The notes below the pieces were generated by a model. The model was not told the DNA's origin and did no database searches. It saw only the letters and a program-made list of their open reading frames with translations. The position numbers were made by a program, and so were the translations under genes. Shown here piece after piece: positions 1 to 64,000 of a stretch of 64,000 nucleotides of DNA. This DNA comes from Fibrobacter sp. (lineage in GTDB: Bacteria; Fibrobacterota; Fibrobacteria; Fibrobacterales; Fibrobacteraceae), in the NCBI GenBank assembly GCA_024398835.1, contig JAKSIK010000010.1:1-64000 (forward strand). The letters are read 5' to 3'. Position 1 is the first letter of the stretch. Every line of letters starts with the position of its first letter.

Positions 1-432
1 AAATCTATGTTTCGTTCCTGTTTCAAAAAAACTTCTTTATCAAAATTCCACTTGAACATAAAATATACACTATGTTTTACATAATGTCAATACATTTTAT
101 CAAAACAACCGGCATATCATGGGATTTTTGCAATATGTCTCGATTATTTAAATTGAAAAGACGAAACAAAGCCATATTCTACTCCTTCCCTGTAGACAAG
201 CCGATAACGACAGGGCATTTTTTGTTTTTCACATTAGGAATCTTTTTTCCTGCGGACCAAATATAAACTAGCGAAATGTCAAAACATGACATTTTGAACA
301 TTTTTTGCGAATTGCGCTTCTTGAAGAACAATTTTCCTGCGAAAAAAGTTATATTCCTTAGGTAAAACAACTCAAAAAGGATTTTTTATCGAGTAACGCA
401 CATTGACATATTGAGAGCTTTGCTCTTGGCTT
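1..432. other. AT-rich stretch without a convincing gene
   Basis: No reading frame here has a plausible start, ribosome site and protein-like composition. Two 63-64-codon frames (72-266 plus and 179-370 minus) overlap each other and read as low-complexity, so I leave them out. The stretch holds a perfect operator-like dyad at 274-294 and a small hairpin (AGAGC-TTT-GCTCT, 414-426) just before the structured element at 433. It is clearly more AT-rich than the housekeeping part of the window. Confidence 0.6.
274..294. promoter_or_regulatory. Perfect 8-bp dyad, operator-like
   Basis: AAATGTCA at 274-281 and TGACATTT at 287-294 are perfect inverted repeats separated by five bases. No T-run follows in a terminator arrangement. 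Size and symmetry fit a dimeric repressor site, but no gene starts directly downstream and no regulator is encoded nearby, so the role is an inference. Confidence 0.3.
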
Positions 433-625
433 TCATTCAAAATCGGCAAAATTTTGTATTCACGGAAGACTAAGCGGCATTGACTCACGCCCTATGGCGT
501 GGGTTTCTGCATTTATTCCGTGATGGTTTTGCCGAACCTTGAATGAGTAGATTGCATTAACTCCACGCTTTTTTTGTGGAGATTCTACAACCGCCAGGAG
601 CGAACGACACGTATTGTCGCTCGCC
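433..625 (+). ncRNA. Candidate structured RNA with nested hairpins
   Basis: The stretch can fold into a long nested stem. Bases 433-440 pair with 539-546 (8 bp), 443-451 with 527-535 (9 bp), 461-467 with 516-522 (7 bp), and 483-491 with 496-504 (9 bp with one G-U, loop CTAT). Two more hairpins follow: CTCCAC/GTGGAG at 561-566/576-581, and GAGCGA/TCGCTC at 598-603/617-622. This looks like a structured RNA rather than coding sequence. It lies 55 bases before a 35-residue zinc-ribbon ORF. I do not recognise a known family; an OMEGA/HEARO-type or IS200/IS605-end origin is possible but not shown. Strand is assumed from the downstream gene; the DNA dyads fold on either strand. Confidence 0.4.
605..619. 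repeat. CGACA-N5-TGTCG dyad, copy 1
   Basis: CGACA and TGTCG are separated by CGTAT. The site lies inside the last hairpin of the structured element. Related copies at 2367-2381 and 3575-3589 share the arms but have a CTAAT centre. Confidence 0.5.
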
Positions 626-680
626 CTTCTTATATTGGATAAGATCGGCAAAATCAACGGATAAATGCGAGGAACTATAT

Positions 681-788
681 ATGAGTTACTATTGCAAAAA
701 ATGCGGACAGAAATTTGACGGCCCGAATGCCATGTGGACGCTCGTCCATATGACATGCCCTAAAGGTGGCAGGTGCGAACCGTTTTAA
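681..788 (+). CDS. 35-residue zinc-ribbon-like peptide
   Basis: A 35-codon gene begins at the ATG at 681, seven bases after a GAGG ribosome-binding sequence. The peptide has a CxxC pair near the N-terminus (YYCKKCGQKF) and two later cysteines (MTCPKGGRC), so it could bind one zinc ion as a small ribbon. An in-frame ATG at 576 exists, but it would run translation through the hairpins of the upstream element, so I reject it. I recognise no characterised family. The position right after a possible structured RNA, at the head of an AT-rich segment, suggests accessory DNA. A decayed fragment of a larger zinc-finger protein is the alternative. Confidence 0.45.
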   Translation: MSYYCKKCGQKFDGPNAMWTLVHMTCPKGGRCEPF

Positions 789-851
789 TGGTTTTGCAAG
801 GATAGAAACCATAGGACTTTATAACTAACAACTAACAAAAGAGGTAAAAAA

Positions 852-1760
852 ATGGCAGAAGAAAATATTGGGAATAAAGAAAATCTTAAATTCTTGAAGG
901 AAGCCGAGATAAAGGTTAAAGATTCTGTTCTGAAGACAGCTTCTGATGTAAGGGAAGCTTTTAAAATCGATTTTAAGAAATATAGTACCCCTGAAATAGC
1001 AGATAATATTGCAAATGTTTTAGCGCCACAGACAGGGATGGTGCGAATAGTTAAATGGGGTGGAGTATTTATTGTCTTAGGAATAATTACTGATGTGATT
1101 CTTTGTAACGTTTCAAATCAGCAAGCTTTTGTTACAATTTTGGCCGCAATATTTGTTTTCTTCATGGTGACATTTTCAGGTTTGCTATTTGGAACCAATT
1201 CGTTCTTTAAATTGATGAATAGATCTATTCAGGGAATATTAGATTTCTCAAATGATACAATCCATCAAATCATAGAAGATATTCAGCATTTTTTTGAGAC
1301 TTTAAAATTGGCGGTAGATGGATGTCGAATAAAATTGCCTGGGGGTCATGAAATTGTCAGTGGAGTTTTAATAGAAATTGTGAATCCTGCGGCAAAAACC
1401 TGTTTTGAAAATAAACTTCCTTTTAAAGTAGTTGGCAAACTTTTTTTTAAGGTGTATTTGATTGCTATAAAGGGTCTTTTAAAAATTTCGTCTGTTTTCT
1501 TTGCAAAAATTGATAAGCAGATTGATAAAATGGTCAATGATCAATTGGCGAAAGTAAAAAATGTTGCTAAAAGCCCGCTTGATGTGGTGGAAAATACCAT
1601 CGGTGTTTGGAAACCCAAAATTATTGATGGTACGAATACATATATTGGTAAAGCGAAAAATTATATTCATAGAACGTTTTTCCTTGCCTCTTTGCCAATG
1701 CTCTTTTTTGCAATTACATTCATTGTGGCTACGATTACATTGGTGTATTTTTCTTTATAG
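852..1760 (+). CDS. Orphan three-TM membrane protein
   Basis: The protein has 302 residues and the start has a good AGAGG site nine bases upstream. Residues about 1-65 are charged and soluble. Two closely spaced hydrophobic segments follow (about 72-90 and 95-117), then a long amphipathic helical region rich in lysine and phenylalanine (about 120-270), and a last transmembrane segment at 280-302. No catalytic motif, signal peptide or known domain is visible. The gene is markedly more AT-rich than the housekeeping genes, suggesting horizontal acquisition. The architecture resembles membrane-associated or pore-type effectors in accessory loci, but no function can be assigned. Confidence 0.7.
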   Translation: MAEENIGNKENLKFLKEAEIKVKDSVLKTASDVREAFKIDFKKYSTPEIADNIANVLAPQTGMVRIVKWGGVFIVLGIITDVILCNVSNQQAFVTILAAIFVFFMVTFSGLLFGTNSFFKLMNRSIQGILDFSNDTIHQIIEDIQHFFETLKLAVDGCRIKLPGGHEIVSGVLIEIVNPAAKTCFENKLPFKVVGKLFFKVYLIAIKGLLKISSVFFAKIDKQIDKMVNDQLAKVKNVAKSPLDVVENTIGVWKPKIIDGTNTYIGKAKNYIHRTFFLASLPMLFFAITFIVATITLVYFSL

Positions 1761-1847
1761 GAATCATGAATCTTATAACGTATCTGTAATTTATGTTCTT
1801 TAAAAAATAAATTCACATCATTTCCTTTTTACCGCAACCATCCTTAC

Positions 1848-2448
1848 ATGCTTCCGTTTGTGGGGGCGAACTACATTTCGCCAAGGCACAAAAAGGTGTT
1901 GCTTGTCGGTGAAAGTCACTACATGCCGATGGGCTCTATAGTCCATCACGATGCAGATGCATGGTACAATGGGGTCCCAGCGCTCAATTCTGAGGAGCAG
2001 GGCTATTGCAACACTAGCGGGACGCGCGAATACAAAAGCGGACAGTTCGGCAAGGAAATTGAGCGTTGTCTTAATTTGTCCGTCAAATGGCAATGCATGG
2101 GAAGAGGTTGCGTCCATCAACTATTTCTTGCGGCCTGCTGATTACACGGAGAACATAACCGACTTGTGGAATAAATCCTCAACACAGGCGAAAGAGATGG
2201 ATTGCAAATTTTCACTCAAGAACTTCCTTGACGTGACTGAAGCCTTGACGCCGGACTTAATCATCTTTTTGAGTCATTTCGTGTGTGTGCATGCCGAAGG
2301 CGATTTTCCAAAATTCTTCCCGAAGAAAGAACTTTGGGACTGGACATTTTGTCCGTTGACATCGTGCGACACTAATTGTCGTGCATTGAAATTACATTCT
2401 ATAAGACAAGTAATGAATTCCTTTCAGCAAGGGGCTAAATATGAATGA
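1848..2448 (+). pseudogene. Frameshifted UDG-superfamily-like gene
   Basis: The first part (1848 to about 2090) encodes a protein with the core motif VLLVGESHY, closely matching VLGESHYGP of the intact paralogue at 2700. Homology then continues in another frame from about 2095 (residues WEEVASINYFLRP, matching the IAFYNFFQ region of the paralogue). The second frame has the LTPDLIIFLSHF strand, matching LKPNLIVGWGW, but ends without the C-terminal HHPS motif. The tail from about 2365 is translated from a repeated dyad (CGACACTAATTGTCG). The gene is therefore broken by a frameshift and truncated at the repeat. Programmed frameshifting is unlikely because the 3' end is also missing. Confidence 0.6.
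2367..2385 (+). repeat. Dyad-containing 19-bp direct repeat, copy 2
   Basis: CGACACTAATTGTCGTGCA occurs here and identically at 3575-3593. The first 15 bases are an inverted repeat (CGACA/TGTCG, 5-base spacer). This copy lies exactly where homology of the broken UDG-like gene to its paralogue stops. Confidence 0.65.
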
Positions 2449-2662
2449 CGAAAAGAAAGAAACCTACGAACTCATCGAGGTGGCCAAGACGGCGGCAAAC
2501 AGCACCGAGGTGAAAATTATCGGCGGGACGACTGTGACCGGGGCAACCATCGGTACGCTTATATGCCCTGGGGTGGGCACAGGGATCGGCGCCGCCATCG
2601 GAGGCATCTGCGGAAGTGTCGCGACTCTCGTCAACTGCATAAAGAAAAAGAAGCAAAAATAA
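2441..2662 (+). CDS. Small glycine-zipper membrane peptide
   Basis: The peptide has 73 residues. A polar, acidic N-terminus of about 29 residues ends in IIGG. A strongly hydrophobic glycine-rich stretch follows, with GxxxG-type spacing and two cysteines (residues about 31-66: GATIG, GVGTGIGAAIGG, CGSVATL), and then a lysine-rich tail (KKKKQK). Glycine zippers of this type occur in membrane-inserting peptides, including some toxins and class II bacteriocins. The IIGG at residues 26-29 resembles a double-glycine leader end, but no peptidase-transporter gene is nearby. It lies between the broken and the intact UDG-like genes, 37 bases before the latter. Function unknown. Confidence 0.55.
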   Translation: MNDEKKETYELIEVAKTAANSTEVKIIGGTTVTGATIGTLICPGVGTGIGAAIGGICGSVATLVNCIKKKKQK

Positions 2663-2699
2663 GTAAAACAGACTATATTCAATAAAAGGAGACTCGCCA

Positions 2700-3356
2700 A
2701 TGTCCTCAATTTTCTCCTCCCTCTTTTCCTCATCGCAGTTCATCAACTTCTACCCCTATGTCGGTAAAAGTTATGCTGCGTGCCCGTTCAAGATTCTCGT
2801 GCTGGGTGAATCGCATTATGGCCCACAATCAAAAAACTCATACCACGAATGGACGCAAGATGTAGTAGAAAATGATTTCCTCAAAAATCTTGACAATGGT
2901 GCGACTCTTCCCGACTGGGTACACTGCCACCGCAATACTGCGAACGTTTTGGCGGCCAATCGTGATTCCAATCCTCACGAAGTTTACGACAAGATTGCCT
3001 TCTATAACTTTTTCCAGAAGAGCGTAGGAGAAGGCGATCACGCAGACAAACGCTACCTAACAGACGAATTGAAGGCAATTTCAGCAAACGCTCTTCGCGA
3101 GGTGATGCAAATTCTGAAACCGAATTTGATTGTCGGCTGGGGCTGGGACAACTTGGAATGGAAATACCTACCAGCGCCACGCCATCAAATCGACATAAAT
3201 AGGGACTGCGCTGGAATTCATCTTCATTTGTTCACATTAGATGGTTTTCCTCGAATTCCCATCTGGTGCATGCATCATCCGTCAATGGGGATAAATATTA
3301 ATGCACATCGAGAATGTTTTGCAAAAATCAAAGACTTCCTGAATATCAGTTTCTGA
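2700..3356 (+). CDS. UDG-superfamily-like protein
   Basis: The protein has 218 residues. The segment ILVLGESHYGP (about residues 31-41) resembles the N-terminal catalytic-loop motif of uracil-DNA-glycosylase-fold proteins. LKPNLIVGWGW (about 139-149) matches the central strand. CMHHPSMG (about 191-198) matches the C-terminal HPS loop. The usual activity of that superfamily is removal of uracil from DNA, but the GESHY variant replaces the classic water-activating residues, so activity cannot be assumed. The gene is preceded by AAGGAG at 2687-2692. It follows the glycine-zipper gene and is a paralogue of the broken gene at 1848. Membership in the fold is an inference from motifs. Confidence 0.6.
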   Translation: MSSIFSSLFSSSQFINFYPYVGKSYAACPFKILVLGESHYGPQSKNSYHEWTQDVVENDFLKNLDNGATLPDWVHCHRNTANVLAANRDSNPHEVYDKIAFYNFFQKSVGEGDHADKRYLTDELKAISANALREVMQILKPNLIVGWGWDNLEWKYLPAPRHQIDINRDCAGIHLHLFTLDGFPRIPIWCMHHPSMGININAHRECFAKIKDFLNISF

Positions 3357-3361
3357 TTCGC

Positions 3362-3481
3362 GGCAATCAGCAATCTCTTGTATTCCGGCACCATTTCTTC
3401 GGGAACGACGATGATGCTGTAGCCGTTGGAAATCAGGATGTGGTTGGCAAATAGGGTCGCCGTTGTGTGAAACAAAATGTT
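3362..3481 (-). pseudogene. Fic-domain C-terminal remnant
   Basis: On the minus strand about 40 codons read as the helix after the Fic motif (TLFANHILISNGYSIIVVPE, then MVPEYKRLLIA). In intact Fic proteins (AMP transferases acting on target proteins) this segment follows the HPFxxGNGR catalytic loop. Here the loop is missing: the sequence before it reads FHTTA and opens into unrelated codons. Homology ends about five bases from the stop of the UDG-like gene. A strong GGAGG with an ATG at 3536, in another frame, may be a leftover start. It is a decayed fragment. Confidence 0.45.
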
Positions 3482-3574
3482 GTCAATTGCGGCAAAATGT
3501 TTCACATTTTAAATGCGGATAGCTTGTTTTCACCATTTTCCTCCATTGAGTTGGTACCTTTCTTCTACACTGTA

Positions 3575-3593
3575 CGACACTAATTGTCGTGCA
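3575..3593 (+). repeat. Dyad-containing 19-bp direct repeat, copy 3
   Basis: Identical over 19 bases to 2367-2385. Together the two copies bracket about 1.2 kb holding the glycine-zipper gene, the intact UDG-like gene and the Fic remnant. The surrounding bases differ between copies. Confidence 0.65.
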
Positions 3594-3657
3594 CTAAATC
3601 TAAATTAAAGTATGTTCAAACGAACAACTTAACCTGAACTGGATAAGGCAGGCGCAG

Positions 3658-4236
3658 ATGCTTTCGGACAATCAAGGTCTTCTGTTTGACGACCGGGACG
3701 GAGAAGTCTACGGCACGGTGCAGATTGGCGGTCAGGAATGGATGGCGGAAAATCTTCGCTTTCGGTGTATGGAAAGCGCTCCATACGATAGTGATGAATC
3801 TCTAGTGCCTATGTATGGCTGTCTTTATTCCTGGACAGCCATTGCTGAGGCGATTCCCTCTGGGTGGCATTTGCCGTCGCTTCTGGAGTGGGAGGAACTA
3901 CTGTGGAGCGCGGGTGCCTTCGAATTGGAACGGACGGCGAAGATTGTCGAATACAAGCGCATTGCGCCTAGTCTAAAAACGTCCCGCTTTTGGCAGGTTG
4001 ATAAAGATTTTTCTACGACATCTGGAGACGATTTGCGTTTTTCCGTGCTTCCGGCAGGGATTTACCGTCGGGGTTTATTTTCAGAGTTCGGGAAAAGCTG
4101 CGAATTTTGGAGTGCTACTCGTTTCTATGACAAGGCTTGCACATTCAGCTTCCATAATTTTAGCAGTTCCGTGTATCGCTCTGTGTCGCCTATTGACGAT
4201 TCCACGGCTCTGTCCATCCGCTGCGTCCGAGATTAA
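3658..4236 (+). CDS. FISUMP-domain protein without signal peptide
   Basis: The protein has 192 residues. It matches the Fibrobacter succinogenes major paralogous domain: DRDGEVYGTVQIGGQEWMAE near the N-terminus, then a WHLPS segment with EWEELL, a DDLRFSVLPAGIYR segment, FWSAT, and the closing SIRCVRD. The second window member at 60656 shows the same landmarks in the same order. Unlike that one, this copy has no signal peptide or lipobox, so it is either cytoplasmic or lacks its original N-terminus; the sequence before 3658 shows no extension with a signal. The domain is common in Fibrobacter surface proteins, with unknown biochemical role. Confidence 0.75.
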   Translation: MLSDNQGLLFDDRDGEVYGTVQIGGQEWMAENLRFRCMESAPYDSDESLVPMYGCLYSWTAIAEAIPSGWHLPSLLEWEELLWSAGAFELERTAKIVEYKRIAPSLKTSRFWQVDKDFSTTSGDDLRFSVLPAGIYRRGLFSEFGKSCEFWSATRFYDKACTFSFHNFSSSVYRSVSPIDDSTALSIRCVRD

Positions 4237-4261
4237 ACGCCGTGAGACGTTTTGGAATTTC

Positions 4262-5260
4262 TTACTTCACGGCTTTGCGGAATGCTTTTGCGACTGCGTC
4301 CGGGTTGTCGCTCTTGAGCCAGCTTAGAGTTTCCGTGCCGCGGTAACTCCAGGCGAAGATGTTCTCAATGCCTGCAGCGCGACTTTCAGCAACGGCAATG
4401 GCGAGGTCGTTTTCGCGGCCCGCCTCAATCTGGTAGGCCTTGACCCACATCTGCACGGCCTTGTCGTATTTTGTGGCTACATCTACAAGACGACGTGCCG
4501 TTTCAGCGTACTTCTCCCGAACCCATTCCTCGGTGGCGCCTTTTTCCCAATAAGGGTCGCTGGCAATTTCATCTACGCTGTCGAGGCAGGCTACACGGCT
4601 CCAGTCGTCAAGGCCTGCGGGGAACCAGGGCGGCAGCATGCACACGCAGTTCCGTTTCCCGCGGGCGTGCACATCTTCCGTCATCTCTTTCAAGAAGTCG
4701 ATGAGGCTATCTTCCCGGAATAGCTTCACATCCCGAGCCTCGTCTGGCGTCATTTTGTCAAAGGTGGCGGCAGGCATTTCGTAGCCGAAGCGGGCCTTGA
4801 ATGCGGCTTGACATTTTTCGCAGCGGCAGCTCCAGTTGTCGAGTCCGCCCTTCTCGAAATAAAAATGGGGCTCGTCCCAGAAAATGGTGTCTACCTTTGT
4901 GCAGCAAACGGTTTCTATCCAGCGGTGCATATAGGCCCGGAATTCTGGATGGTTGGGGCAGGCAGCCACTTTGGGTTTCCCGTCCAACCCAATCTGGCAA
5001 AGATCGTGATTTCTGGCGGTGAGTTCCGAGTAGGCTTCTCCGCCGAACACGCGGCCAACGCCCCAGGGGTTCACGTAGACTTTCAAACCCATGGCGGCAG
5101 AACCATCCACAATCTCCTTCATGGAGTCAAAATAATACTGCAGGTCCTCTTCACTCCAGGTGTGGAGAACACCGTTAAAACCAGCAGCTTTGATGTCTGC
5201 CATGTCGCTCAGTGCATGCTTTGGAGTGCGGACGCCAAAATAACTAACACCGGCAATCAT
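4262..5260 (-). CDS. TIM-barrel, glycoside-hydrolase-like protein
   Basis: The protein has 332 residues. I chose the ATG at 5260 (MIAGVSYFGVRTPK); upstream codons overlap the preceding gene. Repeating strand-helix units are visible: AGFNGVLHTW, GLKVYVNPWG, KVDTIFWDEPHF, NCVCMLPPW, AVQMWVKAYQ and GIENIFAWSYRG. This pattern is typical of a (beta/alpha)8 barrel. The acidic pair in FWDEPHF lies at a strand end where glycosidases often place catalytic residues. A cysteine cluster CRCEKC (about 167-172) may bind metal. No signal peptide is present, so it acts in the cytoplasm. It lies 5 bases after the gene at 5266 and is probably co-transcribed. Substrate unknown. Confidence 0.65.
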   Translation of the reverse strand: MIAGVSYFGVRTPKHALSDMADIKAAGFNGVLHTWSEEDLQYYFDSMKEIVDGSAAMGLKVYVNPWGVGRVFGGEAYSELTARNHDLCQIGLDGKPKVAACPNHPEFRAYMHRWIETVCCTKVDTIFWDEPHFYFEKGGLDNWSCRCEKCQAAFKARFGYEMPAATFDKMTPDEARDVKLFREDSLIDFLKEMTEDVHARGKRNCVCMLPPWFPAGLDDWSRVACLDSVDEIASDPYWEKGATEEWVREKYAETARRLVDVATKYDKAVQMWVKAYQIEAGRENDLAIAVAESRAAGIENIFAWSYRGTETLSWLKSDNPDAVAKAFRKAVK

Positions 5261-5265
5261 AAAAC

Positions 5266-5691
5266 TTATATATCGGTATTGGCCCACTGCGGTGTGGGTG
5301 TACGGCGCATTACCTGGTCCAGAGTCTCGCGCCATTCGTCTTCGTCGAGAGGACGGCGAATCCAGTAAAGGCTGTTGTCGCTTTGTGGGAGAGGCATGCT
5401 GTCGGGCACGATTTCCACCACCCAGGATTCGGGAATGGCGTTGTGGAGCTTCTTCGTGAAGGCCATGTTCACGCCCTTGGGCCGGTCAGCGTGATCGAAG
5501 ATGATGAGGGCCGGAGATTCACCCTGAATGAGGGCGGATTCCAGAATGTTGGAAGCATCTTCGATGGAATTGCAGGTGTACATGGTGTTGTCTTCGGCCA
5601 TGTCGTTTTCCAGAAGCCAACGAAGAGTCCACTGACTCAACTTGTCGAGGCTTCCGGGGGAAGATGGCGCTATGAAGAAAATATGACCCAC
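5266..5691 (-). CDS. Hypothetical protein, degenerate receiver-like
   Basis: The protein has 141 residues. Alternating hydrophobic strands and helices (GHIFFIAPSSPGS, PALIIFDHADRPKG, ESWVVEIVPDSMP, then a C-terminal helix EDEWRETLDQVMRR) recall a flavodoxin- or receiver-like fold. The conserved phospho-acceptor and lysine pattern of true response regulators is not convincing. It is the first gene of a two-gene minus-strand unit with the TIM-barrel protein, separated by 5 bases. I do not recognise the family. Confidence 0.55.
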   Translation of the reverse strand: MGHIFFIAPSSPGSLDKLSQWTLRWLLENDMAEDNTMYTCNSIEDASNILESALIQGESPALIIFDHADRPKGVNMAFTKKLHNAIPESWVVEIVPDSMPLPQSDNSLYWIRRPLDEDEWRETLDQVMRRTPTPQWANTDI

Positions 5692-5751
5692 GGCTTAAAA
5701 ATAGGTTATTTGTGTTACTTTGTGGATAGATAAAAGGGCCTTTTTGAAATT

Positions 5752-5862
5752 TTATTTCCAGTCCCAAGCATTTGCCCGACTTATCAACAGGAAATCTTCA
5801 ATTTGTGCGGGCGGAGCTTCGTCGTTTTCCTCAATTTGCTCAAAAGCGATTTTTTTACTCAT
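5752..5862 (-). CDS. Possible 36-residue acidic peptide
   Basis: ATG at 5862 to TAA at 5752 encodes 36 residues. It begins MSKKIAFEQIEENDE and ends NAWDWK, with a very acidic centre. Composition looks protein-like, but there is no clear ribosome-binding site (upstream is TTTACAAATAAATTT). It could be a small antitoxin-like peptide, the tail of a lost gene, or chance. Confidence 0.25.
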   Translation of the reverse strand: MSKKIAFEQIEENDEAPPAQIEDFLLISRANAWDWK

Positions 5863-5933
5863 AAATTTATTTGTAAATCAAATCTCTGACGACTTCCCTC
5901 CTGAGGTAATTTTGAATTTTGAATCAATTTAGA

Positions 5934-5968
5934 GACGTCATTGCGAGCCCTTTAGGACGCGGCAATCT
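5934..5968. repeat. CGTCATTGCGAG-type dispersed repeat
   Basis: GACGTCATTGCGAG followed by GGCAATC about 16 bases later, with partly palindromic ends (ATTGC/GCAAT). A second copy with the same frame and a different centre is at 60600-60633. Confidence 0.6.
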
Positions 5969-6001
5969 ATTATGAATTGTGAATTTTGAATTGTGAATTG
6001 C
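5969..6001. repeat. TGAATT/TATGAATT low-complexity run
   Basis: Iterated TGAATTGTGAATTTTGAATT-like words. The same kind of run appears at 32329-32412, 32489-32510, 44190-44303 and 56632-56710, always between genes. Confidence 0.6.
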
Positions 6002-6013
6002 TACATTCAGTCC

Positions 6014-7084
6014 ATGTTTCCAGATCTTGGTGAATTTCGTTTAGTCCAGAAAATCCTTGACGGCTCTGTCAAAATGAAGGAGCAGGGCCCGGCTTTCAGG
6101 AGCTGGCTCAATGCGGGGGATGATGCTGCCATTTTTGATGGTTGGCTCGCCACGAAGGACCTGTCTGTGGAAGGAACGCATTTCCGTATGGACTGGTCCT
6201 CGCCGGAACAGGCGGTGGAAAAGCACATCGTGTCCAACGTCTCGGATATTTCTGCAATGGGAGGCCGCCCGCGCCTCGCCTTGTTCGGGCTGTGTGTCAA
6301 CAAGAACTGGAGCGCAGACGTGCGGGAGCGCGTGACGCGCGCCGTAGCCGATGGATTTGCGAGGCGCGGCATTGCCCTGATTGGTGGCGATACCGTGGCC
6401 GCCGACAATGTCGGGATGTTCTCTACAACGCTCCTCGGCGTGCAGGCAGGTCCGAAGCCGTTCCTCCGGAGTGGAGCAAAACCCGGTGATTCCATCTATG
6501 TCGCAGGCACCCTCGGAAAGTCGGCGGCCGGCCTCTGGATATTGATGAACCATCCGGAACTTGCTGCTGAATATCCCGACTTGGTGGCCTACCACCTCTC
6601 GCCAAAGATTCATGAAGAGGCCGGTGCAGTTCTAGCCGAGATAGAGTTCGGCGCGGTACCTGCCGGAGTCGCGTTTCCCGATATAGAAGCCTGTGCGGTA
6701 CCTGCCGGCGCAGTATTGCCCGAAAATAGACGCATTGGCGCCTGCATGGACATCAGTGATGGTCTTTCCTCCGAGTTGAACCACTTGTCCATTTCCTCTC
6801 AAGTCAAAATGGTGGTGGAGGAGTCCGCGATTCCTGTTGACGAGGGCGTGAAAGCACTTTGTAGCCGTTTTGGGCTAAATCCGCTGGAATTTGCCCTGAA
6901 CGGGGGGGAGGAGTATGAACTTTTATTCACTTCTCCCGAAAAAAATGATATATTTCAAGGAAAGCAATCGCTGCTTGGGAATGTGTATAGGGTTGGTCAA
7001 GTCCAGGAAGGTTCTGGAGTCTTTATGCACAAAATCTCAGGGAGCGAAGAGAACATTTTAGCGCAGGCTTGGTCACATTTATGA
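6014..7084 (+). CDS. thiL: Thiamine-monophosphate kinase
   Basis: ThiL phosphorylates thiamine monophosphate with ATP to give the cofactor thiamine diphosphate. The start at 6014 gives MFPDLGEFRLVQKIL, matching the usual GEF(xL) opening. Conserved features are DDAA (about residue 35), VSNVSDISAMGGRP (about 75-88), GGDTV (about 125) and DISDGLSSEL (about 245). The protein is 356 residues, somewhat long, because three copies of a 14-residue repeat (AGAVLAEIEFGAVP and two relatives) lie before DISDGL. The stop overlaps an ATG of the following ATPase gene. The other thiamin genes of this window (thiM-thiE) are 16 kb away. Confidence 0.92.
   Translation: MFPDLGEFRLVQKILDGSVKMKEQGPAFRSWLNAGDDAAIFDGWLATKDLSVEGTHFRMDWSSPEQAVEKHIVSNVSDISAMGGRPRLALFGLCVNKNWSADVRERVTRAVADGFARRGIALIGGDTVAADNVGMFSTTLLGVQAGPKPFLRSGAKPGDSIYVAGTLGKSAAGLWILMNHPELAAEYPDLVAYHLSPKIHEEAGAVLAEIEFGAVPAGVAFPDIEACAVPAGAVLPENRRIGACMDISDGLSSELNHLSISSQVKMVVEESAIPVDEGVKALCSRFGLNPLEFALNGGEEYELLFTSPEKNDIFQGKQSLLGNVYRVGQVQEGSGVFMHKISGSEENILAQAWSHL
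6630..6740 (+). repeat. Three-copy 42-nt in-frame repeat inside thiL
   Basis: GCGGTACCTGCCGG occurs at 6653-6666 and 6695-6708, spaced by exactly 42 bases. A more diverged first unit precedes it. In protein the units read AGAVLAEIEFGAVP, AGVAFPDIEACAVP and AGAVLPENRRIGA. Confidence 0.7.
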
Positions 7085-9018
7085 TAGGTAAAGCGAAAAT
7101 GAATTTGGGTGAACTCCTGGTTAGGCAGGGGGTCATCGATGAAGATCAGCTCGCATGGGCGATGGACGAACACAAGCGTACGGGCATGGCCGTGGCGAGA
7201 ATTCTCGTTAAGCTCGGCATGGTTTCCAAGGATACGCTGACCAGCATTCTGGGTGTGCAGATGCAGTCTACCACCAAGATGCGTATTGGCGAAATGCTTC
7301 TTGCCCAGGGTTACATTACAAAGGAACAATTGGATGAGGCTCTGGAGAACCAGAAGGCCACAGGAAAGCGGCTGGGCCGCACACTGGTGGATTTGGGATT
7401 CATGCCGGAAGAGCGCCTCATCGAGATCCTCTCCCGCCAGTATGAAGTTCCCTATGTGAAGTTGGAAAATTTTGCCATTGATTCAGATGCCTACACCTAC
7501 ATTCCCGAAGACATGTGCAAAACCTATAAGGTAGTGCCGCTGTACATCTCCAAGACGGAAGATGAACGCCATGTGACCCGCTCTGCTTTGACTATTGCCA
7601 TGACGGATCCCACCAACATGCGTGTGATTCAGATTGTGAAGTTCAAGGTGAAGATGGAAGTGGATGTGGTCATGGCCGCCGAAGCCGACGTGATGAAGGC
7701 TATTGAGCGTATTTTTGCTGGCCACGGTCCTGCTGAAGAATCCCTTGCTGAATTGATTGGCGAGAATAAGGATGGGGAAGAACTGGAAACTGTGGAACGG
7801 GGGCAGGGTGGCAGTGCCGATGAACCGGAACTGACCGACGAAGAAGGCCGCGCGGTGGTGAAAATCGTGACGACCCTTATTCATGAAGCCATTGCACGCC
7901 ACGCATCTGATATTCACCTGGAACCTCAGGAAACCTTCCTGAAGCTCCGCTACCGTATTGATGGTGACCTCCAGGTCCAGTCTCCTATTCCGGCCCGTTT
8001 GATGCCGCAGATTCTTTCCCGTATCAAACTCCTTTCCAAGATGGATATTGCTGAAAAGCGTAGACCTTTGGATGGTCGTTTCACGGTGCGTTACAAGGGT
8101 TCGGAAGTTGACCTTCGTGTGTCTTCCTTCCCAATATCTCTCCGTAAGCGCGGTGTTTGCGAAAAGATTGTTATGCGTATTTTGGACCCGAACTCGGGTC
8201 AGTTCCCGCTGAAGGACATGGGCTTTGACCCTCGCGTGTTTAAGCAGTTTCTTGATGCAATTAACTTGCCCAATGGCATTATTCTGGTTACCGGTCCTAC
8301 GGGTTCCGGTAAATCTACGACCCTCTACGCTTCGATTCGTGAAATTCTGGATAGTACGATTAATATTTCTACCATGGAAGACCCTGTGGAATTGAATATC
8401 GACGGTGTCAACCAAGGTCAAATCAACAATGCGGCAGGCTTCACCTTCGCCGCAGGCATTCGCGCCTTGCTTCGTCAAGACCCGGATGTGATTATGATCG
8501 GTGAAATGCGTGACCAGGAGACGTCGTCCATGGCTATTGAAGCTGCTCTGACGGGTCACTTGGTCTTCAGTACCCTCCATACTAACGATGCTTCCGGTTC
8601 TTTCCCCCGTCTGTTGGAAATGGGCCTGGAACCCTTCCTTGTGTCTACGGCTATCAAGGGCATCCTGGCTCAACGCTTGGTGCGCCGCATTTGCAAGTAC
8701 TGTAAGGAACCGGTGGAAATTTCCCAGTCTCTCCGCGATGAATTGCACCTCGCTCCCGATATGCAGTTCTACCATGGCAGGGGTTGCGAGAAGTGCGATG
8801 GCTCGGGTTATAAGGGCCGTTGCGGTATTTACGAATTCCTGGTGCCGAACGAATCTGTCCGTAACCTGGTAATCAAGCGTGCCTCCGGCGACGAAATCAA
8901 ACGTTGCGCCATGAAGGAATGCTCCATGATTACGTTACGTATGGATGGTATCCAGAAGGCTTTGGATGGCCTCACCACCTTGGAACAGGCTGTGGGCGCT
9001 TCTGCATCTGACGACTAA
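7081..9018 (+). CDS. GspE/PilB-type secretion or pilus ATPase
   Basis: This hexameric ATPase drives assembly of a type II secretion pseudopilus or a type IV pilus. The start at 7081 overlaps the thiL stop (ATGA); a second candidate at 7099 has AGGTAAAG upstream. The N-terminus holds two MshEN-like repeats (NLGELLVRQGVI and RIGEMLLAQGYIT). Then come the Walker A GPTGSGKST (about residue 405), the Walker B and Asp box VIMIGEMRDQET, the His box STLHTND, and a zinc-binding CKYC...CEKC set near the C-terminus. At 645 residues it is full length. No other pilus or secretion gene is adjacent, so pilB and gspE cannot be told apart. Confidence 0.9.
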   Translation: MIGKAKMNLGELLVRQGVIDEDQLAWAMDEHKRTGMAVARILVKLGMVSKDTLTSILGVQMQSTTKMRIGEMLLAQGYITKEQLDEALENQKATGKRLGRTLVDLGFMPEERLIEILSRQYEVPYVKLENFAIDSDAYTYIPEDMCKTYKVVPLYISKTEDERHVTRSALTIAMTDPTNMRVIQIVKFKVKMEVDVVMAAEADVMKAIERIFAGHGPAEESLAELIGENKDGEELETVERGQGGSADEPELTDEEGRAVVKIVTTLIHEAIARHASDIHLEPQETFLKLRYRIDGDLQVQSPIPARLMPQILSRIKLLSKMDIAEKRRPLDGRFTVRYKGSEVDLRVSSFPISLRKRGVCEKIVMRILDPNSGQFPLKDMGFDPRVFKQFLDAINLPNGIILVTGPTGSGKSTTLYASIREILDSTINISTMEDPVELNIDGVNQGQINNAAGFTFAAGIRALLRQDPDVIMIGEMRDQETSSMAIEAALTGHLVFSTLHTNDASGSFPRLLEMGLEPFLVSTAIKGILAQRLVRRICKYCKEPVEISQSLRDELHLAPDMQFYHGRGCEKCDGSGYKGRCGIYEFLVPNESVRNLVIKRASGDEIKRCAMKECSMITLRMDGIQKALDGLTTLEQAVGASASDD

Positions 9019-9024
9019 TCCCGT

Positions 9025-11484
9025 TTAGTTCCACATCGTTTTTATAACAGTTGTGTCATGAGCGAACTCCATCATGATGGAGCCGCTTGTTGCTGTGTTC
9101 AGGTAAGGAATCTGGAGGGAATCCAGACGGTTGATGACCGGTTTGTGGGGGTGGCGAAACCGGTTTTTGCGGCCGCTGGAGATGATGGCTAGCCTCGGAC
9201 GTACGGCTTCCAGAAATTTGCGGCTGCTGGATGTTTTGCTGCCGTGGTGCCCCAGTTTTAGAATTTCACTTTTGAGGGGGATGTCCGTTTTGAGAATCTC
9301 TTTTTCGCCGGCGGTAGTAAGGTCGCCAGTGAGGAGCGCTTTGTGTCCAAGTCCTTCCGCTTGCAAGGTGATGCTGCCGGTATTCACTTCGCCACAGGTG
9401 GCGTTAGGTCCGTCGTAAGGATGTAACGCCTTCAATTTGAAGTGCATTTCCGACCATAGAAAACTGCGGCCAACGTCCCGAATGGGAATTTTACGGTCTG
9501 CGGCTACGCTGAGCACATCTTGCCAATCCTCTTTATCTTCGGTGCGGGCGCATGCGCTTATCCAGAGTTCATGAACGGGGAAACTTTTGAGAATGCTTTC
9601 GGCGCCTCCGAAGTGGTCAGCATCCGGGTGGGTGATGATGAGAGCGTCCAGCGCGATGATTCCGCTGTAGTGCAGGAAGGGGATGATGATGTCCTTGCCG
9701 GAATCGGTGCGGCTGTTGTCGCCTGCGTCGATGAGGAAGTTTTTGCCCGAGGGAGTGGTAATGAGGAAGGAATCCCCTTGCCCTACATCGATGGCGGTAA
9801 GGCTCCAGCGCGGGCTCAGAATTTTCGTGTAGCTCTCGTAGCAGAAAATGCCTGCGAAGAGGGCGAAGCAGATGAGGCTGTAAGTGCGTGCGATGGAGTT
9901 CTTTCGCACCACGGGGAAGAGGATGAACAGGCTTCCCAGCAGGAGAAGAATGGCTGGTCCGAAGGGGCCTACGGTTAGGGATGCTTCGGCGGAATCGGAC
10001 AGAAACCGTGTGAGGAGAGAGGCGAGTCGGAGGAAAAATCCTGCGGCGTAGCAGAAGTGCTCCCGCAAAAAATCCAGGGGCGAGAGAAGCGCAAAAAGTC
10101 CTGCCTGCATGCCCATGGAAATGGCGGGAACCACAACGATGTTCCCTAGCCACGCGAAAGGTGACAATGTTTTGAAGTGATGGATGAGGAACGGTGCGGT
10201 TGCAAGGGTTGCGCAGAGGGTGACGTAGGTGGGATTGAAAATGAAATTTTCTAGAAACTTCCAGATTTTAGTTTGTTTGAAACCGAATTCCAACTTTTGC
10301 AGAGGGTTGTGGGAACCTCCAATGAGAATGCCTGCTGTGGCGGCTACGGAAAGTTGAAATCCGGGATTCCATAATTCGCTGGGATTTGGAATGAGAATGA
10401 AGAGTAGCGCCACACCAAGGCTGTTTAAGGTGTTGGCGGGGCGTTGTAGCAGGGCTCCGATTTGGGGAACTGTCCACATCAACACGGCTCTGCGGACGGC
10501 TGGAGATCCTCCCGTGACGGGAATGTAGATGAACAGCAAAATGATGGCCACAATTCGCACAATGCGATGGGGAAGCCGTGTGGCTTTCAGAAATATCATG
10601 AGCATTCCTGCCAAAAGCACCACATGAAATCCACTGATGGCTAACACATGCACTAGCCCGGACCGCTGGAAATCGCTGCGAAGCGCTTCGGGAATGCCGC
10701 TCTTGTCGCCGGCCAGTAATCCTAATAGCAGCCCCGTCTCCGCCGGGTCCAAGAAATCCTCAAATCGGGATTTTATCCATTTGCGGAAGGCGTAAAAGCT
10801 CCTTTCGGGAATCCAGCTGCCGGCGTGAGCATCCCAGTGCAGAAGCTTGCCGTAGGCGGCGAGACCTTGGCTCTGAAGCCAGCCCGCAGTATTGAAGGCC
10901 CCTGGCACCGTGGGCGGTGTCACGGGGTACCAGCTGGCGGTATAGCATATCTTGTCCCCAGGTTCGGGCAGATTTGGCAAATCCCGCTTTTCTGTAAGCC
11001 GGACCCGATAGGCCTCCGGCGTGGTCTTTGCTGCGAAACTGCGGCTGTCATTGAAACTGCTGTCTTTTGCGGAAAGGCCGTCGCGGGCTTGCGTTGAGCG
11101 GATGATGAACGCGGTTCCGTTGGCCCGAGGTAAAACGGACTCCACTGTGCCGCAGGCTTCTGTTGGCGGCGCGGACGAACTTTGTGCGGTGAGGCTTTCG
11201 CCAGCGTTGCCTAACCTGTCCCCATCCAACCCATATAAAAAGTGACTTCCGCAGCCCACTAGAATTGCAAACAAAATCGCGACTTGGTCGCTTTTCGGGA
11301 AAAAGTGGATGGTCAGTGCGATGGGGAGGAGTAGGGCCAGGGCGTAGTTAGGGAAATCAAGGCTTGCGTAGGTGGCCATGAGGGCGAGGGCGCTGAGGAG
11401 TGCCGGTTTTCCGGTGAGGGGCTGCAGCAATTCTCTTAAAGATTGCTGGAAGTTTGTCCATTTTCTTGTTTTGCAGGATTTCAT
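9025..11484 (-). CDS. comEC: ComEC/Rec2 DNA-uptake channel protein
   Basis: ComEC is the inner-membrane channel through which single-stranded DNA enters during natural transformation. The 819-residue protein has N-terminal TM segments, an OB-like region, the competence domain with many TM helices (starting about residue 250 with LLLGLLAGDKSGIPE and HVLAISGFHVVLLAG), and a C-terminal metallo-beta-lactamase domain with IDVGQGDSFL, LIDAGD, THPDADHFGG (about 615) and LKLGHHGSKTS. The catalytic HxDH set is intact. Its stop is 6 bases from the stop of the convergent ATPase gene. Together with a PilB-type ATPase this hints at competence, but no comEA or pilin gene is visible. Confidence 0.93.
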   Translation of the reverse strand: MKSCKTRKWTNFQQSLRELLQPLTGKPALLSALALMATYASLDFPNYALALLLPIALTIHFFPKSDQVAILFAILVGCGSHFLYGLDGDRLGNAGESLTAQSSSAPPTEACGTVESVLPRANGTAFIIRSTQARDGLSAKDSSFNDSRSFAAKTTPEAYRVRLTEKRDLPNLPEPGDKICYTASWYPVTPPTVPGAFNTAGWLQSQGLAAYGKLLHWDAHAGSWIPERSFYAFRKWIKSRFEDFLDPAETGLLLGLLAGDKSGIPEALRSDFQRSGLVHVLAISGFHVVLLAGMLMIFLKATRLPHRIVRIVAIILLFIYIPVTGGSPAVRRAVLMWTVPQIGALLQRPANTLNSLGVALLFILIPNPSELWNPGFQLSVAATAGILIGGSHNPLQKLEFGFKQTKIWKFLENFIFNPTYVTLCATLATAPFLIHHFKTLSPFAWLGNIVVVPAISMGMQAGLFALLSPLDFLREHFCYAAGFFLRLASLLTRFLSDSAEASLTVGPFGPAILLLLGSLFILFPVVRKNSIARTYSLICFALFAGIFCYESYTKILSPRWSLTAIDVGQGDSFLITTPSGKNFLIDAGDNSRTDSGKDIIIPFLHYSGIIALDALIITHPDADHFGGAESILKSFPVHELWISACARTEDKEDWQDVLSVAADRKIPIRDVGRSFLWSEMHFKLKALHPYDGPNATCGEVNTGSITLQAEGLGHKALLTGDLTTAGEKEILKTDIPLKSEILKLGHHGSKTSSSRKFLEAVRPRLAIISSGRKNRFRHPHKPVINRLDSLQIPYLNTATSGSIMMEFAHDTTVIKTMWN

Positions 11485-11543
11485 TTTTTACCTTTAGAGT
11501 GTCATTACTTATAGACGCTTTTTTTAGGTGAAATTTGCCCCCT

Positions 11544-12854
11544 ATGGTGCATTTTTTTGAAAAATTTTTTGTGATGCTTGGAATGGTGCTTTTGGCGGCC
11601 TGCTCTGAGGAGTCTGATCCCGATGTGGTTCTCTATCCTGACGGGGATGGCCGTTTCATGCTTTACCCCAATGAGGGATTGACCAGCGATTCGGTGGATG
11701 CGAATTTGGCCCATGGCGTTTTGATGCGCGTGCATCCGAAGGCAAATTATGAACTCTCTTTTGAGGTGGATTCTACGGCGGATGAGCCTCAGTTGCAACT
11801 GTTCCGCTTGTGGCAAAATGAGCGGACGGGAGATTCCAAGTACGGCTTGTCCCAGGTTCGAGTTCTGGAACCCAAAATTGTTGGAAACCGCTATGTGTTT
11901 TCTTTCAACTGTGAAGAAAACGATGTTTCCTTGTGGATGACGAGTCTCGCGGAGGGTTCTGATTTTTATTCGGGCCATACACGGCATACGAAGTTGGTTG
12001 GCAAGGGAGGCTTCTCAGACCACCTTGCGTTAAATCTCATTCAGGTGGGGGATTACGATGCCTTTGCGGTGGGAGTCCTTCTGGATTCCCTCGCAGATGA
12101 AATTCTCCAGACCTTCCGTCGCTATTACAAGTCCGTAAACATTGATACCATCTATATTCGCTACGCCCACGAGCATCCTACTGTCGGTAAAAATTATCCG
12201 GCGGATGAGCCTTGGGTGGCAGGCAGATCTTCTGATGACATTTATTTGACGGAGCTGGGAGGTTGGCCAGAAAAAGCGTTGAATAATGCTCTAGATTTGG
12301 TGCTGGTGCAGCGCATCGCAAAAGATGGCGTGACGGGAATTAGTGGGCTTTTCAGCGCCAATTTGGGCGGCGGGGAAGGCAGCACCGTGGTTATCGCAAC
12401 TCATTTTGGGGAATCGTATTTTGAAAAGGCGAATTCGTCTTCGGATATTGCTATGACCGCAGTTCATGAGGCTGGACATTTCTTTGGCCTCCGACACACT
12501 ACGGCGACGGAATCAGACCTCATGGGAACGGAAGATTATTCCATCTATGAAGACGGCTTTGAGGATACGCCAAATTGCGCCGGGTCGGGCGTTGTGAATG
12601 CAAAGATTTTTGGCGCTGCTTCTACGGACATTGTTCCCGCGACAGGCTCGTACCCTCCGTCGCGCGGCCAAAATCTTCCGTCGCGCGGTTTATATCGGGT
12701 GCAGTTTACTGCCGATGGGTTCGGGCGTGCAGAAACGAAATGTCCCGACGTGGATAACATCATGTATCCCATTGTAGAGGATGTGACGGAGTGGAAGTTG
12801 AGCCCGCAACAGCTCGCCTTCCTGCGCAAAAACTTGATGCTCATTCCGCACTAA
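11544..12854 (+). CDS. Lipoprotein zinc metalloprotease
   Basis: The protein has 436 residues from the ATG at 11544 (a TTG at 11535 is possible). The N-terminus is a lipoprotein signal, VMLGMVLLAACSE, with the lipobox cysteine near residue 20. The zinc site AVHEAGHFFGLRH (HExxHxxGxxH), followed by the TESDLMGT Met-turn, marks a metzincin-type peptidase. Two cysteines in the C-terminal half (NCAGSG and KCPDVDN) could form a disulfide. It is transcribed away from comEC and lies 18 bases before a DUF4416 gene. Predicted location is the periplasmic face or cell surface; substrate unknown. Confidence 0.82.
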   Translation: MVHFFEKFFVMLGMVLLAACSEESDPDVVLYPDGDGRFMLYPNEGLTSDSVDANLAHGVLMRVHPKANYELSFEVDSTADEPQLQLFRLWQNERTGDSKYGLSQVRVLEPKIVGNRYVFSFNCEENDVSLWMTSLAEGSDFYSGHTRHTKLVGKGGFSDHLALNLIQVGDYDAFAVGVLLDSLADEILQTFRRYYKSVNIDTIYIRYAHEHPTVGKNYPADEPWVAGRSSDDIYLTELGGWPEKALNNALDLVLVQRIAKDGVTGISGLFSANLGGGEGSTVVIATHFGESYFEKANSSSDIAMTAVHEAGHFFGLRHTTATESDLMGTEDYSIYEDGFEDTPNCAGSGVVNAKIFGAASTDIVPATGSYPPSRGQNLPSRGLYRVQFTADGFGRAETKCPDVDNIMYPIVEDVTEWKLSPQQLAFLRKNLMLIPH

Positions 12855-12872
12855 TTTTCTAGTTTTCAAACT

Positions 12873-13403
12873 ATGGCAAAGAAACAGCAATTTTCTGAAG
12901 AAGCGCAACTCCTCGCTTTCATTTTGCAGCAAGGCCCGGAATGGAATACGGATGTCCTCGCTAAGCTGGAAGCGGTGTGGGGCCCCATCCGCTACAAGGG
13001 AAAGCTGTTCCCATTTGATAAAACGCCTTATTATGTACCCGAAATGGGGGAGAACCTCTATCGTGGCGTGCTCTCCTTCGAAAAGACCATCGCACCAGAA
13101 ACTATTGCTGTTGAAAAAGCCCGCAGCAATGCTCTAGAATTGGAACTTGCTGAATCCGCAAATCCCGATCACCGCAAGGTGAATGTGGATATCGGTTATA
13201 TGGATTTGGATAAAGTAGTGCTCCCCAGTTACAAGCGCGGACCTTTTAAGTTGTATGCAGGGGAAGGTGTTTGGTTGGATATGCTTCTGACTTATGCTAA
13301 AGGCGAATTCCACCCGACGGCATGGGCCTTCGAGGATTTCAAGCGAAACCCGTACCAGCACGACTTGCAACTCATCCGCGAGCGTTACAAAAAGAAGAAA
13401 TGA
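12873..13403 (+). CDS. DUF4416 family protein, divergent copy
   Basis: The protein has 176 residues. DUF4416 landmarks are present: a LFPFDKTPYYVPEMGENLYRG block, a FEKTIAPE segment, VNVDIGYMDLDKVVLPSYKRGP, and a late WAFEDFKRNPYQHDLQ corresponding to the WTYxDY segment. It is a diverged paralogue of the protein encoded at 32417. The family has no assigned biochemical function. A clear Shine-Dalgarno is lacking, so translation may be coupled to the protease gene 18 bases upstream. Confidence 0.72.
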   Translation: MAKKQQFSEEAQLLAFILQQGPEWNTDVLAKLEAVWGPIRYKGKLFPFDKTPYYVPEMGENLYRGVLSFEKTIAPETIAVEKARSNALELELAESANPDHRKVNVDIGYMDLDKVVLPSYKRGPFKLYAGEGVWLDMLLTYAKGEFHPTAWAFEDFKRNPYQHDLQLIRERYKKKK

Positions 13404-13410
13404 GGCTTTT

Positions 13411-13466
13411 GTCATTCCCGGCTTAGTCATTCTCGTCATTCCCGGCTTGACCGGGAATCTCGAAGA
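13411..13466. repeat. TCATTCCCGG/CCGGGAAT dispersed repeat, copy 1
   Basis: A truncated unit (GTCATTCCCGGCTTAG at 13411) is followed by a complete one (13432-13463) whose ATTCCCGG and CCGGGAAT arms enclose CTTGA. The complete unit recurs at 13930-13961 in the same orientation. Confidence 0.75.
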
Positions 13467-13509
13467 TTTTATTGGCTTTTCTTGCGATACTTTTTGTATT
13501 ATACATCGC

Positions 13510-13812
13510 ATGAATATGAATACTGCGATGCCATATGCCACTTATATCCTAGCAAATGCCTCAAATACCGTATTGTATGTGGGTGTGACGAATAACCTAC
13601 AACGAAGACTTATGGAACATAAATCGATGTCAAATCCAAATTGTTTCACGGCAAAATATAATGTAAATAAGCTTGTCTATTTTGAAGAATTTCAGTCAAT
13701 AAATGATGCCATTAGACGAGAAAAACAAATAAAACATTGGAATAGAATATGGAAGAATGCTCTTATTTGTAAAACAAATATTGATTGGAAGGATTTATCT
13801 GTAGAAAAATAA
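13510..13812 (+). CDS. GIY-YIG endonuclease domain protein
   Basis: This is a single-domain protein of 100 residues. YATYILANASNTVLYVGVT carries the GIY-YIG pattern (YIL...LYVGVT). NLQRRLMEHK supplies the conserved arginine and histidine, and FEEF a candidate metal-binding glutamate. It ends with REKQIKHWNRIWKNALI, typical of small stand-alone UPF0213/YhbQ-like members, which are predicted to cut or bind DNA. Upstream in-frame codons read through a dispersed repeat, so 13510 is the start. The gene is flanked by direct copies of the TCATTCCCGG repeat and by a tandem 25-base repeat. It is AT-rich compared with its neighbours, suggesting a mobile or recently acquired unit. Confidence 0.85.
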   Translation: MNMNTAMPYATYILANASNTVLYVGVTNNLQRRLMEHKSMSNPNCFTAKYNVNKLVYFEEFQSINDAIRREKQIKHWNRIWKNALICKTNIDWKDLSVEK

Positions 13813-13820
13813 ATTTTTAG

Positions 13821-13887
13821 ATCCTCGCTTTCGCGAGGATGACGTAAACAAGAATTCGCGAGGATGACGTAAACAAGAATTCGCGAA
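13821..13887. repeat. Palindrome plus perfect 25-bp tandem repeat
   Basis: ATCCTCGC-TTTC-GCGAGGAT (13821-13840) forms a hairpin. From 13831 the 25-base unit TCGCGAGGATGACGTAAACA+AGAAT is repeated perfectly at 13856-13880, and a third partial unit starts at 13881. Confidence 0.85.
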
Positions 13888-13929
13888 GAAGTCCCCCTCT
13901 TTTTAATCAGTCTTTCCCTACAAAGTATT

Positions 13930-13961
13930 CTCGTCATTCCCGGCTTGACCGGGAATCTCGA
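13930..13961. repeat. TCATTCCCGG/CCGGGAAT dispersed repeat, copy 2
   Basis: Identical to 13432-13463 over 32 bases and in direct orientation. The two copies enclose the GIY-YIG gene. Confidence 0.75.
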
Positions 13962-13978
13962 TGATGTTGAGAAACTCG

Positions 13979-16261
13979 TTACTTCTGCCCCGGGTATTTC
14001 ACGCGGGTATGGAAAGTTCCATCCAGACTGTGCAAGAACGCCTTCTCCAACTTGGAAAGTTCCTTGATGGAGAGGTTGCTGTCGTTGAACTGTCCTTCAA
14101 AGAAGCGGGCCTGGATGGTGTCGTGAATCATCTTCTCCATGGTTTCTACAGAAGTATCCGTCATGGAACGGCTTGTAGCCTCAATGACGTCCGCCAGCAT
14201 GAGAATTGCGGTTTCCTTGCTCTGAGGGCGCGGTCCCTTGTAGTGAAAATCTTCCTCGTTGAACGTTTTTTCGGGATTTTCTTCCGCCAGTTTTTTTGCC
14301 TGATGGTAGAAAAACTGAATCAGTGTTGTGCCGTGATGTTCCGTAATGCCAGCCGCTACCATTTCAGGGAGCTTGTATTCCTTGGCTAGCATAGCGCCTT
14401 GCTCCACATGGCCGCAAATGATTTTTACGGATTGTAGAGGGTCCAGATTATTGTGGGGGTTCACACCCTGCTTCTGGTTTTCGGTGAAGTATTCGGGACG
14501 CATGGTCTTGCCGATGTCGTGGTAAAGCGCCATGACGCGGACCAGGAGGGAATTTGCTCCAATGCTTTCTGCCACCTTTTCGGCAAGGTTTGAAACCTGG
14601 ATGCTGTGGTGGAATGTGCCTGGGGCTAGTTCAGAAATACGCTTCAGTGCCGGGTGATTAAAGTCCGACATTTCCATCAAAGTAAGAATGGTCGTAATGC
14701 TGAAAATCTTTTCTATCAAATGCACAAAGATGACGGAAGCGATAGTGGTGCAAACTGCCACATTGATGCTCGCGGCAATCAATGTCTGATAGAAATTTTC
14801 AAAGCCCATGCGGTTGCGGAGCAGGAACATTACAGCGATAGCTGCGGCAACGGCACCAATGGTGGCAAAAATGCTGTAGACAATCTGCACGCGGTAGCGG
14901 ATGCGGGAAAGAGGAATAATGGTCACCAGCAGCACTGCAAAAACAGCAACGGCTGCTGCAAAATCATATCCGTTGAGAATTCCAAAAATAGCGGCGGACA
15001 GCACGGAGAATGCAATGCCTATTTTGGCGCGATAGAGAATGGTGGCCACCACGGGTGCGAAAGCGAATGGGTAGAGCCACATAAAATCAACACCTTCGGG
15101 AATGACTGTGCTTCCAGATTTTCCAATGGTGCCCAATACATAATGAACCACGGCAAAGGCTGCTAATTGTAATAGGGCAATAGCGGCAATGCTCCACAGC
15201 TGACGGGGAGTTTTCAGCATGTGTGTGACCTTGGAATCCATGAAGTAGAAGAAGAAAATGGTGATGATGATGATGAATATGAGAGCTTGGCCATAGGGCG
15301 CTGTAAGAAGGCGAGAGTTCTCTTCCTTCTGTTGGGCTTGCTGCAAGGCTTCCAGTCTTTCCAGAATTTCTTTGGTGATGGGAGCGCCCTGACTCACGAT
15401 TTCCATTCCGCGGGGGACCATGCCTTTAATGAGGGTTACCTTGTTGCGAGCCTCTTCCTTGCGGATGGAAGTTTCCTTGTCTAGGTAGAACACATTTGGC
15501 AGAGTGAATACATATAGGGCTTCATAGAATGCGCTCTGGAGACTTTGTTCTCCTGGGAAATCACGCTGCAATTGGATGAACGCTTCGTCAATACGGCGCT
15601 GCAATGGCTGCACGTCGGTGGCTTCCATTGTCGCTTCTTCGCTATCGCGGATAACGGCTACCGTTGTCTTGTTGTAGATGAGGTGGCGGATGTTTTGAAC
15701 GCCATAGTTTTCTTTGAACAACTGCAGTTCTGTTTCATTTTTGGCGATAAGGGTGTTGGAAATTCCCTTGTTCAGCATCTGTTCAAGTGCGGAGAGCACG
15801 GAATCGCGGGCTCTTGCATTGGTGCTTAAAGGCTTGATGGCGGTAACGGAGAGTCTCTGCTTGAGAACTTCATAAATCTTGCTGGCCTGAGCAACTTTGT
15901 TCTGAAGTGTATCGCTAACAACTCCTTGGGAAGTGCTGATTTGATGCTGCAAGGCGCCATACTGCCCAAGTTTATGCAAGTACTGCTTGAAGTCATCGTA
16001 GATGCGATTGGTTTCATCGGCATTGAATTCAAAGATGGCGTTGACCTTTTCTTCGGCACGAATCCGCTCGGCATCAATTTCCTGCTTGGACTTGGGAATG
16101 TCGAAGTTGATGGGAGAGACAATGGTGCGAGTACTGAGTTGCCCTAGGTGAGGGTGCTCGGCCTGTAAGGCAATGTTCTTGTCGGGAAACAGGAGGACGG
16201 CGGCCGCAGCCACCAAAATCCAACCAATAATCAAATGAATCCGTTTTTGCTTCTTCTTCAT
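13979..16261 (-). CDS. 7TM-HD family phosphohydrolase, PgpH-like
   Basis: Members of this family hydrolyse cyclic di-AMP at the inner membrane. The 760-residue protein has an N-terminal TM ([15 protein letters not shown]), a large extracytoplasmic domain, about seven TM segments between residues 330 and 530, and a C-terminal cytoplasmic HD domain. That domain has [15 protein letters not shown] (about 550), [14 protein letters not shown] (about 577) and ITEHHGT, which carry the metal-binding His-Asp set. Its ATG overlaps the phoH stop (ATGA). The phoH-pgpH order is common in bacteria, but the usual ybeY is not found after it. No diadenylate cyclase is in the window. Confidence 0.88.
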
Positions 16262-17217
16262 TTCTTCTTGTCCTTTTTCTCGTAGGCCAGCAGAATGTCT
16301 TTCACCAAATGGTGGCGCAAAACATCTGTAGCCTTAAATTCAATTTGGGATATTCCTCGAATTCCTTTTAATATCCGCATTGCGTGGGTAAGTCCCGATT
16401 CCTGACCGGGGGCCAAATCCACTTGGGAGGCGTCTCCCGTAATAATAGCTTTGCTGTAGGGCCCAAGTCGCGTGAGGAACATTTTCATCTGGGCGACAGT
16501 TGTGTTCTGTGCTTCGTCTAGAATGATGAAGGCGCGCTTCAGGGTGCGACCGCGCATGTAGGCGAGGGGTGCTACTTCAATAGCGCCCTGTTCTTCGTAT
16601 CGCCGGAGTTTTTCTGCAGGCAGCAACTCTGAAAGGCTGTCTTGGATGGGTCGCAGGTAGGGCGCAATCTTTTCCTTCAAGTCGCCGGGCAAAAATCCGA
16701 GGGATTCCCCTGCTTCCACTGCCGGCCGTACTAGGCAGATGCGCTCCGCTTCGTGCCTTTCCAAGCTGGCTACCGCAAGCGCCACCGCTAAAAATGTCTT
16801 ACCAGTACCAGCTGGCCCTTTTGCAAAAATGATGTCGCTGTTTTCGACGGCCTTCACCAGTTCGTTCTGGGAGGGCGTCTTTGCCGCGATGGAAATGCCG
16901 AACCGATTCCGGAGGATGGGCTTGGCAGGAATGTTCTCCATGCCTTTAGCAAAAGGTGCAGAGGGCTCTCCAAGCAAGCGGTCTACTTGTTCTGCGGTGA
17001 GAAATTCTCCGTTTTTGGCGGCAATCTTCAGCTGATCTAGAGTTGTGAACAGGCCTGGAATGTCTGCGTTTTTTAGGGGTTTGATTTTTAAACCGGGAAG
17101 CCTAGTCTGTATCTCAACACAAAAACGGCTCTCCAATAGTCGGAAAACCGTTTCGTTCTCGCCGGAAACAATGCGCTTCAGGCTGTCAGGTATAGAATAG
17201 TGCTCTATTTCGCTCAT
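16258..17217 (-). CDS. PhoH-like ATPase
   Basis: The 319-residue protein has a Walker A motif [15 protein letters not shown] (about residue 136), a Walker B-like [11 protein letters not shown] and the PhoH signature [18 protein letters not shown]. Family members are cytoplasmic P-loop ATPases associated with RNA metabolism and ribosome maturation. It overlaps the lipoprotein gene upstream and pgpH downstream by 4 bases each, so the three genes form one tightly coupled operon. Confidence 0.9.
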
Positions 17218-17492
17218 TCTGCGGCGGGGCGATCCACAGGAATGCCCAGCTTGTTCTTGGCTTCAAAGATTTCCTTACGGAGTTGGTGGTTCTCGTCGGT
17301 GAGGGCCATGGCTTCCTGTTCGGTCTTCTTCAGCTTGTTCTCGTCAATCTTTTCTTTCTGGGGCTGAGCTGCAGCTGCACCGCCTTCACCTGCAGCACCT
17401 TCTTCGCTACCACCGGAAGAGCCGGCGCAAGCAGTAAACATGGCAAGGGTGAGGGATGCAAGGATCAATTTCCAATTCTTCAAAAGTGACAT
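17214..17492 (-). CDS. Small lipoprotein
   Basis: The protein has 92 residues. A lipoprotein signal (ILASLTLAMFTACAGSSGG) places the lipidated cysteine at about residue 22. A low-complexity Gly/Ala/Glu linker follows, then a charged coiled-coil-like helix (KIDENKLKKTEQEAMALTDE and onward). It is the first gene of the phoH-pgpH operon. The likely location is the cell envelope; function unknown. Confidence 0.8.
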   Translation of the reverse strand: MSLLKNWKLILASLTLAMFTACAGSSGGSEEGAAGEGGAAAAQPQKEKIDENKLKKTEQEAMALTDENHQLRKEIFEAKNKLGIPVDRPAAE

Positions 17493-17575
17493 TATTCAGG
17501 CTCCATTCTAGTCTGTGTTGTCTAAAATATATATAGTTTAAGGCAGGAAAAGTGTAAAAAAGGTGAAAAATCCCT

Positions 17576-18940
17576 ATGCAAAAGCAAAAATTGTTGGAAA
17601 AAGCCTACTCGCAGGTCTTTCTATCTTCCAAATTCTACGATTCCGCTAAAATATATGCGAAAAGACGCCAAAATCTGCTGAAAAAACTGGATTCTTTTTG
17701 CGTTTTTGCGGGAATGCCTATGGATCCTGGTAGTGAGGAGGCTTGGACTGAAACATGGACCCTTTTTGTTCAGGAACCGGCTTTCCTCTACCTTACGGGT
17801 GTGAATCAGGCCGGGTGTTTTTTGCTGCTAGACCCCGTTTTGAAGACGGAAACTCTCTTTGTTCCTAGGAAAGACCCGTTTAGGGAATTCTGGAATGGAA
17901 AACGCATCGGCTATCTGGAGGGGGAGGATGAGGTTGCTCGTTTGACGGGCATCAAGAATATCCGCCCGGCAGATGAGTTTTGGACAGCGATGCGTAAATT
18001 GGCTGGGGATAAGCGGTATCCCAATCATGCTTATGCATTTTTCTTTGAAAGGTTCAAGGGAGACCATAACGATAGGTTCAGCGTCAAACTGCGGACTGTT
18101 TTAAGCCGTGGAAGAAAAACTCTCAAGTCTGTGGCGGATCTCCACTGGAAGTTCAGGCTACCGCTGGAGGAGGGCCGCGTTGCCGAAGCGAAGGCTGCCC
18201 AGAAGGTGACGGACAAGGCTTTTAGAACGGTTCTTCCCCAAGTTCGCAACATGAAAAACGAGCGGGAACTTTATCTGAAATTGAATTACGAGATGCAGCG
18301 ACTTGGGGATGGAGATTTGGCTTTCCCTACCATTTGTGCAAGCGGCGCGAACGCCTGCTGTCTTCATTATGTGAAGAATGACGAACAAATTAAAAAGAAT
18401 GGTCTGATTCTCTTGGATTTTGGAATTCGCATTGGAACCCTTCATAGCGATCTTTCCCGCACCATTCCTGCTTCCGGGCGATTTAACCCGTTGCAGAAAC
18501 TCCTGTATCAGATTGTCTTGGATAGCGCGAAGGAATACCAAAAATTTGTGAAGCCTGGGGTGAGCCTTCGCTCCATTGGGCAGGTTCCTTGGCAGTTTAT
18601 TTTGGGGGAACTGGAAAATCGTCTAGTCAAAAAGCATCAGGGAAAGTTTAAGCTTTTGTATGATATGCGCCCTCATGGTGTGAGCCACTTTATCGGGGAA
18701 CAAATTCACGAAGGTGATCCGGGTTCGCGCTCTTTGGATGTGGTGTTGGAACCAGGAATGCTGATTTCGTGCGAGCCAGGTTTATATGGCATTTTCTCGG
18801 GAGTTTTCAATGGGAAACGGTTCTCTGAAAAGATAGGCATTCGCATAGAAGATGATTTATTGATTACAAAAAACAGTTTTGAGAACATTTCGCGCCACAT
18901 TCCTAAAGAAATTGTCGAAATTGAAAAACTGATGGGATAA
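17576..18940 (+). CDS. Xaa-Pro aminopeptidase, M24 family
   Basis: The enzyme removes N-terminal residues preceding proline. The 454-residue protein has an N-terminal AMP_N-like domain and a C-terminal pita-bread catalytic domain. The five metal ligands are visible: D in LLDFGIRIG, D in HSDLSRT, H in PHGVSHFIG, E in CEPGLYG and E in IRIEDD. It is divergent from the lipoprotein-phoH operon; the 83-base spacer includes TAAAATATATATAG, a plausible AT-rich promoter element. Confidence 0.88.
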   Translation: MQKQKLLEKAYSQVFLSSKFYDSAKIYAKRRQNLLKKLDSFCVFAGMPMDPGSEEAWTETWTLFVQEPAFLYLTGVNQAGCFLLLDPVLKTETLFVPRKDPFREFWNGKRIGYLEGEDEVARLTGIKNIRPADEFWTAMRKLAGDKRYPNHAYAFFFERFKGDHNDRFSVKLRTVLSRGRKTLKSVADLHWKFRLPLEEGRVAEAKAAQKVTDKAFRTVLPQVRNMKNERELYLKLNYEMQRLGDGDLAFPTICASGANACCLHYVKNDEQIKKNGLILLDFGIRIGTLHSDLSRTIPASGRFNPLQKLLYQIVLDSAKEYQKFVKPGVSLRSIGQVPWQFILGELENRLVKKHQGKFKLLYDMRPHGVSHFIGEQIHEGDPGSRSLDVVLEPGMLISCEPGLYGIFSGVFNGKRFSEKIGIRIEDDLLITKNSFENISRHIPKEIVEIEKLMG

Positions 18941-19002
18941 ATTTCTATCTTTTCTCCTGAAAATTTGTGGCAGTTTCTTGCCGCGTCAAGAGGTATTTAG
19001 AA

Positions 19003-22000
19003 ATGTGGAAAACTAAGGGTGCTGTTCGCTATTTCTTATCAATTCTAGCGACATCTTTTGTTCAGTTTGGCGTTTTCATTTACGCGCAGAAGATCCTTTC
19101 TGGCTCCTTTGTAGCTGACCGCGGTCAGTTGTGGCAGAGCTTCATGCTGCAGATATTCTTTATCGCGCCCTACATTGTGATGTGTCTTCCCGCAGGTTTC
19201 TTCACCAACCGCTTTGCAAAGAACAAGGTGATGGCCTGGTCCTCTTTGATGATGACGCTTTTTGCAATAGCTATGGCGGTTCTTGCTACGGTGGGTTGCC
19301 CTAGGGTTTCCTTCTGGCTTGCGATAGGTCTCGGTTCAGGTTTTGCCATCCATAGTGCTGCCAAGTATGGCATTTTGAAAGAGATGTTTGGTGTTCGCAA
19401 CTTGAGCTACGCCAATGCTTTCCTCCAGATATTCAGCATTGCCGGCATGATTGTTGCCGTCTGGCTTGCAGTAATTGGAGTGAACCTCATCAATACCCAG
19501 CTTGCGGAATATGATGCTGTTCATGAAATTATTTCTCGTTCCGTGGTGATTCCTTGGCTTTTGGTGGGTGCAAGCGTTCTTGGAACGGTGGCCAACTTCC
19601 TTATCCCTCGGGTTCGTTATGAAGATAAAAACCTGAACATGAAAAAGCTGAAGCGCCATTTTACCATTGGTTGGCGCAATGTGACGCTTCGTGGCTCCAT
19701 TATCGCTCTTTCCATGTTCTGGGCAATGGCTCAGGTGTTTGTGCTCATGTTCCAGGATGTGTCTGGTTCCAATGCCGTGGGAACCATGCAGAACTTCCTC
19801 TTCTTCACAATCGCGGGCTTGATGGTGGGTTCCATCTACGCGGCTCACCAGTCCAAGGACTTTATTGAGACGGGCTTTATCCCTATGGGTATGGCGGGTG
19901 CTTCCATTTGCCTTCTTCTGATTCCCTTCATGGTGCACCCGGTAACGTTAATCGTCCTCTATTCCTTGATTGGATTCTTTGGCGGTATCTTCCTCGTCCC
20001 AGTGAATGCATTGTTGCAGTATAATACCCGTCCAAATAACTCTGGTACGGTACTAGCCTTGGCGAATTTGATTCAGGCCATTGTACTGATAGTGTTCTTG
20101 TTTGCCTATTCATCCATGATGATTTATACCGAAATCCCAAGCTTTGTCTACATCATTGCTCTGGCTTTGGTTTCTATTGCGGTATTTGTGTGGGCCATTA
20201 CCAACTTGCCTCAGGCGTTGGTGCGCTCGCTGTTGAAACTGGTTTTTACCCGCTATAAGATTCGCGTGCTGGGAGTGCAGAACATTCCTAACGATGGTCC
20301 GGTACTTCTTCTCGGAAACCACCACAGCTTTATCGACTGGGCCATGATTCAGATGGCTTCTCCGCGACCGCTCTGCATTGCGAGCAATAAGGACCATTTT
20401 GAAAAATGGTACCTCCGCGCTATCCTTAAGCGCTTGGGAATGATTCGCATTGATAAAAAGCAGCCCGAGATTGCCATGGAGAAAATCCGTCAGGCACTTC
20501 TCGCCGGAAAAGCTGTGGTCATGTTCCCCACGGGTGAGGTTTCCAAGTCGCCCCATGTGGAGCCTTTTACCATCGACTACTCCAAGGCGATTGATGGAAT
20601 CGATGCGGATATTGTTCCCTTCTATATTCAGGGATTGTGGGGCTCCAACTACAGCTATAGCGGATCTGATATGTATGGTGCCTCTGCTGACAAGGGCGTA
20701 ACGGTTGCCTTTGGTGAACCCATTCCTCTGGATACAAAGCCCAACGATGTTCGTGCCATTGTCCGTAGAATTTCTATTGATGCCTGGGATTACGCCCTTT
20801 CGTTCCGTAAACCTATCGCTGAAACATGGATTCGTACTTGCAAGAAGTATGTGAAGAATGGACCCGCAGTTTATAATCCTGATGGAGCACACCTTTCGGG
20901 CTACAAGCTTATGGGAGCCACCTTTGCCTTCAGGGAACTCTTGAAGAAGATGCTTACGCCTAAGGATAAGACGGTGGGTATCATGCTTCCGCCCAGTTCT
21001 GCAGGCGCCATCGTGAACCTGGCTTTGTGGCTTTTGGGCAAGACGAATGTGAACTTGAACTACACCTCCTCGCCGGAGAATGTGGAGAACTGTGCCAAGC
21101 GTGCGGGCATTCAGACGGTGATTACCAGTCGCTTGTTCATGGACAAACTGAAGCGTCGCGGTAATGACTATACAGCTATTGCCAACGACGGCACAATCCG
21201 TTTGTTCTACGCTGAAGATTTGATGAAGGCGATTCCGAAGGCCGCTATTGTCTTCCGGGTGATTTTGAGCGTGATTCTCCCAGCCTGGGCGCTGAAGTTC
21301 TTGTACAATAAGAAATCGAAGTTGGATGACATCGCCACCATCCTTTTCAGTTCGGGTTCTGAGGGAACGCCTAAGGGAGTGCTCCTTTCTCATCGTAACT
21401 TGATGGCCAATGTGCAACAGCTGGCTTGTATTTTCAATGTGACTCGCAACGATGTGATGCTATCGGAACTCCCGCTGTTCCACGCCTTTGGCCTTACGGT
21501 GACTACCATCCTGAACTTTACGGAAGGTAGCCCCATGGTGGCGGTAGCAGACCCCACCGATGTGAAGACTATGGCCCGCGTTTGTGCGGAATTCCATGTA
21601 ACAGCCGTTGTGGCAACTCCTACATTCCTTCGCGCCTTTACCATCAGCCGCTATGTTCACCCCTTGGTCTTCAAGGATGTGCGCATCATCATTGCTGGTG
21701 CCGAGGCCTTGCGTCCGGAACTGAAGACCAGCTTCCGCCTGAAGTTTGGTAAGGAAATCTTTGAAGGCTACGGCTGTACCGAAACAGCGCCTGTTGCCTC
21801 CACCAATACGGAAGATACGCTTCTCAATGACTACATGACCATGATGGTGAACAACCGTGCTGGCAGTGTGGGAATGGCTTTGCCGGGAACGGAATTTCTT
21901 ATTGTGGATCCGGAAACTAACGAGCCGCTCCCCACAGGTGAAGCGGGTATGATTCTCATTTGCGGTGGCCAGGTTATGGTGGGCTACTTGAACGATGATG

Positions 22001-22431
22001 AACGCACCAAGAGTGTGATTGTTTATCTGAATGGTAAACGCTACTACCGCACAGGGGACAAGGGCTATTTGGATGAAGACGGATTCCTCTTCATTGTGGA
22101 CCGCTACAGCCGCTTTGCAAAACTGGGTGGCGAAATGGTGAGTCTCGGTGCTGTGGAGAAGAAGATTCAGGATACCCCTGTTCTGGAAGGTTGCGATTAT
22201 GTGGTCACCACAATTCCCGATGCCAGCAAGGGCGAAAAAATTGTCCTTCTGTACCAGGGAGCGAAGGAACCTTCTGCGGTGATTTCCGAGCTTCGCGGCT
22301 CAGGAATTCCTGCTTTGATGTTGCCTTCTCTTGCATTCAATGTGGAAAAGGTTCCTAAACTTGGCACTGGAAAGGCAGACTTTACTGCAGCGAAGAAATT
22401 GGCTAAGGAATTGGCGGAAGCAAAAAAATGA
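19003..22431 (+). CDS. LplT-PlsC-acyl-ACP synthetase fusion
   Basis: The protein has 1142 residues. I chose the ATG at 19003, preceded by AAGAGG, over a GTG at 18967. Residues about 1-420 form a 12-TM major-facilitator domain like the lysophospholipid flippase LplT. Residues about 420-640 are a PlsC-type acyltransferase with NHHSFIDW (HX4D, about 439) and FPTGEVSKS. Residues about 680-1140 are an AMP-binding acyl-activating domain with FSSGSEGTPKG (about 782), EGYGCTETAP and YRTGDKGYLDEDG. Together this fits import of lysophospholipid, fatty-acid activation and reacylation at the inner membrane. In E. coli the work is split between LplT and Aas. Confidence 0.9.
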   Translation: MWKTKGAVRYFLSILATSFVQFGVFIYAQKILSGSFVADRGQLWQSFMLQIFFIAPYIVMCLPAGFFTNRFAKNKVMAWSSLMMTLFAIAMAVLATVGCPRVSFWLAIGLGSGFAIHSAAKYGILKEMFGVRNLSYANAFLQIFSIAGMIVAVWLAVIGVNLINTQLAEYDAVHEIISRSVVIPWLLVGASVLGTVANFLIPRVRYEDKNLNMKKLKRHFTIGWRNVTLRGSIIALSMFWAMAQVFVLMFQDVSGSNAVGTMQNFLFFTIAGLMVGSIYAAHQSKDFIETGFIPMGMAGASICLLLIPFMVHPVTLIVLYSLIGFFGGIFLVPVNALLQYNTRPNNSGTVLALANLIQAIVLIVFLFAYSSMMIYTEIPSFVYIIALALVSIAVFVWAITNLPQALVRSLLKLVFTRYKIRVLGVQNIPNDGPVLLLGNHHSFIDWAMIQMASPRPLCIASNKDHFEKWYLRAILKRLGMIRIDKKQPEIAMEKIRQALLAGKAVVMFPTGEVSKSPHVEPFTIDYSKAIDGIDADIVPFYIQGLWGSNYSYSGSDMYGASADKGVTVAFGEPIPLDTKPNDVRAIVRRISIDAWDYALSFRKPIAETWIRTCKKYVKNGPAVYNPDGAHLSGYKLMGATFAFRELLKKMLTPKDKTVGIMLPPSSAGAIVNLALWLLGKTNVNLNYTSSPENVENCAKRAGIQTVITSRLFMDKLKRRGNDYTAIANDGTIRLFYAEDLMKAIPKAAIVFRVILSVILPAWALKFLYNKKSKLDDIATILFSSGSEGTPKGVLLSHRNLMANVQQLACIFNVTRNDVMLSELPLFHAFGLTVTTILNFTEGSPMVAVADPTDVKTMARVCAEFHVTAVVATPTFLRAFTISRYVHPLVFKDVRIIIAGAEALRPELKTSFRLKFGKEIFEGYGCTETAPVASTNTEDTLLNDYMTMMVNNRAGSVGMALPGTEFLIVDPETNEPLPTGEAGMILICGGQVMVGYLNDDERTKSVIVYLNGKRYYRTGDKGYLDEDGFLFIVDRYSRFAKLGGEMVSLGAVEKKIQDTPVLEGCDYVVTTIPDASKGEKIVLLYQGAKEPSAVISELRGSGIPALMLPSLAFNVEKVPKLGTGKADFTAAKKLAKELAEAKK

Positions 22432-22817
22432 GTGGCCTGACTACAACTCGTACAGCTCGTTTTATAGCAGCGATGTTTGCTGTTCTGGGAATGTTTTTCT
22501 TGCTTGTAGAACGTGCTCTTTCGTCTGTATTGGTTCTTGCTCAAACAGGGGTGGATAAAGGCCTTGCCCGCTATAACAATTTTACGGGTCGCTTTGCAGC
22601 AAAAAATTTTGCTGACGATAGAGAACTTCTAGCCCTGTTGCGAGATGCCAAGGACGTGCTGCCTATGGCAGATACTCTACTCACGCTGCTTTTTGTTGCA
22701 GGAATTCTGGTTCTAATTATTGCTGTTTTTGGACTTGCTTTCCCTAAGCAGTTTGTGCAGATTCTGGTTGCACTACATCTCTTAAAACGGGAAGAACCTA
22801 GCGGGGAAAGCGTTTAG
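22428..22817 (+). CDS. Small two-TM protein
   Basis: The protein has 129 residues. TM segments lie at about 13-38 and 85-110. A polar middle portion ([20 protein letters not shown]) probably faces the periplasm. The start overlaps the stop of the lysophospholipid repair gene (ATGA), so the two are translated together. The 3' end overlaps the convergent thiE by 20 bases. Family not recognised. Confidence 0.65.
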
Positions 22818-23442
22818 ATGTGTCAATGAGGCGGCGGAGTTCTTCTGCCGCTTTTTTGATGTTGGGCTGTGCTACGATGGCGCTTACCACGGCGTAACCA
22901 TCAATACCTAATCCTGAAAATTGCGGAATAGTTGTGGCGTTGATGCCGCCGATGACGACGATGGGAATTGAAAACTCCCGACGCAATTGCTTTAAGTGTT
23001 CAAAGGGTGTGAGAACGGCGTCGGTTTTCGTTCCTGTGGCAAACATGGCGCCTACGCCCAAGTAATCGGCACCATCAGCTACCGCTTGTGCACCTTCCGC
23101 ATAATTGCTGGCAGAAACTCCGATGATCATGTCGGGTCCGACTATATTGCGGACATTTTTTGCGGGTAGGTCGCTTTGTCCGATGTGGACGCCTTCTGCT
23201 TGAACGGCGAGGGCGATATCCACCCGGTCATTAATGATAAGAGGAATATTGTTTGACTTGGTAATTTGCTGCACACGTTTTGCCAGTTCATAAAATTCGC
23301 GACTAGAGCAGTTTTTTTCGCGAAGTTGAACTACGGTGACGCCACCAGCAATTGCCTGCTCTACAGATTCTTCGATGGTCTTGCAACTCATGAGGCTGCG
23401 GTCAGTACAGAGATAGAGAGAATAGTCTATCACAGGCTTCAT
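22798..23442 (-). CDS. thiE: Thiamine-phosphate synthase
   Basis: ThiE joins hydroxymethylpyrimidine diphosphate and thiazole phosphate into thiamine monophosphate. The 214-residue TIM-barrel shows [11 protein letters not shown] (about 34-44), [44 protein letters not shown] and IVVIGGIN, all hallmarks of the family. Its ATG overlaps the thiM stop (ATGA). It is controlled with thiM by the upstream TPP riboswitch. Confidence 0.94.
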
Positions 23443-24317
23443 ACTTCCTCCAGTTTGAGGTGGCTCTGCAACTCTACGTCGTTCATGCGGCTTAGTGCAT
23501 CGATAATCGCGACGTGGAAACTCCCGGTGCCATCATTGCCTGCTTTTGCGAAGGCGATTTCGCCGGCGATACCCATGGAGGCGATGCCCGCAACTGCAGC
23601 TGAAATTAAGGTTGCTCCGGCAGCGCCCGCAGCGTCTGTGTTTAAGTCTGTGATGGCGGCGCTGCTTGCTTCAGCGAAAGCGGCGATGAGCCCTGTGGCC
23701 ATGCAACCTGTTCCCGTTACTTTGGAAAGCAATGGGTGGCCGTTGCGAATTTTATAACAGCTGTTCCCATTGCTGATGATGTCCGTTTGGCCCGTGATGG
23801 CGATAACGGTACTGTATTTTTGCGCAAGATTTTTTGCGATGGATGCTGGGTTTATGTCTGCGACGAGATTTTGGCTGTCGGTTATGCTGTCACTTGCATC
23901 TACGCCTTTATTGGCGGATTTAATTCCTGCCAGGGAGGCTATCTCTGAAAGGTTCCCCCGTATTATGCCAACCCTAACTTCATCCAAAATTTTCTTTGCC
24001 GCTTCTGTTCGGTACGGTGTAAATCCTGCTCCCACAGGGTCAAGAATCACAGGAATGTTTTTTGCATTAGCCGTTTTCCCTGCGAGAATCATTGCCTTCA
24101 CGGTATTTTCGTTCAATGTTCCGATGTTGAGAACCAGAGCTTTGGATTTGCTCACAACTGCTTCGACTTCTTCCAAAGCATCAGCCATGATAGGGGATCC
24201 TCCAATGGCGAGAATGGAGTTTGCCACATCATTGACGGTAACGTAGTTGGTAATGCAATGGACTAGGGGATGGGTGTCCCGCACATCCTTTATTGCATGA
24301 GTAATGTCTAGCTTCAT
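23439..24317 (-). CDS. thiM: Hydroxyethylthiazole kinase
   Basis: ThiM phosphorylates the thiazole alcohol in the salvage branch of thiamine synthesis. The 292-residue protein has [14 protein letters not shown] (about 20-33), [34 protein letters not shown] and [11 protein letters not shown], the ribokinase-like active-site segment with the catalytic cysteine. An AAGGAGTT ribosome site lies directly before the ATG and right after the TPP aptamer. Confidence 0.94.
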
Positions 24318-24330
24318 TTTAACTCCTTAA

Positions 24331-24410
24331 AACGCTGGCATTATCCAGTTCAAGTTATCGGGTCGGCGACGGTTTTATCGCCCTCTCAGCCGGAACCTCC
24401 AGCTCCCCGG
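24331..24410 (-). promoter_or_regulatory. TPP riboswitch before thiM-thiE
   Basis: Read on the minus strand the element contains the thi-box landmarks in order: CCGGGGAGC, GGCTGAGAGGG, a variable stem, GACCCGATAACTTGAACTGG and ATAATGCCAGCG. P1 is formed by the ends. The Shine-Dalgarno AAGGAG follows four bases after the aptamer, with no room for a separate terminator. This suggests control of translation initiation (inference). The element begins 11 bases after the argS stop codon, so transcripts may come from argS or from a promoter inside it. Confidence 0.95.
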
Positions 24411-24421
24411 TTTATGTTCTT

Positions 24422-26134
24422 TTACATCTGGCGGATGGGGAAGAGCCCTAACAGGTCTAGCACATTCTCCAGCACGATTTGGGTTGCCTGCACCAGGAAC
24501 AAGCGGGATTTTTCTTCGGCACTGCCGAGAACGCGGTCATTGTGGATAAACCGGTGGGCGTATTCCGCAATTTCCAGTGCGTATTGGGCGAGAACGCTGG
24601 GCTCATCCGTATTGCAGGCGGCGAGGATTTTTTCTCCCTTTCGTGCAAGAACCTTGATGAGTTCGTAGGCGTTGTCGTCTTGAAGTTGCGCGTAATCCAC
24701 TTCATCCAGTTTTACGGCGTAGCCAGCCTTGCGCATAATGCTGCAGAGGCGCACGTGGGCGTTCTGAACATAGGGACCGGTGTCCCCTTCAAAGCTCATG
24801 ACGGCATCCCAGTCAAACTTCACATCCTTCAAGCGGCTGTTCTTCAAATCGTTGAAGGTGATGGCGCTGACGCCAATTTCACGGGCAATGATTTCCTTGT
24901 TTTCCAGGTCAGGATTCTTCTCGTTGATGAATTCGAGGATTTTCTTCTGGGCGGCTTCAATCACGTCGCGTAGGAGGCTTGCTGTACCGGTACGGGTCTT
25001 ACCCTTTTCCCACTTGCCGTCTACTAGTTGAAGGATGACGCCAAAGGGAATGTGGTACATGTCCTTATACCATTCCCGACCCATCTTCTTCAGCACATGG
25101 AACACCTGCTTAAAATGGAGGGCCTGACCCAAATCCACCACGTAGAGGCATTTGTCAAAATTGTATTCCTGCTTGCGGTAGTTGGCGGCGGCCAGGTCGC
25201 GAGTAGCGTACAGGGTGCTTCCATCGCTCTTGCGAATGAGGCACGGACCCAAATCAAATTCGTCCAGCATCACCACGTCCAGCTCCTGGCTCTTCACCAT
25301 GAGCTTCTTCTCGCGCAGTTCATCCAGAATCGCAGGGATCTTGTCTTCGAAGAAGGATTCGCCGGTATAATGGTCGAAGCTGACGCCCAGCATGTCGTAA
25401 ATGCGGTTCAGTTCCTTCAAGGTGGCGGCACGGAAAGCCGTCCACAATTTGCGATAGAATTCGTCGCCCTGTTCCAGCTTGGTGAATGCAGCGCGAGCTT
25501 CATCTTCCAAACCAGGCTCTTCCTTGCTAATCTTGGAAAAACTGGCGTAGAGAATGTTGAGCTCTTTGACGGTAAGGCTGTCCAAGGTGGCGTCGTCCGT
25601 CGGACGATTTTCGCGCAAGTACATGACAATGAGCTTACCGAAGGCGGTTCCCCAGTCTCCTAGATGGTTGATGCGTTCAACCTTGTAACCCGCCGCTTTG
25701 TAGATGCGGGAAAGACTATTCCCAATCATGGTGGAGCGCAGGTGATGGAAGGCCAGTTCCTTACCGATGTTGGGGGAGCTGAAGTCAATGCAGACGACTT
25801 TACCATTGGAATCCGCATGACCGTAGTCGAGACCCTTGGCATCAATGGCTTCCAGCGTTGATTTTGCAAGGAAGGAACGGTCGATAAAGAAGTTCAAATA
25901 TCCATTCACCGCTTCCACTTTGGAAAGTCCAGAAGGCAGTTTCACTTGGGCAGCCAGTTCCTCGGCTATGATTTTGGGCGCCTTACGCAGCGTCTTTGCT
26001 AGGGAAAAACAGGGAATGGTGAAGTTCCCGTGCGTGGTGTCGGGTGGAACGGAAATCAGTTTCAGTGCTGCATTGGCAGAAAATGTGCCGGTAGCTTCCA
26101 GGGCAGCGGCAATCTGTGCTTCAAACGAGTTCAT
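24422..26134 (-). CDS. argS: Arginyl-tRNA synthetase
   Basis: ArgS charges tRNA-Arg with arginine. The 570-residue class I synthetase shows the N-terminal additional domain, the HIGH-type segment SPNIGKELAFHHLRST (about 125-140), INHLGDWGTAFGKL, a KMSKS-equivalent KTRTGTASLLRDVI, and the C-terminal anticodon-binding helix bundle ending in LLGLFPIRQM. The HIGH region is a shortened variant. It overlaps rsfS by 14 bases. Confidence 0.93.
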   Translation of the reverse strand: MNSFEAQIAAALEATGTFSANAALKLISVPPDTTHGNFTIPCFSLAKTLRKAPKIIAEELAAQVKLPSGLSKVEAVNGYLNFFIDRSFLAKSTLEAIDAKGLDYGHADSNGKVVCIDFSSPNIGKELAFHHLRSTMIGNSLSRIYKAAGYKVERINHLGDWGTAFGKLIVMYLRENRPTDDATLDSLTVKELNILYASFSKISKEEPGLEDEARAAFTKLEQGDEFYRKLWTAFRAATLKELNRIYDMLGVSFDHYTGESFFEDKIPAILDELREKKLMVKSQELDVVMLDEFDLGPCLIRKSDGSTLYATRDLAAANYRKQEYNFDKCLYVVDLGQALHFKQVFHVLKKMGREWYKDMYHIPFGVILQLVDGKWEKGKTRTGTASLLRDVIEAAQKKILEFINEKNPDLENKEIIAREIGVSAITFNDLKNSRLKDVKFDWDAVMSFEGDTGPYVQNAHVRLCSIMRKAGYAVKLDEVDYAQLQDDNAYELIKVLARKGEKILAACNTDEPSVLAQYALEIAEYAHRFIHNDRVLGSAEEKSRLFLVQATQIVLENVLDLLGLFPIRQM

Positions 26135-26543
26135 CTTCGTCAGCCTTCTTCTTCTTGGTGCTCTTTACGAAGTCAGCTTCGTTGAGCGCGGTAATCTTTC
26201 CGTCTGCATAGAGGCGGTTCAGGGAAATCTCTTCACGTTTTTCTTCTTCGAACAGATGAATCATCAAATCCATACCGGCGTCGAAAACGGCCCAGCGGAC
26301 GCCTTCTTTGTATTCTACGCCGTTAGTAGTGAGTTTCTGTGCCTTGAATTCCTTGCGGAGTTCGTTGAGAATCGCTTGCATCTGGGCCTCACTATCGCAG
26401 GTGGCCACCAGGAAAAAGTCCGTTACATCCTTGATGCCGCGGAGGTCCATCAATTCCACATTTTCAGCCCGGAGCTCAAACAAAATGCTTGCTCCCAAGC
26501 GGACAGAATCCGTAAATTCTTCTTTAGTCTTCTTCATCTTCAC
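26121..26543 (-). CDS. rsfS: Ribosomal silencing factor RsfS
   Basis: RsfS binds ribosomal protein uL14 and blocks subunit joining when nutrients are short. The 140-residue protein carries the family core: ENVELMDLRGIKDVTDFFLVATCDS (about 29-53), VEYKEGVRWAVFDAGMDLMIHLF and the closing REEISLNRLYAD, plus a lysine-rich C-terminal tail. It overlaps both neighbours (lipoprotein gene upstream by about 20 bases, argS downstream by 14), forming one operon. Confidence 0.9.
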   Translation of the reverse strand: MKMKKTKEEFTDSVRLGASILFELRAENVELMDLRGIKDVTDFFLVATCDSEAQMQAILNELRKEFKAQKLTTNGVEYKEGVRWAVFDAGMDLMIHLFEEEKREEISLNRLYADGKITALNEADFVKSTKKKKADEDELV

Positions 26544-26925
26544 CTCTTTCGGGTTCTATGATTTTTAAATAATCCTTTCCTATATACACGGCAGCATCCA
26601 CCATGGCGCGGTTGCTATGCACCACAAGGACATTGTCTGTTTTCAAAGTCTGGGCTAGGGCCTTGGCTCCTTCCCATTCAGGGTTCCGTAGCACAATGAC
26701 TGTTTCGTCGTAGTTTTGCAAGCGGTCGTTTCGCGAACTTACTACATCAAATCCATTTTCACGTAAAAAGTTTTTCATCTTTGCGGCGGCGCCTTGCATA
26801 CCACAACTGTTCAAAACTTCCACATCGCCTTTGTAGGAGCGCTTTTCTTGCACAATGACTTTTTCTTCCTTGCAACCCGCAAGGAGCAAAAGCAAAATTG
26901 CACATGTGAAAATTTTATGATTCAT
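26524..26925 (-). CDS. Lipoprotein with LytR C-terminal-like domain
   Basis: The protein is about 133 residues. The ATG at 26925 is chosen over a GTG at 26928. The lipoprotein signal ILLLLLAGCKEE is followed by a single domain: VEVLNSCGMQGAAAKMKNFL, GFDVVSSRND, ETVIVLRNPE, LKTDNVLV and VYIGKDYLKI. This strand-helix pattern matches the LytR_C domain found at the C-termini of cell-wall ligases and in stand-alone envelope proteins. In many bacteria such a gene lies next to rsfS, as here. It is lipid-anchored in the envelope; function not established. Confidence 0.75.
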   Translation of the reverse strand: MNHKIFTCAILLLLLAGCKEEKVIVQEKRSYKGDVEVLNSCGMQGAAAKMKNFLRENGFDVVSSRNDRLQNYDETVIVLRNPEWEGAKALAQTLKTDNVLVVHSNRAMVDAAVYIGKDYLKIIEPERGEDEED

Positions 26926-27479
26926 CACCTATAAAATGTAGAATTTCTCCAGCGCGAATATGGTCTGATTGGGTCGTACCAAGGGCCATAAGCTTTCATT
27001 GCATCGTTTTCATTGACAATCATTAAGTGGACGGAGGTGTTCGCACTAGGCTTATATTCCAGTTCAATGTCGGGTAATATAAAATCCACATTGCCTTGCC
27101 GCACATCTTCTTTCGCGAAGCCCTGAGGTCCTTTTACAGAGGAATATAGGGGCATCCATAAACCTAAATCCGCATAGAGGTGCAGGTCTGGATTGAATTC
27201 GTAAGCAAGATGAGCCATGTATGTTTGCTGTGCGAAGCTCCCGCGGGGTCCACTTAAAAAGTTGGCGGAGTAGGTATATGCGGCGTACAATGCTGGGTCA
27301 ATGGAGGTTTGGCGCAGCAGCCGTTCCCGAGGGAAAAAATCTCGGTTCCAGGGCGTTCCATCTACCAGAATGTAGGCTGTGTCGGACGCACTTGATGAGG
27401 GGGCGACAGCGGTAGAATCGTTCCCGTAAATGAGAGAAACGGATAGGAAACCTAATATGATATATGACCTAAAGTCCAC
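26925..27479 (-). CDS. Secreted hypothetical protein
   Basis: The protein has 184 residues. The start codon at 27479 is GTG. The N-terminal hydrophobic stretch SYIILGFLSVSLIYG is a probable signal peptide, followed by a serine/alanine-rich linker. The rest alternates aromatic strands (AYTYSANFL, QQTYMAHLAYEFNPDLHLYA, DIELEYKPSANTSVHLMI), suggestive of a small beta-barrel or outer-membrane protein. The stop overlaps the start of the LytR_C lipoprotein gene. Family not recognised. Confidence 0.65.
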   Translation of the reverse strand: MDFRSYIILGFLSVSLIYGNDSTAVAPSSSASDTAYILVDGTPWNRDFFPRERLLRQTSIDPALYAAYTYSANFLSGPRGSFAQQTYMAHLAYEFNPDLHLYADLGLWMPLYSSVKGPQGFAKEDVRQGNVDFILPDIELEYKPSANTSVHLMIVNENDAMKAYGPWYDPIRPYSRWRNSTFYR

Positions 27480-27544
27480 ATTTTCAATATAGAAAATGCT
27501 TCTAGCTCTCGCAAAGATTTTTAATAGGAGCGAGTTTACGAAAT

Positions 27545-27904
27545 CTATTTCTTGATTTCGATGATTTCGTTCTTTCCGTTGACACGGATAACGGTGGGCT
27601 TCCAGTTTGCAGCTTCTTCTGGAGTCATGGAAGCGTAGGCCACAATGATGACTAAATCATTTGGCTTCACGAGATGGGCCGCTGCACCATTCACGCAAAT
27701 AATTCCCGACTTGGCCGGACCTTCAATGACGTAAGTTTCTAGACGTGAGCCATTGTTCACATCCAGAACGCCCACTTTTTCGTAGGGGAGTATGCCTGCA
27801 GCGTCCATCAAATCGCGGGCGATAGTGATGGAGCCCTCGTAGTTGAGGTTTGCGTCGGTAACGGTAGCGCGGTGAATCTTGCTTTTGAGTAATTCCAGCA
27901 ACAT
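27545..27904 (-). CDS. panD: Aspartate 1-decarboxylase
   Basis: PanD makes beta-alanine for pantothenate and coenzyme A. The 119-residue proenzyme has the self-cleavage site YEGSITI (Gly24-Ser25), from which the pyruvoyl group is made, plus [22 protein letters not shown] and IIVAYASM. It lies 4 bases after the hypothetical membrane gene and is probably co-transcribed with it. Confidence 0.95.
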
Positions 27905-27908
27905 TGGC

Positions 27909-28691
27909 CTAGAATTTCATTTGAAGCATGCCTGCAACACCCTTGTCAAAGGTGGGGGCAACGCCAAAACTGAAACGATTGGCATCAGGATTGCTATCCC
28001 ATTGGGTGCCAAAGAATGCGTCGATGAAAGACCATCCGTGAGCGACAACGACCGGAATCAAGAAATAATACCAGCTGTTGCTTCCATCTACAGCCATATA
28101 GACAGTTGCTCCAACGCCGAGGGCCCAGAGCGCATCAATCCAAATGGCGGTAGTGTAACGTTCCGCTTTCCATTGGTAGAAGCTGGGAACAAGGAGGGAA
28201 ACATAGGCGTATGCCTGATCGCCAGACTTGTTGCGGTAGGAACGATCGATGTCGGCATCTTCCATGCCTTCAGAACGTTGTGCGAGCCATTCCTCTTCGC
28301 TAACGCCCATCTTTTCCCAGGGGTGCTGGAGGTATTCTGAAGGACGAACGCCGAGTTCTACAAGGCGTGTGAGCTTATCGCGAGAAATACCTGCTTCTTT
28401 TGCCTGCTGGAATTCCCACTGGGTAAGTCCCATTTCTTCATATTTGAAACCTGCCCATTCATCACCGCTGGCTGTAGCCTCGCCTACAGATTCTTCGGTT
28501 TCATCAGCGTTTTCATCGGAAGCGGCGGTTTCGTCAGAGGCTTCTTCATCATCAGAAGCTTCGGTATTGTCTTCGCCGTAAGAGTAGGAGGATTCCTCAG
28601 ATTCCGAGGCCAGTTCATCGTCATCATACTGAGCAAAGGCCATTGCCCCTGCAACAAGAACTGTCGTAATAACTTTGCACCACTTTGCCAT
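27909..28691 (-). CDS. Hypothetical membrane protein with acidic linker
   Basis: The protein has 260 residues from the ATG at 28691; an in-frame extension upstream would only be the translated tRNA-Leu gene. A signal peptide ([13 protein letters not shown]) is followed by an acidic Glu/Asp/Ser region (about 20-75). A helical segment with [20 protein letters not shown] comes next, and then hydrophobic helices ([20 protein letters not shown] and [19 protein letters not shown]). The end (FSFGVAPTF...GMLQMKF) with terminal phenylalanine recalls outer-membrane strands. tRNA-Leu lies 18 bases upstream on the same strand. Function unknown. Confidence 0.7.
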
Positions 28692-28709
28692 AGCGACCTC
28701 GTAATGTAG

Positions 28710-28793
28710 TGCCGGGGGAGGGAATCGAACCCTCACACTCTCGCGAGTACTGGATTTTGAGTCCAGCGCGTCTACCAATTTCACCACCCCGGC
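28710..28793 (-). tRNA. tRNA-Leu (CAA)
   Basis: On the minus strand the sequence starts GCCGGGGTGG and folds into a cloverleaf. The acceptor stem GCCGGGG/CCCCGGC has discriminator A. The D-arm carries AATTGGTAGA, and the anticodon stem CTGGA/TCCAG has loop CTCAAAA (anticodon CAA). There is a long variable arm and the T-loop GGTTCGATTCC. The CCA end is not encoded. Confidence 0.97.
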
Positions 28794-28867
28794 TGGGGTT
28801 GGCTCAAATATAGAACTCTTTTCTCTTTTTTGTAGGGATTACGGGGAAATTTGCTGAAAAATCCCTG

Positions 28868-29863
28868 TTATTTTCTTTTGACGGGTTGAAAGTCTACTTT
28901 TATGGGGGCTAGTTTCTGCGCTCCGTAATCAACGGCTGCTTCTTTTGTGGTAAAACCAGGGATGAATACGATGTAGAGCGTTTTGGTTGCTCCAGCTCGT
29001 TCCTCAATTTGGCTGGCGACGCCCCGTTTCTTCATGTTCTTTACTAGAAGTTCTGCGTTGGATTTTACACCGAATGCTCCCAACTGGAGAGCCCACTTGT
29101 CTTGAGAAGGAACCGCCACTGCCGGTGCGGATTCAGTTTTAGCGGTTGCGTTGGCAGAGGGTGAGGCTGTTTCGGGCTGCGGAGCAACTGTTTCTGAGGA
29201 AACTGCGATTGCAACAGCGACGGAACTGCTAGAGGGTGCAACGGGAGCGGTTGACTTCGCGGAGTCTTTCGCTGCTGTCTCAGCTGCTGCAGGCGTTGTG
29301 GTGTCTTTTGCGGGCACGGCTGGGGCTGCCGCGGTGGGAACGGTCGGTGCTGCCGCGGGTGCCACGGCAACGGTTGCAGTATTGAGTTTTGCGCAGGCGG
29401 AATCTAGTGTGGCGGATTTGGCTCTTGGCTGGACTGCGCCGCAGACCTTTTGGAGTGCGACGCGCTGCTGCGGGCCAGAGGTTTCAATGGCGCTTACCAA
29501 CGCTTTGCCTGCATTGTCAAACTTTCCAAGATACATCTGGAATTGGGCGCGAGTCATGAGCAGGTCAGAGTAGATGCTCTTTTGCGGGTTGGTTTCCTTG
29601 ATGAGGGAATCCAAGCGCCGACCCGATTTTTTGAAGTCGTCGGCGGAACCGGTTTGAGAAAGAGCGAGAATGCTCCAGAGATAGCACCCTGTTTTTGCGG
29701 TGTCAGCGACGGTGGGGCAAACTTGTTCGTAAGCAGCGGCGGCTTCTTTCCACTGGCCTGCAACATAAGCCTTTTGGGCGTCCGCCATAGTTGGGGTTTG
29801 GGCGAATAGAGATGTTGTGCTTAAAATAATGCCGAGCAGAATTGTATTACGTACAAATTTCAT
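28868..29863 (-). CDS. SPOR-domain periplasmic protein
   Basis: The protein has 331 residues. A signal peptide (TILLGIILSTTSLFAQ) precedes a TPR-like helical section (about 25-150: MADAQKAYVAGQWKEAAAAY and relatives). A long Ala/Pro/Thr/Val linker follows (about 165-255), and then a C-terminal SPOR domain (WALQLGAFGVKSNAELLVKN...TLYIVFIPGFTTKEAAVDY). SPOR domains bind denuded septal peptidoglycan, so a role at the division site or in wall remodelling is likely (inference). The start lies one base after the miaB stop. Confidence 0.82.
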   Translation of the reverse strand: MKFVRNTILLGIILSTTSLFAQTPTMADAQKAYVAGQWKEAAAAYEQVCPTVADTAKTGCYLWSILALSQTGSADDFKKSGRRLDSLIKETNPQKSIYSDLLMTRAQFQMYLGKFDNAGKALVSAIETSGPQQRVALQKVCGAVQPRAKSATLDSACAKLNTATVAVAPAAAPTVPTAAAPAVPAKDTTTPAAAETAAKDSAKSTAPVAPSSSSVAVAIAVSSETVAPQPETASPSANATAKTESAPAVAVPSQDKWALQLGAFGVKSNAELLVKNMKKRGVASQIEERAGATKTLYIVFIPGFTTKEAAVDYGAQKLAPIKVDFQPVKRK

Positions 29864-29864
29864 T

Positions 29865-31175
<1,311 letters not shown>

Positions 31176-31207
31176 GCAGAGAAATGTAGAAAAATTTAAG
31201 CGATGAG

Positions 31208-31933
31208 CTACAAATGATGTAGATCTTTGATATGACCGGCGGTGTATTTGGGCTGTAGCGGTAAGAGGCTCTCTGGCTTGCCGAATCCTTCCAACAGAGT
31301 TACGCAATCGATGCTTGCGTTTCTTGCTGCCATAATGTCGGGAGTGTCATCGCCAATCATCACTGCTTCTTCGCGGCTCTTGGATAGTTGCTTCAGAATT
31401 GCAAATATGCCTGCGGGGCTTGGCTTCCTTTCGGGTGTGGTGTCGCCACAGAGGTGAACATCAAAGCAATCCAAAATATCAAATTTTTGAAGAATCTTTT
31501 CTGCAGGTTTTACGGGCTTGTTGGTAAGCATTGCGATGCACTTACCATTCTCGCGAAGGTTGCGGATGAACTCAATGACGCCTGTGTATGGCTCCGTATT
31601 CTCGGTACAGTGTTCCCAATAAAATTCGGAATACACTTTATGGATTTTGGTGACATCAAAGCCTCCAATCTCCAAAGCCCCTTGCACAATTATTTCGGTA
31701 GTATTTGTTACATCCAGAGATTTGCAGATGGCACGACGGATTAGATTTATGGAGCCATTGCCAATAAAGCTACGTACAGCTTCGTTGTCATGCTCTTTCA
31801 AGCCGAACTGCCGCATTGCATAATTTACCGCAGGCGCTAAATCTCCAAGGGTATTGAACAGTGTCCCGTCCAAATCAAAGATGAACAGTTCTTTGTGGGC
31901 GAGAAGTTCAGAGATTTCGCTTTTGGACGTCAT
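31208..31933 (-). CDS. gph: HAD phosphatase, phosphoglycolate phosphatase-like
   Basis: The protein has 241 residues, starting at the ATG at 31933 (a TTG at 31942 is less likely). HAD motifs are complete: FDLDGTLFNT (motif I, about residue 17), MLTNKP (motif II), KPSPAGI (motif III) and MIGDDTPDIMAARNA (motif IV). The helical cap matches phosphoglycolate phosphatases, but other small phosphate esters are possible. The DUF486 gene ends 10 bases upstream, so the two may be co-transcribed. Confidence 0.82.
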   Translation of the reverse strand: MTSKSEISELLAHKELFIFDLDGTLFNTLGDLAPAVNYAMRQFGLKEHDNEAVRSFIGNGSINLIRRAICKSLDVTNTTEIIVQGALEIGGFDVTKIHKVYSEFYWEHCTENTEPYTGVIEFIRNLRENGKCIAMLTNKPVKPAEKILQKFDILDCFDVHLCGDTTPERKPSPAGIFAILKQLSKSREEAVMIGDDTPDIMAARNASIDCVTLLEGFGKPESLLPLQPKYTAGHIKDLHHL

Positions 31934-31943
31934 TGCGAACAAA

Positions 31944-32327
31944 TTATTTTAGGAAGGCGAAGAACACTGCGCCGATTATCAATGCAAAAGCTACAATGTG
32001 GTTCCACTGTAGTGTTTCTGAATTGAATACAGTGACCGAAATGATGGTAAACACAGTGATGGAAATGGCCTCTTGAATGATTTTCAGCTGCATGAGGCTG
32101 AAAGGACCGCCGTTGATGCGGCTTCCGATGTTGTTTGCCGGAATCATGAAGAAGTATTCAAGGAGTGCGATGCCCCAGGAGGCAAGGATCACGAGGATTA
32201 GAGGCCAGTCGGTACTGATGTGCATCTCCTTCAGTTTGAGGTTGCCGTACCAGGCTGCGGTCATAAAGACGTTACTGATTATGAGAAGACCGATGGTAAT
32301 AATTCCTGCTTTCATAGTGCTAGACAA
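31944..32327 (-). CDS. DUF486 (DMT-like) membrane protein
   Basis: The protein has 127 residues and four TM segments (GIITIGLLIISNVFMTAAWY, WPLILVILASWGIALLEYFF, IIQEAISITVFTIISVTVF and HIVAFALIIGAVFFAFL). The FMIPANNIGSRINGGPFS loop is the family hallmark. DUF486 proteins resemble half of a drug/metabolite transporter; substrate unknown. Confidence 0.82.
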   Translation of the reverse strand: MSSTMKAGIITIGLLIISNVFMTAAWYGNLKLKEMHISTDWPLILVILASWGIALLEYFFMIPANNIGSRINGGPFSLMQLKIIQEAISITVFTIISVTVFNSETLQWNHIVAFALIIGAVFFAFLK

Positions 32328-32328
32328 G

Positions 32329-32412
32329 TATTAATTATGAATTATGAAGTATAAATTATGAGATATAGATTATAAATTGTGAGGTGTAAATTATGAATTA
32401 TGAATTTTGAAT
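32329..32412. repeat. AATTATGAATTATAAATT low-complexity run
   Basis: Iterated TATGAATTATRAATT words between two minus-strand genes. Similar words resume at 32489-32510, within the 3' end of the DUF4416 gene. Confidence 0.65.
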
Positions 32413-32416
32413 TTTG

Positions 32417-33061
32417 TCAAGGCGAGTGAAACGACCGAGCTTGCTCGGGCATTTCCGAGCCGAAGTCAAAATGAGTGCGAAGCACTAATTGTGAATTATG
32501 AATTGATCGAAGTCGGTAGGGGTGCCCCGTAGTGTGCTGGTAGGCGAGGCGCTTGCGGACTTCTTCCAAATACTGGATGTATTTTTCGCTTTGATAATCC
32601 CGATAGGTCCAGTCAAAGGCATGGAAGTGACCGTCCTGAAAATAGAGGGTGGGCTCCACAAAGATGCCCCGCTGCATATAGACCCGCTGGCGCTGATCTT
32701 TTGTGGTGGCGAGGAAGAATTGCCCGAGTGTCATGTAGCCGGGGTCCAGATTTACGGGCCGGAGTCCTGGAGTGCCGTTTTTATCGGCGATTGCAAGCTC
32801 TACCTCATTTGTCCAGAGTTTGATATCTACAATTTCTGTGCGGTCTACCAAAGTTTCGTAACTGAAAAATGCCCGAACAGGTTTTTCGCCAATCTCATCT
32901 TTGTAGTAGTTTGTGAATGCGAATGGGAAGGGTTCCAGATTGAAATCTTCTTCACCAAAACGTTCGTGAAGTGTTTTGCGGACAGATTCTACAGCTTCGG
33001 CGTCTTTTGCTAAAATGCCGACGATGATTTTCACTTTTGCTGGTTCACGAATAGCGCCCAT
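32417..33061 (-). CDS. DUF4416 family protein
   Basis: The protein has 214 residues. Typical DUF4416 blocks are present: AKVKIIVGILAKD, FPFAFTNYYKDEIGEKPVRA, VDIKLWTNEVE, RPVNLDPGYMTLGQFFLATTKD, RVYMQRGIFVEPTLYFQ and FDWTYRDYQSEKYI. It is the more canonical of the two paralogues in the window (other at 12873). The last 29 residues or so are translated from intergenic repeat DNA (TGAATTATGAATT and GAAGTCAAAATGAGTGCGA words), so the original stop has been lost or moved. Function unknown. Confidence 0.78.
   Translation of the reverse strand: MGAIREPAKVKIIVGILAKDAEAVESVRKTLHERFGEEDFNLEPFPFAFTNYYKDEIGEKPVRAFFSYETLVDRTEIVDIKLWTNEVELAIADKNGTPGLRPVNLDPGYMTLGQFFLATTKDQRQRVYMQRGIFVEPTLYFQDGHFHAFDWTYRDYQSEKYIQYLEEVRKRLAYQHTTGHPYRLRSIHNSQLVLRTHFDFGSEMPEQARSFHSP
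32462..32480. repeat. GAAGTCAAAATGRGTGCGA dispersed word
   Basis: This 19-base word recurs with one change at 56596-56614, in both cases next to TATGAATT-type runs. Confidence 0.6.
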
Positions 33062-33099
33062 GACGGAGCAAAATATAGAATTTTATAGTTATATTTTGC

Positions 33100-33861
33100 A
33101 TGAATATGATAGGTTCGCGTCTTTACATTGCTGTGTGGTCGTTGCTTTTGTTTGCAGTATTTGCTGCTGCAGGCGCGCCTGTGGTGGAACCGGTGTTTTT
33201 GGATTCTCTTTCCCATGACCAGAATCATTTTACCCAGGGTTTGTTCTTTGATGGCAAGGAACTGGTGGAATCTACGGGGCAGTATGGCCGTAGTAGTTTG
33301 TATCGCTATGATGCCTCGGGGAAGATTCTTGATTCCGCCGGGCTACAAGAACGCTACTTTGGCGAAGGTTCCGTCGTTGTGGGTGAGGATCTTTTTTATC
33401 TCACCTGGAAATCCAAGAAGGCTTTCATTTATAACCGCAAACATTTTACTGCTAAGGGAGAATTCCGCATTCCTACAGAGGGCTGGGGGCTTTCGTTCTG
33501 GAATAACTCCCTCATTATGAGTAACGGCAGTCATGAACTGCTTTTGATTGCTCTCGGGAGCTTCAATACTTTCGGAACCATTGAAGTGAAGGATGATGGT
33601 CGCCCGGTTCAAAAGCTCAACGAACTGGAAGTGGTTGGGAATACTTTGTATGCAAATATCTGGTTTTCCGACTCTATTGCAGTTGTAGATTTGCCTAGCG
33701 GCAAAGTACAACGCTATATTGATTGCTCGAAGAAAATTGCAGAACTTCGCAAAAAATTTCCCCGAATAGATGTGCTGAACGGCATTGCTTTTGATGGCAA
33801 GGATTTCTGGATTACAGGGAAGAATTGGCCCTGGATTTATAAGGTGCAGTTGCCTAAATAA
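33100..33861 (+). CDS. Glutaminyl-peptide cyclotransferase
   Basis: The enzyme converts N-terminal glutamine of secreted proteins to pyroglutamate. The 253-residue protein has a signal peptide (LYIAVWSLLLFAVFAAAG) and a five-bladed propeller pattern. Blocks are FTQGLFFDGKELVESTGQYGRSSL (about 45-68), FGEGSVVVGEDLFYLTWK, EGWGLSFWNNSLIMSNGS, LNELEVVGNTLYANIWFSD, and DVLNGIAFDGKDFWITGKNWP. These match plant- and bacterial-type glutamine cyclotransferases. It acts in the periplasm. Divergent from the DUF4416 gene by 38 bases. Confidence 0.9.
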   Translation: MNMIGSRLYIAVWSLLLFAVFAAAGAPVVEPVFLDSLSHDQNHFTQGLFFDGKELVESTGQYGRSSLYRYDASGKILDSAGLQERYFGEGSVVVGEDLFYLTWKSKKAFIYNRKHFTAKGEFRIPTEGWGLSFWNNSLIMSNGSHELLLIALGSFNTFGTIEVKDDGRPVQKLNELEVVGNTLYANIWFSDSIAVVDLPSGKVQRYIDCSKKIAELRKKFPRIDVLNGIAFDGKDFWITGKNWPWIYKVQLPK

Positions 33862-33901
33862 GGGTGCGGCTTCTTAAATAAAATTAGATGGAAAACTAAC
33901 G

Positions 33902-33928
33902 AAAAAAAGGATTCTCTTTCGAGAACCC
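33902..33928 (-). terminator. Rho-independent terminator after serS
   Basis: On the minus strand GGGTTCTC-GAAA-GAGAATCC forms an 8-bp stem with a GAAA loop, followed by seven T residues. It lies 33 bases past the serS stop. Confidence 0.8.
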
Positions 33929-33960
33929 TCTTTTAAATTTCGGCTGAAATTTGTTGCCGA

Positions 33961-35247
33961 TTAGCGCTTCGGCTCAATTTTTTCCATGCCACCCATGTAT
34001 GGACGCAGCACTTCAGGAATCAAGAGAGAGCCGTCCTTCTGCTGGTAGTTGTCGCAGATGCCCACCATCACGCGCGGAGTGGCAAGGCCAGAGCCATTCA
34101 GTGTGTGGACGAAGGTATTCTTTCCGCCAATCTTGGTCTTGATATTTGCGCGACGGGCCTGGTAGTCTTCGAAGTTGGAGCAACTGGAAACTTCCAGCCA
34201 CTTCTTTTCCACAGGGGCGTAGACTTCAAGGTCATAGCACTTTGCAGCGCCAAAGCCGAGGTCGCCTTTGCAGAGTGCGAGACGGTGATAGGGGAGGCCT
34301 AGCTTTTCCAGGAGCTTTTCGCCAAAGCGAGTCAATTCCTCGTGGTCTTCGTAGGAGCGTTCCGGATGAGCGAAGTACACCATTTCCACCTTGTTGAACT
34401 GGTGGAGACGGAGAAGACCGCGGGTGTCCTTACCATAGGAGCCGGCTTCACGACGGAAGCAGGCAGAATAAGCGCAAATGCGTTTCGGAAGTTCAGATTC
34501 CGGGATGACTTCGCCGGCATAGAGGTTGGTGAGGGGCACTTCTGCCGTAGGAATGAGGAATAGGTCGTCATCCTTGTCGCAGCGGTACATGTCTTCTTCA
34601 AACTTCGGGAGCTGACCTGTGCCGCGCATGGTGTTGCGGGTGACGAGGTACGGCGGAGTGAATTCTTCGAAGCCAGCCTTCTGGTGTTCGTCCAGGAAGA
34701 ACTGGATGAGGGCACGTTCCAGGCGGGAACCGAGACCGCGATACACCGGAAAACCGGAACCAGAAATCTTGGCTCCGCGTTCGAAATCGAAAATGCCAAG
34801 GCGTTCGCCCAAAGTCTTGTGGTCTACGCGGGCGAAATCGCCATTCTTGGTGTAGAAGTCAAAGGGAATGGGACCGTCTTTTTCAACGACGTTGTCGCTG
34901 GAGTCCTTGCCTTCGGGGGAGCGGGGAGCGATGTTTGGCACATGCATGAGCATTTCGGTCTGCTTGTAATCCAGATCCTTGAGTTGCTTGTCCAGTTCAT
35001 CAATCTTGTCGCCCAGAGCGCGCATGGCGGCCACGGCTTCATCCGCATTTTCGCCTTTCTTCTTCAATTCTCCGATGCGCTTGGATTCTGCGTTGCGTTC
35101 GCTCTTCAAACGTTCCACTTCGGTGAGGAGGGGACGGCGTTCGTTATCGATGGCGAGGACGTCCTTCAGGCTCACGGTAGTGTATTTCTTTTCTGTTTCT
35201 GCAATATAATATTCCGGATTTTCACGGATTTTCTTAATGTCAAGCAT
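33961..35247 (-). CDS. serS: Seryl-tRNA synthetase
   Basis: SerS charges tRNA-Ser. The 428-residue class II enzyme has an N-terminal coiled-coil arm (about residues 30-100: VERLKSERNAESKRIGELKK and onward). Catalytic motifs are motif 2 (SACFRREAGSYGKDTRGLLR) and motif 3 (GSGLATPRVMVGICDNYQ, then the IPEVLRPYMGG segment). Divergent from lptE. Confidence 0.96.
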   Translation of the reverse strand: MLDIKKIRENPEYYIAETEKKYTTVSLKDVLAIDNERRPLLTEVERLKSERNAESKRIGELKKKGENADEAVAAMRALGDKIDELDKQLKDLDYKQTEMLMHVPNIAPRSPEGKDSSDNVVEKDGPIPFDFYTKNGDFARVDHKTLGERLGIFDFERGAKISGSGFPVYRGLGSRLERALIQFFLDEHQKAGFEEFTPPYLVTRNTMRGTGQLPKFEEDMYRCDKDDDLFLIPTAEVPLTNLYAGEVIPESELPKRICAYSACFRREAGSYGKDTRGLLRLHQFNKVEMVYFAHPERSYEDHEELTRFGEKLLEKLGLPYHRLALCKGDLGFGAAKCYDLEVYAPVEKKWLEVSSCSNFEDYQARRANIKTKIGGKNTFVHTLNGSGLATPRVMVGICDNYQQKDGSLLIPEVLRPYMGGMEKIEPKR

Positions 35248-35323
35248 TTTATGCCTCTTTGAAATTTACGGCTCAAATGTAGTAAAAATGGCGGGAAGGG
35301 TAGGATTTATTTATATTTGTGGT

Positions 35324-35830
35324 ATGGGTTTGTTGCGTAAAAGTCTTTTTGCCGTTTTGTTCGCCGTTGAGGCCTCCTGTTTGTTTGGCTGCTACAGTTT
35401 TACGGCAAGTACGCTTCCAAGCCATATCAAGACGGTCCAGATTCATGAAGTGGAAGATAAAACCTTGGATCCGGTGTTGGCTAATGACATTCACACGGCT
35501 GTAGTGGACATGTTCCGGAAAAATGCCGGAAGCGTTCGCCTGGTGAATGAGGAGGCAAATGCCGATTTTGAAATCACCCTGTTGAGCTACACCAATAAGC
35601 CGGAAAACTACAACAGCAGTAGCGATGTGGAAACATACCGCGTCACCATTCGCGTGAGTGTGAAGTTCTACGATAATGTGAAAGAGAAGATTATCTACGA
35701 GTCCAAATCGCTATCGGCAGATGGAACCTACGATGTGCAGAAGAACGAGACTGAAGACCGCCACGGCCAGGCCCGCGCCATCGAGAAGCTTCAGGACTTG
35801 ATTATTACGAATGCTTTGGCCAAGTGGTAG
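35324..35830 (+). CDS. lptE: LptE-like outer-membrane lipoprotein
   Basis: LptE plugs the LptD barrel that delivers lipopolysaccharide to the cell surface. I chose the ATG at 35324, which gives a compact lipoprotein signal (SLFAVLFAVEASCLFGC); an earlier ATG at 35288 has no such fit. The mature part shows YSFTASTLPSHIKTVQIHEV, the beta-strand opening typical of LptE, LVNEEANADFEITLLSY and a Ser/Tyr-rich sheet (TYRVTIRVSVKFYD). Length (168 residues) fits. The exact family is inferred from pattern; lptD is not in the window. Confidence 0.75.
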   Translation: MGLLRKSLFAVLFAVEASCLFGCYSFTASTLPSHIKTVQIHEVEDKTLDPVLANDIHTAVVDMFRKNAGSVRLVNEEANADFEITLLSYTNKPENYNSSSDVETYRVTIRVSVKFYDNVKEKIIYESKSLSADGTYDVQKNETEDRHGQARAIEKLQDLIITNALAKW

Positions 35831-35856
35831 TTGGTTGCTACTTCGCGGCGCTGTAA

Positions 35857-35893
35857 AAAGAAAATGCAAGGCTTGTGGCCTTGCATTTTAAGT
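35857..35893. terminator. Bidirectional terminator between lptE and ilvN
   Basis: AAAATGCAAGGC (35861-35872) pairs with GCCTTGCATTTT (35878-35889), a 12-bp stem with a five-base loop. A/T-runs on both sides serve both converging genes. Confidence 0.85.
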
Positions 35894-35913
35894 TTTTATG
35901 ATTTTCGTAAATC

Positions 35914-36414
35914 CTAGGTTTTGTCTTCACCGCGGAGCATGATGACTTTACCTGTGCGGATGTATTCCACAATCTCGAACTTCTGGAGGAGACTCTTGAG
36001 GGAATCCACCTTCATGGAGTTGCCGGTAATCTGCACGATGACGGAGTGTTCCGTCATATCCACGGTGTTGGCGTGGAAGTGGTCGCAGAGCTGGAGAATC
36101 TCGGTGCGCTGTTCAGGTTCGCAGCGGACTTTGATGAGGGCCAGTTCCTTTTCTACGGCGTTGGTATCGGTATGATCCTTCGCCTGCACCACGTCCACCA
36201 GCTTTTCCAACTGTTTGATGATTTGCATCAGGATGTCGGGATTACCGCGGGCGATGATGTTCATGCGGCTGAAGTTCGGGTCCAGAGTGGGGGATACCAC
36301 CAGAGAATCGATGTTGTAGCCGCGGCGGGAGAACACGAGGGCGATGCGCACCAGAACACCCGGGCGGTTGGCTACTAACAAACTAATAGAATGTGCAATG
36401 TCTTTCATTTTCAT
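35914..36414 (-). CDS. ilvN: Acetolactate synthase small subunit
   Basis: This is the regulatory subunit that activates and gives valine sensitivity to acetolactate synthase in branched-chain amino-acid synthesis. The 166-residue protein has an N-terminal ACT domain (HSISLLVANRPGVLVRIALVFSRRGYNIDSLVV, about 8-40) and a C-terminal domain with LALIKVRCEP and MTEHSVIVQITGN. It starts 9 bases after the ilvB stop. Confidence 0.94.
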   Translation of the reverse strand: MKMKDIAHSISLLVANRPGVLVRIALVFSRRGYNIDSLVVSPTLDPNFSRMNIIARGNPDILMQIIKQLEKLVDVVQAKDHTDTNAVEKELALIKVRCEPEQRTEILQLCDHFHANTVDMTEHSVIVQITGNSMKVDSLKSLLQKFEIVEYIRTGKVIMLRGEDKT

Positions 36415-36423
36415 ATCCTCCTA

Positions 36424-38142
36424 TTAGGTCGATCCTGTGGGCTTTTCAAGTTTACCCTTGGGAGCTTCTGTCATCATGGCGGTGATAGGAGCGCCTGCAG
36501 GAATCATGGGATACACGTTGTCTTCCTTTTCGCATTCGCAGTGAATGAGAATCGGACCATCCTTGTAGTCCAAGGCCTTCTGAATCATTTTCTGGGCGTC
36601 GGCAGCGCGCTTGATGCGAAGCCCCGGAATGCCGTAGGCTTCGGCGAGCTTCACAAAGTCCGGATTGCCCTTCATGTCCACGCTGGAATAGCGCTTGTCG
36701 TAGAACAAATCCTGCCACTGACGGACCATGCCGAGGAACTTGTTGTCCATGACGAAAATCTTGATGGGGAGCTTGTGGATGGCTGCTGTAGCCAGTTCCG
36801 CTTCCGTCATCTGGAATCCTCCATCACCGCTGAAACTTACCACAGGCCAGCCGGTGGTATTGCCGAAGGCGGCGCCGATGGCGGCGGGGAATCCAAAGCC
36901 CATGGTGCCTGCGCCACCACTACTGTGGAGCTGGCGAGGATTGTTGATGTGGAAGAACTGGGCCACCCACATCTGGTGCTGACCCACGTCGGTCGTGACG
37001 ATGGCCTGACCCTTGGTGAGTTCGCTAACTGTTGCAATCACATGCTGCATGCGGAGCCCGCCCTGCTTGGGATATGTCAGCGGGAAGCGCTTCTTCCAAG
37101 TCTGGCAGGTCTTGAGCCAATCGGCAGTATCCAGCTTGTTCACCATAGGCAAAAGCTGCTCGAGCACGAGCTTTGCGTCACCGCACATGAACACATCCGG
37201 CTGCAGGACTTTGCCTTCTTCGGCAGGGTCAATATCGATGTGAAGTTTAACAGCGTCCTTGCAGAACACGTCCAGCTTGCCGGTAATGCGGTCGTCCCAA
37301 CGGCTACCGATGCTCATGATGAGATCGCAGTCGAGAACCGCTTTGTTGGCGTACACGGTACCATGCATGCCAAGCATGCCGAGGGAAAGTTCGTGATCTG
37401 TGGGGAAGGCGCCGAGGCCAAGCATGGTGCAGGCTACGGGAGCGCCCAGCTTTTCGGCCAGTTCCTTCACTTGACGGCAGGCACCGCTAATCATAGCGCC
37501 ATGGCCCACGAGGAGCAAAGGCTTCTTGGATTTCTTGATAAGTTCCGCGGCCTTTTCCACATCTTCAGCAGCTGCGTAGGTGGGAATCTTGTAGCCGGGA
37601 AGGTCCATCGTATCTGTGAAGGGAGCGGTGCAGGGGCCTGCTGTCACATCCTTCGGGAGATCGATGAGCACGGGGCCCGGGCGACCAGTGCGAGCGATGT
37701 GGAAGGCTTCCTTCATCACGCGCGGGAGATCGTTTGCGTCCTTCACCAGATAGGAATGCTTGACGGCGGCGAAGGTCATGCCGCTGGTGTCGCATTCCTG
37801 GAAGGCGTCCTTGCCGAGGTTCGGAGTCGTCGTCTGGGCGGCGAGAACAACAATCGGGGAGGAGTCCATCAAAGCTGTATATATACCTGTAAAGGTGTTG
37901 GTGGCACCAGGGCCGCTAGTAACCAAAGCTACGCCCACTTTTCCAGTCTGACGGGCATAACCGTCGGCCATATGGGTGGCTCCCTGCTCGTGGCGGGAGA
38001 GGACAACCTTGATACTAGAATCCAGAATGGCGTCGAACATGGGAATGGCCGATCCACCAGGATAACCGAAAATGGTGTCGATACCTTCTCTTTTTAGGCA
38101 CTCGATAATCACTTCGGCTCCGCTTAATGCTTTGTTTGCCAT
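36424..38142 (-). CDS. ilvB: Acetolactate synthase large subunit
   Basis: This is the catalytic ThDP- and FAD-dependent subunit, condensing pyruvate to acetolactate (or with 2-ketobutyrate). The ATG at 38142 is preceded by AAGGAAAAT, which decides the start. The 572-residue protein shows GIDTIFGYPGGSAIPMFDAI with the catalytic glutamate region (SRHEQGATHMADGYAR, about 45-60), GPGATNTFTGI, the FAD-binding middle domain, and the ThDP motif VSFSGDGGFQMTEAELATA...DNKFLG. It is the first gene of ilvBN; leuB of the leucine branch is 4 kb away in its own unit. Confidence 0.96.
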   Translation of the reverse strand: MANKALSGAEVIIECLKREGIDTIFGYPGGSAIPMFDAILDSSIKVVLSRHEQGATHMADGYARQTGKVGVALVTSGPGATNTFTGIYTALMDSSPIVVLAAQTTTPNLGKDAFQECDTSGMTFAAVKHSYLVKDANDLPRVMKEAFHIARTGRPGPVLIDLPKDVTAGPCTAPFTDTMDLPGYKIPTYAAAEDVEKAAELIKKSKKPLLLVGHGAMISGACRQVKELAEKLGAPVACTMLGLGAFPTDHELSLGMLGMHGTVYANKAVLDCDLIMSIGSRWDDRITGKLDVFCKDAVKLHIDIDPAEEGKVLQPDVFMCGDAKLVLEQLLPMVNKLDTADWLKTCQTWKKRFPLTYPKQGGLRMQHVIATVSELTKGQAIVTTDVGQHQMWVAQFFHINNPRQLHSSGGAGTMGFGFPAAIGAAFGNTTGWPVVSFSGDGGFQMTEAELATAAIHKLPIKIFVMDNKFLGMVRQWQDLFYDKRYSSVDMKGNPDFVKLAEAYGIPGLRIKRAADAQKMIQKALDYKDGPILIHCECEKEDNVYPMIPAGAPITAMMTEAPKGKLEKPTGST

Positions 38143-38527
38143 GATTTTCCTTGTGTTGGTTTTTGATAATTTTAATTTTTGTTTAAAATTTACCAATGTT
38201 TTTGAATTCTGGCAACCGGTTTATGGGGGATGTTTGTTAAAAATATGGTAAATTTTGTGTAAGTTTGAATGGATTTTAATTTTGATTGTGCTAAAATCTC
38301 GCTGATTTTATACAAAACGTTGATTGATGATGGAAACTGTATTTAAATTGATGATGTTTTATATAAAATTTAATGTTTAGTGTGATTGCTTGTTCTAAAA
38401 ATGGTGAATTTTGCTTAAAATTAGACGACCTCCGTCCATTTTCATAAAAATTTCAAAAAAATGTGAAAAATCTCCGAAAAAAGCGTCTTATAGGGTAAAC
38501 ACATAAAAATTCATAGGAGTTTACGAA
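38143..38527. other. Long AT-rich intergenic region before ilvB and radC
   Basis: No gene is visible. The region holds a perfect 11-bp inverted pair (AAAATTTACCA at 38185-38195, TGGTAAATTTT at 38246-38256) and a near copy TGGTGAATTTT at 38402-38412. Divergent promoters for ilvB and radC must lie here. No leader peptide rich in branched-chain codons and no T-box was found. Confidence 0.6.
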
Positions 38528-39208
38528 ATGGACCAGGAAAATCTACTTCCCCGAGAAAAATTGCAGCAGCGGGGGGCGGCAACCCTTACCAGCGAGGAGC
38601 TTTTGGCCATCATTCTCGGGAGCGGCACACGGGACTGCGATGTTTTCGAGCTTTCACGCAACCTCTCGAGCTACCTTTCTTCAGCGACATCTATGCCAGA
38701 AATGGACAGCCTTCTTAGGATTCGAGGCCTCGGGCGTGCGAAGGCGACTCAGGTGCTTGCCTGCCTCGAGCTTTCGGGCCGCTATATTTTGGGCAACAAG
38801 GCGATTTCTATAATGAGGCCGGAGGACATCTTGCCGCGGCTCGCTTACCTCAAGTATGAGCCGCAGGAGCACCTGGTGGTGGTGACCTTGAACTCGGTAA
38901 ACCGCGTCATCAATATCCACGAGGTGACCACTGGCCTTGTGAACCAGACGCCGGTGCATCCGCGGGAGGCCTTTTGCCGAGCGGTGGAGGATAAGGCGGT
39001 GTCCGTCATATTCGCGCATAATCATCCTTCGGGTTCCAGCGAACCCAGCGCAGACGACTATGCCATCACTCGGGTTTTGTGTGCCGCCGGTAAAATTCTC
39101 CAGATCCCAGTCATAGACCATGTCGTCATCGGGAAAAGTGGGTTTACCAGTATTTGCCGTGAGCATCCAGAATTCTTTGAGAAGGGGCTTATGTCTGCAA
39201 TCGTGTGA
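38528..39208 (+). CDS. radC: RadC/JAB-domain protein
   Basis: The 226-residue protein has an N-terminal helix-hairpin-helix part (LTSEELLAIILGSGT and LLRIRGLGRAKATQVLACLEL) and a C-terminal JAMM metalloprotease-like domain with the zinc motif AHNHPSGSSEPSADD (about 160-174). RadC proteins were linked to DNA repair, but the biochemical role is unresolved. The start has a TAGGAG site six bases upstream. Confidence 0.93.
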   Translation: MDQENLLPREKLQQRGAATLTSEELLAIILGSGTRDCDVFELSRNLSSYLSSATSMPEMDSLLRIRGLGRAKATQVLACLELSGRYILGNKAISIMRPEDILPRLAYLKYEPQEHLVVVTLNSVNRVINIHEVTTGLVNQTPVHPREAFCRAVEDKAVSVIFAHNHPSGSSEPSADDYAITRVLCAAGKILQIPVIDHVVIGKSGFTSICREHPEFFEKGLMSAIV

Positions 39209-39380
39209 CGCAAATCACATTTTGGGTTGGGGAGTAAATATAAATGTAAAATTATCTTGTGGTAAAGGAGAAAACCTCGATTTTATAGGCTTTTTGCCGA
39301 TTTGCGTTTAGAATGTTGTGATGGAGAATAGCTATATTTGAGCGCAAACTTAATGACTATTCCAATTATAAGGAGACTCT

Positions 39381-41939
39381 ATGAAACGAATAGTAACGGG
39401 ATTGGCTTTGGCTCTGGCAGTATCTGCCTTTGCAGGTCATCCTCAGACCATCAACAAGGATGGCTTTGTTGGTGTGAACAAGACGCAGTCCGCACAATCC
39501 TTGGGACACGCAAAGCTTGTGTTCTTTGGGTTGGCAGATGCTACCTTTGGGAATGATATGTTCCCCATCAACCAGAATGGCTATTCTGCAACAGATGAAG
39601 CCACGAAGACCACAATAAATGACTTCACTGGTTTGACTGCAAATCTTGGCTTTGCCATTGGCATATGGCACTATTTTGATGTGGGTGTCACAATTCCAGT
39701 GCATTATGACCAATTCAAAATTGGTGAAGATGCATCCATGTCTAAGCCCGGTTATGTGGGTAATGTCCGCGGAGATGTAAAGATTCGTTTCCCGCTTCCA
39801 GAATACCAGCCTATGGACATCGCTCTTTTTGGCGGTGTTGCTGCTGGTACTGCTAATACGGAAAAACAGGGTATTTGGGTTCGTGAGCCTGAATACATCA
39901 ATACTGCAAACGGCGAAGCCTTTGCTTTTGGTACGAAAAACACGACGATGAAGTTTGGGTTGGCCGTAACAGCAGACTTCAGTAAGAATGAAGACGGAGA
40001 TGGATTCCCGTTCTTGATTTACCTCAACGGCGGTTATCGCTATACCATGAACGACGAGTACCTGTCTCTTCCGTTTATGAGTGCTGCTGTTGATGTGTAC
40101 TTCTTGGAATTCTTGTCCGTATTCGTTGAATACTACTGGGATATCCAGTTGGATGATTTTGCTTGGGCTGGAGTTAACCAGGAAGGAAGCCTGGATATGA
40201 AGCAGCTTACTGGAGCGTTGGTGTTCCATCTGCCGGTTGGTTTGGATTTCCATCTGGGTGCATCTGCCTACCTTGGTGGCGACAACTATTTTGGTCGGAC
40301 CAAGCTTTTCCAGAGACCGGAAGGCAAGACTCTGATGCTTGAAAATACGCGTGTTAATCCGGAATACACTGTGTATGGTGGTCTGACTTGGAGCCACTTC
40401 CTCGTTCCTCAGGATCGCGATGGCGATGGTGTGACGGATGATGAAGACAAGTGCCCGGACGACTACGGCCACAAGTTGAACCAGGGGTGCCCGTTGGGCA
40501 ATCCTGACCCGGATGAAGACGGTGTTTGCGATGCTTGGGTTGAAGAGAAGGGTTACGGAGATGAGTTCGCTGATGTTTGCGAAGGCGTTGATGAATGCCC
40601 CAACGAACCGGGTGAAGATGATAATGGTTGCCCGCTTGACAATCCTGACCCGGATGGCGATGGCGTTTGCGATGCTTGGGTAAGTCAGAAGAATATGCTG
40701 AAGAAGTTCAAGGGTATTTGCGAAGGCATTGATGAATGCCCGACCAAGAAGGGTACTGTTGAATCTGCGGGTTGCCCGGAAGATGATCCGGATCCGGATG
40801 CTGATGGTGTCTGCTCTCCGTGGGTTACTGATAAGGGTAAGTTGAAAGACTTTGCTGGCAAGTGCAAGGGCTATGATATGTGTCCGGGTGAACCGGGAGC
40901 TATGGACAACAAGGGTTGCCCGTGGGAAGATCCTGATTCCGATGGCGACGGTCTCTGCGACCAGTGGGTGTTTACTCAGAAGAAGGCTGGCATCTTTGAG
41001 AAGGCTTTGACTGATAAGAAGATTGCTGAAAAGAACTTCATCACGAAGGGCTGTAAGGGTCTTGACAAGTGCGAAACCGAATTCGGTCCTGCCTCTAACG
41101 ATGGTTGCCCGCTTGGCGATCCGGATACCGATAAGGATGGTGTCTGCGATGCTTGGGTGACTGAGAAGAAGTTGCTCGACCAGTATGATGGAATCTGCGC
41201 TGGCGTTGATAAGTGCCCGACTGAGCCTGGTGATCCGAAGGCCAATGGTTGCCCGATGGAAAGCCCAGACCCGGATGGTGACTCTATCTGCTCTCCGTGG
41301 GTGACGAAGAAGAAGATGCTTGACCAGTTCAAGGATGTTTGCACGGGCTACGACCGTTGCGAAGATGAACCGGGTCCGGCATGGAACAAGGGTTGCCCGA
41401 ACGAAGACGATCCTGATGCTGATAAGGATGGCGTTTGCTCTGAATGGGTAAGCATCAAGAAACTCCAGAAGGAATTCGAAGGTGTTTGCACAGGCATTGA
41501 CCGTTGCCCGGATATTGCCGGTGACGATGGCTTCGGTTGCCCCAAGAAGGCCGTTGAAAAGCTGGATGGTGTGACCTTCAAGAGCGGTAAGGCTACTCTC
41601 GAATCCAACGCCAAGAATATCTTGAAGAAGGTTGCCAAGAAACTCACATCTGAAGAAGACTATAAGAATCTCCAGATTGTGATTCAGGGTCATACCGACA
41701 ATCAGGGTAAGGAAAAGACCAACCAGAAACTTTCTCAACAGCGTGCTGAATCTGTGATGAAGGAACTGGTCAAGGGTGGTGTGGAAAAGAAGCGCATCAA
41801 GGCTGTGGGTCTTGGCTCCAGCTGCCCTGTTGACGACAACAGCACCGCTGATGGTCGTGAAATGAACCGCCGTATTGAAATGCACTTCGTCACTGCCGAT
41901 AACGATGGTACTAAGTGTGATAATGGCGAACAGCAGTAA
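39381..41939 (+). CDS. OmpA-family protein with Cys-rich TSP3-like repeats
   Basis: The protein has 852 residues. The signal peptide ends near AVSAFAG. Residues about 25-340 look like an outer-membrane beta-barrel with aromatic strand ends. A canonical thrombospondin type-3 unit (DRDGDGVTDDEDKCPDD, about 346) follows, then seven longer units of about 47 residues. Each has an acidic calcium-binding-like DPDxDGVC opening, a conserved tryptophan (DAWV or SPWV), a helical lysine-rich stretch and CxGxDxCP...GCP, giving four cysteines per unit. The C-terminal OmpA domain (VIQGHTDNQGKEKTNQKLSQ...NRRIEMHF, about 760-840) binds peptidoglycan. It is a single-gene unit between two terminator-type boundaries. 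Confidence 0.9.
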   Translation: MKRIVTGLALALAVSAFAGHPQTINKDGFVGVNKTQSAQSLGHAKLVFFGLADATFGNDMFPINQNGYSATDEATKTTINDFTGLTANLGFAIGIWHYFDVGVTIPVHYDQFKIGEDASMSKPGYVGNVRGDVKIRFPLPEYQPMDIALFGGVAAGTANTEKQGIWVREPEYINTANGEAFAFGTKNTTMKFGLAVTADFSKNEDGDGFPFLIYLNGGYRYTMNDEYLSLPFMSAAVDVYFLEFLSVFVEYYWDIQLDDFAWAGVNQEGSLDMKQLTGALVFHLPVGLDFHLGASAYLGGDNYFGRTKLFQRPEGKTLMLENTRVNPEYTVYGGLTWSHFLVPQDRDGDGVTDDEDKCPDDYGHKLNQGCPLGNPDPDEDGVCDAWVEEKGYGDEFADVCEGVDECPNEPGEDDNGCPLDNPDPDGDGVCDAWVSQKNMLKKFKGICEGIDECPTKKGTVESAGCPEDDPDPDADGVCSPWVTDKGKLKDFAGKCKGYDMCPGEPGAMDNKGCPWEDPDSDGDGLCDQWVFTQKKAGIFEKALTDKKIAEKNFITKGCKGLDKCETEFGPASNDGCPLGDPDTDKDGVCDAWVTEKKLLDQYDGICAGVDKCPTEPGDPKANGCPMESPDPDGDSICSPWVTKKKMLDQFKDVCTGYDRCEDEPGPAWNKGCPNEDDPDADKDGVCSEWVSIKKLQKEFEGVCTGIDRCPDIAGDDGFGCPKKAVEKLDGVTFKSGKATLESNAKNILKKVAKKLTSEEDYKNLQIVIQGHTDNQGKEKTNQKLSQQRAESVMKELVKGGVEKKRIKAVGLGSSCPVDDNSTADGREMNRRIEMHFVTADNDGTKCDNGEQQ

Positions 41940-41964
41940 TCAAACGTAAAAGAGTCTCATAAAT

Positions 41965-41993
41965 AAAACCCTAGGCTTCGGCCTAGGGTTTTT
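41965..41993 (+). terminator. Strong terminator after the OmpA-family gene
   Basis: AAACCCTAGGC-TTCG-GCCTAGGGTTT forms an 11-12-bp stem capped by a UUCG tetraloop, with a run of five T residues. Confidence 0.92.
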
Positions 41994-42045
41994 GCGTTAT
42001 CTAGAGCAAGCTTTGTTTTGAGTAAAAGCGCTTTATTGTGGGGTT

Positions 42046-42074
42046 AGAAAAAACACCGGACTTGATGTCCGGTG
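42046..42074 (-). terminator. Terminator after leuB
   Basis: On the minus strand CACCGGAC-ATCAA-GTCCGGTG is followed by six T residues. It lies about 45 bases past the leuB stop. Confidence 0.88.
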
Positions 42075-42118
42075 CTTCTACATTTATTGTTTGTGCTTAG
42101 CTTAAGCGAGTGCGATTG

Positions 42119-44175
<2,057 letters not shown>

Positions 44176-44189
44176 AGACTTATGAATAT

Positions 44190-44303
44190 AATTATGAGAT
44201 ATGAATTATAAATTATGAGATGAGAGGAATATATAAATGTTAAGTCATTTTATGGCCGTTTTCCCCTGCAATTCTTATAATTCATAATTTATAATTCATA
44301 ATT
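44190..44303. repeat. TATGAATTATAAATT low-complexity run
   Basis: Iterated ATGAATTATAAATTATGAGAT and TTCATAATTTATAATTCATAATT words. The two halves are inverted relative to each other. Confidence 0.6.
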
Positions 44304-44335
44304 GCGAAATTTTTTTTTCAAAAATTTCGCTTTTT
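44304..44335 (+). terminator. Terminator-like hairpin before tRNA-Lys
   Basis: GCGAAATTTTT (44304-44314) pairs with AAAAATTTCGC (44320-44330), followed by five T residues. No plus-strand gene precedes it closely; it could insulate the tRNA or be fortuitous in AT-rich DNA. Confidence 0.35.
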
Positions 44336-44338
44336 CCC

Positions 44339-44367
44339 TTGCCAACGGGGGGCTGCTTTTCTATTAT
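44339..44367 (+). promoter_or_regulatory. Sigma-70-type promoter of tRNA-Lys
   Basis: TTGCCA and TATTAT are separated by 17 bases. The tRNA begins 22 bases after the -10 box. Confidence 0.7.
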
Positions 44368-44388
44368 TGACCCCGTCCTAAGCGACAT

Positions 44389-44461
<73 letters not shown>

Positions 44462-44465
44462 CTAC

Positions 44466-44495
44466 GGCACTGCGCAATGCGCGGTGCCTTTTCTT
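44466..44495 (+). terminator. Terminator after tRNA-Lys
   Basis: GGCACTGCGC-AAT-GCGCGGTGCC forms a 10-bp stem (one G-U) followed by TTTTCTTTT. Confidence 0.88.
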
Positions 44496-44633
44496 TTGAT
44501 TGAGTTAGATTTTGTGAAAAAATAGACGGATTTGCTATGCTAGCTCCCGACTTCATGCCATTTCTATGTATCTTTGACATATAAATATATCCCTTGTTTG
44601 GGTACCGCGGGTGCGGCTGAAAAGAGGTTTTTC

Positions 44634-45551
44634 ATGAAGATTGTTTTGCCGGTTGCTGGAAATGGAATGCGTCTCCGTCCTTACACGGAAGATTTGCCCA
44701 AGTGCTTGTTACCGGTGGCAGGGAAGCCTATCATCGATTGGATTGTGGAAGATTCCCAGGATTTGAAGCCTGAGGAAACTATCTTCATCACGGGCTATAA
44801 AGCGGAACAGATGGATGAGTATCTGACCAGGAAGCCAGAATGGGGCAAAACGCGCACTGTGCGCCAGGAAAATCCTCAGGGCCTTGGCGAGGCAATTAGC
44901 CTTGCGCTTCCCTTCGTGGATGATGATGAACCGCTTTTGATTATCCTGGGTGATACGCTCTTTGAAGCAGACCTTTCCATTTTGAAAAGGGAAAGGGAAA
45001 ACGTGCTCTATACCTTCAGAGTGGAGGACCCGTCCCGCTTTGGTGTGGCTGTGACCAATGCACAAGGCCGGATTGAACGCTTGGAAGAGAAACCTCAGAA
45101 ATTTGTTAGTGATGAAGCCATTGTGGGCATTTATTTCATCAGGGATGTTCGTGCCTTGAAGGATGCTCTCGCCGAAATTATGAAGAATGATCGCCGCACC
45201 AAGGGCGAGTTCCAGTTGACGGACGCGTTGCAAATGATGATTGAGGCGGGCTGCAAATTCCATACGGCGCCTGTCCAGAAATGGCTGGATTGCGGTTTGG
45301 TGGAAACGCTTTTGGATACCAATGCCTACGTGATTTCTCGCAATGACAATTCTAGTGAGTTCTCTGCTCACAGTGTGAAGGGGCCTTGCCATATTGGTAA
45401 GAATGTCACTCTCATTAATAGTAGAATTGGCCCCAATGTCGCTGTGGGTGACAATTGCGTTTTGAAAAACTGTAAAATCAAGAATGCCATCTTGTGGGAT
45501 GGAGTCCGCATTAGCGGTGGAACGATTGAAAATACAATCGTCCATCGATAG
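44634..45551 (+). CDS. Sugar-phosphate nucleotidyltransferase
   Basis: The 305-residue protein starts at the ATG at 44634, preceded by AAGAGG. The nucleotide-binding signature VLPAGNGMRLRPYT appears as VLPVAGNGMRLRPYTEDLPK, followed by CLLPVAGKPIIDWIVED. ILGDTLFEADL, the metal-binding region, IERLEEKPQKF and a WLDCGLVETLLDTN segment are also present. The C-terminal section (GPCHIGKNVTLINSRIGPNV onward) is a short left-handed beta-helix of hexapeptide repeats. It makes an NDP-sugar from a sugar-1-phosphate; glucose with dTTP or UTP is likely but not decided. Confidence 0.85.
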   Translation: MKIVLPVAGNGMRLRPYTEDLPKCLLPVAGKPIIDWIVEDSQDLKPEETIFITGYKAEQMDEYLTRKPEWGKTRTVRQENPQGLGEAISLALPFVDDDEPLLIILGDTLFEADLSILKRERENVLYTFRVEDPSRFGVAVTNAQGRIERLEEKPQKFVSDEAIVGIYFIRDVRALKDALAEIMKNDRRTKGEFQLTDALQMMIEAGCKFHTAPVQKWLDCGLVETLLDTNAYVISRNDNSSEFSAHSVKGPCHIGKNVTLINSRIGPNVAVGDNCVLKNCKIKNAILWDGVRISGGTIENTIVHR

Positions 45552-45586
45552 TCTCAGCGCAGTTTGATTGGTCTCAAATGTCAGAA

Positions 45587-45615
45587 AAAAGCATCGCGAG
45601 GTTCGCGATGCTTTT
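45587..45615. terminator. Bidirectional terminator before glgB
   Basis: GCATCGCGA-GGT-TCGCGATGC with A-runs before and T-runs after gives a terminator for both the nucleotidyltransferase (plus) and glgB (minus). Confidence 0.88.
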
Positions 45616-45627
45616 ATAAACTCTAGG

Positions 45628-47844
45628 CTATTTTTCTAGCTTGAAGAACACTGCGCCCAGTGGTGGAAGCTGGACGTTCAGACTCCATTGACGATTTTGC
45701 CAAGGGATGTCTTCCGTATGAACCTTGCCGCAGTTGCCGATATTGGTGCCGCCAAACATGCCTGCGTCTGTATTGAAAATTTCCTTCCAAGCGCCGCGGC
45801 TGGTGGCACCTAGACGGTAATCAAAGCGAGGCACTGGAGTGAAGTTGAACACGCAGATGATTTCGTTACCGTGGTCATCTTTACGCACAAAACTTACGAT
45901 GGAATTGTCGGCATCATCGCACCAGATCCATTCAAAGCCCGTATGATAATGGTCAATTTCCCAGAAGGGAGCGTTGTCCTTGTACAGGTGGTTCAGCGTC
46001 TTCATCATCTGGAGCATCTTTCCATGACTGTCCCAGCTGATGAGGTGCCAGTCCAGAGACTGCTTTTCGTTCCATTCACGCCACTGACCAAACTCGTTGC
46101 CCATGAAGTTGAGCTTCTTGCCCGGATGGGCGTACTGGAAGGCGTAGGTGAGGCGGAGGTTTGCAAATTGTTGCCAGTTGTCGCCCGGCATCTTGCGGAG
46201 CATACTTCCCTTGCCGTGAACCACCTCGTCATGGCTGAACACCTGGATGAAGTTCTCGCTGTAGGCGTACATCATACTGAAGGTGAGCTGGTTGTGGTGG
46301 TACTTGCGGTGGATGGGCTCATGATGGATGTAGCTGAGGAAGTCGTTCATCCAGCCCATGTTCCACTTGTAGTGGAAGCCGAGTCCGCCTTGTTCAGGAG
46401 GACGCGTGATGCTGGGGAAGCTAGTTGATTCCTCGGCGATGAGAATGGCGTGAGGGGTAAGGCGACCCATGATGCTGTTCAAGTGCTTCAAGAACTCCAT
46501 GGTGTCGTAGTTGATGTTGCCGCCGTCTTTGTTCGGAACCCATTCGCCCGGGCCCTTGCCGTAGTCCAGATAGAGCATGGAGGCCACAGCGTCTACGCGG
46601 AGTCCGTCGCAGTGGAATTCTTTGAGCCAATACATGGCGTTTGCAATGAGGAAATTCTTTACCTCGTTGCGGGCCAGATTGAAGATGTAGGTGCCCCAGT
46701 GAGGGTGCTCGCCTTGGCGCGGGTCGGCGTGCTCGTAGCAGGCGGTGCCGTCAAAACGTCCGAGGGCGTGGGCGTCCTTGGGGAAGTGTGCCGGAACCCA
46801 GTCCAGAATCACACCGATTTCATTTTGGTGGCAGAGGTCCACAAAGTGGCGGAACTGGTCGGGCGTGCCATAACGGCTGGTGGGGGAGTAATAACCCGTC
46901 ACCTGATAGCCCCAGGATTCGTCCAGCGGGTGTTCTGCCAGCGGCAAGAATTCCACATGAGTGTAGCCCATTTCCTTGAGGTAGGGAATCAGGCGCTCGG
47001 AGAGTTCGTCCCAGTTGAGGAAACGGTCCGGATTAGAGGGGTCTCTGCGCCAAGAGCCAGCGTGGACCTCATAGATGTTCATGGGACTGCCGAAGACCTT
47101 GGTTGCCCAGTGGGTCTTCATGTAAAGTTCATCGCCCCATTCGTAGCCATCCAAGTGTGTGGTGATGGAGGCTGTGGCCGGGCGCATTTCAGAAAGCTTG
47201 GCGAGGGGGTCCACCTTCACATGGAGGTTCCCGTCGGCACCATGAATTTCAAAACGGTAGAGTTCGTTTTCGCCAATATTCGGAATGAAGATTTCCCAAA
47301 TGCCGGAACTACCCAGCATGCGCATCTGATGGCGACGACCATCCCAGCTGTTGAAACTGCCGACTACAGAAACGGCTTTTGCATTGGGAGCCCAGACTGC
47401 AAATTGCACGCCCTTGAAACCTTGGTGTTCCACCAGGTTGGCGCCAAGTTTGCGATAGAGCTCATAGTGGGTTCCGGAACCAATCAAGTGACGATCGTAT
47501 TCCGAAAGTACGGGCATGAAGGCGTAGGGGTCCGTGAGGGTGTAGGTATTTCCGTCGCCCTGCTTGATAATCAAGTTGTAGAAGAAGGGCTTGAAGTCCA
47601 TATCCAGAATGGCTTCAAAGAATCCCGTATCGCCAAGCTTCACAAAATCAAATTCCAGCTTCCCGTCGCAGGATTCACCGCGGATGTAGGAAGCTTGCGG
47701 CTGATAGGCTCGGATTACGGTCTTGATTCCCTTGTCGGTTTCAAGAGGGTGGATGCCAAGCACAGCGAAGGGATCACTGCAATACATGTCCCAAATTGGG
47801 AGCATCTGGTCTTCAGACATGGTGGTAAAATCTTTCCAATCCAT
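45628..47844 (-). CDS. glgB: 1,4-alpha-glucan branching enzyme
   Basis: GlgB introduces alpha-1,6 branches into glycogen. The start at 47844 is chosen because AAAGGCG lies just upstream. The 738-residue protein has the two N-terminal beta-sandwich modules (PFAVLGIHPLE; FAVWAPNAKAVSVVGSFNSWDG) and the GH13 barrel. The barrel shows YEVHAGSWRRD, YTHVEFLPLAEHPLDESWGYQVTGYY, the nucleophile region DGLRVDAVASMLY, LIAEESTSFP with the acid/base Glu, and FSHDEVVHGKGS. Glycogen storage is well known in Fibrobacter. A long antisense open frame is a shadow. Confidence 0.96.
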   Translation of the reverse strand: MDWKDFTTMSEDQMLPIWDMYCSDPFAVLGIHPLETDKGIKTVIRAYQPQASYIRGESCDGKLEFDFVKLGDTGFFEAILDMDFKPFFYNLIIKQGDGNTYTLTDPYAFMPVLSEYDRHLIGSGTHYELYRKLGANLVEHQGFKGVQFAVWAPNAKAVSVVGSFNSWDGRRHQMRMLGSSGIWEIFIPNIGENELYRFEIHGADGNLHVKVDPLAKLSEMRPATASITTHLDGYEWGDELYMKTHWATKVFGSPMNIYEVHAGSWRRDPSNPDRFLNWDELSERLIPYLKEMGYTHVEFLPLAEHPLDESWGYQVTGYYSPTSRYGTPDQFRHFVDLCHQNEIGVILDWVPAHFPKDAHALGRFDGTACYEHADPRQGEHPHWGTYIFNLARNEVKNFLIANAMYWLKEFHCDGLRVDAVASMLYLDYGKGPGEWVPNKDGGNINYDTMEFLKHLNSIMGRLTPHAILIAEESTSFPSITRPPEQGGLGFHYKWNMGWMNDFLSYIHHEPIHRKYHHNQLTFSMMYAYSENFIQVFSHDEVVHGKGSMLRKMPGDNWQQFANLRLTYAFQYAHPGKKLNFMGNEFGQWREWNEKQSLDWHLISWDSHGKMLQMMKTLNHLYKDNAPFWEIDHYHTGFEWIWCDDADNSIVSFVRKDDHGNEIICVFNFTPVPRFDYRLGATSRGAWKEIFNTDAGMFGGTNIGNCGKVHTEDIPWQNRQWSLNVQLPPLGAVFFKLEK

Positions 47845-47921
47845 AAACACGCCTTTTTGATATTTATCCAAAATAAAGATAATATAAAATAGGCGGAAAG
47901 GAATGATTGAATTTGTTTTTG

Positions 47922-49409
47922 CTAAAACTTCTTTAAAAATTTAAGGATTTTTTGAGATAGGGTCTGCAAACCCTTTGTTTTGTAGGGCGGATGAAAAAGT
48001 CGTACAGCGTCGAAAAATCCCTGTTCCATCACATTTCGCTCGTGGCTGAATGCTCGGAATCCATAGAATCCGTGGTAATTCCCGGTGCCGCTCATGCCCA
48101 CACCGCCGAAGGGCAAATCTAGATTTTCGATTTGGATAATGCAGTTGTTGATGCAGGTGGAGCCTGCTGTAGTTTGACATAGAACTTTGTCCATGTCGGG
48201 CTGTGATTTCCCAAAGATGTAGAGGGATAGCGGTTTGGGGCGATTTTGAACAAATGAAATTGCTTCGTCCAAGGTGTCGTAGGCGAGAATGGGAAGGATT
48301 GGACCAAAGATTTCGGACTGCATCACTTCCATGTCAGGAGTGACATTCGTGAGAATCGTTGCAGGAGTGTAGCGATTTTCCATGTCAAATTCTCCGCTGA
48401 GAATTGGAGTGGCACCTCGATCTACTGCGTCCGCCACAAGCCTTTGGTGGCGGCTGCAGGCGTTTTCGTCAATGATGTGAACTAGATCGGTGGATGCCTT
48501 TCTCTGTTCATCTGTTTCGCCATACATCTTTTGAACGGCCGCGGCGGCAGCCTCCGCAAATGCGGGAACCAAATCCCGCGGGCAAAGGACGTAGTCGGGG
48601 GCGATGCATGTCTGGCCTGCGTTGAGCATTTTACCCCAGGCGATTTTCTCTGCTGCATCTTTGAGGGCGCGGCACTGTTCGCGGGTGTGGCCCCCATTGT
48701 TGTCGCGGGCAACGTCTACTGCGATGTCAGGGAGAATAATGACGGGCGATTTCCCGCCCAGCTCTAGCGTGACGCTAGCGTGATGACTGGTTGCGAGTTC
48801 CGCCACATGGACTCCGACTTTTGGGCTCCCGGTAAAGAACACGTGGTCGAAGGGCAACTTCAGAAGTTCGTCTCCAACTTCAGCCCCTGCGCCCTCGATG
48901 ACGGCAACTTCATTTGCCTCAAATACCCCTTCTAAAAGGCTTGCGAGGAAGGCGCTGACCTTTGGCGTCTTGTGACTTGGCTTTGCAATAACGGTATTTC
49001 CGGCGGCAATGGCAGAAACAATGGGGCTAATCAACAGGAGGAAGGGATAGTTCCAGGGGGCGAAAATGAGGCATCTTCCCTTGGGCTCGTAATGGAGGCG
49101 ACTTTTGGTGGTGGGTAGAAAGTACAGCCATTTCCCAGATTTGTCCCTCATCCATTCTTCAAGGTGACTGATGGCGCAATCGATTTCTTCAATGGCGGGG
49201 AAGACCTCGCAGAGCCAGGCTTCGAATCGGGGCTTGTGAAAGTCTTCCCAGATGGCGGTGTAGAACTCCTCTTGCCTGCGGACGATTTCCGCTCTAAGTT
49301 CTTGCAGTTTGGCGATGCGTTCTTTAGCCGTAGTTTGGGCTATGGACCAGCGCCGATTTCCCTGTGCTTCGAATAATTTTTTTAAAGCAGTAAAACTTTC
49401 AAATTGCAT
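47922..49409 (-). CDS. Aldehyde dehydrogenase, class 3-like
   Basis: This NAD(P)-dependent enzyme oxidises aldehydes to acids. The 495-residue protein shows APWNYPFLLLISP, GNTVIAKPSHKTP, FFTGSPKVG, the catalytic Glu in ELGGKSPVI, the catalytic Cys in NAGQTCIAPDYVL, and EIFGPILPI. The hydrophobic C-terminus (SQKILKFLKKF) fits class 3 (ALDH3-type) members that associate with membranes. Substrate unknown, fatty aldehydes being likely. Confidence 0.88.
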   Translation of the reverse strand: MQFESFTALKKLFEAQGNRRWSIAQTTAKERIAKLQELRAEIVRRQEEFYTAIWEDFHKPRFEAWLCEVFPAIEEIDCAISHLEEWMRDKSGKWLYFLPTTKSRLHYEPKGRCLIFAPWNYPFLLLISPIVSAIAAGNTVIAKPSHKTPKVSAFLASLLEGVFEANEVAVIEGAGAEVGDELLKLPFDHVFFTGSPKVGVHVAELATSHHASVTLELGGKSPVIILPDIAVDVARDNNGGHTREQCRALKDAAEKIAWGKMLNAGQTCIAPDYVLCPRDLVPAFAEAAAAAVQKMYGETDEQRKASTDLVHIIDENACSRHQRLVADAVDRGATPILSGEFDMENRYTPATILTNVTPDMEVMQSEIFGPILPILAYDTLDEAISFVQNRPKPLSLYIFGKSQPDMDKVLCQTTAGSTCINNCIIQIENLDLPFGGVGMSGTGNYHGFYGFRAFSHERNVMEQGFFDAVRLFHPPYKTKGLQTLSQKILKFLKKF

Positions 49410-49530
49410 AGCAAACCTCGCGCCAAATAAAATTCTTTTACCCCTTAGAGATAATAAAAAATTGAAAGGCGGTTGCCAAGATTGAAAAAAAAAGAGATTT
49501 TTAGATTTGAAATTTTACTACAAAGGTGAT

Positions 49531-50937
49531 ATGAGCGAATCTTATTTCTTTATCGGTGTTGCGGGTGTTGGCATGAGCGCCATCGCCCAGTATTTGGCAG
49601 GTCGTGGTGTTGATGTTCGCGGTTCCGACCGTCAGTTTGGTGCTGCGGAAAAGCCCAAGGTCATGGACCAGTTGGAGGTTTGTGGTGTAAAGTGCTTCCC
49701 ACAGGATGGTTCTGGCGTGGTGGCGGGTCTCTCGGCAGTTGTGGTGAGTACTGCTATTGAAGACACCAATCCCGATTTAAAGCGTGCCAAGGAACTGAAT
49801 ATTCCGGTAATGCATCGCAGCGAAATGCTGGCGAAGATTTCCAAGGAAGCCCGCACTATTGCTGTGAGTGGTACAAGCGGTAAATCTACGGTTACGGCAA
49901 TGATTTTCCACATTCTGGAATACGCTGGTTTGCAACCTTCTGTAATGACGGGAGCTGGCCTTGTAAACCTGCAACAGCAGGGCAAGATTGGCAATGCCGT
50001 TAGCGGTAAGGGCGAGTGGCTTGTGGTGGAAGCTGACGAAAGTGATGGAACCTTGGTCCGTTACGAACCGGAAATAGGTCTCATTCTCAATGTGGACAAG
50101 GACCACAAGGAAATGGACGAACTGCAGGAGATTTTCCTCAAGTTCAGCCATAACATTTTGAGCGCGGGCCACACCCTCATTGTCAATGACGCCCATCCCC
50201 TTGCAAAGAAGTTCAGCGCTGGTCGTGAATTTGATTTTGGTTTTGAAAATTACGTCGGAGTTCAGGGAACGGACTTCAAAACGGTAGGGACTCACATCCA
50301 GTTCCGCGTGCGTCATCAGTCGGAATTGGTTCGGTTCGAAATTCCACTTCCAGGCAAACACAATATGGAAAACGGCTTGGCGGCAACTGCAGTTGCGCTT
50401 CGTGCAGGCGTTTCCCTCCATACCTGCGCTGACGCTCTCGCCACATTCCCGGGTGTTTTCCGCCGGCATCAGATTTTAGGAACTTTCAATGGTGTGACGG
50501 TGGTGGACGATTTCGCCCACAATCCGGCAAAGATTTCTGCCAGCATCAGGAGCGCGCAGGACTTTACGGAAGGCCGCGTCATTGCCTGGTTCCAGCCTCA
50601 TGGCTATGGTCCGACCCGCTTTTTGCGGAAGGATCTGGTGGAGTTTATCGCGAAAACTTTGCGTGCGGCAGACATCGGCGATGACCGCAAGAATGATGTG
50701 ATGTTCTTTAGCGAAATCTACTATGCGGGCGGAACTGTCACCCGCGATATCAGCGCTGGCGATTTGGCGGATGACTTGATTCTCAAGGGCTGCGAATCCA
50801 TCTACATCGAGAACCGCGACGAGTGCGCGAAGAAGATGGTGGAGTATGCGGAACCTGGGGATACTATCCTACTGATGGGCGCAAGAGATCCCAGTCTGGA
50901 TAAGTTCGCCGAGTCAGTGAAGAACTTGTTGAAATAA
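49531..50937 (+). CDS. MurC/Mpl-family muramyl ligase
   Basis: The 468-residue protein from the ATG at 49531 (AAAGGTGAT upstream) is a Mur ligase. It has YFFIGVAGVGMSAIAQYLAGRG (N-terminal Rossmann), AVSGTSGKST (ATP P-loop, residues about 111-120), VEADESDGTL, LNVDKDHKE and a late FQPHGYGPTRFLR. It joins L-alanine to UDP-MurNAc (MurC) or recycles the murein tripeptide (Mpl). VDDFAHNPAKISASI and the FQPHGYGPT segment favour MurC-like, but some landmarks differ from classic MurC. No other mur gene is nearby. Confidence 0.82.
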   Translation: MSESYFFIGVAGVGMSAIAQYLAGRGVDVRGSDRQFGAAEKPKVMDQLEVCGVKCFPQDGSGVVAGLSAVVVSTAIEDTNPDLKRAKELNIPVMHRSEMLAKISKEARTIAVSGTSGKSTVTAMIFHILEYAGLQPSVMTGAGLVNLQQQGKIGNAVSGKGEWLVVEADESDGTLVRYEPEIGLILNVDKDHKEMDELQEIFLKFSHNILSAGHTLIVNDAHPLAKKFSAGREFDFGFENYVGVQGTDFKTVGTHIQFRVRHQSELVRFEIPLPGKHNMENGLAATAVALRAGVSLHTCADALATFPGVFRRHQILGTFNGVTVVDDFAHNPAKISASIRSAQDFTEGRVIAWFQPHGYGPTRFLRKDLVEFIAKTLRAADIGDDRKNDVMFFSEIYYAGGTVTRDISAGDLADDLILKGCESIYIENRDECAKKMVEYAEPGDTILLMGARDPSLDKFAESVKNLLK

Positions 50938-50946
50938 AGAGAATGT

Positions 50947-51687
50947 CTACTTGTTCGCAGTGCTGTCAGGAATGGATGGCACTGCTTTCTCTTGAATGGT
51001 GTCAGTGGCTTTATTTTTTGCTTCTGCCGCCTTTTCTTTTGTGCTTTCTACAGCACCTGCCGCATCTTCTTTGACTTTGTCAACGGCCTTTGCAGCCTCT
51101 TCCTTGACTTTTTCTGCAGCGGCCGCGGATTCTTCCTTCACCTTTTCAATTGCTTTGTCTGTAATATCCTGGGTGAGTTTGTCCACTTTTTCTTCCGCCA
51201 TTCCTTTAAGATCAACTTCCTCGGAAGAGAATCCCATGACTTCTAAGGACCACTTGTAGGCAGCGTAAGAAAGAGCGTTGTTGCGGTTCTCGCGTAGGTC
51301 TCCGGATACCGGGAGCAGATGCATCACTGTGAGGAACAGGAAGCACAGGATAAGGGCTTTTACAATTCCAAGAAGTCCGCCGAGAATGCGATTGACTCCG
51401 CTAACGGCCGAACCGGAAACCATTTTGTTCAGAAAATGGCCAACAAAACTGAGGAGTAGAAAGGGCACGAGAAAACCCACGCAGATGCAAACCAGAGTGA
51501 CGGTAAAGCCGCTCATCTCCAAATTGCTTGCTACAATTCCTCCGATTAAATCTTGAGAAAAGTAGGCTCCGAGAATGCCGCCAATCCATGCGCACAATCT
51601 GAAAATGCTTTTGAGAAATCCACGCCAGAGGCCAATGAGGGCGAAAAGTACGACGCAGACGAGGCAGACGATATCTATCCAGACCAT
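50947..51687 (-). CDS. CvpA family membrane protein
   Basis: The protein has 246 residues. Four TM segments in residues 1-130 (IDIVCLVCVVLFALIGLWRGFLKS, FTVTLVCICVGFLVPFLLLSFVGH, GGLLGIVKALILCFLFLTVM and relatives) with RGFLKSIFRL match the CvpA fold. The C-terminal 110 residues are a charged helical tail of KVKEEAAKAVDKVKEDAAGA-type repeats (11-residue periodicity) like late-embryogenesis-abundant helices. It starts 7 bases after the kinase gene ends. Function in bacteria is not settled. Confidence 0.82.
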   Translation of the reverse strand: MVWIDIVCLVCVVLFALIGLWRGFLKSIFRLCAWIGGILGAYFSQDLIGGIVASNLEMSGFTVTLVCICVGFLVPFLLLSFVGHFLNKMVSGSAVSGVNRILGGLLGIVKALILCFLFLTVMHLLPVSGDLRENRNNALSYAAYKWSLEVMGFSSEEVDLKGMAEEKVDKLTQDITDKAIEKVKEESAAAAEKVKEEAAKAVDKVKEDAAGAVESTKEKAAEAKNKATDTIQEKAVPSIPDSTANK

Positions 51688-51694
51688 AATGACC

Positions 51695-52753
51695 TTAGAT
51701 GAAGTGGATGAAAATGGAAATGGCGGTTACCACAACAGCACCGAGGGAAAGACCCCAGAGGAATAATTTTTTACGCGTGTCGGGGTAGAGAACAGGATTG
51801 ATGCCGCAGTCTTTTTGCTGCATGGTGGCGTTGACCCATTCTGATATGTAGGGCATAAAGTCCCGCGGATAGGCCCGCATTAGCTTAGAAAGCTCGTCGG
51901 CAGCATCTGCTGCCGAAAGCGGCCGCTTTGCAGGCTTCTTGGAAAGAAGCCTGATGACGAGCTTTCGGAGTGGCATGGGAACGCGTTCGTCAAAGGCTTC
52001 CGGCTTGATGACCATTTTCTGGATGTTCTTGAAGGTTTGCTCCAGATTCTGCCCGCGGAAGACGTTTTCGCCGAGAAGCATTTCGCTTGCGATGATGCCC
52101 ACGCTGAACAGGTCTGAGGCAGGTGTCGCCTGAGCATTGACCGTTTGTTCCGGACTCATGTAGGCTCCCGTTCCGATTTGGGAACCTGGAATAGTGAGAG
52201 TGACGTCTTCCTCAAATTTTTTGTCTTCATGGGCGACGCCAAAATCCAAGAGGCGGAATCGTCCATCCTTATCAATCATCAAGTTCGCGGGCTTCAAATC
52301 CCGATGAACGATGCCATGGTTGTGTACCACACTCAAAACATTCAGAAGATCGTAGAGGATGCTCATCACCACCCACACAGGAGGCTGCTTGCAATTATCC
52401 AGCAGTTCCCGCAGGCTTCGGCCTTGGACAAATTCCATAGAGAGGGAGAGTTGCCCGTCCTTCTCTTTCCAGAGGGCGTAAGGCACCACGATGGCGGGGT
52501 GGTTCAAGTGGGCGAGAATACGGGCCTCCCGCTCGAACCGCAGAATAAAATCGTCTTGGTTCAGAAGAAGCGGAAGCATCTGCTTTACAACAACCATGCG
52601 GTCTAGGGAGGGATCGTGACAAAGCCATACGTTCCCCATAGCACCCTTTCCTAAAAGTTGGGTAGGTTTGTAACCGCCAATTTTTGCGGGAAGCGCAGTT
52701 TTACGGCTTCCGGCGATGGTCTTTTTGCTTACAGATGTGTTTTCTTCAGCCAT
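51695..52753 (-). CDS. Membrane-anchored Ser/Thr protein kinase
   Basis: The 352-residue protein has a Hanks-type kinase domain (about residues 27-285): LLGKGAMGNVW, VVVKQML with the catalytic lysine, HRDLKPANLMID, LLDFGVAHE (DFG) and GTGAYMSPEQ. A C-terminal TM segment (LFLWGLSLGAVVVTAISIFIHF) anchors it. No PASTA or other extracellular sensor domain follows the TM. It is co-transcribed with cvpA, which starts 7 bases downstream. Substrates unknown. Confidence 0.9.
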   Translation of the reverse strand: MAEENTSVSKKTIAGSRKTALPAKIGGYKPTQLLGKGAMGNVWLCHDPSLDRMVVVKQMLPLLLNQDDFILRFEREARILAHLNHPAIVVPYALWKEKDGQLSLSMEFVQGRSLRELLDNCKQPPVWVVMSILYDLLNVLSVVHNHGIVHRDLKPANLMIDKDGRFRLLDFGVAHEDKKFEEDVTLTIPGSQIGTGAYMSPEQTVNAQATPASDLFSVGIIASEMLLGENVFRGQNLEQTFKNIQKMVIKPEAFDERVPMPLRKLVIRLLSKKPAKRPLSAADAADELSKLMRAYPRDFMPYISEWVNATMQQKDCGINPVLYPDTRKKLFLWGLSLGAVVVTAISIFIHFI

Positions 52754-52853
52754 GACTTAATAGTAGTAAAAATATACGGAATTGGGACCGCAAAATCAAA
52801 GAGCTTGGCCTCGTGCTCGCGAAACCAATTGCATAAAAGAAATATTGTTCCGG

Positions 52854-54437
52854 CTACTTCTTATCGCTCAGATAAATGCTCTGGTGCTTGGTCTTGGGGT
52901 CCGGCTGGGGGTAGTCCAGAATGTAGTGGAGCCCGCGGGATTCCTTACGGCGGAGAGCAGCGATGAGAATCATCTTGGAAACCTGAAGTGCATTCAAGAA
53001 TTCCAGGAAGTGGATGTTCTCCGTCTCTTTTGCCTTGATGGCCGCGGCGGCATCGGCTTCCAGAGATTCGATGACCTTTAATCCCTGATTGAGGCCTGCA
53101 ACAGTGCGGACGATGCCGCAATTGGCCCACATCATGTCTTGCAAAATCTTCTTGCGTTTTTTCCAGTAGGGAGCCTTGGCGAAACTGACCATTTCTTTTT
53201 TCGCAGGTTTCCGGGCCGTAATCTTATCTTTCAAGATGCCGCTTTTGGCAATATCATCTACAGCGCGGATGGCAAATACAACACTTTCTAGCAGGGAATT
53301 GGAGGCGAGACGATTCGCGCCATGAACGCCCGTGGCTGCCACTTCACCGCAAGCATAGAGCGCCTTGATTTCGGTTCTGGACCAAGTGTCTACGAGGACT
53401 CCGCCGCACATATAATGCGCTGCCGGCACCACGGGAATCCATTCCTTGGTGATGTCGATGCCCACTTCCTTGCATTTTGCGTAGATGTTGGGGAAGTGAC
53501 TCTTGATGTCCTTAGGCGTGCGGCCGGAAAGGTCGATGAACATGTGGGGCTTACCCAGGCGCTGCATTTCGCTGTGGATGGCCCGGGCCACGATGTCGCG
53601 AGGGGCGAGGGAATGGAGGGGATGAACCTGGTTCATGAATTCCTCGCCCTTGAAGTTCTTCAGGATGCCACCGAAACCGCGGACGGCTTCCGAGATGAGG
53701 AAGGGCTTCTTGAGGCTTGGTGCGTAGAGGCTTGTGGGGTGGAACTGCATGAATTCAATGTCTTGGAGTGCTGCTCCTGCACGTGCGGCAATGGCCATGC
53801 CGTCGCCGCAACTATCGGGCGGGCAAACGGTGTACTGCCAAATACGGCCCGCTCCACCAGTGGAAAGAATTGTTGCCTTCGCAAGAATGGTCTCTACTTC
53901 GCCAGTCTTCTGGTGGATGATTTTTGCGCCCACGCAGCGCTTCTTTTTCCCATCTCCAGAACAAACTAAATCTTTGATGTAGCAGTTTTCCAGATAGTGG
54001 ATGTTCTTTTGCTTGTGGAGCTCGCAGAGGAGTGCCCGCATGATTTCCTTGCCCGTCAAGTCGGCGGCGTGGAGAATGCGGTGATGGCTGTGTCCACCTT
54101 CCAAATGCAGGTCGAATTCTGCCTTGTTTGTAGGCGATGGAGTGAATAGCGTTCCCCATTTTACCAATTGCTTGATGGTTGCTGGGCCACTCTTGGTGAG
54201 AATATTCACCGGTTCTTTTTTGCAGAGGCCGGCACCTGCTTCCAATGTATCCGCAATATGGAATTCAAACTTGTCCGTCTTCTCGGTAACGGTGGCAATG
54301 CCGCCCTGTGCGTAGTTGGATGAACCGTCTGGTTTTGCGCCTTTGGTCAGGATGACCACGGAAAGACCTTTTTCTGCTGCATGGAGTGCGGCGCTCAAGC
54401 CGGAAATCCCGGCGCCCAGAACTAAAATATCGTACAT
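52854..54437 (-). CDS. nadB: L-aspartate oxidase
   Basis: NadB makes iminoaspartate for de novo NAD synthesis. From the ATG at 54437 (CGGAGATACAG upstream) the protein has 527 residues. It shows the FAD-binding LVLGAGISGLSAALHAAEKG (about 5-24), SSNYAQGGIATV, EGGHSHHRILHA, MQFHPTSLYAP, SEAVRGFGGIL, HYMCGGVLVD and HGANRLASNSLLE. nadA and nadC are not in the window. Confidence 0.95.
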   Translation of the reverse strand: MYDILVLGAGISGLSAALHAAEKGLSVVILTKGAKPDGSSNYAQGGIATVTEKTDKFEFHIADTLEAGAGLCKKEPVNILTKSGPATIKQLVKWGTLFTPSPTNKAEFDLHLEGGHSHHRILHAADLTGKEIMRALLCELHKQKNIHYLENCYIKDLVCSGDGKKKRCVGAKIIHQKTGEVETILAKATILSTGGAGRIWQYTVCPPDSCGDGMAIAARAGAALQDIEFMQFHPTSLYAPSLKKPFLISEAVRGFGGILKNFKGEEFMNQVHPLHSLAPRDIVARAIHSEMQRLGKPHMFIDLSGRTPKDIKSHFPNIYAKCKEVGIDITKEWIPVVPAAHYMCGGVLVDTWSRTEIKALYACGEVAATGVHGANRLASNSLLESVVFAIRAVDDIAKSGILKDKITARKPAKKEMVSFAKAPYWKKRKKILQDMMWANCGIVRTVAGLNQGLKVIESLEADAAAAIKAKETENIHFLEFLNALQVSKMILIAALRRKESRGLHYILDYPQPDPKTKHQSIYLSDKK

Positions 54438-54592
54438 TCTGTATCTCCGATTCTCTACCACGGGGTAATTGGTTTGAGATGCTCCATAGATAGAAAAAAT
54501 AGGGGAGAACGGCTATATTGTGCTGGAAAAAGATTTTAACACCCTAAAATATTGCTACCTTTGTCCCCGACAATTTTAATGGAGTTATCTCT

Positions 54593-56533
54593 ATGTTAAC
54601 GTGGATTAATGAAAAGGCCAAGTGGGTCATCGTTATTTTTGCAGCAGGCATTGTGGTGGGCCTTTTGGCTATGGACCGTGTGCCGAGAACCGCCCAGAGC
54701 TATCCTGTGGGCATTGTGAATGACCACAAGATCTCCTATGCAGAATTTGATGCCCGCATCAAGAACATCGTGGAAACCCAGTTCCAGGGCCAGCACTTGG
54801 AAGACGAGCAGTATACACAGCTCCGTTCAGACGTGTTCCGCTCCTTTGTTCGCCAAATCATTATGAACGGCCAGTACGAAAAGGCCGGACTGGCAGCCTC
54901 GGTTGCCGAAGTGAAGGCTGAATTCAAGCGCAATCCGGACCTGGTTCGCTCTCGCGTGGTTCAGGAAGCCCAGTACCGTCTGAATGCCATTCAGCGCCAG
55001 GCCACCTCTCAAGAAGACATGATGCAGCGCTCCCAGAACTATATCGCCAGCCTTCCGCGTTTCTTGGTGGACTCCACCTTCAATAAGGCTGATTACGATG
55101 CTTGGCTGGAAACCAGCGACGCCTTCAACAACTGGGGCTCCATGCTCCAGCTGGAAAGTGAATTGGAAACGAACACCATTCCGGCTCGCCAACTGCAGAT
55201 GCTGGTCAGTGCTTCTGTGCACCCGACTGCTCTTGAATCCAAGTGGACTGTGGAACGCCGCATGACGGACTACGACATGGATATTGCCGTTGCCGCTAAC
55301 TCCGATTTCGCTGTTGATGAAAATGCCGTGGACGAAGCCATGGTGAAGGAATACTTCAACGCTAACTCCGACAGCTTCTTTGTGGAAAATGACAAGGTGA
55401 AGTTCCAGTATGTGGTGCTCCCCATTGCCGCTACAACGGGCGATGACGAACGCATTCGCGACTACGCTATGACGCTTTACAACCAGCTGACGGATTCTAC
55501 CTCTACCACAACTTTCGAAGACATGGCTCGTATTTCTTCTGAAGATCCGGGCAGCGCTCAGAACGGTGGTGTGTTGGACCAGGAAGCTGGCCGCGGAACT
55601 TTCGTTCCTGAGTTCGAACAGGCTGCTATGGCTCTGGATTCCGGTGCTATCTCTGAACCGGTGAAGTCTCAGTTCGGCTATCACATCATCAAGAGTTACG
55701 GCAAGACCAAGGACTCCACTGGTGCTGAAACTGCTAAAGTTGGCCACATCCTTCTTGCTGTTACCGCCTCTTCTGAAACGGTGGACAGCTTGGAACAAGT
55801 GCTTACCAGCATCAAGACCGCTGTAAACAACGGCAAGAGTTTTGCTGACGCCGCCAAGGAACAGAATCTGGATGTCGTGGAATCTGAATGGATGGGCCGC
55901 GACGGCATGGTTTCTGCTCTCGGCTATATGAAGGGCCTTACCTCCTACGCTTGGCCCAACAAGAACCTCCCGGAAGAGGAAGGTCCTGTTTCTCCGGTGC
56001 TGAAGAACAACAAGTTTGTGGCCGTGGCCATCAAGGCTGGCGAGTTGAAGGCTGGCACTCGTGATTTGAGCCTCCACTTCGATGCCATCAAGAAGACGCT
56101 CCTCCAGAAGAAGGCTTCTGAAGCTGCTGTTGCTTATCTGAACTCTGTGGTTGACCAGGTGAAGGCTTGGGCTCCCGCTGCAGATTCCTCTGCTCAGGCT
56201 CCTGCCATTGAAAAGGTGACTGTGGAAAACAAGACCGCCTCTGTGGATGGCTTCCTCCCGGGCTTTGGCTACGCCAATCCGGCTGTGGCAAAGATTCTCG
56301 CTTCTCAGAAGGAAGGGGAATGGGGCCCGGCAATTGCTACGGAGCAGGGCGCCGTTATGGTCCGCATCAATTCCAAGAAGGCTGCTGAAGCTGAAGCCGT
56401 CATCGCCGCCACTCAGGACGATATGGCCAATGCCGCTCGCTTCACTGGCATGACCCTCTTCAACGATTACGTGAGCAAGCTGGAAGCTGGTACGCCGGTG
56501 GAAAGCAATCTGGATTTGTTCTACAAAGACTGA
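54593..56533 (+). CDS. PpiD/SurA-like peptidyl-prolyl isomerase
   Basis: This periplasmic folding chaperone has 646 residues. An N-terminal membrane anchor (WVIVIFAAGIVVGLLAMD) is followed by a SurA_N-type helical chaperone domain (about 40-240). A parvulin domain lies at about 265-375 (MARISSEDPGSAQNGGVLDQ and GTFVPEFEQAAMALDSGAIS, then a FGYHIIKSYGK end). A second, degenerate parvulin-like half follows to the C-terminus. Architecture matches PpiD. Confidence 0.9.
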   Translation: MLTWINEKAKWVIVIFAAGIVVGLLAMDRVPRTAQSYPVGIVNDHKISYAEFDARIKNIVETQFQGQHLEDEQYTQLRSDVFRSFVRQIIMNGQYEKAGLAASVAEVKAEFKRNPDLVRSRVVQEAQYRLNAIQRQATSQEDMMQRSQNYIASLPRFLVDSTFNKADYDAWLETSDAFNNWGSMLQLESELETNTIPARQLQMLVSASVHPTALESKWTVERRMTDYDMDIAVAANSDFAVDENAVDEAMVKEYFNANSDSFFVENDKVKFQYVVLPIAATTGDDERIRDYAMTLYNQLTDSTSTTTFEDMARISSEDPGSAQNGGVLDQEAGRGTFVPEFEQAAMALDSGAISEPVKSQFGYHIIKSYGKTKDSTGAETAKVGHILLAVTASSETVDSLEQVLTSIKTAVNNGKSFADAAKEQNLDVVESEWMGRDGMVSALGYMKGLTSYAWPNKNLPEEEGPVSPVLKNNKFVAVAIKAGELKAGTRDLSLHFDAIKKTLLQKKASEAAVAYLNSVVDQVKAWAPAADSSAQAPAIEKVTVENKTASVDGFLPGFGYANPAVAKILASQKEGEWGPAIATEQGAVMVRINSKKAAEAEAVIAATQDDMANAARFTGMTLFNDYVSKLEAGTPVESNLDLFYKD

Positions 56534-56556
56534 TCCTCGCTATCTAGCGATTTTTG

Positions 56557-56583
56557 AAAACTCGGCTGCAAAGCCGAGTTTTT
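56557..56583 (+). terminator. Terminator after the PpiD-like gene
   Basis: AACTCGGCT-GCAA-AGCCGAGTT forms a 9-bp stem with GCAA loop, followed by T residues. Confidence 0.88.
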
Positions 56584-56595
56584 CTGTTTTGTGAC

Positions 56596-56710
56596 GAAGT
56601 CAAAATGGGTGCGACAATAACGAAGTTATTAATTATAAATTATGAATTATGAGATATTTCAGACATTGAACTATCCCGCGATAATTTTGCATTGTGAATT
56701 TTAAATTGTG
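56596..56710. repeat. Dispersed word plus TATGAATT low-complexity run
   Basis: GAAGTCAAAATGGGTGCGA (56596-56614) followed by AATTATAAATTATGAATTATG words. The same pairing occurs at 32462-32510. It fills the space between the converging PpiD-like and dnaA genes. Confidence 0.6.
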
Positions 56711-56771
56711 AATCGAACGCATTTCCTGTTAGATATCAATTCATCATTCTGCATTCAGCATTATGCATTAA

Positions 56772-58097
56772 TTAATCGTGTATAGCGTTCTTCAGGCTTT
56801 CAATAAGTCTTGCGAAGGAAGCGTCCGTCTCCATTTCAGCCTTCACTAGCTTGATCGCATGAACCACTGTGGAGTGGTCCTTGCCGCCAAAGCGAGAGCC
56901 GATGCTCTGTAAACTGATGGAAGAACATTCACGCATTAGGTACATGGCCACTTGGCGAGCCTTGGAAATTTCCTTGGTGCCGCGGCCCGGTTCCGTAAGC
57001 TTTGCTTCGGGCACTTCGTAGTGGGCAGAAACAGCGTGGAGCACGGCGTCCAAACTGACGCGACGGCGGAGCGTGGGGGCGATTTCCGCAGCTACTTTCT
57101 GCGCGATGGTCATGTCAATATCATGATTCATCAAACTGGATTGCAGCGTGAGTTTGATGATGGCGCTTTCCAAGCAGCGGACATTGCTTGCAATGCGTTC
57201 CGCCAAGAAGCGGAGCACTTCATCGCTAATTTCCAGATGGCGCTCTTCCGCCTTCTTGTGGAGAATCGCCTCGCGTGTTTCTACGTCGGGCGGCTGAATA
57301 TCAACGGTCAAGCCCCAGGAGAAGCGGCTCACCAAACGGTCGGAGAGGTTCTTCACTTCGCCGGCAGGTGCATCAGAAGTAAGCACAATCTGCTTGCCTG
57401 CTTGATGGAGTGCGTTGAAAATCAGGAAAAATTCGTTCTGGGTTTCCGGCTTTCCGGCCCAGTTCTGAATGTCATCGATGAGGAGGATGTCCACTTCGTC
57501 GCGATAGAAATCGGAGAGTTCCGTCATGCGGCCTTCGCGCATGCACTTCAGATACTGCTGGGAGAAATCTTCACTGGTGAGGTAGCAGACGCGCTTTGCC
57601 GGGTCTTCTTCCAGAATGTAGTTGCCAATGGCTTGCAGCAAATGGGTTTTGCCAAGACCGCTGGAACCATAGATGAATAGCGGGTTGTACTGTGTGCCAT
57701 CGGGATTGCGGGCCACAGCCAAAGCGGCATTGAAAGCAAGCTGTGCTTTGTCGCCAGGAACAAAATTTTCAAAACGGTAACTGTTGGAGAGGGGAACGCT
57801 CGGCTTGATGAAATCCTGGAAACCATTGTCTCTGGGCTTCACAGCTTGCGGTGCAATCTCCTGGGACTGGAATTCAAATTCTACGGGAGCGTCACTGTGA
57901 CTGCCCTCTTTCCAACCCAGCTTGATGAGTTCCTTGTAGGCGGAATAGACAGACACGTCCAATCCGGAGGGAACGGTAATCACGGCGTGACCTGCGGTGA
58001 GGCTCACCATCTTGGTTTGCGCAAAATAAGTTTTGAACACGGAATCAGAAAGCATTCCGCGTAAGTAGTTCAAGCATCTTTCCCATTCAATTTGCAT
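56772..58097 (-). CDS. dnaA: Chromosomal replication initiator DnaA
   Basis: DnaA binds 9-base boxes at the origin and opens the duplex in its ATP form. The 441-residue protein has domain I (IEWERCLNYLRGMLSDSVFKTYFA) and a linker. The AAA+ domain has NPLFIYGSSGLGKTHLLQAIG (Walker A, about 146), DILLIDDIQNWAGK (Walker B) and a box VII/sensor region. Domain IV carries SISLQSIGSRFGGKDHSTVVHAI, the box-binding signature. Upstream are several DnaA-box-like sites. dnaN, recF and gyrB are not adjacent. Confidence 0.97.
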   Translation of the reverse strand: MQIEWERCLNYLRGMLSDSVFKTYFAQTKMVSLTAGHAVITVPSGLDVSVYSAYKELIKLGWKEGSHSDAPVEFEFQSQEIAPQAVKPRDNGFQDFIKPSVPLSNSYRFENFVPGDKAQLAFNAALAVARNPDGTQYNPLFIYGSSGLGKTHLLQAIGNYILEEDPAKRVCYLTSEDFSQQYLKCMREGRMTELSDFYRDEVDILLIDDIQNWAGKPETQNEFFLIFNALHQAGKQIVLTSDAPAGEVKNLSDRLVSRFSWGLTVDIQPPDVETREAILHKKAEERHLEISDEVLRFLAERIASNVRCLESAIIKLTLQSSLMNHDIDMTIAQKVAAEIAPTLRRRVSLDAVLHAVSAHYEVPEAKLTEPGRGTKEISKARQVAMYLMRECSSISLQSIGSRFGGKDHSTVVHAIKLVKAEMETDASFARLIESLKNAIHD

Positions 58098-58116
58098 ACG
58101 ACTTAAACCTCAAAAT

Positions 58117-58278
58117 TTATCAACCAATCTATCAACACTCTTTAACCAAATCTAATAAAATTGTTGCTAACTCGTTGATAAACAATGCGTTAAATGCAAA
58201 TTTTTTTTTGTGGATAAAACCGACCTGCCCCCGAGGAACCCCCAAAAAGGCCATTCAACAGGGCAAATTTGTGGAAAA
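58117..58278. other. Cluster of DnaA-box-like sites, possible oriC
   Basis: In the 200 bases upstream of dnaA there is one perfect box (TGTGGATAA, 58209-58217, complement of TTATCCACA) and near-matches. These are TTATCAACC (58117-58125), CTATCAACA (58129-58137), CGTTGATAA (58173-58181) and TGTGGAAAA (58270-58278). The surrounding DNA is AT-rich, with a T9 run. Such a cluster next to dnaA marks either the origin or the autoregulatory region of dnaA. Confidence 0.5.
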
Positions 58279-58295
58279 AACTAAATTTAGGGGGT

Positions 58296-58877
58296 ATGGA
58301 AAGCTTTGGCTGGTACGACTACGTGTTCTGGCTCCCCCTGTTGTTGTGGGTGGGGCTGTTTTTCTGGTTCTACCGCCGCGCCTATCCCGTTTTTTTGAAG
58401 AAAATGGTGAAAAAAGGGAAGAAATGGGCTTACGTGCCGGAATTCATTTCCAAGAATCCTGGCCGGGTGGGGCAACTGAAGTTTTTCTGCTTCCTGCTTA
58501 GTCTGCTGGTGTCTGTTGCGAGTTCCTTTTCTGTGGTGTGGGGCCTGGGTAAAGTTTTGCCGGACTTCGCGCAGTTTGGTTTTGCGTCCACGGTTCTCTT
58601 CATGATTTTGGCAGCAGTGCTTTACCATCAAGCCATGGGCAAGGTAGCCGCGATTTTCCAGTCCGCTTATTTTTTGGAATACCGCCGCGTGCATTACGCA
58701 AGCGATGTGAAGGGCAATTTCCAGAACGAGGCGGACATTCATTACAAGACGGTTTGGAGCTTTACGAAGCACTTGAGAAATGCCGAGGAACACCACCGGC
58801 TGTGGAAGTATGTGAACGCCATGGCCAAGACGAAGAAGATTCCTCCCGACGTTTATGCGGAGACCTTGTATGGCTAA
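58296..58877 (+). CDS. Hypothetical membrane protein
   Basis: The protein has 193 residues, starting at the ATG at 58296 after AGGGGG. TM segments lie at about 9-28 (VFWLPLLLWVGLFFWFY), 60-82 and 88-110. The C-terminal 80 residues are cytoplasmic and charged (NEADIHYKTVWSFTKHLRN). It overlaps the squalene/phytoene synthase gene by 8 bases and lies directly beside the DnaA boxes. Family not recognised. Confidence 0.65.
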   Translation: MESFGWYDYVFWLPLLLWVGLFFWFYRRAYPVFLKKMVKKGKKWAYVPEFISKNPGRVGQLKFFCFLLSLLVSVASSFSVVWGLGKVLPDFAQFGFASTVLFMILAAVLYHQAMGKVAAIFQSAYFLEYRRVHYASDVKGNFQNEADIHYKTVWSFTKHLRNAEEHHRLWKYVNAMAKTKKIPPDVYAETLYG

Positions 58878-59988
58878 TCTTCTAGATCAAATTGGAATGG
58901 GCGATGCCGTCCTTACGGGGAAGAAGGCCTGGACTTATGCGGAAGAGATTCTTCTGCAGGTTTCTCGCACCTTTGCGCTGAATATCAATGTGCTTAAGGG
59001 TAAGCTCCACAAGAGCATTCTTTTGGCTTACCTGTACCTCCGCATTGCAGATACGGTGGAAGACGACCCTGATATGAAGGCTTCCGAGAAGGAAGTGATT
59101 CTTGGTCTCTTTGCGAAGATTTTCAAGTCGCCCGAATTGCGGGAAGATGATATCGAGGCTTTTGAAAAGTCTCTGCCAGATGCATGGCGCAAGTCGGAAC
59201 ACCCTTACATGAACCTCTGCCTCCACACACATGTGGTGGTGCCGCTGTTGAAGGAACTGCCCGAAATCTATGCGGCTCCGGTTCGTGATGTGACGGTGGA
59301 AATGTGCGGTGGCATGGCGAAGTTTGCGCTGCGGCAGGAGGCTGCACTCAGCTCCGGCTGGTTCACACTGGAAAGCGTCAGCGATTTGGATGAATACTGC
59401 TACTATGTGGCAGGGATTGTCGGGAAGCTCCTCACGCACCTCTTTGCGGCAGACACTTGCCTCATTGGCGGTAAACTGAAGGCGGAGATGCAGAAACTGG
59501 ATGTGAGTTTCGGGCTTGCTTTGCAGGTGGCGAACATCGTGAAGGACTGCGTAGAGGATTCCACCCGCCGGGTCTGCTTCATTCCTGAAGAGATTTGCCG
59601 CCGGCATGGGTTCGAACATTCCTACGACATGTTCAAGGCTGCAGATGTATTGGCTGCAATGTCGGCTGAAGAACGCTCTGATTATGACAAGCGCCGTGCC
59701 GCAGTGATGGAAGAACTGGTGATGAAGACCTGGAAGCATCTGGATGACGCTATTGCCTACACCAAACTCATCCCGGCAGTGAAGCGCCGGACTCGATTGT
59801 TCTGCCTGTGGCCGCTCTTTATGGCTGCAGAGAATATGAAGATTATCGGGAATGGTTCTTCCATTTTTGCCTCTGAAAAGAAAGTGAAGATTACACGGGA
59901 TACGGTGAAGCGGATTATCACCCAGACTATGCTCCACTTTTATTCCGATTCCTGGATTGACAAATCCTATAGCGTGTTGAGACCCTGA
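58870..59988 (+). CDS. Squalene/phytoene synthase family protein
   Basis: Enzymes of this family join two prenyl diphosphates head to head. The 372-residue protein (ATG at 58870) has the first aspartate motif RIADTVEDDPD (D61 to D66), VSRTFALNINVL, and the second region QVANIVKDCVEDSTRRVCFIPEEI, with the magnesium-binding Asp set intact. ALRQEAALSSGWFTLESVSDLDEYCYYVAGIVGKLL is the typical middle. Squalene synthesis is more likely than phytoene, but no cyclase or desaturase is adjacent. Confidence 0.85.
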   Translation: MANLLDQIGMGDAVLTGKKAWTYAEEILLQVSRTFALNINVLKGKLHKSILLAYLYLRIADTVEDDPDMKASEKEVILGLFAKIFKSPELREDDIEAFEKSLPDAWRKSEHPYMNLCLHTHVVVPLLKELPEIYAAPVRDVTVEMCGGMAKFALRQEAALSSGWFTLESVSDLDEYCYYVAGIVGKLLTHLFAADTCLIGGKLKAEMQKLDVSFGLALQVANIVKDCVEDSTRRVCFIPEEICRRHGFEHSYDMFKAADVLAAMSAEERSDYDKRRAAVMEELVMKTWKHLDDAIAYTKLIPAVKRRTRLFCLWPLFMAAENMKIIGNGSSIFASEKKVKITRDTVKRIITQTMLHFYSDSWIDKSYSVLRP

Positions 59989-59992
59989 ATTT

Positions 59993-60592
59993 ATGTGTGA
60001 TGCAGTGAAGACAAAGTGGTATAACAATTTCTGGTTCCATATCGGAATTATCGTCTTTAGTATTGTGGCAGACCAATTGACCAAGCTCTGGGCTTTGGCG
60101 CGTTTTACCAACGAGACGGGGGCTCCCAACCACGAATACATCAATGTGGTGGGGGAGTTTATTCGCTTTGGCCTCGTGTTCAATAAGGGTGCCGCTTTTA
60201 GCAGTCGCCCTCAGGATTTGCTGCCGTTCCTTCCGCCAGTTGTTTTCTTCATTCTCATTTCTGTGGTGGCGGCAGTAGTGCTTTTCATTTTCTACCGGAG
60301 CATCGACAAGCGTGATTATCTCTCCCGCATTGGCGTGGTGATGATTCTCGGCGGTGCGGTGGGCAATTTCATTGACCGCATGCGGCTGCAGATGGTGGTT
60401 GATTTTATCGATTGCGATTTGCCGGACTTCATCATGACACGGTTCCCCACATTCAATGTGGCGGATTCCTTCGTGACGGTTGGCGTTGCCTTCGTAGTCC
60501 TTTCTCCGCTCCTCTTGAAAAAGCTTCACAAGCAAATCAAGGAAGAAAAGGAAGCCAAGGCCGCGAAAACAGAGAAAGCCGTTGGGGATTAG
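59993..60592 (+). CDS. lspA: Lipoprotein signal peptidase
   Basis: LspA cleaves the signal peptide of diacylated prolipoproteins in the inner membrane. The 199-residue protein has four TM segments and both catalytic aspartates: GGAVGNFIDRMRLQMVVDFID and FNVADSFVTVG. VADQLTKLWAL near the N-terminus is the first family block. The C-terminal tail is lysine-rich (KLHKQIKEEKEAKAAK). It starts 4 bases after the previous gene. Many predicted lipoproteins in this window depend on it. Confidence 0.95.
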   Translation: MCDAVKTKWYNNFWFHIGIIVFSIVADQLTKLWALARFTNETGAPNHEYINVVGEFIRFGLVFNKGAAFSSRPQDLLPFLPPVVFFILISVVAAVVLFIFYRSIDKRDYLSRIGVVMILGGAVGNFIDRMRLQMVVDFIDCDLPDFIMTRFPTFNVADSFVTVGVAFVVLSPLLLKKLHKQIKEEKEAKAAKTEKAVGD

Positions 60593-60599
60593 AGTGGGT

Positions 60600-60633
60600 G
60601 ACGTCATTGCGAGGCCGAAGGCCGTGGCAATCC
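60600..60633. repeat. CGTCATTGCGAG-type dispersed repeat
   Basis: GACGTCATTGCGAGGCCGAA followed by GGCCGTGGCAATCC. The same outer frame as 5934-5968, with a different hairpin centre (GGCCGAAGGCC). Confidence 0.65.
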
Positions 60634-60655
60634 AAGATAGTTAGGAGTTTAAAAG

Positions 60656-61498
60656 ATGTTTCGCTGGATGTGGAAGAGCCTTCTGTTCATCGCCTTGTCT
60701 ATGCTGGTTGCATGTGGCAGTGATAGCAGCTCTGCTAACGAAGAATCCGGGGATAATCTCTCCTCGTCAAATGAAATCAGTTCGTCTAGCGTTCCTCAGG
60801 CAGAATGGAATTCAGAAACAAATACCTTGAAAGATACTCGGGATGGCGAGGTTTATAAAACCGTGAAAATCGGTGACCAGGTTTGGATGGCGGAAAATCT
60901 GAACTTCAAGCCAGAAGACGCGAAACTTTCTGTTTGCGGGGGCGGTCCTAGCGAAAGCCGGGATATGAGTCTGGGCGACTGTGAAAAGTATGGCCGCTTG
61001 TACACCTTGGCGGAGGCTCTTGGGCTCATTCATGTCAAAGAGAGTTTGTGGGATGTGGATTACTCGTATAATTTGCTGGATAGCGCCAAGGATGAACAAG
61101 GTTATGTCCGTGGAATTTGCCCAGGGGGTTGGCATTTGCCGGATACTTTGGAATGGAAAACCTTGTTTGTAAAGGCAGTGGAGCGAAATGGAGCGTCTGC
61201 AGGTCAAACATTAAGATCTACCACAGAATGGAGAGATGTTGATGGACAGGGGCAGCCTTTCGCTGATGTGGGTACAGACGATTTTGGATTTACGATTCTG
61301 CCCGCAGGAATCTATAACAGCTACCTTTACAGTTATATTGGTGTAACGGAATATGCTTCATTTTGGACGGCAACGCTAATAAAAAATTTATATGGGGTAA
61401 GAGCTGGATTCCATTGGGATAATGAATTCGGATTTGCCGGTGATGGTGGCACAAAAGATTCGGGTGCTTCAATACGTTGCGTGAAAAATGAAAAGTGA
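60656..61498 (+). CDS. FISUMP-domain lipoprotein
   Basis: The protein has 280 residues. A lipoprotein signal (SLLFIALSMLVACGSDSSS) places the lipidated cysteine near residue 20, followed by a Ser-rich linker. The FISUMP domain (about 55-280) shows LKDTRDGEVYKTVKIGDQVW, MAENLNF, GICPGGWHLPDTLEWKTL, DDFGFTILPAGIYNS, FWTATLI and SIRCVKNEK. It is surface- or envelope-anchored. Compared with the copy at 3658 it carries an insertion with a CGGGPSESRDMSLGDCEKYGRLY segment. Biochemical role unknown. Confidence 0.88.
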   Translation: MFRWMWKSLLFIALSMLVACGSDSSSANEESGDNLSSSNEISSSSVPQAEWNSETNTLKDTRDGEVYKTVKIGDQVWMAENLNFKPEDAKLSVCGGGPSESRDMSLGDCEKYGRLYTLAEALGLIHVKESLWDVDYSYNLLDSAKDEQGYVRGICPGGWHLPDTLEWKTLFVKAVERNGASAGQTLRSTTEWRDVDGQGQPFADVGTDDFGFTILPAGIYNSYLYSYIGVTEYASFWTATLIKNLYGVRAGFHWDNEFGFAGDGGTKDSGASIRCVKNEK

Positions 61499-61530
61499 GT
61501 TTTAGATCAGACTCAGTTGTAGAACGGTTT

Positions 61531-62808
61531 ATGAATTATCTTGTTGACGAAAAAAATAGCGGAGAACGCATTGATAAGTTCCTTACTGCGGTAATGGACA
61601 ATGTTTCCCGTACCGATGTACAGAAGTTAATTGCTGCTGGCGAAGTAAAAGTCGGTGGTAGTGTTGCCGCAAAGAATTTGAAGGTGGAAACCGGAATGGT
61701 TGTTGTGGTGGATAAGGTTCCAGAGAAAGAGGCTTCCACCCTCACACCAGAAAATATCCCGCTGGATATAGTCTACGAAGATGATGACATCGTGGTTTTG
61801 AACAAGCCCCGCAATCTGGTGGTGCATCCGGGAAATGGCGTGCAGAACGGCACGCTTGCGGCAGGCCTTCTCTATCATTTCAAGGAAAATCTTTCGGCAG
61901 TGAACGGGCCTCTCCGCCCGGGAATCGTTCATCGCTTGGATAAGGATACGCCGGGGCTTATGGTGGTGGCAAAAAATGATGCTGCCCACAGGCATTTGGC
62001 TCACCAGCTGGAAACCCGGACTCTCCACCGCACATACAATGCTTTGGTTTGGGGTTGCCCCCGCGATTTGGAAGGCTGCATTGACGCCCCCATTGGACGT
62101 AACCCTAAAAACCGCTTGAAGATGGCGGTGGTGAAGGGCGGCAAGGAAAGCCGCACCCATTTTGTGGCCAAGGAATTCTTTGCCTTTGCCACTTTGCTGG
62201 AATTGCAGTTGGAATCGGGACGTACGCACCAGATTCGCGTCCATAGCCGCTATACCGGGCACCCTGTCGTTGGAGACCCGCTGTATGATGGTCGTGAGGA
62301 AAGCCTGAGCCGCGTTCCTCCGCTGATGCGAGATATTGCAGAAAAGGTTCTGGAGATTGCTCCTGCGCAGCTTTTGCAGGCGGTGAAAATCGAACTCATT
62401 CACCCTACAACGGGTAAGAAGTTGAAGTTCAAAGTTCCGCTGGAAAAGCCTTTTGCTCAGGCTCTAAAACTCTTGAAGAAGGAATGCCCTGCAGAGGCAC
62501 CCTCATACGATGAGGATACGGGTTTCAGAGATTTTGATGCAGGAATCCGTTTTGAGGAAGAATCGGATTTTGATGAATTTGTAGAACCGCTGGAAATGCC
62601 GATAGAAGATGTGGCTCCTCCCATCAAAGAACGCAAGACTCGTCGGGAGCGAATGGCGGAGAAGGCTGCTAATGCCGCACGCCGCAAGGCTGTTGCTGCG
62701 GAGCGCAAGCGTATCAAGCAGGAAAAGGCTGCACGCCGTAAAGGAATTCCTCCAGAAGATTTTGTGCAGCCCGGTTACGAGCCCACCATTGATCCGGATT
62801 TGCTCTAA
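61531..62808 (+). CDS. Pseudouridine synthase RluD family
   Basis: The enzyme makes pseudouridine in 23S rRNA. The protein has 425 residues from 61531; a GTG at 61495, overlapping the previous stop, is also possible. An S4-like domain (SGERIDKFLTAVMDNVSRTD) precedes the catalytic domain with GIVHRLDKDTPGLMVVAKND (catalytic Asp in HRLDKDT, about 135), RTYNALVWG and LQLESGRTHQIRVHSRYTGHPVVGDPLY. The C-terminal 110 residues are an unusual acidic stretch followed by a Lys/Arg/Ala-rich tail (RRERMAEKAANAARRKAVAA). Probably RluD (A-type), but RluC activity cannot be excluded. Confidence 0.85.
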   Translation: MNYLVDEKNSGERIDKFLTAVMDNVSRTDVQKLIAAGEVKVGGSVAAKNLKVETGMVVVVDKVPEKEASTLTPENIPLDIVYEDDDIVVLNKPRNLVVHPGNGVQNGTLAAGLLYHFKENLSAVNGPLRPGIVHRLDKDTPGLMVVAKNDAAHRHLAHQLETRTLHRTYNALVWGCPRDLEGCIDAPIGRNPKNRLKMAVVKGGKESRTHFVAKEFFAFATLLELQLESGRTHQIRVHSRYTGHPVVGDPLYDGREESLSRVPPLMRDIAEKVLEIAPAQLLQAVKIELIHPTTGKKLKFKVPLEKPFAQALKLLKKECPAEAPSYDEDTGFRDFDAGIRFEEESDFDEFVEPLEMPIEDVAPPIKERKTRRERMAEKAANAARRKAVAAERKRIKQEKAARRKGIPPEDFVQPGYEPTIDPDLL

Positions 62809-62845
62809 AATCTAGCGCAAACTCTGATTTGGAGCAAATTTTAAT

Positions 62846-63337
62846 CTAGCGAACAATCCGTTTCTTTAATTTGTTTGTAAGCTCTTTCTGTGCTTCGCGG
62901 CGGATTCCCGCTTCTTTGTAGCGGCGCTTTTCTGCGGCTGTTTGAGGAACGATGGCGGGAACGGGAATAGGTTTTCCGTTATCATCAATGGCCACAAATG
63001 TCATGTAGGCACGGCATATATCTTTCACTGCCATATTCTCGTTGGGGAAGGTTCCCGTTACTTTGAGCCCGATTTCCATAGAAGTATTGAAAGCCCTGTT
63101 CACAGACGCCTTGATGTCGAGAATTGTCCCTACAACGGCAGGATTATAGAACTGAATGCTGTTCATAGAAACGGTAGTGACTTTGCTTTCGCAATGCCTT
63201 ATTGCGGAAATGCAGGCCGCCTTGTCCAAAAGGGAAATCATGTGCCCGCCAAAAACCAGATAATAGGCGTTGACGTTGGAGGGCTGAACGACATCGGTTG
63301 TTTCTACGCAGGAATCTTTCACAAATTTCTTTTTCAT
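62846..63337 (-). CDS. Acyl-CoA thioesterase, hotdog fold
   Basis: The 163-residue protein shows the YciA/acyl-CoA hydrolase pattern: ETTDVVQPSNVNAYYLVFGGHMISLLDKAACISAIRH (about 12-48), VTTVSMNSIQFYNPAVVGTI, MEIGLKVTG and YMTFVAIDDNGKPIPVP. It hydrolyses acyl-CoA to free acid and CoA in the cytoplasm. The C-terminus is basic (KKRIVR). Divergent from the rfbD-like gene by 74 bases. Confidence 0.85.
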   Translation of the reverse strand: MKKKFVKDSCVETTDVVQPSNVNAYYLVFGGHMISLLDKAACISAIRHCESKVTTVSMNSIQFYNPAVVGTILDIKASVNRAFNTSMEIGLKVTGTFPNENMAVKDICRAYMTFVAIDDNGKPIPVPAIVPQTAAEKRRYKEAGIRREAQKELTNKLKKRIVR

Positions 63338-63411
63338 ATTTTCTAATATAGCTTTTTGATAATTAAGATGAGAACCCCAAAAATGTTGCTAGATTGTAGG
63401 TAGAGGTTCTA

Positions 63412-64000
63412 ATGAAGGTTTTTGTTACAGGTGTTGCTGGTCAGCTTGGCCATGATGTGGTGAATGAATTGGCAAAGCGTGGCTATGTCGGAGTGGGTTG
63501 TGATATTGCTCCCGTTTACGCTGGCATTGCTGACGGAAGTGCTGTGACGCAGGCTCCATACGTGTCTATGGATATTACCAATGAATCCATGGTTGCAGAA
63601 TCCATCAAAAATGTAGCCCCGGATGTGGTGGTGCATTGTGCAGCCTGGACTGCCGTAGACTTGGCGGAAGACGAGGATAAACAGGAAAAGGTGCGTGCCA
63701 TCAATGCCAAGGGAACGGAAAACATTGCGAAGGTCTGCAAAGCCATTGGCGCGAAAATGGTCTACATCAGTACGGACTATGTGTTTGATGGCCAGGGAAC
63801 GGAACCTTGGAAACCGGATTGCAAGGATTACAAACCTTTGAATGTTTATGGACAAACTAAATTAGAAGGGGAGTTGGCGGTTTCTTCCCTTTTGGAAAAG
63901 TTCTTTATTGTCCGCATTGCCTGGGTTTTTGGCCTCAACGGGAAGAATTTCATCAAAACCATGCTGAATGTGGGCAAAACTCACGATACGGTTCGTGTGG
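63412..64000 (+). CDS. rfbD: dTDP-4-dehydrorhamnose reductase, cut by window end
   Basis: The ATG at 63412 opens a frame that runs to the window edge (about 196 residues seen). The Rossmann motif VTGVAGQLGHDVVNEL, VVVHCAAWTAVDLAED, INAKGTENIAKVC, YISTDYVFDGQGTEPW, LNVYGQTKLEGE (Tyr-x3-Lys catalytic pair) and VRIAWVFG are the family hallmarks. RfbD reduces the 4-keto sugar to dTDP-L-rhamnose for surface polysaccharide. The C-terminus is outside the window. A minus-strand frame opposite to it is a shadow. Confidence 0.9.
   Translation, partial: MKVFVTGVAGQLGHDVVNELAKRGYVGVGCDIAPVYAGIADGSAVTQAPYVSMDITNESMVAESIKNVAPDVVVHCAAWTAVDLAEDEDKQEKVRAINAKGTENIAKVCKAIGAKMVYISTDYVFDGQGTEPWKPDCKDYKPLNVYGQTKLEGELAVSSLLEKFFIVRIAWVFGLNGKNFIKTMLNVGKTHDTVRV

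Follow-up and report, generated by a model that had tools for sequence, protein, structure and literature searches.

Results

Repeats and genes at the locus

The stretch of DNA analysed here (the window) comprises the first 64,000 nt of contig JAKSIK010000010.1 of a Fibrobacter sp. assembly (GCA_024398835.1), and towards its left end a palindromic sequence recurs among a row of open reading frames (Table 1). An initial annotation had reported two identical 19-bp repeats in direct orientation and a third, related dyad. An exact search confirmed the pair, the 19-mer CGACACTAATTGTCGTGCA being present in two same-strand copies at 2367-2385 and 3575-3593, and the related dyad CGACACGTATTGTCG was likewise found at 605-619. 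The window holds no further site for the 19-mer at up to three mismatches, and 100 shuffles gave 0. The core CGACA-N5-TGTCG occurs three times in the window, namely in the 605, 2367, and 3575 copies, against 0.02 expected. In the whole assembly of this genome (2.1 Mb, 45 contigs, 72% complete), a 20-mer search returned solely the two 19-mer copies, and the bare core was found 7 times in all. Promoter-type operators, as described below, number four in this incomplete genome, every one of them within one ~4-kb stretch of the island; with two mismatches allowed, two TGACA-N5-TGTCA sites outside the island were the only additions.

Table 1. Features of the island and its left neighbourhood. Positions are window coordinates; negative values lie on contig C22 (L135).
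Feature	Position	Strand	Description
HTH-WYL-WCX regulator gene	about -1508 to -489	-	C22 (L135); reads away from window
Regulator's own operator CGACACTTATTGTCG	near -419 to -405		C22, upstream of regulator
C22 (L135) end overlap	1..55 = L135 6474-6528		last 55 bases of C22 identical
Operator-promoter 1	605..636	+	palindrome CGACACGTATTGTCG 605-619, 11-nt spacer, TATATT 631-636; leads to zinc-ribbon-like small ORF
Zinc-ribbon-like ORF, 35 aa	681..788	+	MSYYCKKCGQKF...; first gene after operator 1
302-aa ORF	852..1760	+	hydrophobic stretches, no family; unit downstream of operator 1
'UDG-like a' copy	1806..2346	+	frameshifted, C-terminally truncated; homology lost 20 nt short of operator 2
Operator-promoter 2 (left 19-mer copy)	2367..2398	+	palindrome 2367-2381, 11-nt spacer, TACATT 2393-2398
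Glycine-zipper-like ORF, 73 aa	2441..2662	+	first gene after operator 2; weak, below Pfam cut-off
'UDG-like b' ORF, 218 aa	2700..3356	+	37% identity to longer proteins of other such islands
Operator-promoter 3 (right 19-mer copy)	3575..3606	+	palindrome 3575-3589, 11-nt spacer, TAAATT 3601-3606
Fib_succ_major (FISUMP) domain gene	3658..4236	+	last island gene; homologues in other islands

Between the two 19-mers, the initial annotation had placed a glycine-zipper gene, an intact UDG-like gene, and a Fic remnant. The first holds as an ORF, though a weak one by its profile score. The second is an intact ORF as well, but its identity as a UDG has no profile support, since 'UDG-like b' gave no Pfam, NCBIfam, or PADLOC match; we use 'UDG-like' here purely as a label for motif appearance. 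The predicted model of the window UDG-like protein had a mean pLDDT of 50 and was left out of the fold search. The Fic remnant could not be recovered, with no Pfam match and nothing similar to it among the island Fic proteins or in any fetched locus. To the left of the first 19-mer, the broken paralogue is real and frameshifted, and it lacks about 48 C-terminal residues; its homology had been said to end exactly at the repeat, whereas it stops 20 nt short of it. Small ORFs resembling the zinc-ribbon-like and the glycine-zipper-like ORF likewise follow an operator in the relatives' loci L049 and L056, respectively.

Other identities of the dyad were considered and rejected. A transcription terminator was discarded because the dyad has no following T-run, and an RNA element because Rfam gave no match to window 1-6000 at E ≤ 1 and the predicted start lies downstream of the dyad. 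The predicted folding of the left 19-mer copy is no better than that of shuffles. The dyad also does not match what we take to be the Fibrobacter LexA box.

Operator-promoter architecture across the family

Sites for the 19-mer at up to two mismatches are found in 20 of 111 family genomes, 19 of them in the genus of the window. Almost always, the sites in those genomes follow one order, i.e., the palindrome, 11 nt, a -10-like TANATT, and a gene start. This operator-promoter is present in 48 of 80 genus genomes. For an unbiased test of the spacing, every CGACA-N5-TGTCG with 26 nt of flank was gathered from two sets of 30 genomes, one with and one without the regulator (a WYL protein, described below). 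Among the site-sides listed for the WYL-positive set, which come from about a dozen genomes, TANNTT lay at offset 11 in 23 of 96; 17 of these 23 hexamers were TATATT, and any other offset had at most 4. In the WYL-negative genomes, the corresponding count at offset 11 was 2 of 79 site-sides. A reversed-pattern control was near zero among the 111 genomes.

The sites are also oriented with respect to genes. At 83 of 89 distinct sites in the fetched loci, an ORF on the same strand and no shorter than 60 aa begins within 150 nt, and on the opposite side the count is 26 of 66. Some palindromes are shared by divergent gene pairs, with a -10 on either side. When TANATT is set at -12 to -7, the palindrome occupies -38 to -24 with its centre at about -31, which places it on the -35 region. 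Hexamers at normal -35 spacing, read directly from the sequence logo, matched one or two of the six TTGACA positions. Because of the fixed 11-nt spacing, the same-strand orientation of the ORFs, and the divergent use, we regard the repeats as most likely operator-promoters ahead of genes and not recombination sites.

A WYL regulator linked to the operators

Islands with these promoters encode a protein of ~337 aa with Pfam WYL and WCX domains. In the genus, operator and regulator occur together in 46 genomes, the regulator only in 4, the operator only in 2 (G040 and G089), and neither in 28 (p = 4.6e-15, a value that ignores the kinship of the genomes and so overstates their independence). Physical linkage needs no such p-value: among the sites listed, 105 of 135 lie within 20 kb of a WYL gene, despite short draft contigs. 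Five g4 genomes have the pattern and no regulator homologue at E ≤ 1e-20; such absences are soft, many genomes being incomplete assemblies, with the exception of G045 (99% complete).

The regulator gene is itself preceded by the operator. Close orthologues numbered 17, of which 16 came from named Fibrobacter records and one was the window genome's own. In 16 of them, the window genome's included, the exact palindrome stands upstream of the gene, and the 17th differs by one substitution. Paralogous regulators (40-45% identity) have variant palindromes, with the exact core in 4 of 30 promoters. In the window genome, the regulator is encoded on contig C22; it is 49% identical to the query and has Pfam WYL and WCX domains. 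C22 and the window contig very likely join, because of a 55-base assembly overlap and the gene order in the closest relative. Joined in this way, the operator of the regulator and the three of the window, four in all, would fall within ~4 kb of one another. This WYL regulator gene thus sits inside a defence-like island and carries an inverted repeat in its promoter, as in BrxR and CapW. C22 also carries a CopG-type antitoxin ORF (-396 to -118) and radA. Genome G059 has three WYL paralogues with a cluster of operator-like palindromes near each (C3 185-189 kb, C1 119-128 kb, and C1 614-624 kb), and these apparently form separate local regulons in one genome.

A chance palindrome or a generic, functionless REP-like extragenic element would account for a repeat that is palindromic, intergenic, and folds like its shuffles in the left copy. 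We give this explanation practically no credence, since the genome has just four promoter-type copies, all in one island, the reversed pattern is nearly absent from the 111 genomes, and the spacing is strict. A REP-like dispersed repeat is ruled out by the copy number and the linkage to the regulator.

Sister sites and leader elements

TGACA-N5-TGTCA sites, 11 nt from TATATT, lie at G000:C12:111943-111974 and G000:C25:4327-4358 and are kept in G045; possibly, they are a second, sister operator of a paralogous regulator. The promoter of radA (L135, about 4915-4960; in G045, L129 reverse complement, about 7040) has TACGACACAAATTGTCAC about 12 nt before TATATT. This is a degenerate site on a DNA-repair gene that resembles the DriD box (see Discussion), and it is kept in G045, which has no such island.

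Past the -10, an inverted repeat lies in the leader upstream of the AAA+ gene in L037, L038, L039, L042-L046, and L051-L055, and one also precedes MTIKE/MAIK genes in L041, L048, and L051. The start codon is part of the stem, and the loop holds the ribosome-binding site. The stems (GCATAG...CTATGC, GCATGGT...ACCATGC, and GATAGTC...GACTATC) vary by group with complementarity kept. Since the pairs differ between groups yet remain complementary, they suggest translational control. A second conserved leader, CGGCAAAA..A.GGATAAATGCGAGGA, follows several promoters (window 637-681; L038, about 1520; L048 reverse complement, about 9180; L049 reverse complement, about 9660), and a reverse-complement-like copy of it, TTTATTCCGTGATGGTTTTGCCGA, is found at about window 513-536.

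Mosaicism of the island

The closest relative, G045, is about 95% identical on both flanks of the island, on the left over L135 1-4953 (up to radA) and on the right from window 4255 onward. Between these flanks, G045 has a FISUMP lipoprotein gene and a PD-(D/E)XK transposase-family gene, with no palindrome; the breakpoints are at radA and after the FISUMP gene, away from the repeats. The initial annotation had proposed comparing strains for presence or absence of the 1.2-kb segment between the 19-mers with one copy retained. In G045, unrelated DNA takes the place of the entire ~5.8-kb island together with the regulator, and no repeat is left. As G045 lacks the whole island between conserved flanks, the variable unit, as judged from this comparison, is the ~5.8-kb island including the regulator.

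In other relatives, the islands contain, in changing order, genes for AAA+ (IetA-like domain), GmrSD, PLD, PD-(D/E)XK (PDC-S26), Fic, PIN, and FISUMP proteins and for two UDG-like families. A role in defence would rest on these relatives' islands, as most unit genes of the window have no assigned function. In L044, a frameshift interrupts the AAA+ gene of the island (MQLHY...; reverse complement 7986-10350), whose product has 766 aa in relatives. Where L055 and L042 have a single operator, locus L054 has two, with an extra Fic and UDG-like unit between them, and the L054/L055 breakpoints fall inside the common ~40-bp promoter-operator. The gene directly upstream of the operator of the AAA+ gene varies widely between islands. 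Unit boundaries thus appear to coincide with operators, because units begin with promoters.

This coincidence is what the idea of a site-specific recombination site or integron-like cassette boundary, proposed in the initial annotation, can draw upon. Like integron attC sites and cassette arrays, the locus has a repeated dyad at the unit boundaries of a variable gene array, and both the additional unit of L054 and the variable neighbour of the AAA+ operator fit such a scheme. Unlike integron arrays, it has no integrase nearby and no attC core, and its repeat lies upstream of each gene with a promoter. A direct reading of 2360-2400 and 3567-3610 found no attC core GTTRRRY/RYYYAAC. Within the incomplete assembly, matches to the tyrosine recombinase domain (PF00589) were confined to contigs C18 and C19 and to window 43339-43839, with none in or beside the island. 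The fixed spacing to the -10 and to gene starts, the divergent use, and the WYL linkage also speak against a recombination site, as do the breakpoints in G045 and the loss of homology 20 nt before the repeat in the truncated gene. We therefore consider such a site very improbable and rejected a recombination site, an integron attC, and an Xer-type site on the promoter geometry, the missing attC core, and the lack of a nearby recombinase. Of the earlier cassette-boundary proposal, the abutment of units on operators stands and the recombination site does not. The domain at 43339-43839 (minus strand, 153 bits, 307-aa frame), about 40 kb away, is probably unrelated to the island.

Besides their regulatory role, the promoter-operators may double as short homology blocks through which ordinary homologous recombination swaps units. 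The L054/L055 breakpoints suit this, and in L045 two neighbouring operators are alike over more than 30 nt including the -10, which suggests a copied promoter block. Against this, a block of ~40 bp offers little length for homologous recombination, and islands are also replaced as a whole, with breakpoints lying outside. Exchange of units via promoter blocks is thus possible, though we lean somewhat against it.

Discussion

Known WYL regulators are of two kinds, the first repressing defence operons (BrxR and CapW) and the second activating DNA repair when triggered by single-stranded DNA (DriD and PafBC). The operator-promoters described here would most resemble those of the second kind. The predicted structure of a 50%-identical orthologue of the regulator has a wHTH, three helices, a WYL, and a WCX domain; the model is of moderate quality (pLDDT 72), and most of its 3HB part scores around 50 or lower. 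Its fold matches in the PDB were led by DriD (8tp8, E 5e-15), followed by PafBC (5e-12), CapW (4e-7), and BrxR (1e-6). Full-length identity to DriD is about 15%. Phmmer and a profile search of PDB sequences did not return DriD and gave PafC/PafB weakly, and a PDB sequence search with the own regulator alone gave one unrelated weak match. Judged from this predicted model, the relationship to DriD is one of fold and operator without detectable sequence homology; the regulator would work like DriD and is not called its orthologue.

On the DNA side, 16 of the 21 positions of the published DriD probe agree with the window copy at 3573. Compared with the DriD motif ATACGAC-N7-GTCGTAT, the core CGAC-N7-GTCG is identical and the outer bases agree in part. 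DriD of Caulobacter crescentus (PMC12340889, PDB 8TP8) has half-sites TACGAC/GTCGT with the same 7-nt gap, equivalent to CGACA-N5-TGTCG; its palindrome is centred on a poor -35, and an operator also lies upstream of the regulator gene. In DriD promoters, the operator is at a constant distance from the -10 (PMC12340889); aligning the printed promoters on the conserved G-14, we infer this distance to be 11 nt, a figure not stated in that paper. The shared wHTH-3HB-WYL-WCX fold is the top structural match of the predicted orthologue model. Therefore, two independent lines, the DNA site and the protein fold, indicate DriD. The differences are those of another phylum, the low identity, and the targets, which are didA, bapE, recJ, and dnaG for DriD and an accessory defence-like island here. 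PafBC, a WYL activator and the second-best fold match, has the same half-site and the same 11-nt spacing to the -10, the consensus of PafBC-dependent (RecA-NDp) mycobacterial promoters being tTGTCRgtg-8nt-TannnT (PMC5656591). PafBC differs in being a heterodimer, and the consensus published for it contains one half-site and no palindrome.

The same operator and regulator could also be read as a BrxR/CapW-type repressor that sits on the -35 and is released upon phage infection. Known defence-island regulators are WYL repressors, and BrxR and CapW are also among the fold matches. Acinetobacter BrxR, a repressor, binds a 25-bp pseudo-palindrome, with 10-bp half-sites 5 nt apart, over the -35 (PMC9122589), and E. 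fergusonii BrxR acts as a repressor at 11-bp inverted repeats separated by 5 bp. The R-boxes of BREX islands (PMC9122589, PMC9122601) share with our locus a WYL regulator of a mosaic defence island and an inverted repeat with a 5-nt spacer over the promoter, a likeness of geometry. BrxR differs in being a repressor, in its weaker fold match, and in having two R-boxes in the E. fergusonii island, where here the operator precedes several separate units. CapW represses CBASS from a site that overlaps the -10 (PMC9122588); it is likewise a WYL regulator of a defence operon that binds a ~20-bp palindrome, and it differs in the position of its site, in being a repressor, and in serving a single operon. 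Against repression stand the invariant -10 spacing over unrelated genes, which repressors do not need, the much better fold matches of DriD and PafBC than of BrxR (5e-15 and 5e-12 vs 1e-6), and an operator sequence and spacing equal to those of DriD and PafBC promoters. We hold the repressor reading to be unlikely. Geometry by itself does not fix the sign of regulation, because BrxR represses from a comparable site.

The sequences establish the palindromes, their fixed spacing and orientation, their tendency to occur together with the regulator, the operator ahead of the regulator gene itself, the mosaicism, and the presence or absence of the whole island. As the quite likely explanation, we propose a DriD-like regulator that acts at the operator-promoters of a mosaic defence-like island, with activation favoured. 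Most likely, a homodimeric wHTH-3HB-WYL-WCX protein, encoded just left of the window, would bind (R)CGACA-NTAAT-TGTCG(Y), which is centred on the -35 region and followed after 11 bp by a TATATT-like -10, and would switch its own gene and the island units on or off jointly. The homodimer and its binding to the palindrome are what we infer for this particular regulator. The geometry and the structural likeness to DriD favour an activator that single-stranded DNA would release, as in the damage responses of Caulobacter DriD and mycobacterial PafBC, so that the island would be induced by DNA damage or by an attacking phage. Given the operator model, activation is the likely sign by analogy, because the spacing does not vary and those relatives whose sites match are activators; a single-stranded DNA trigger and a defence role of the genes would follow from similar analogies.

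A fuller version is that the island has a DriD/PafBC-like alarm for single-stranded DNA, in which one local WYL activator would govern a mosaic anti-phage regulon instead of DNA repair, turning on many exchangeable defence units, each with its own promoter, by way of a common -35-centred operator, and arriving units would join by bringing or acquiring the ~32-bp operator-promoter. We put this forward tentatively, at slightly less than an even chance. In a non-exhaustive literature search, no report of a regulon of this kind in Fibrobacter came up. The combination of repair-type operator geometry and DriD-like fold on a defence-like island would join the two known roles of WYL regulators, and this reading yields a testable prediction on how phage attack is sensed. 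The pattern also suggests a way for a mosaic island to hold new units under common control. Furthermore, the ~32-bp signature CGACA-N5-TGTCG-N11-TANNTT lets co-regulated, still unnamed defence genes in Fibrobacter be found.
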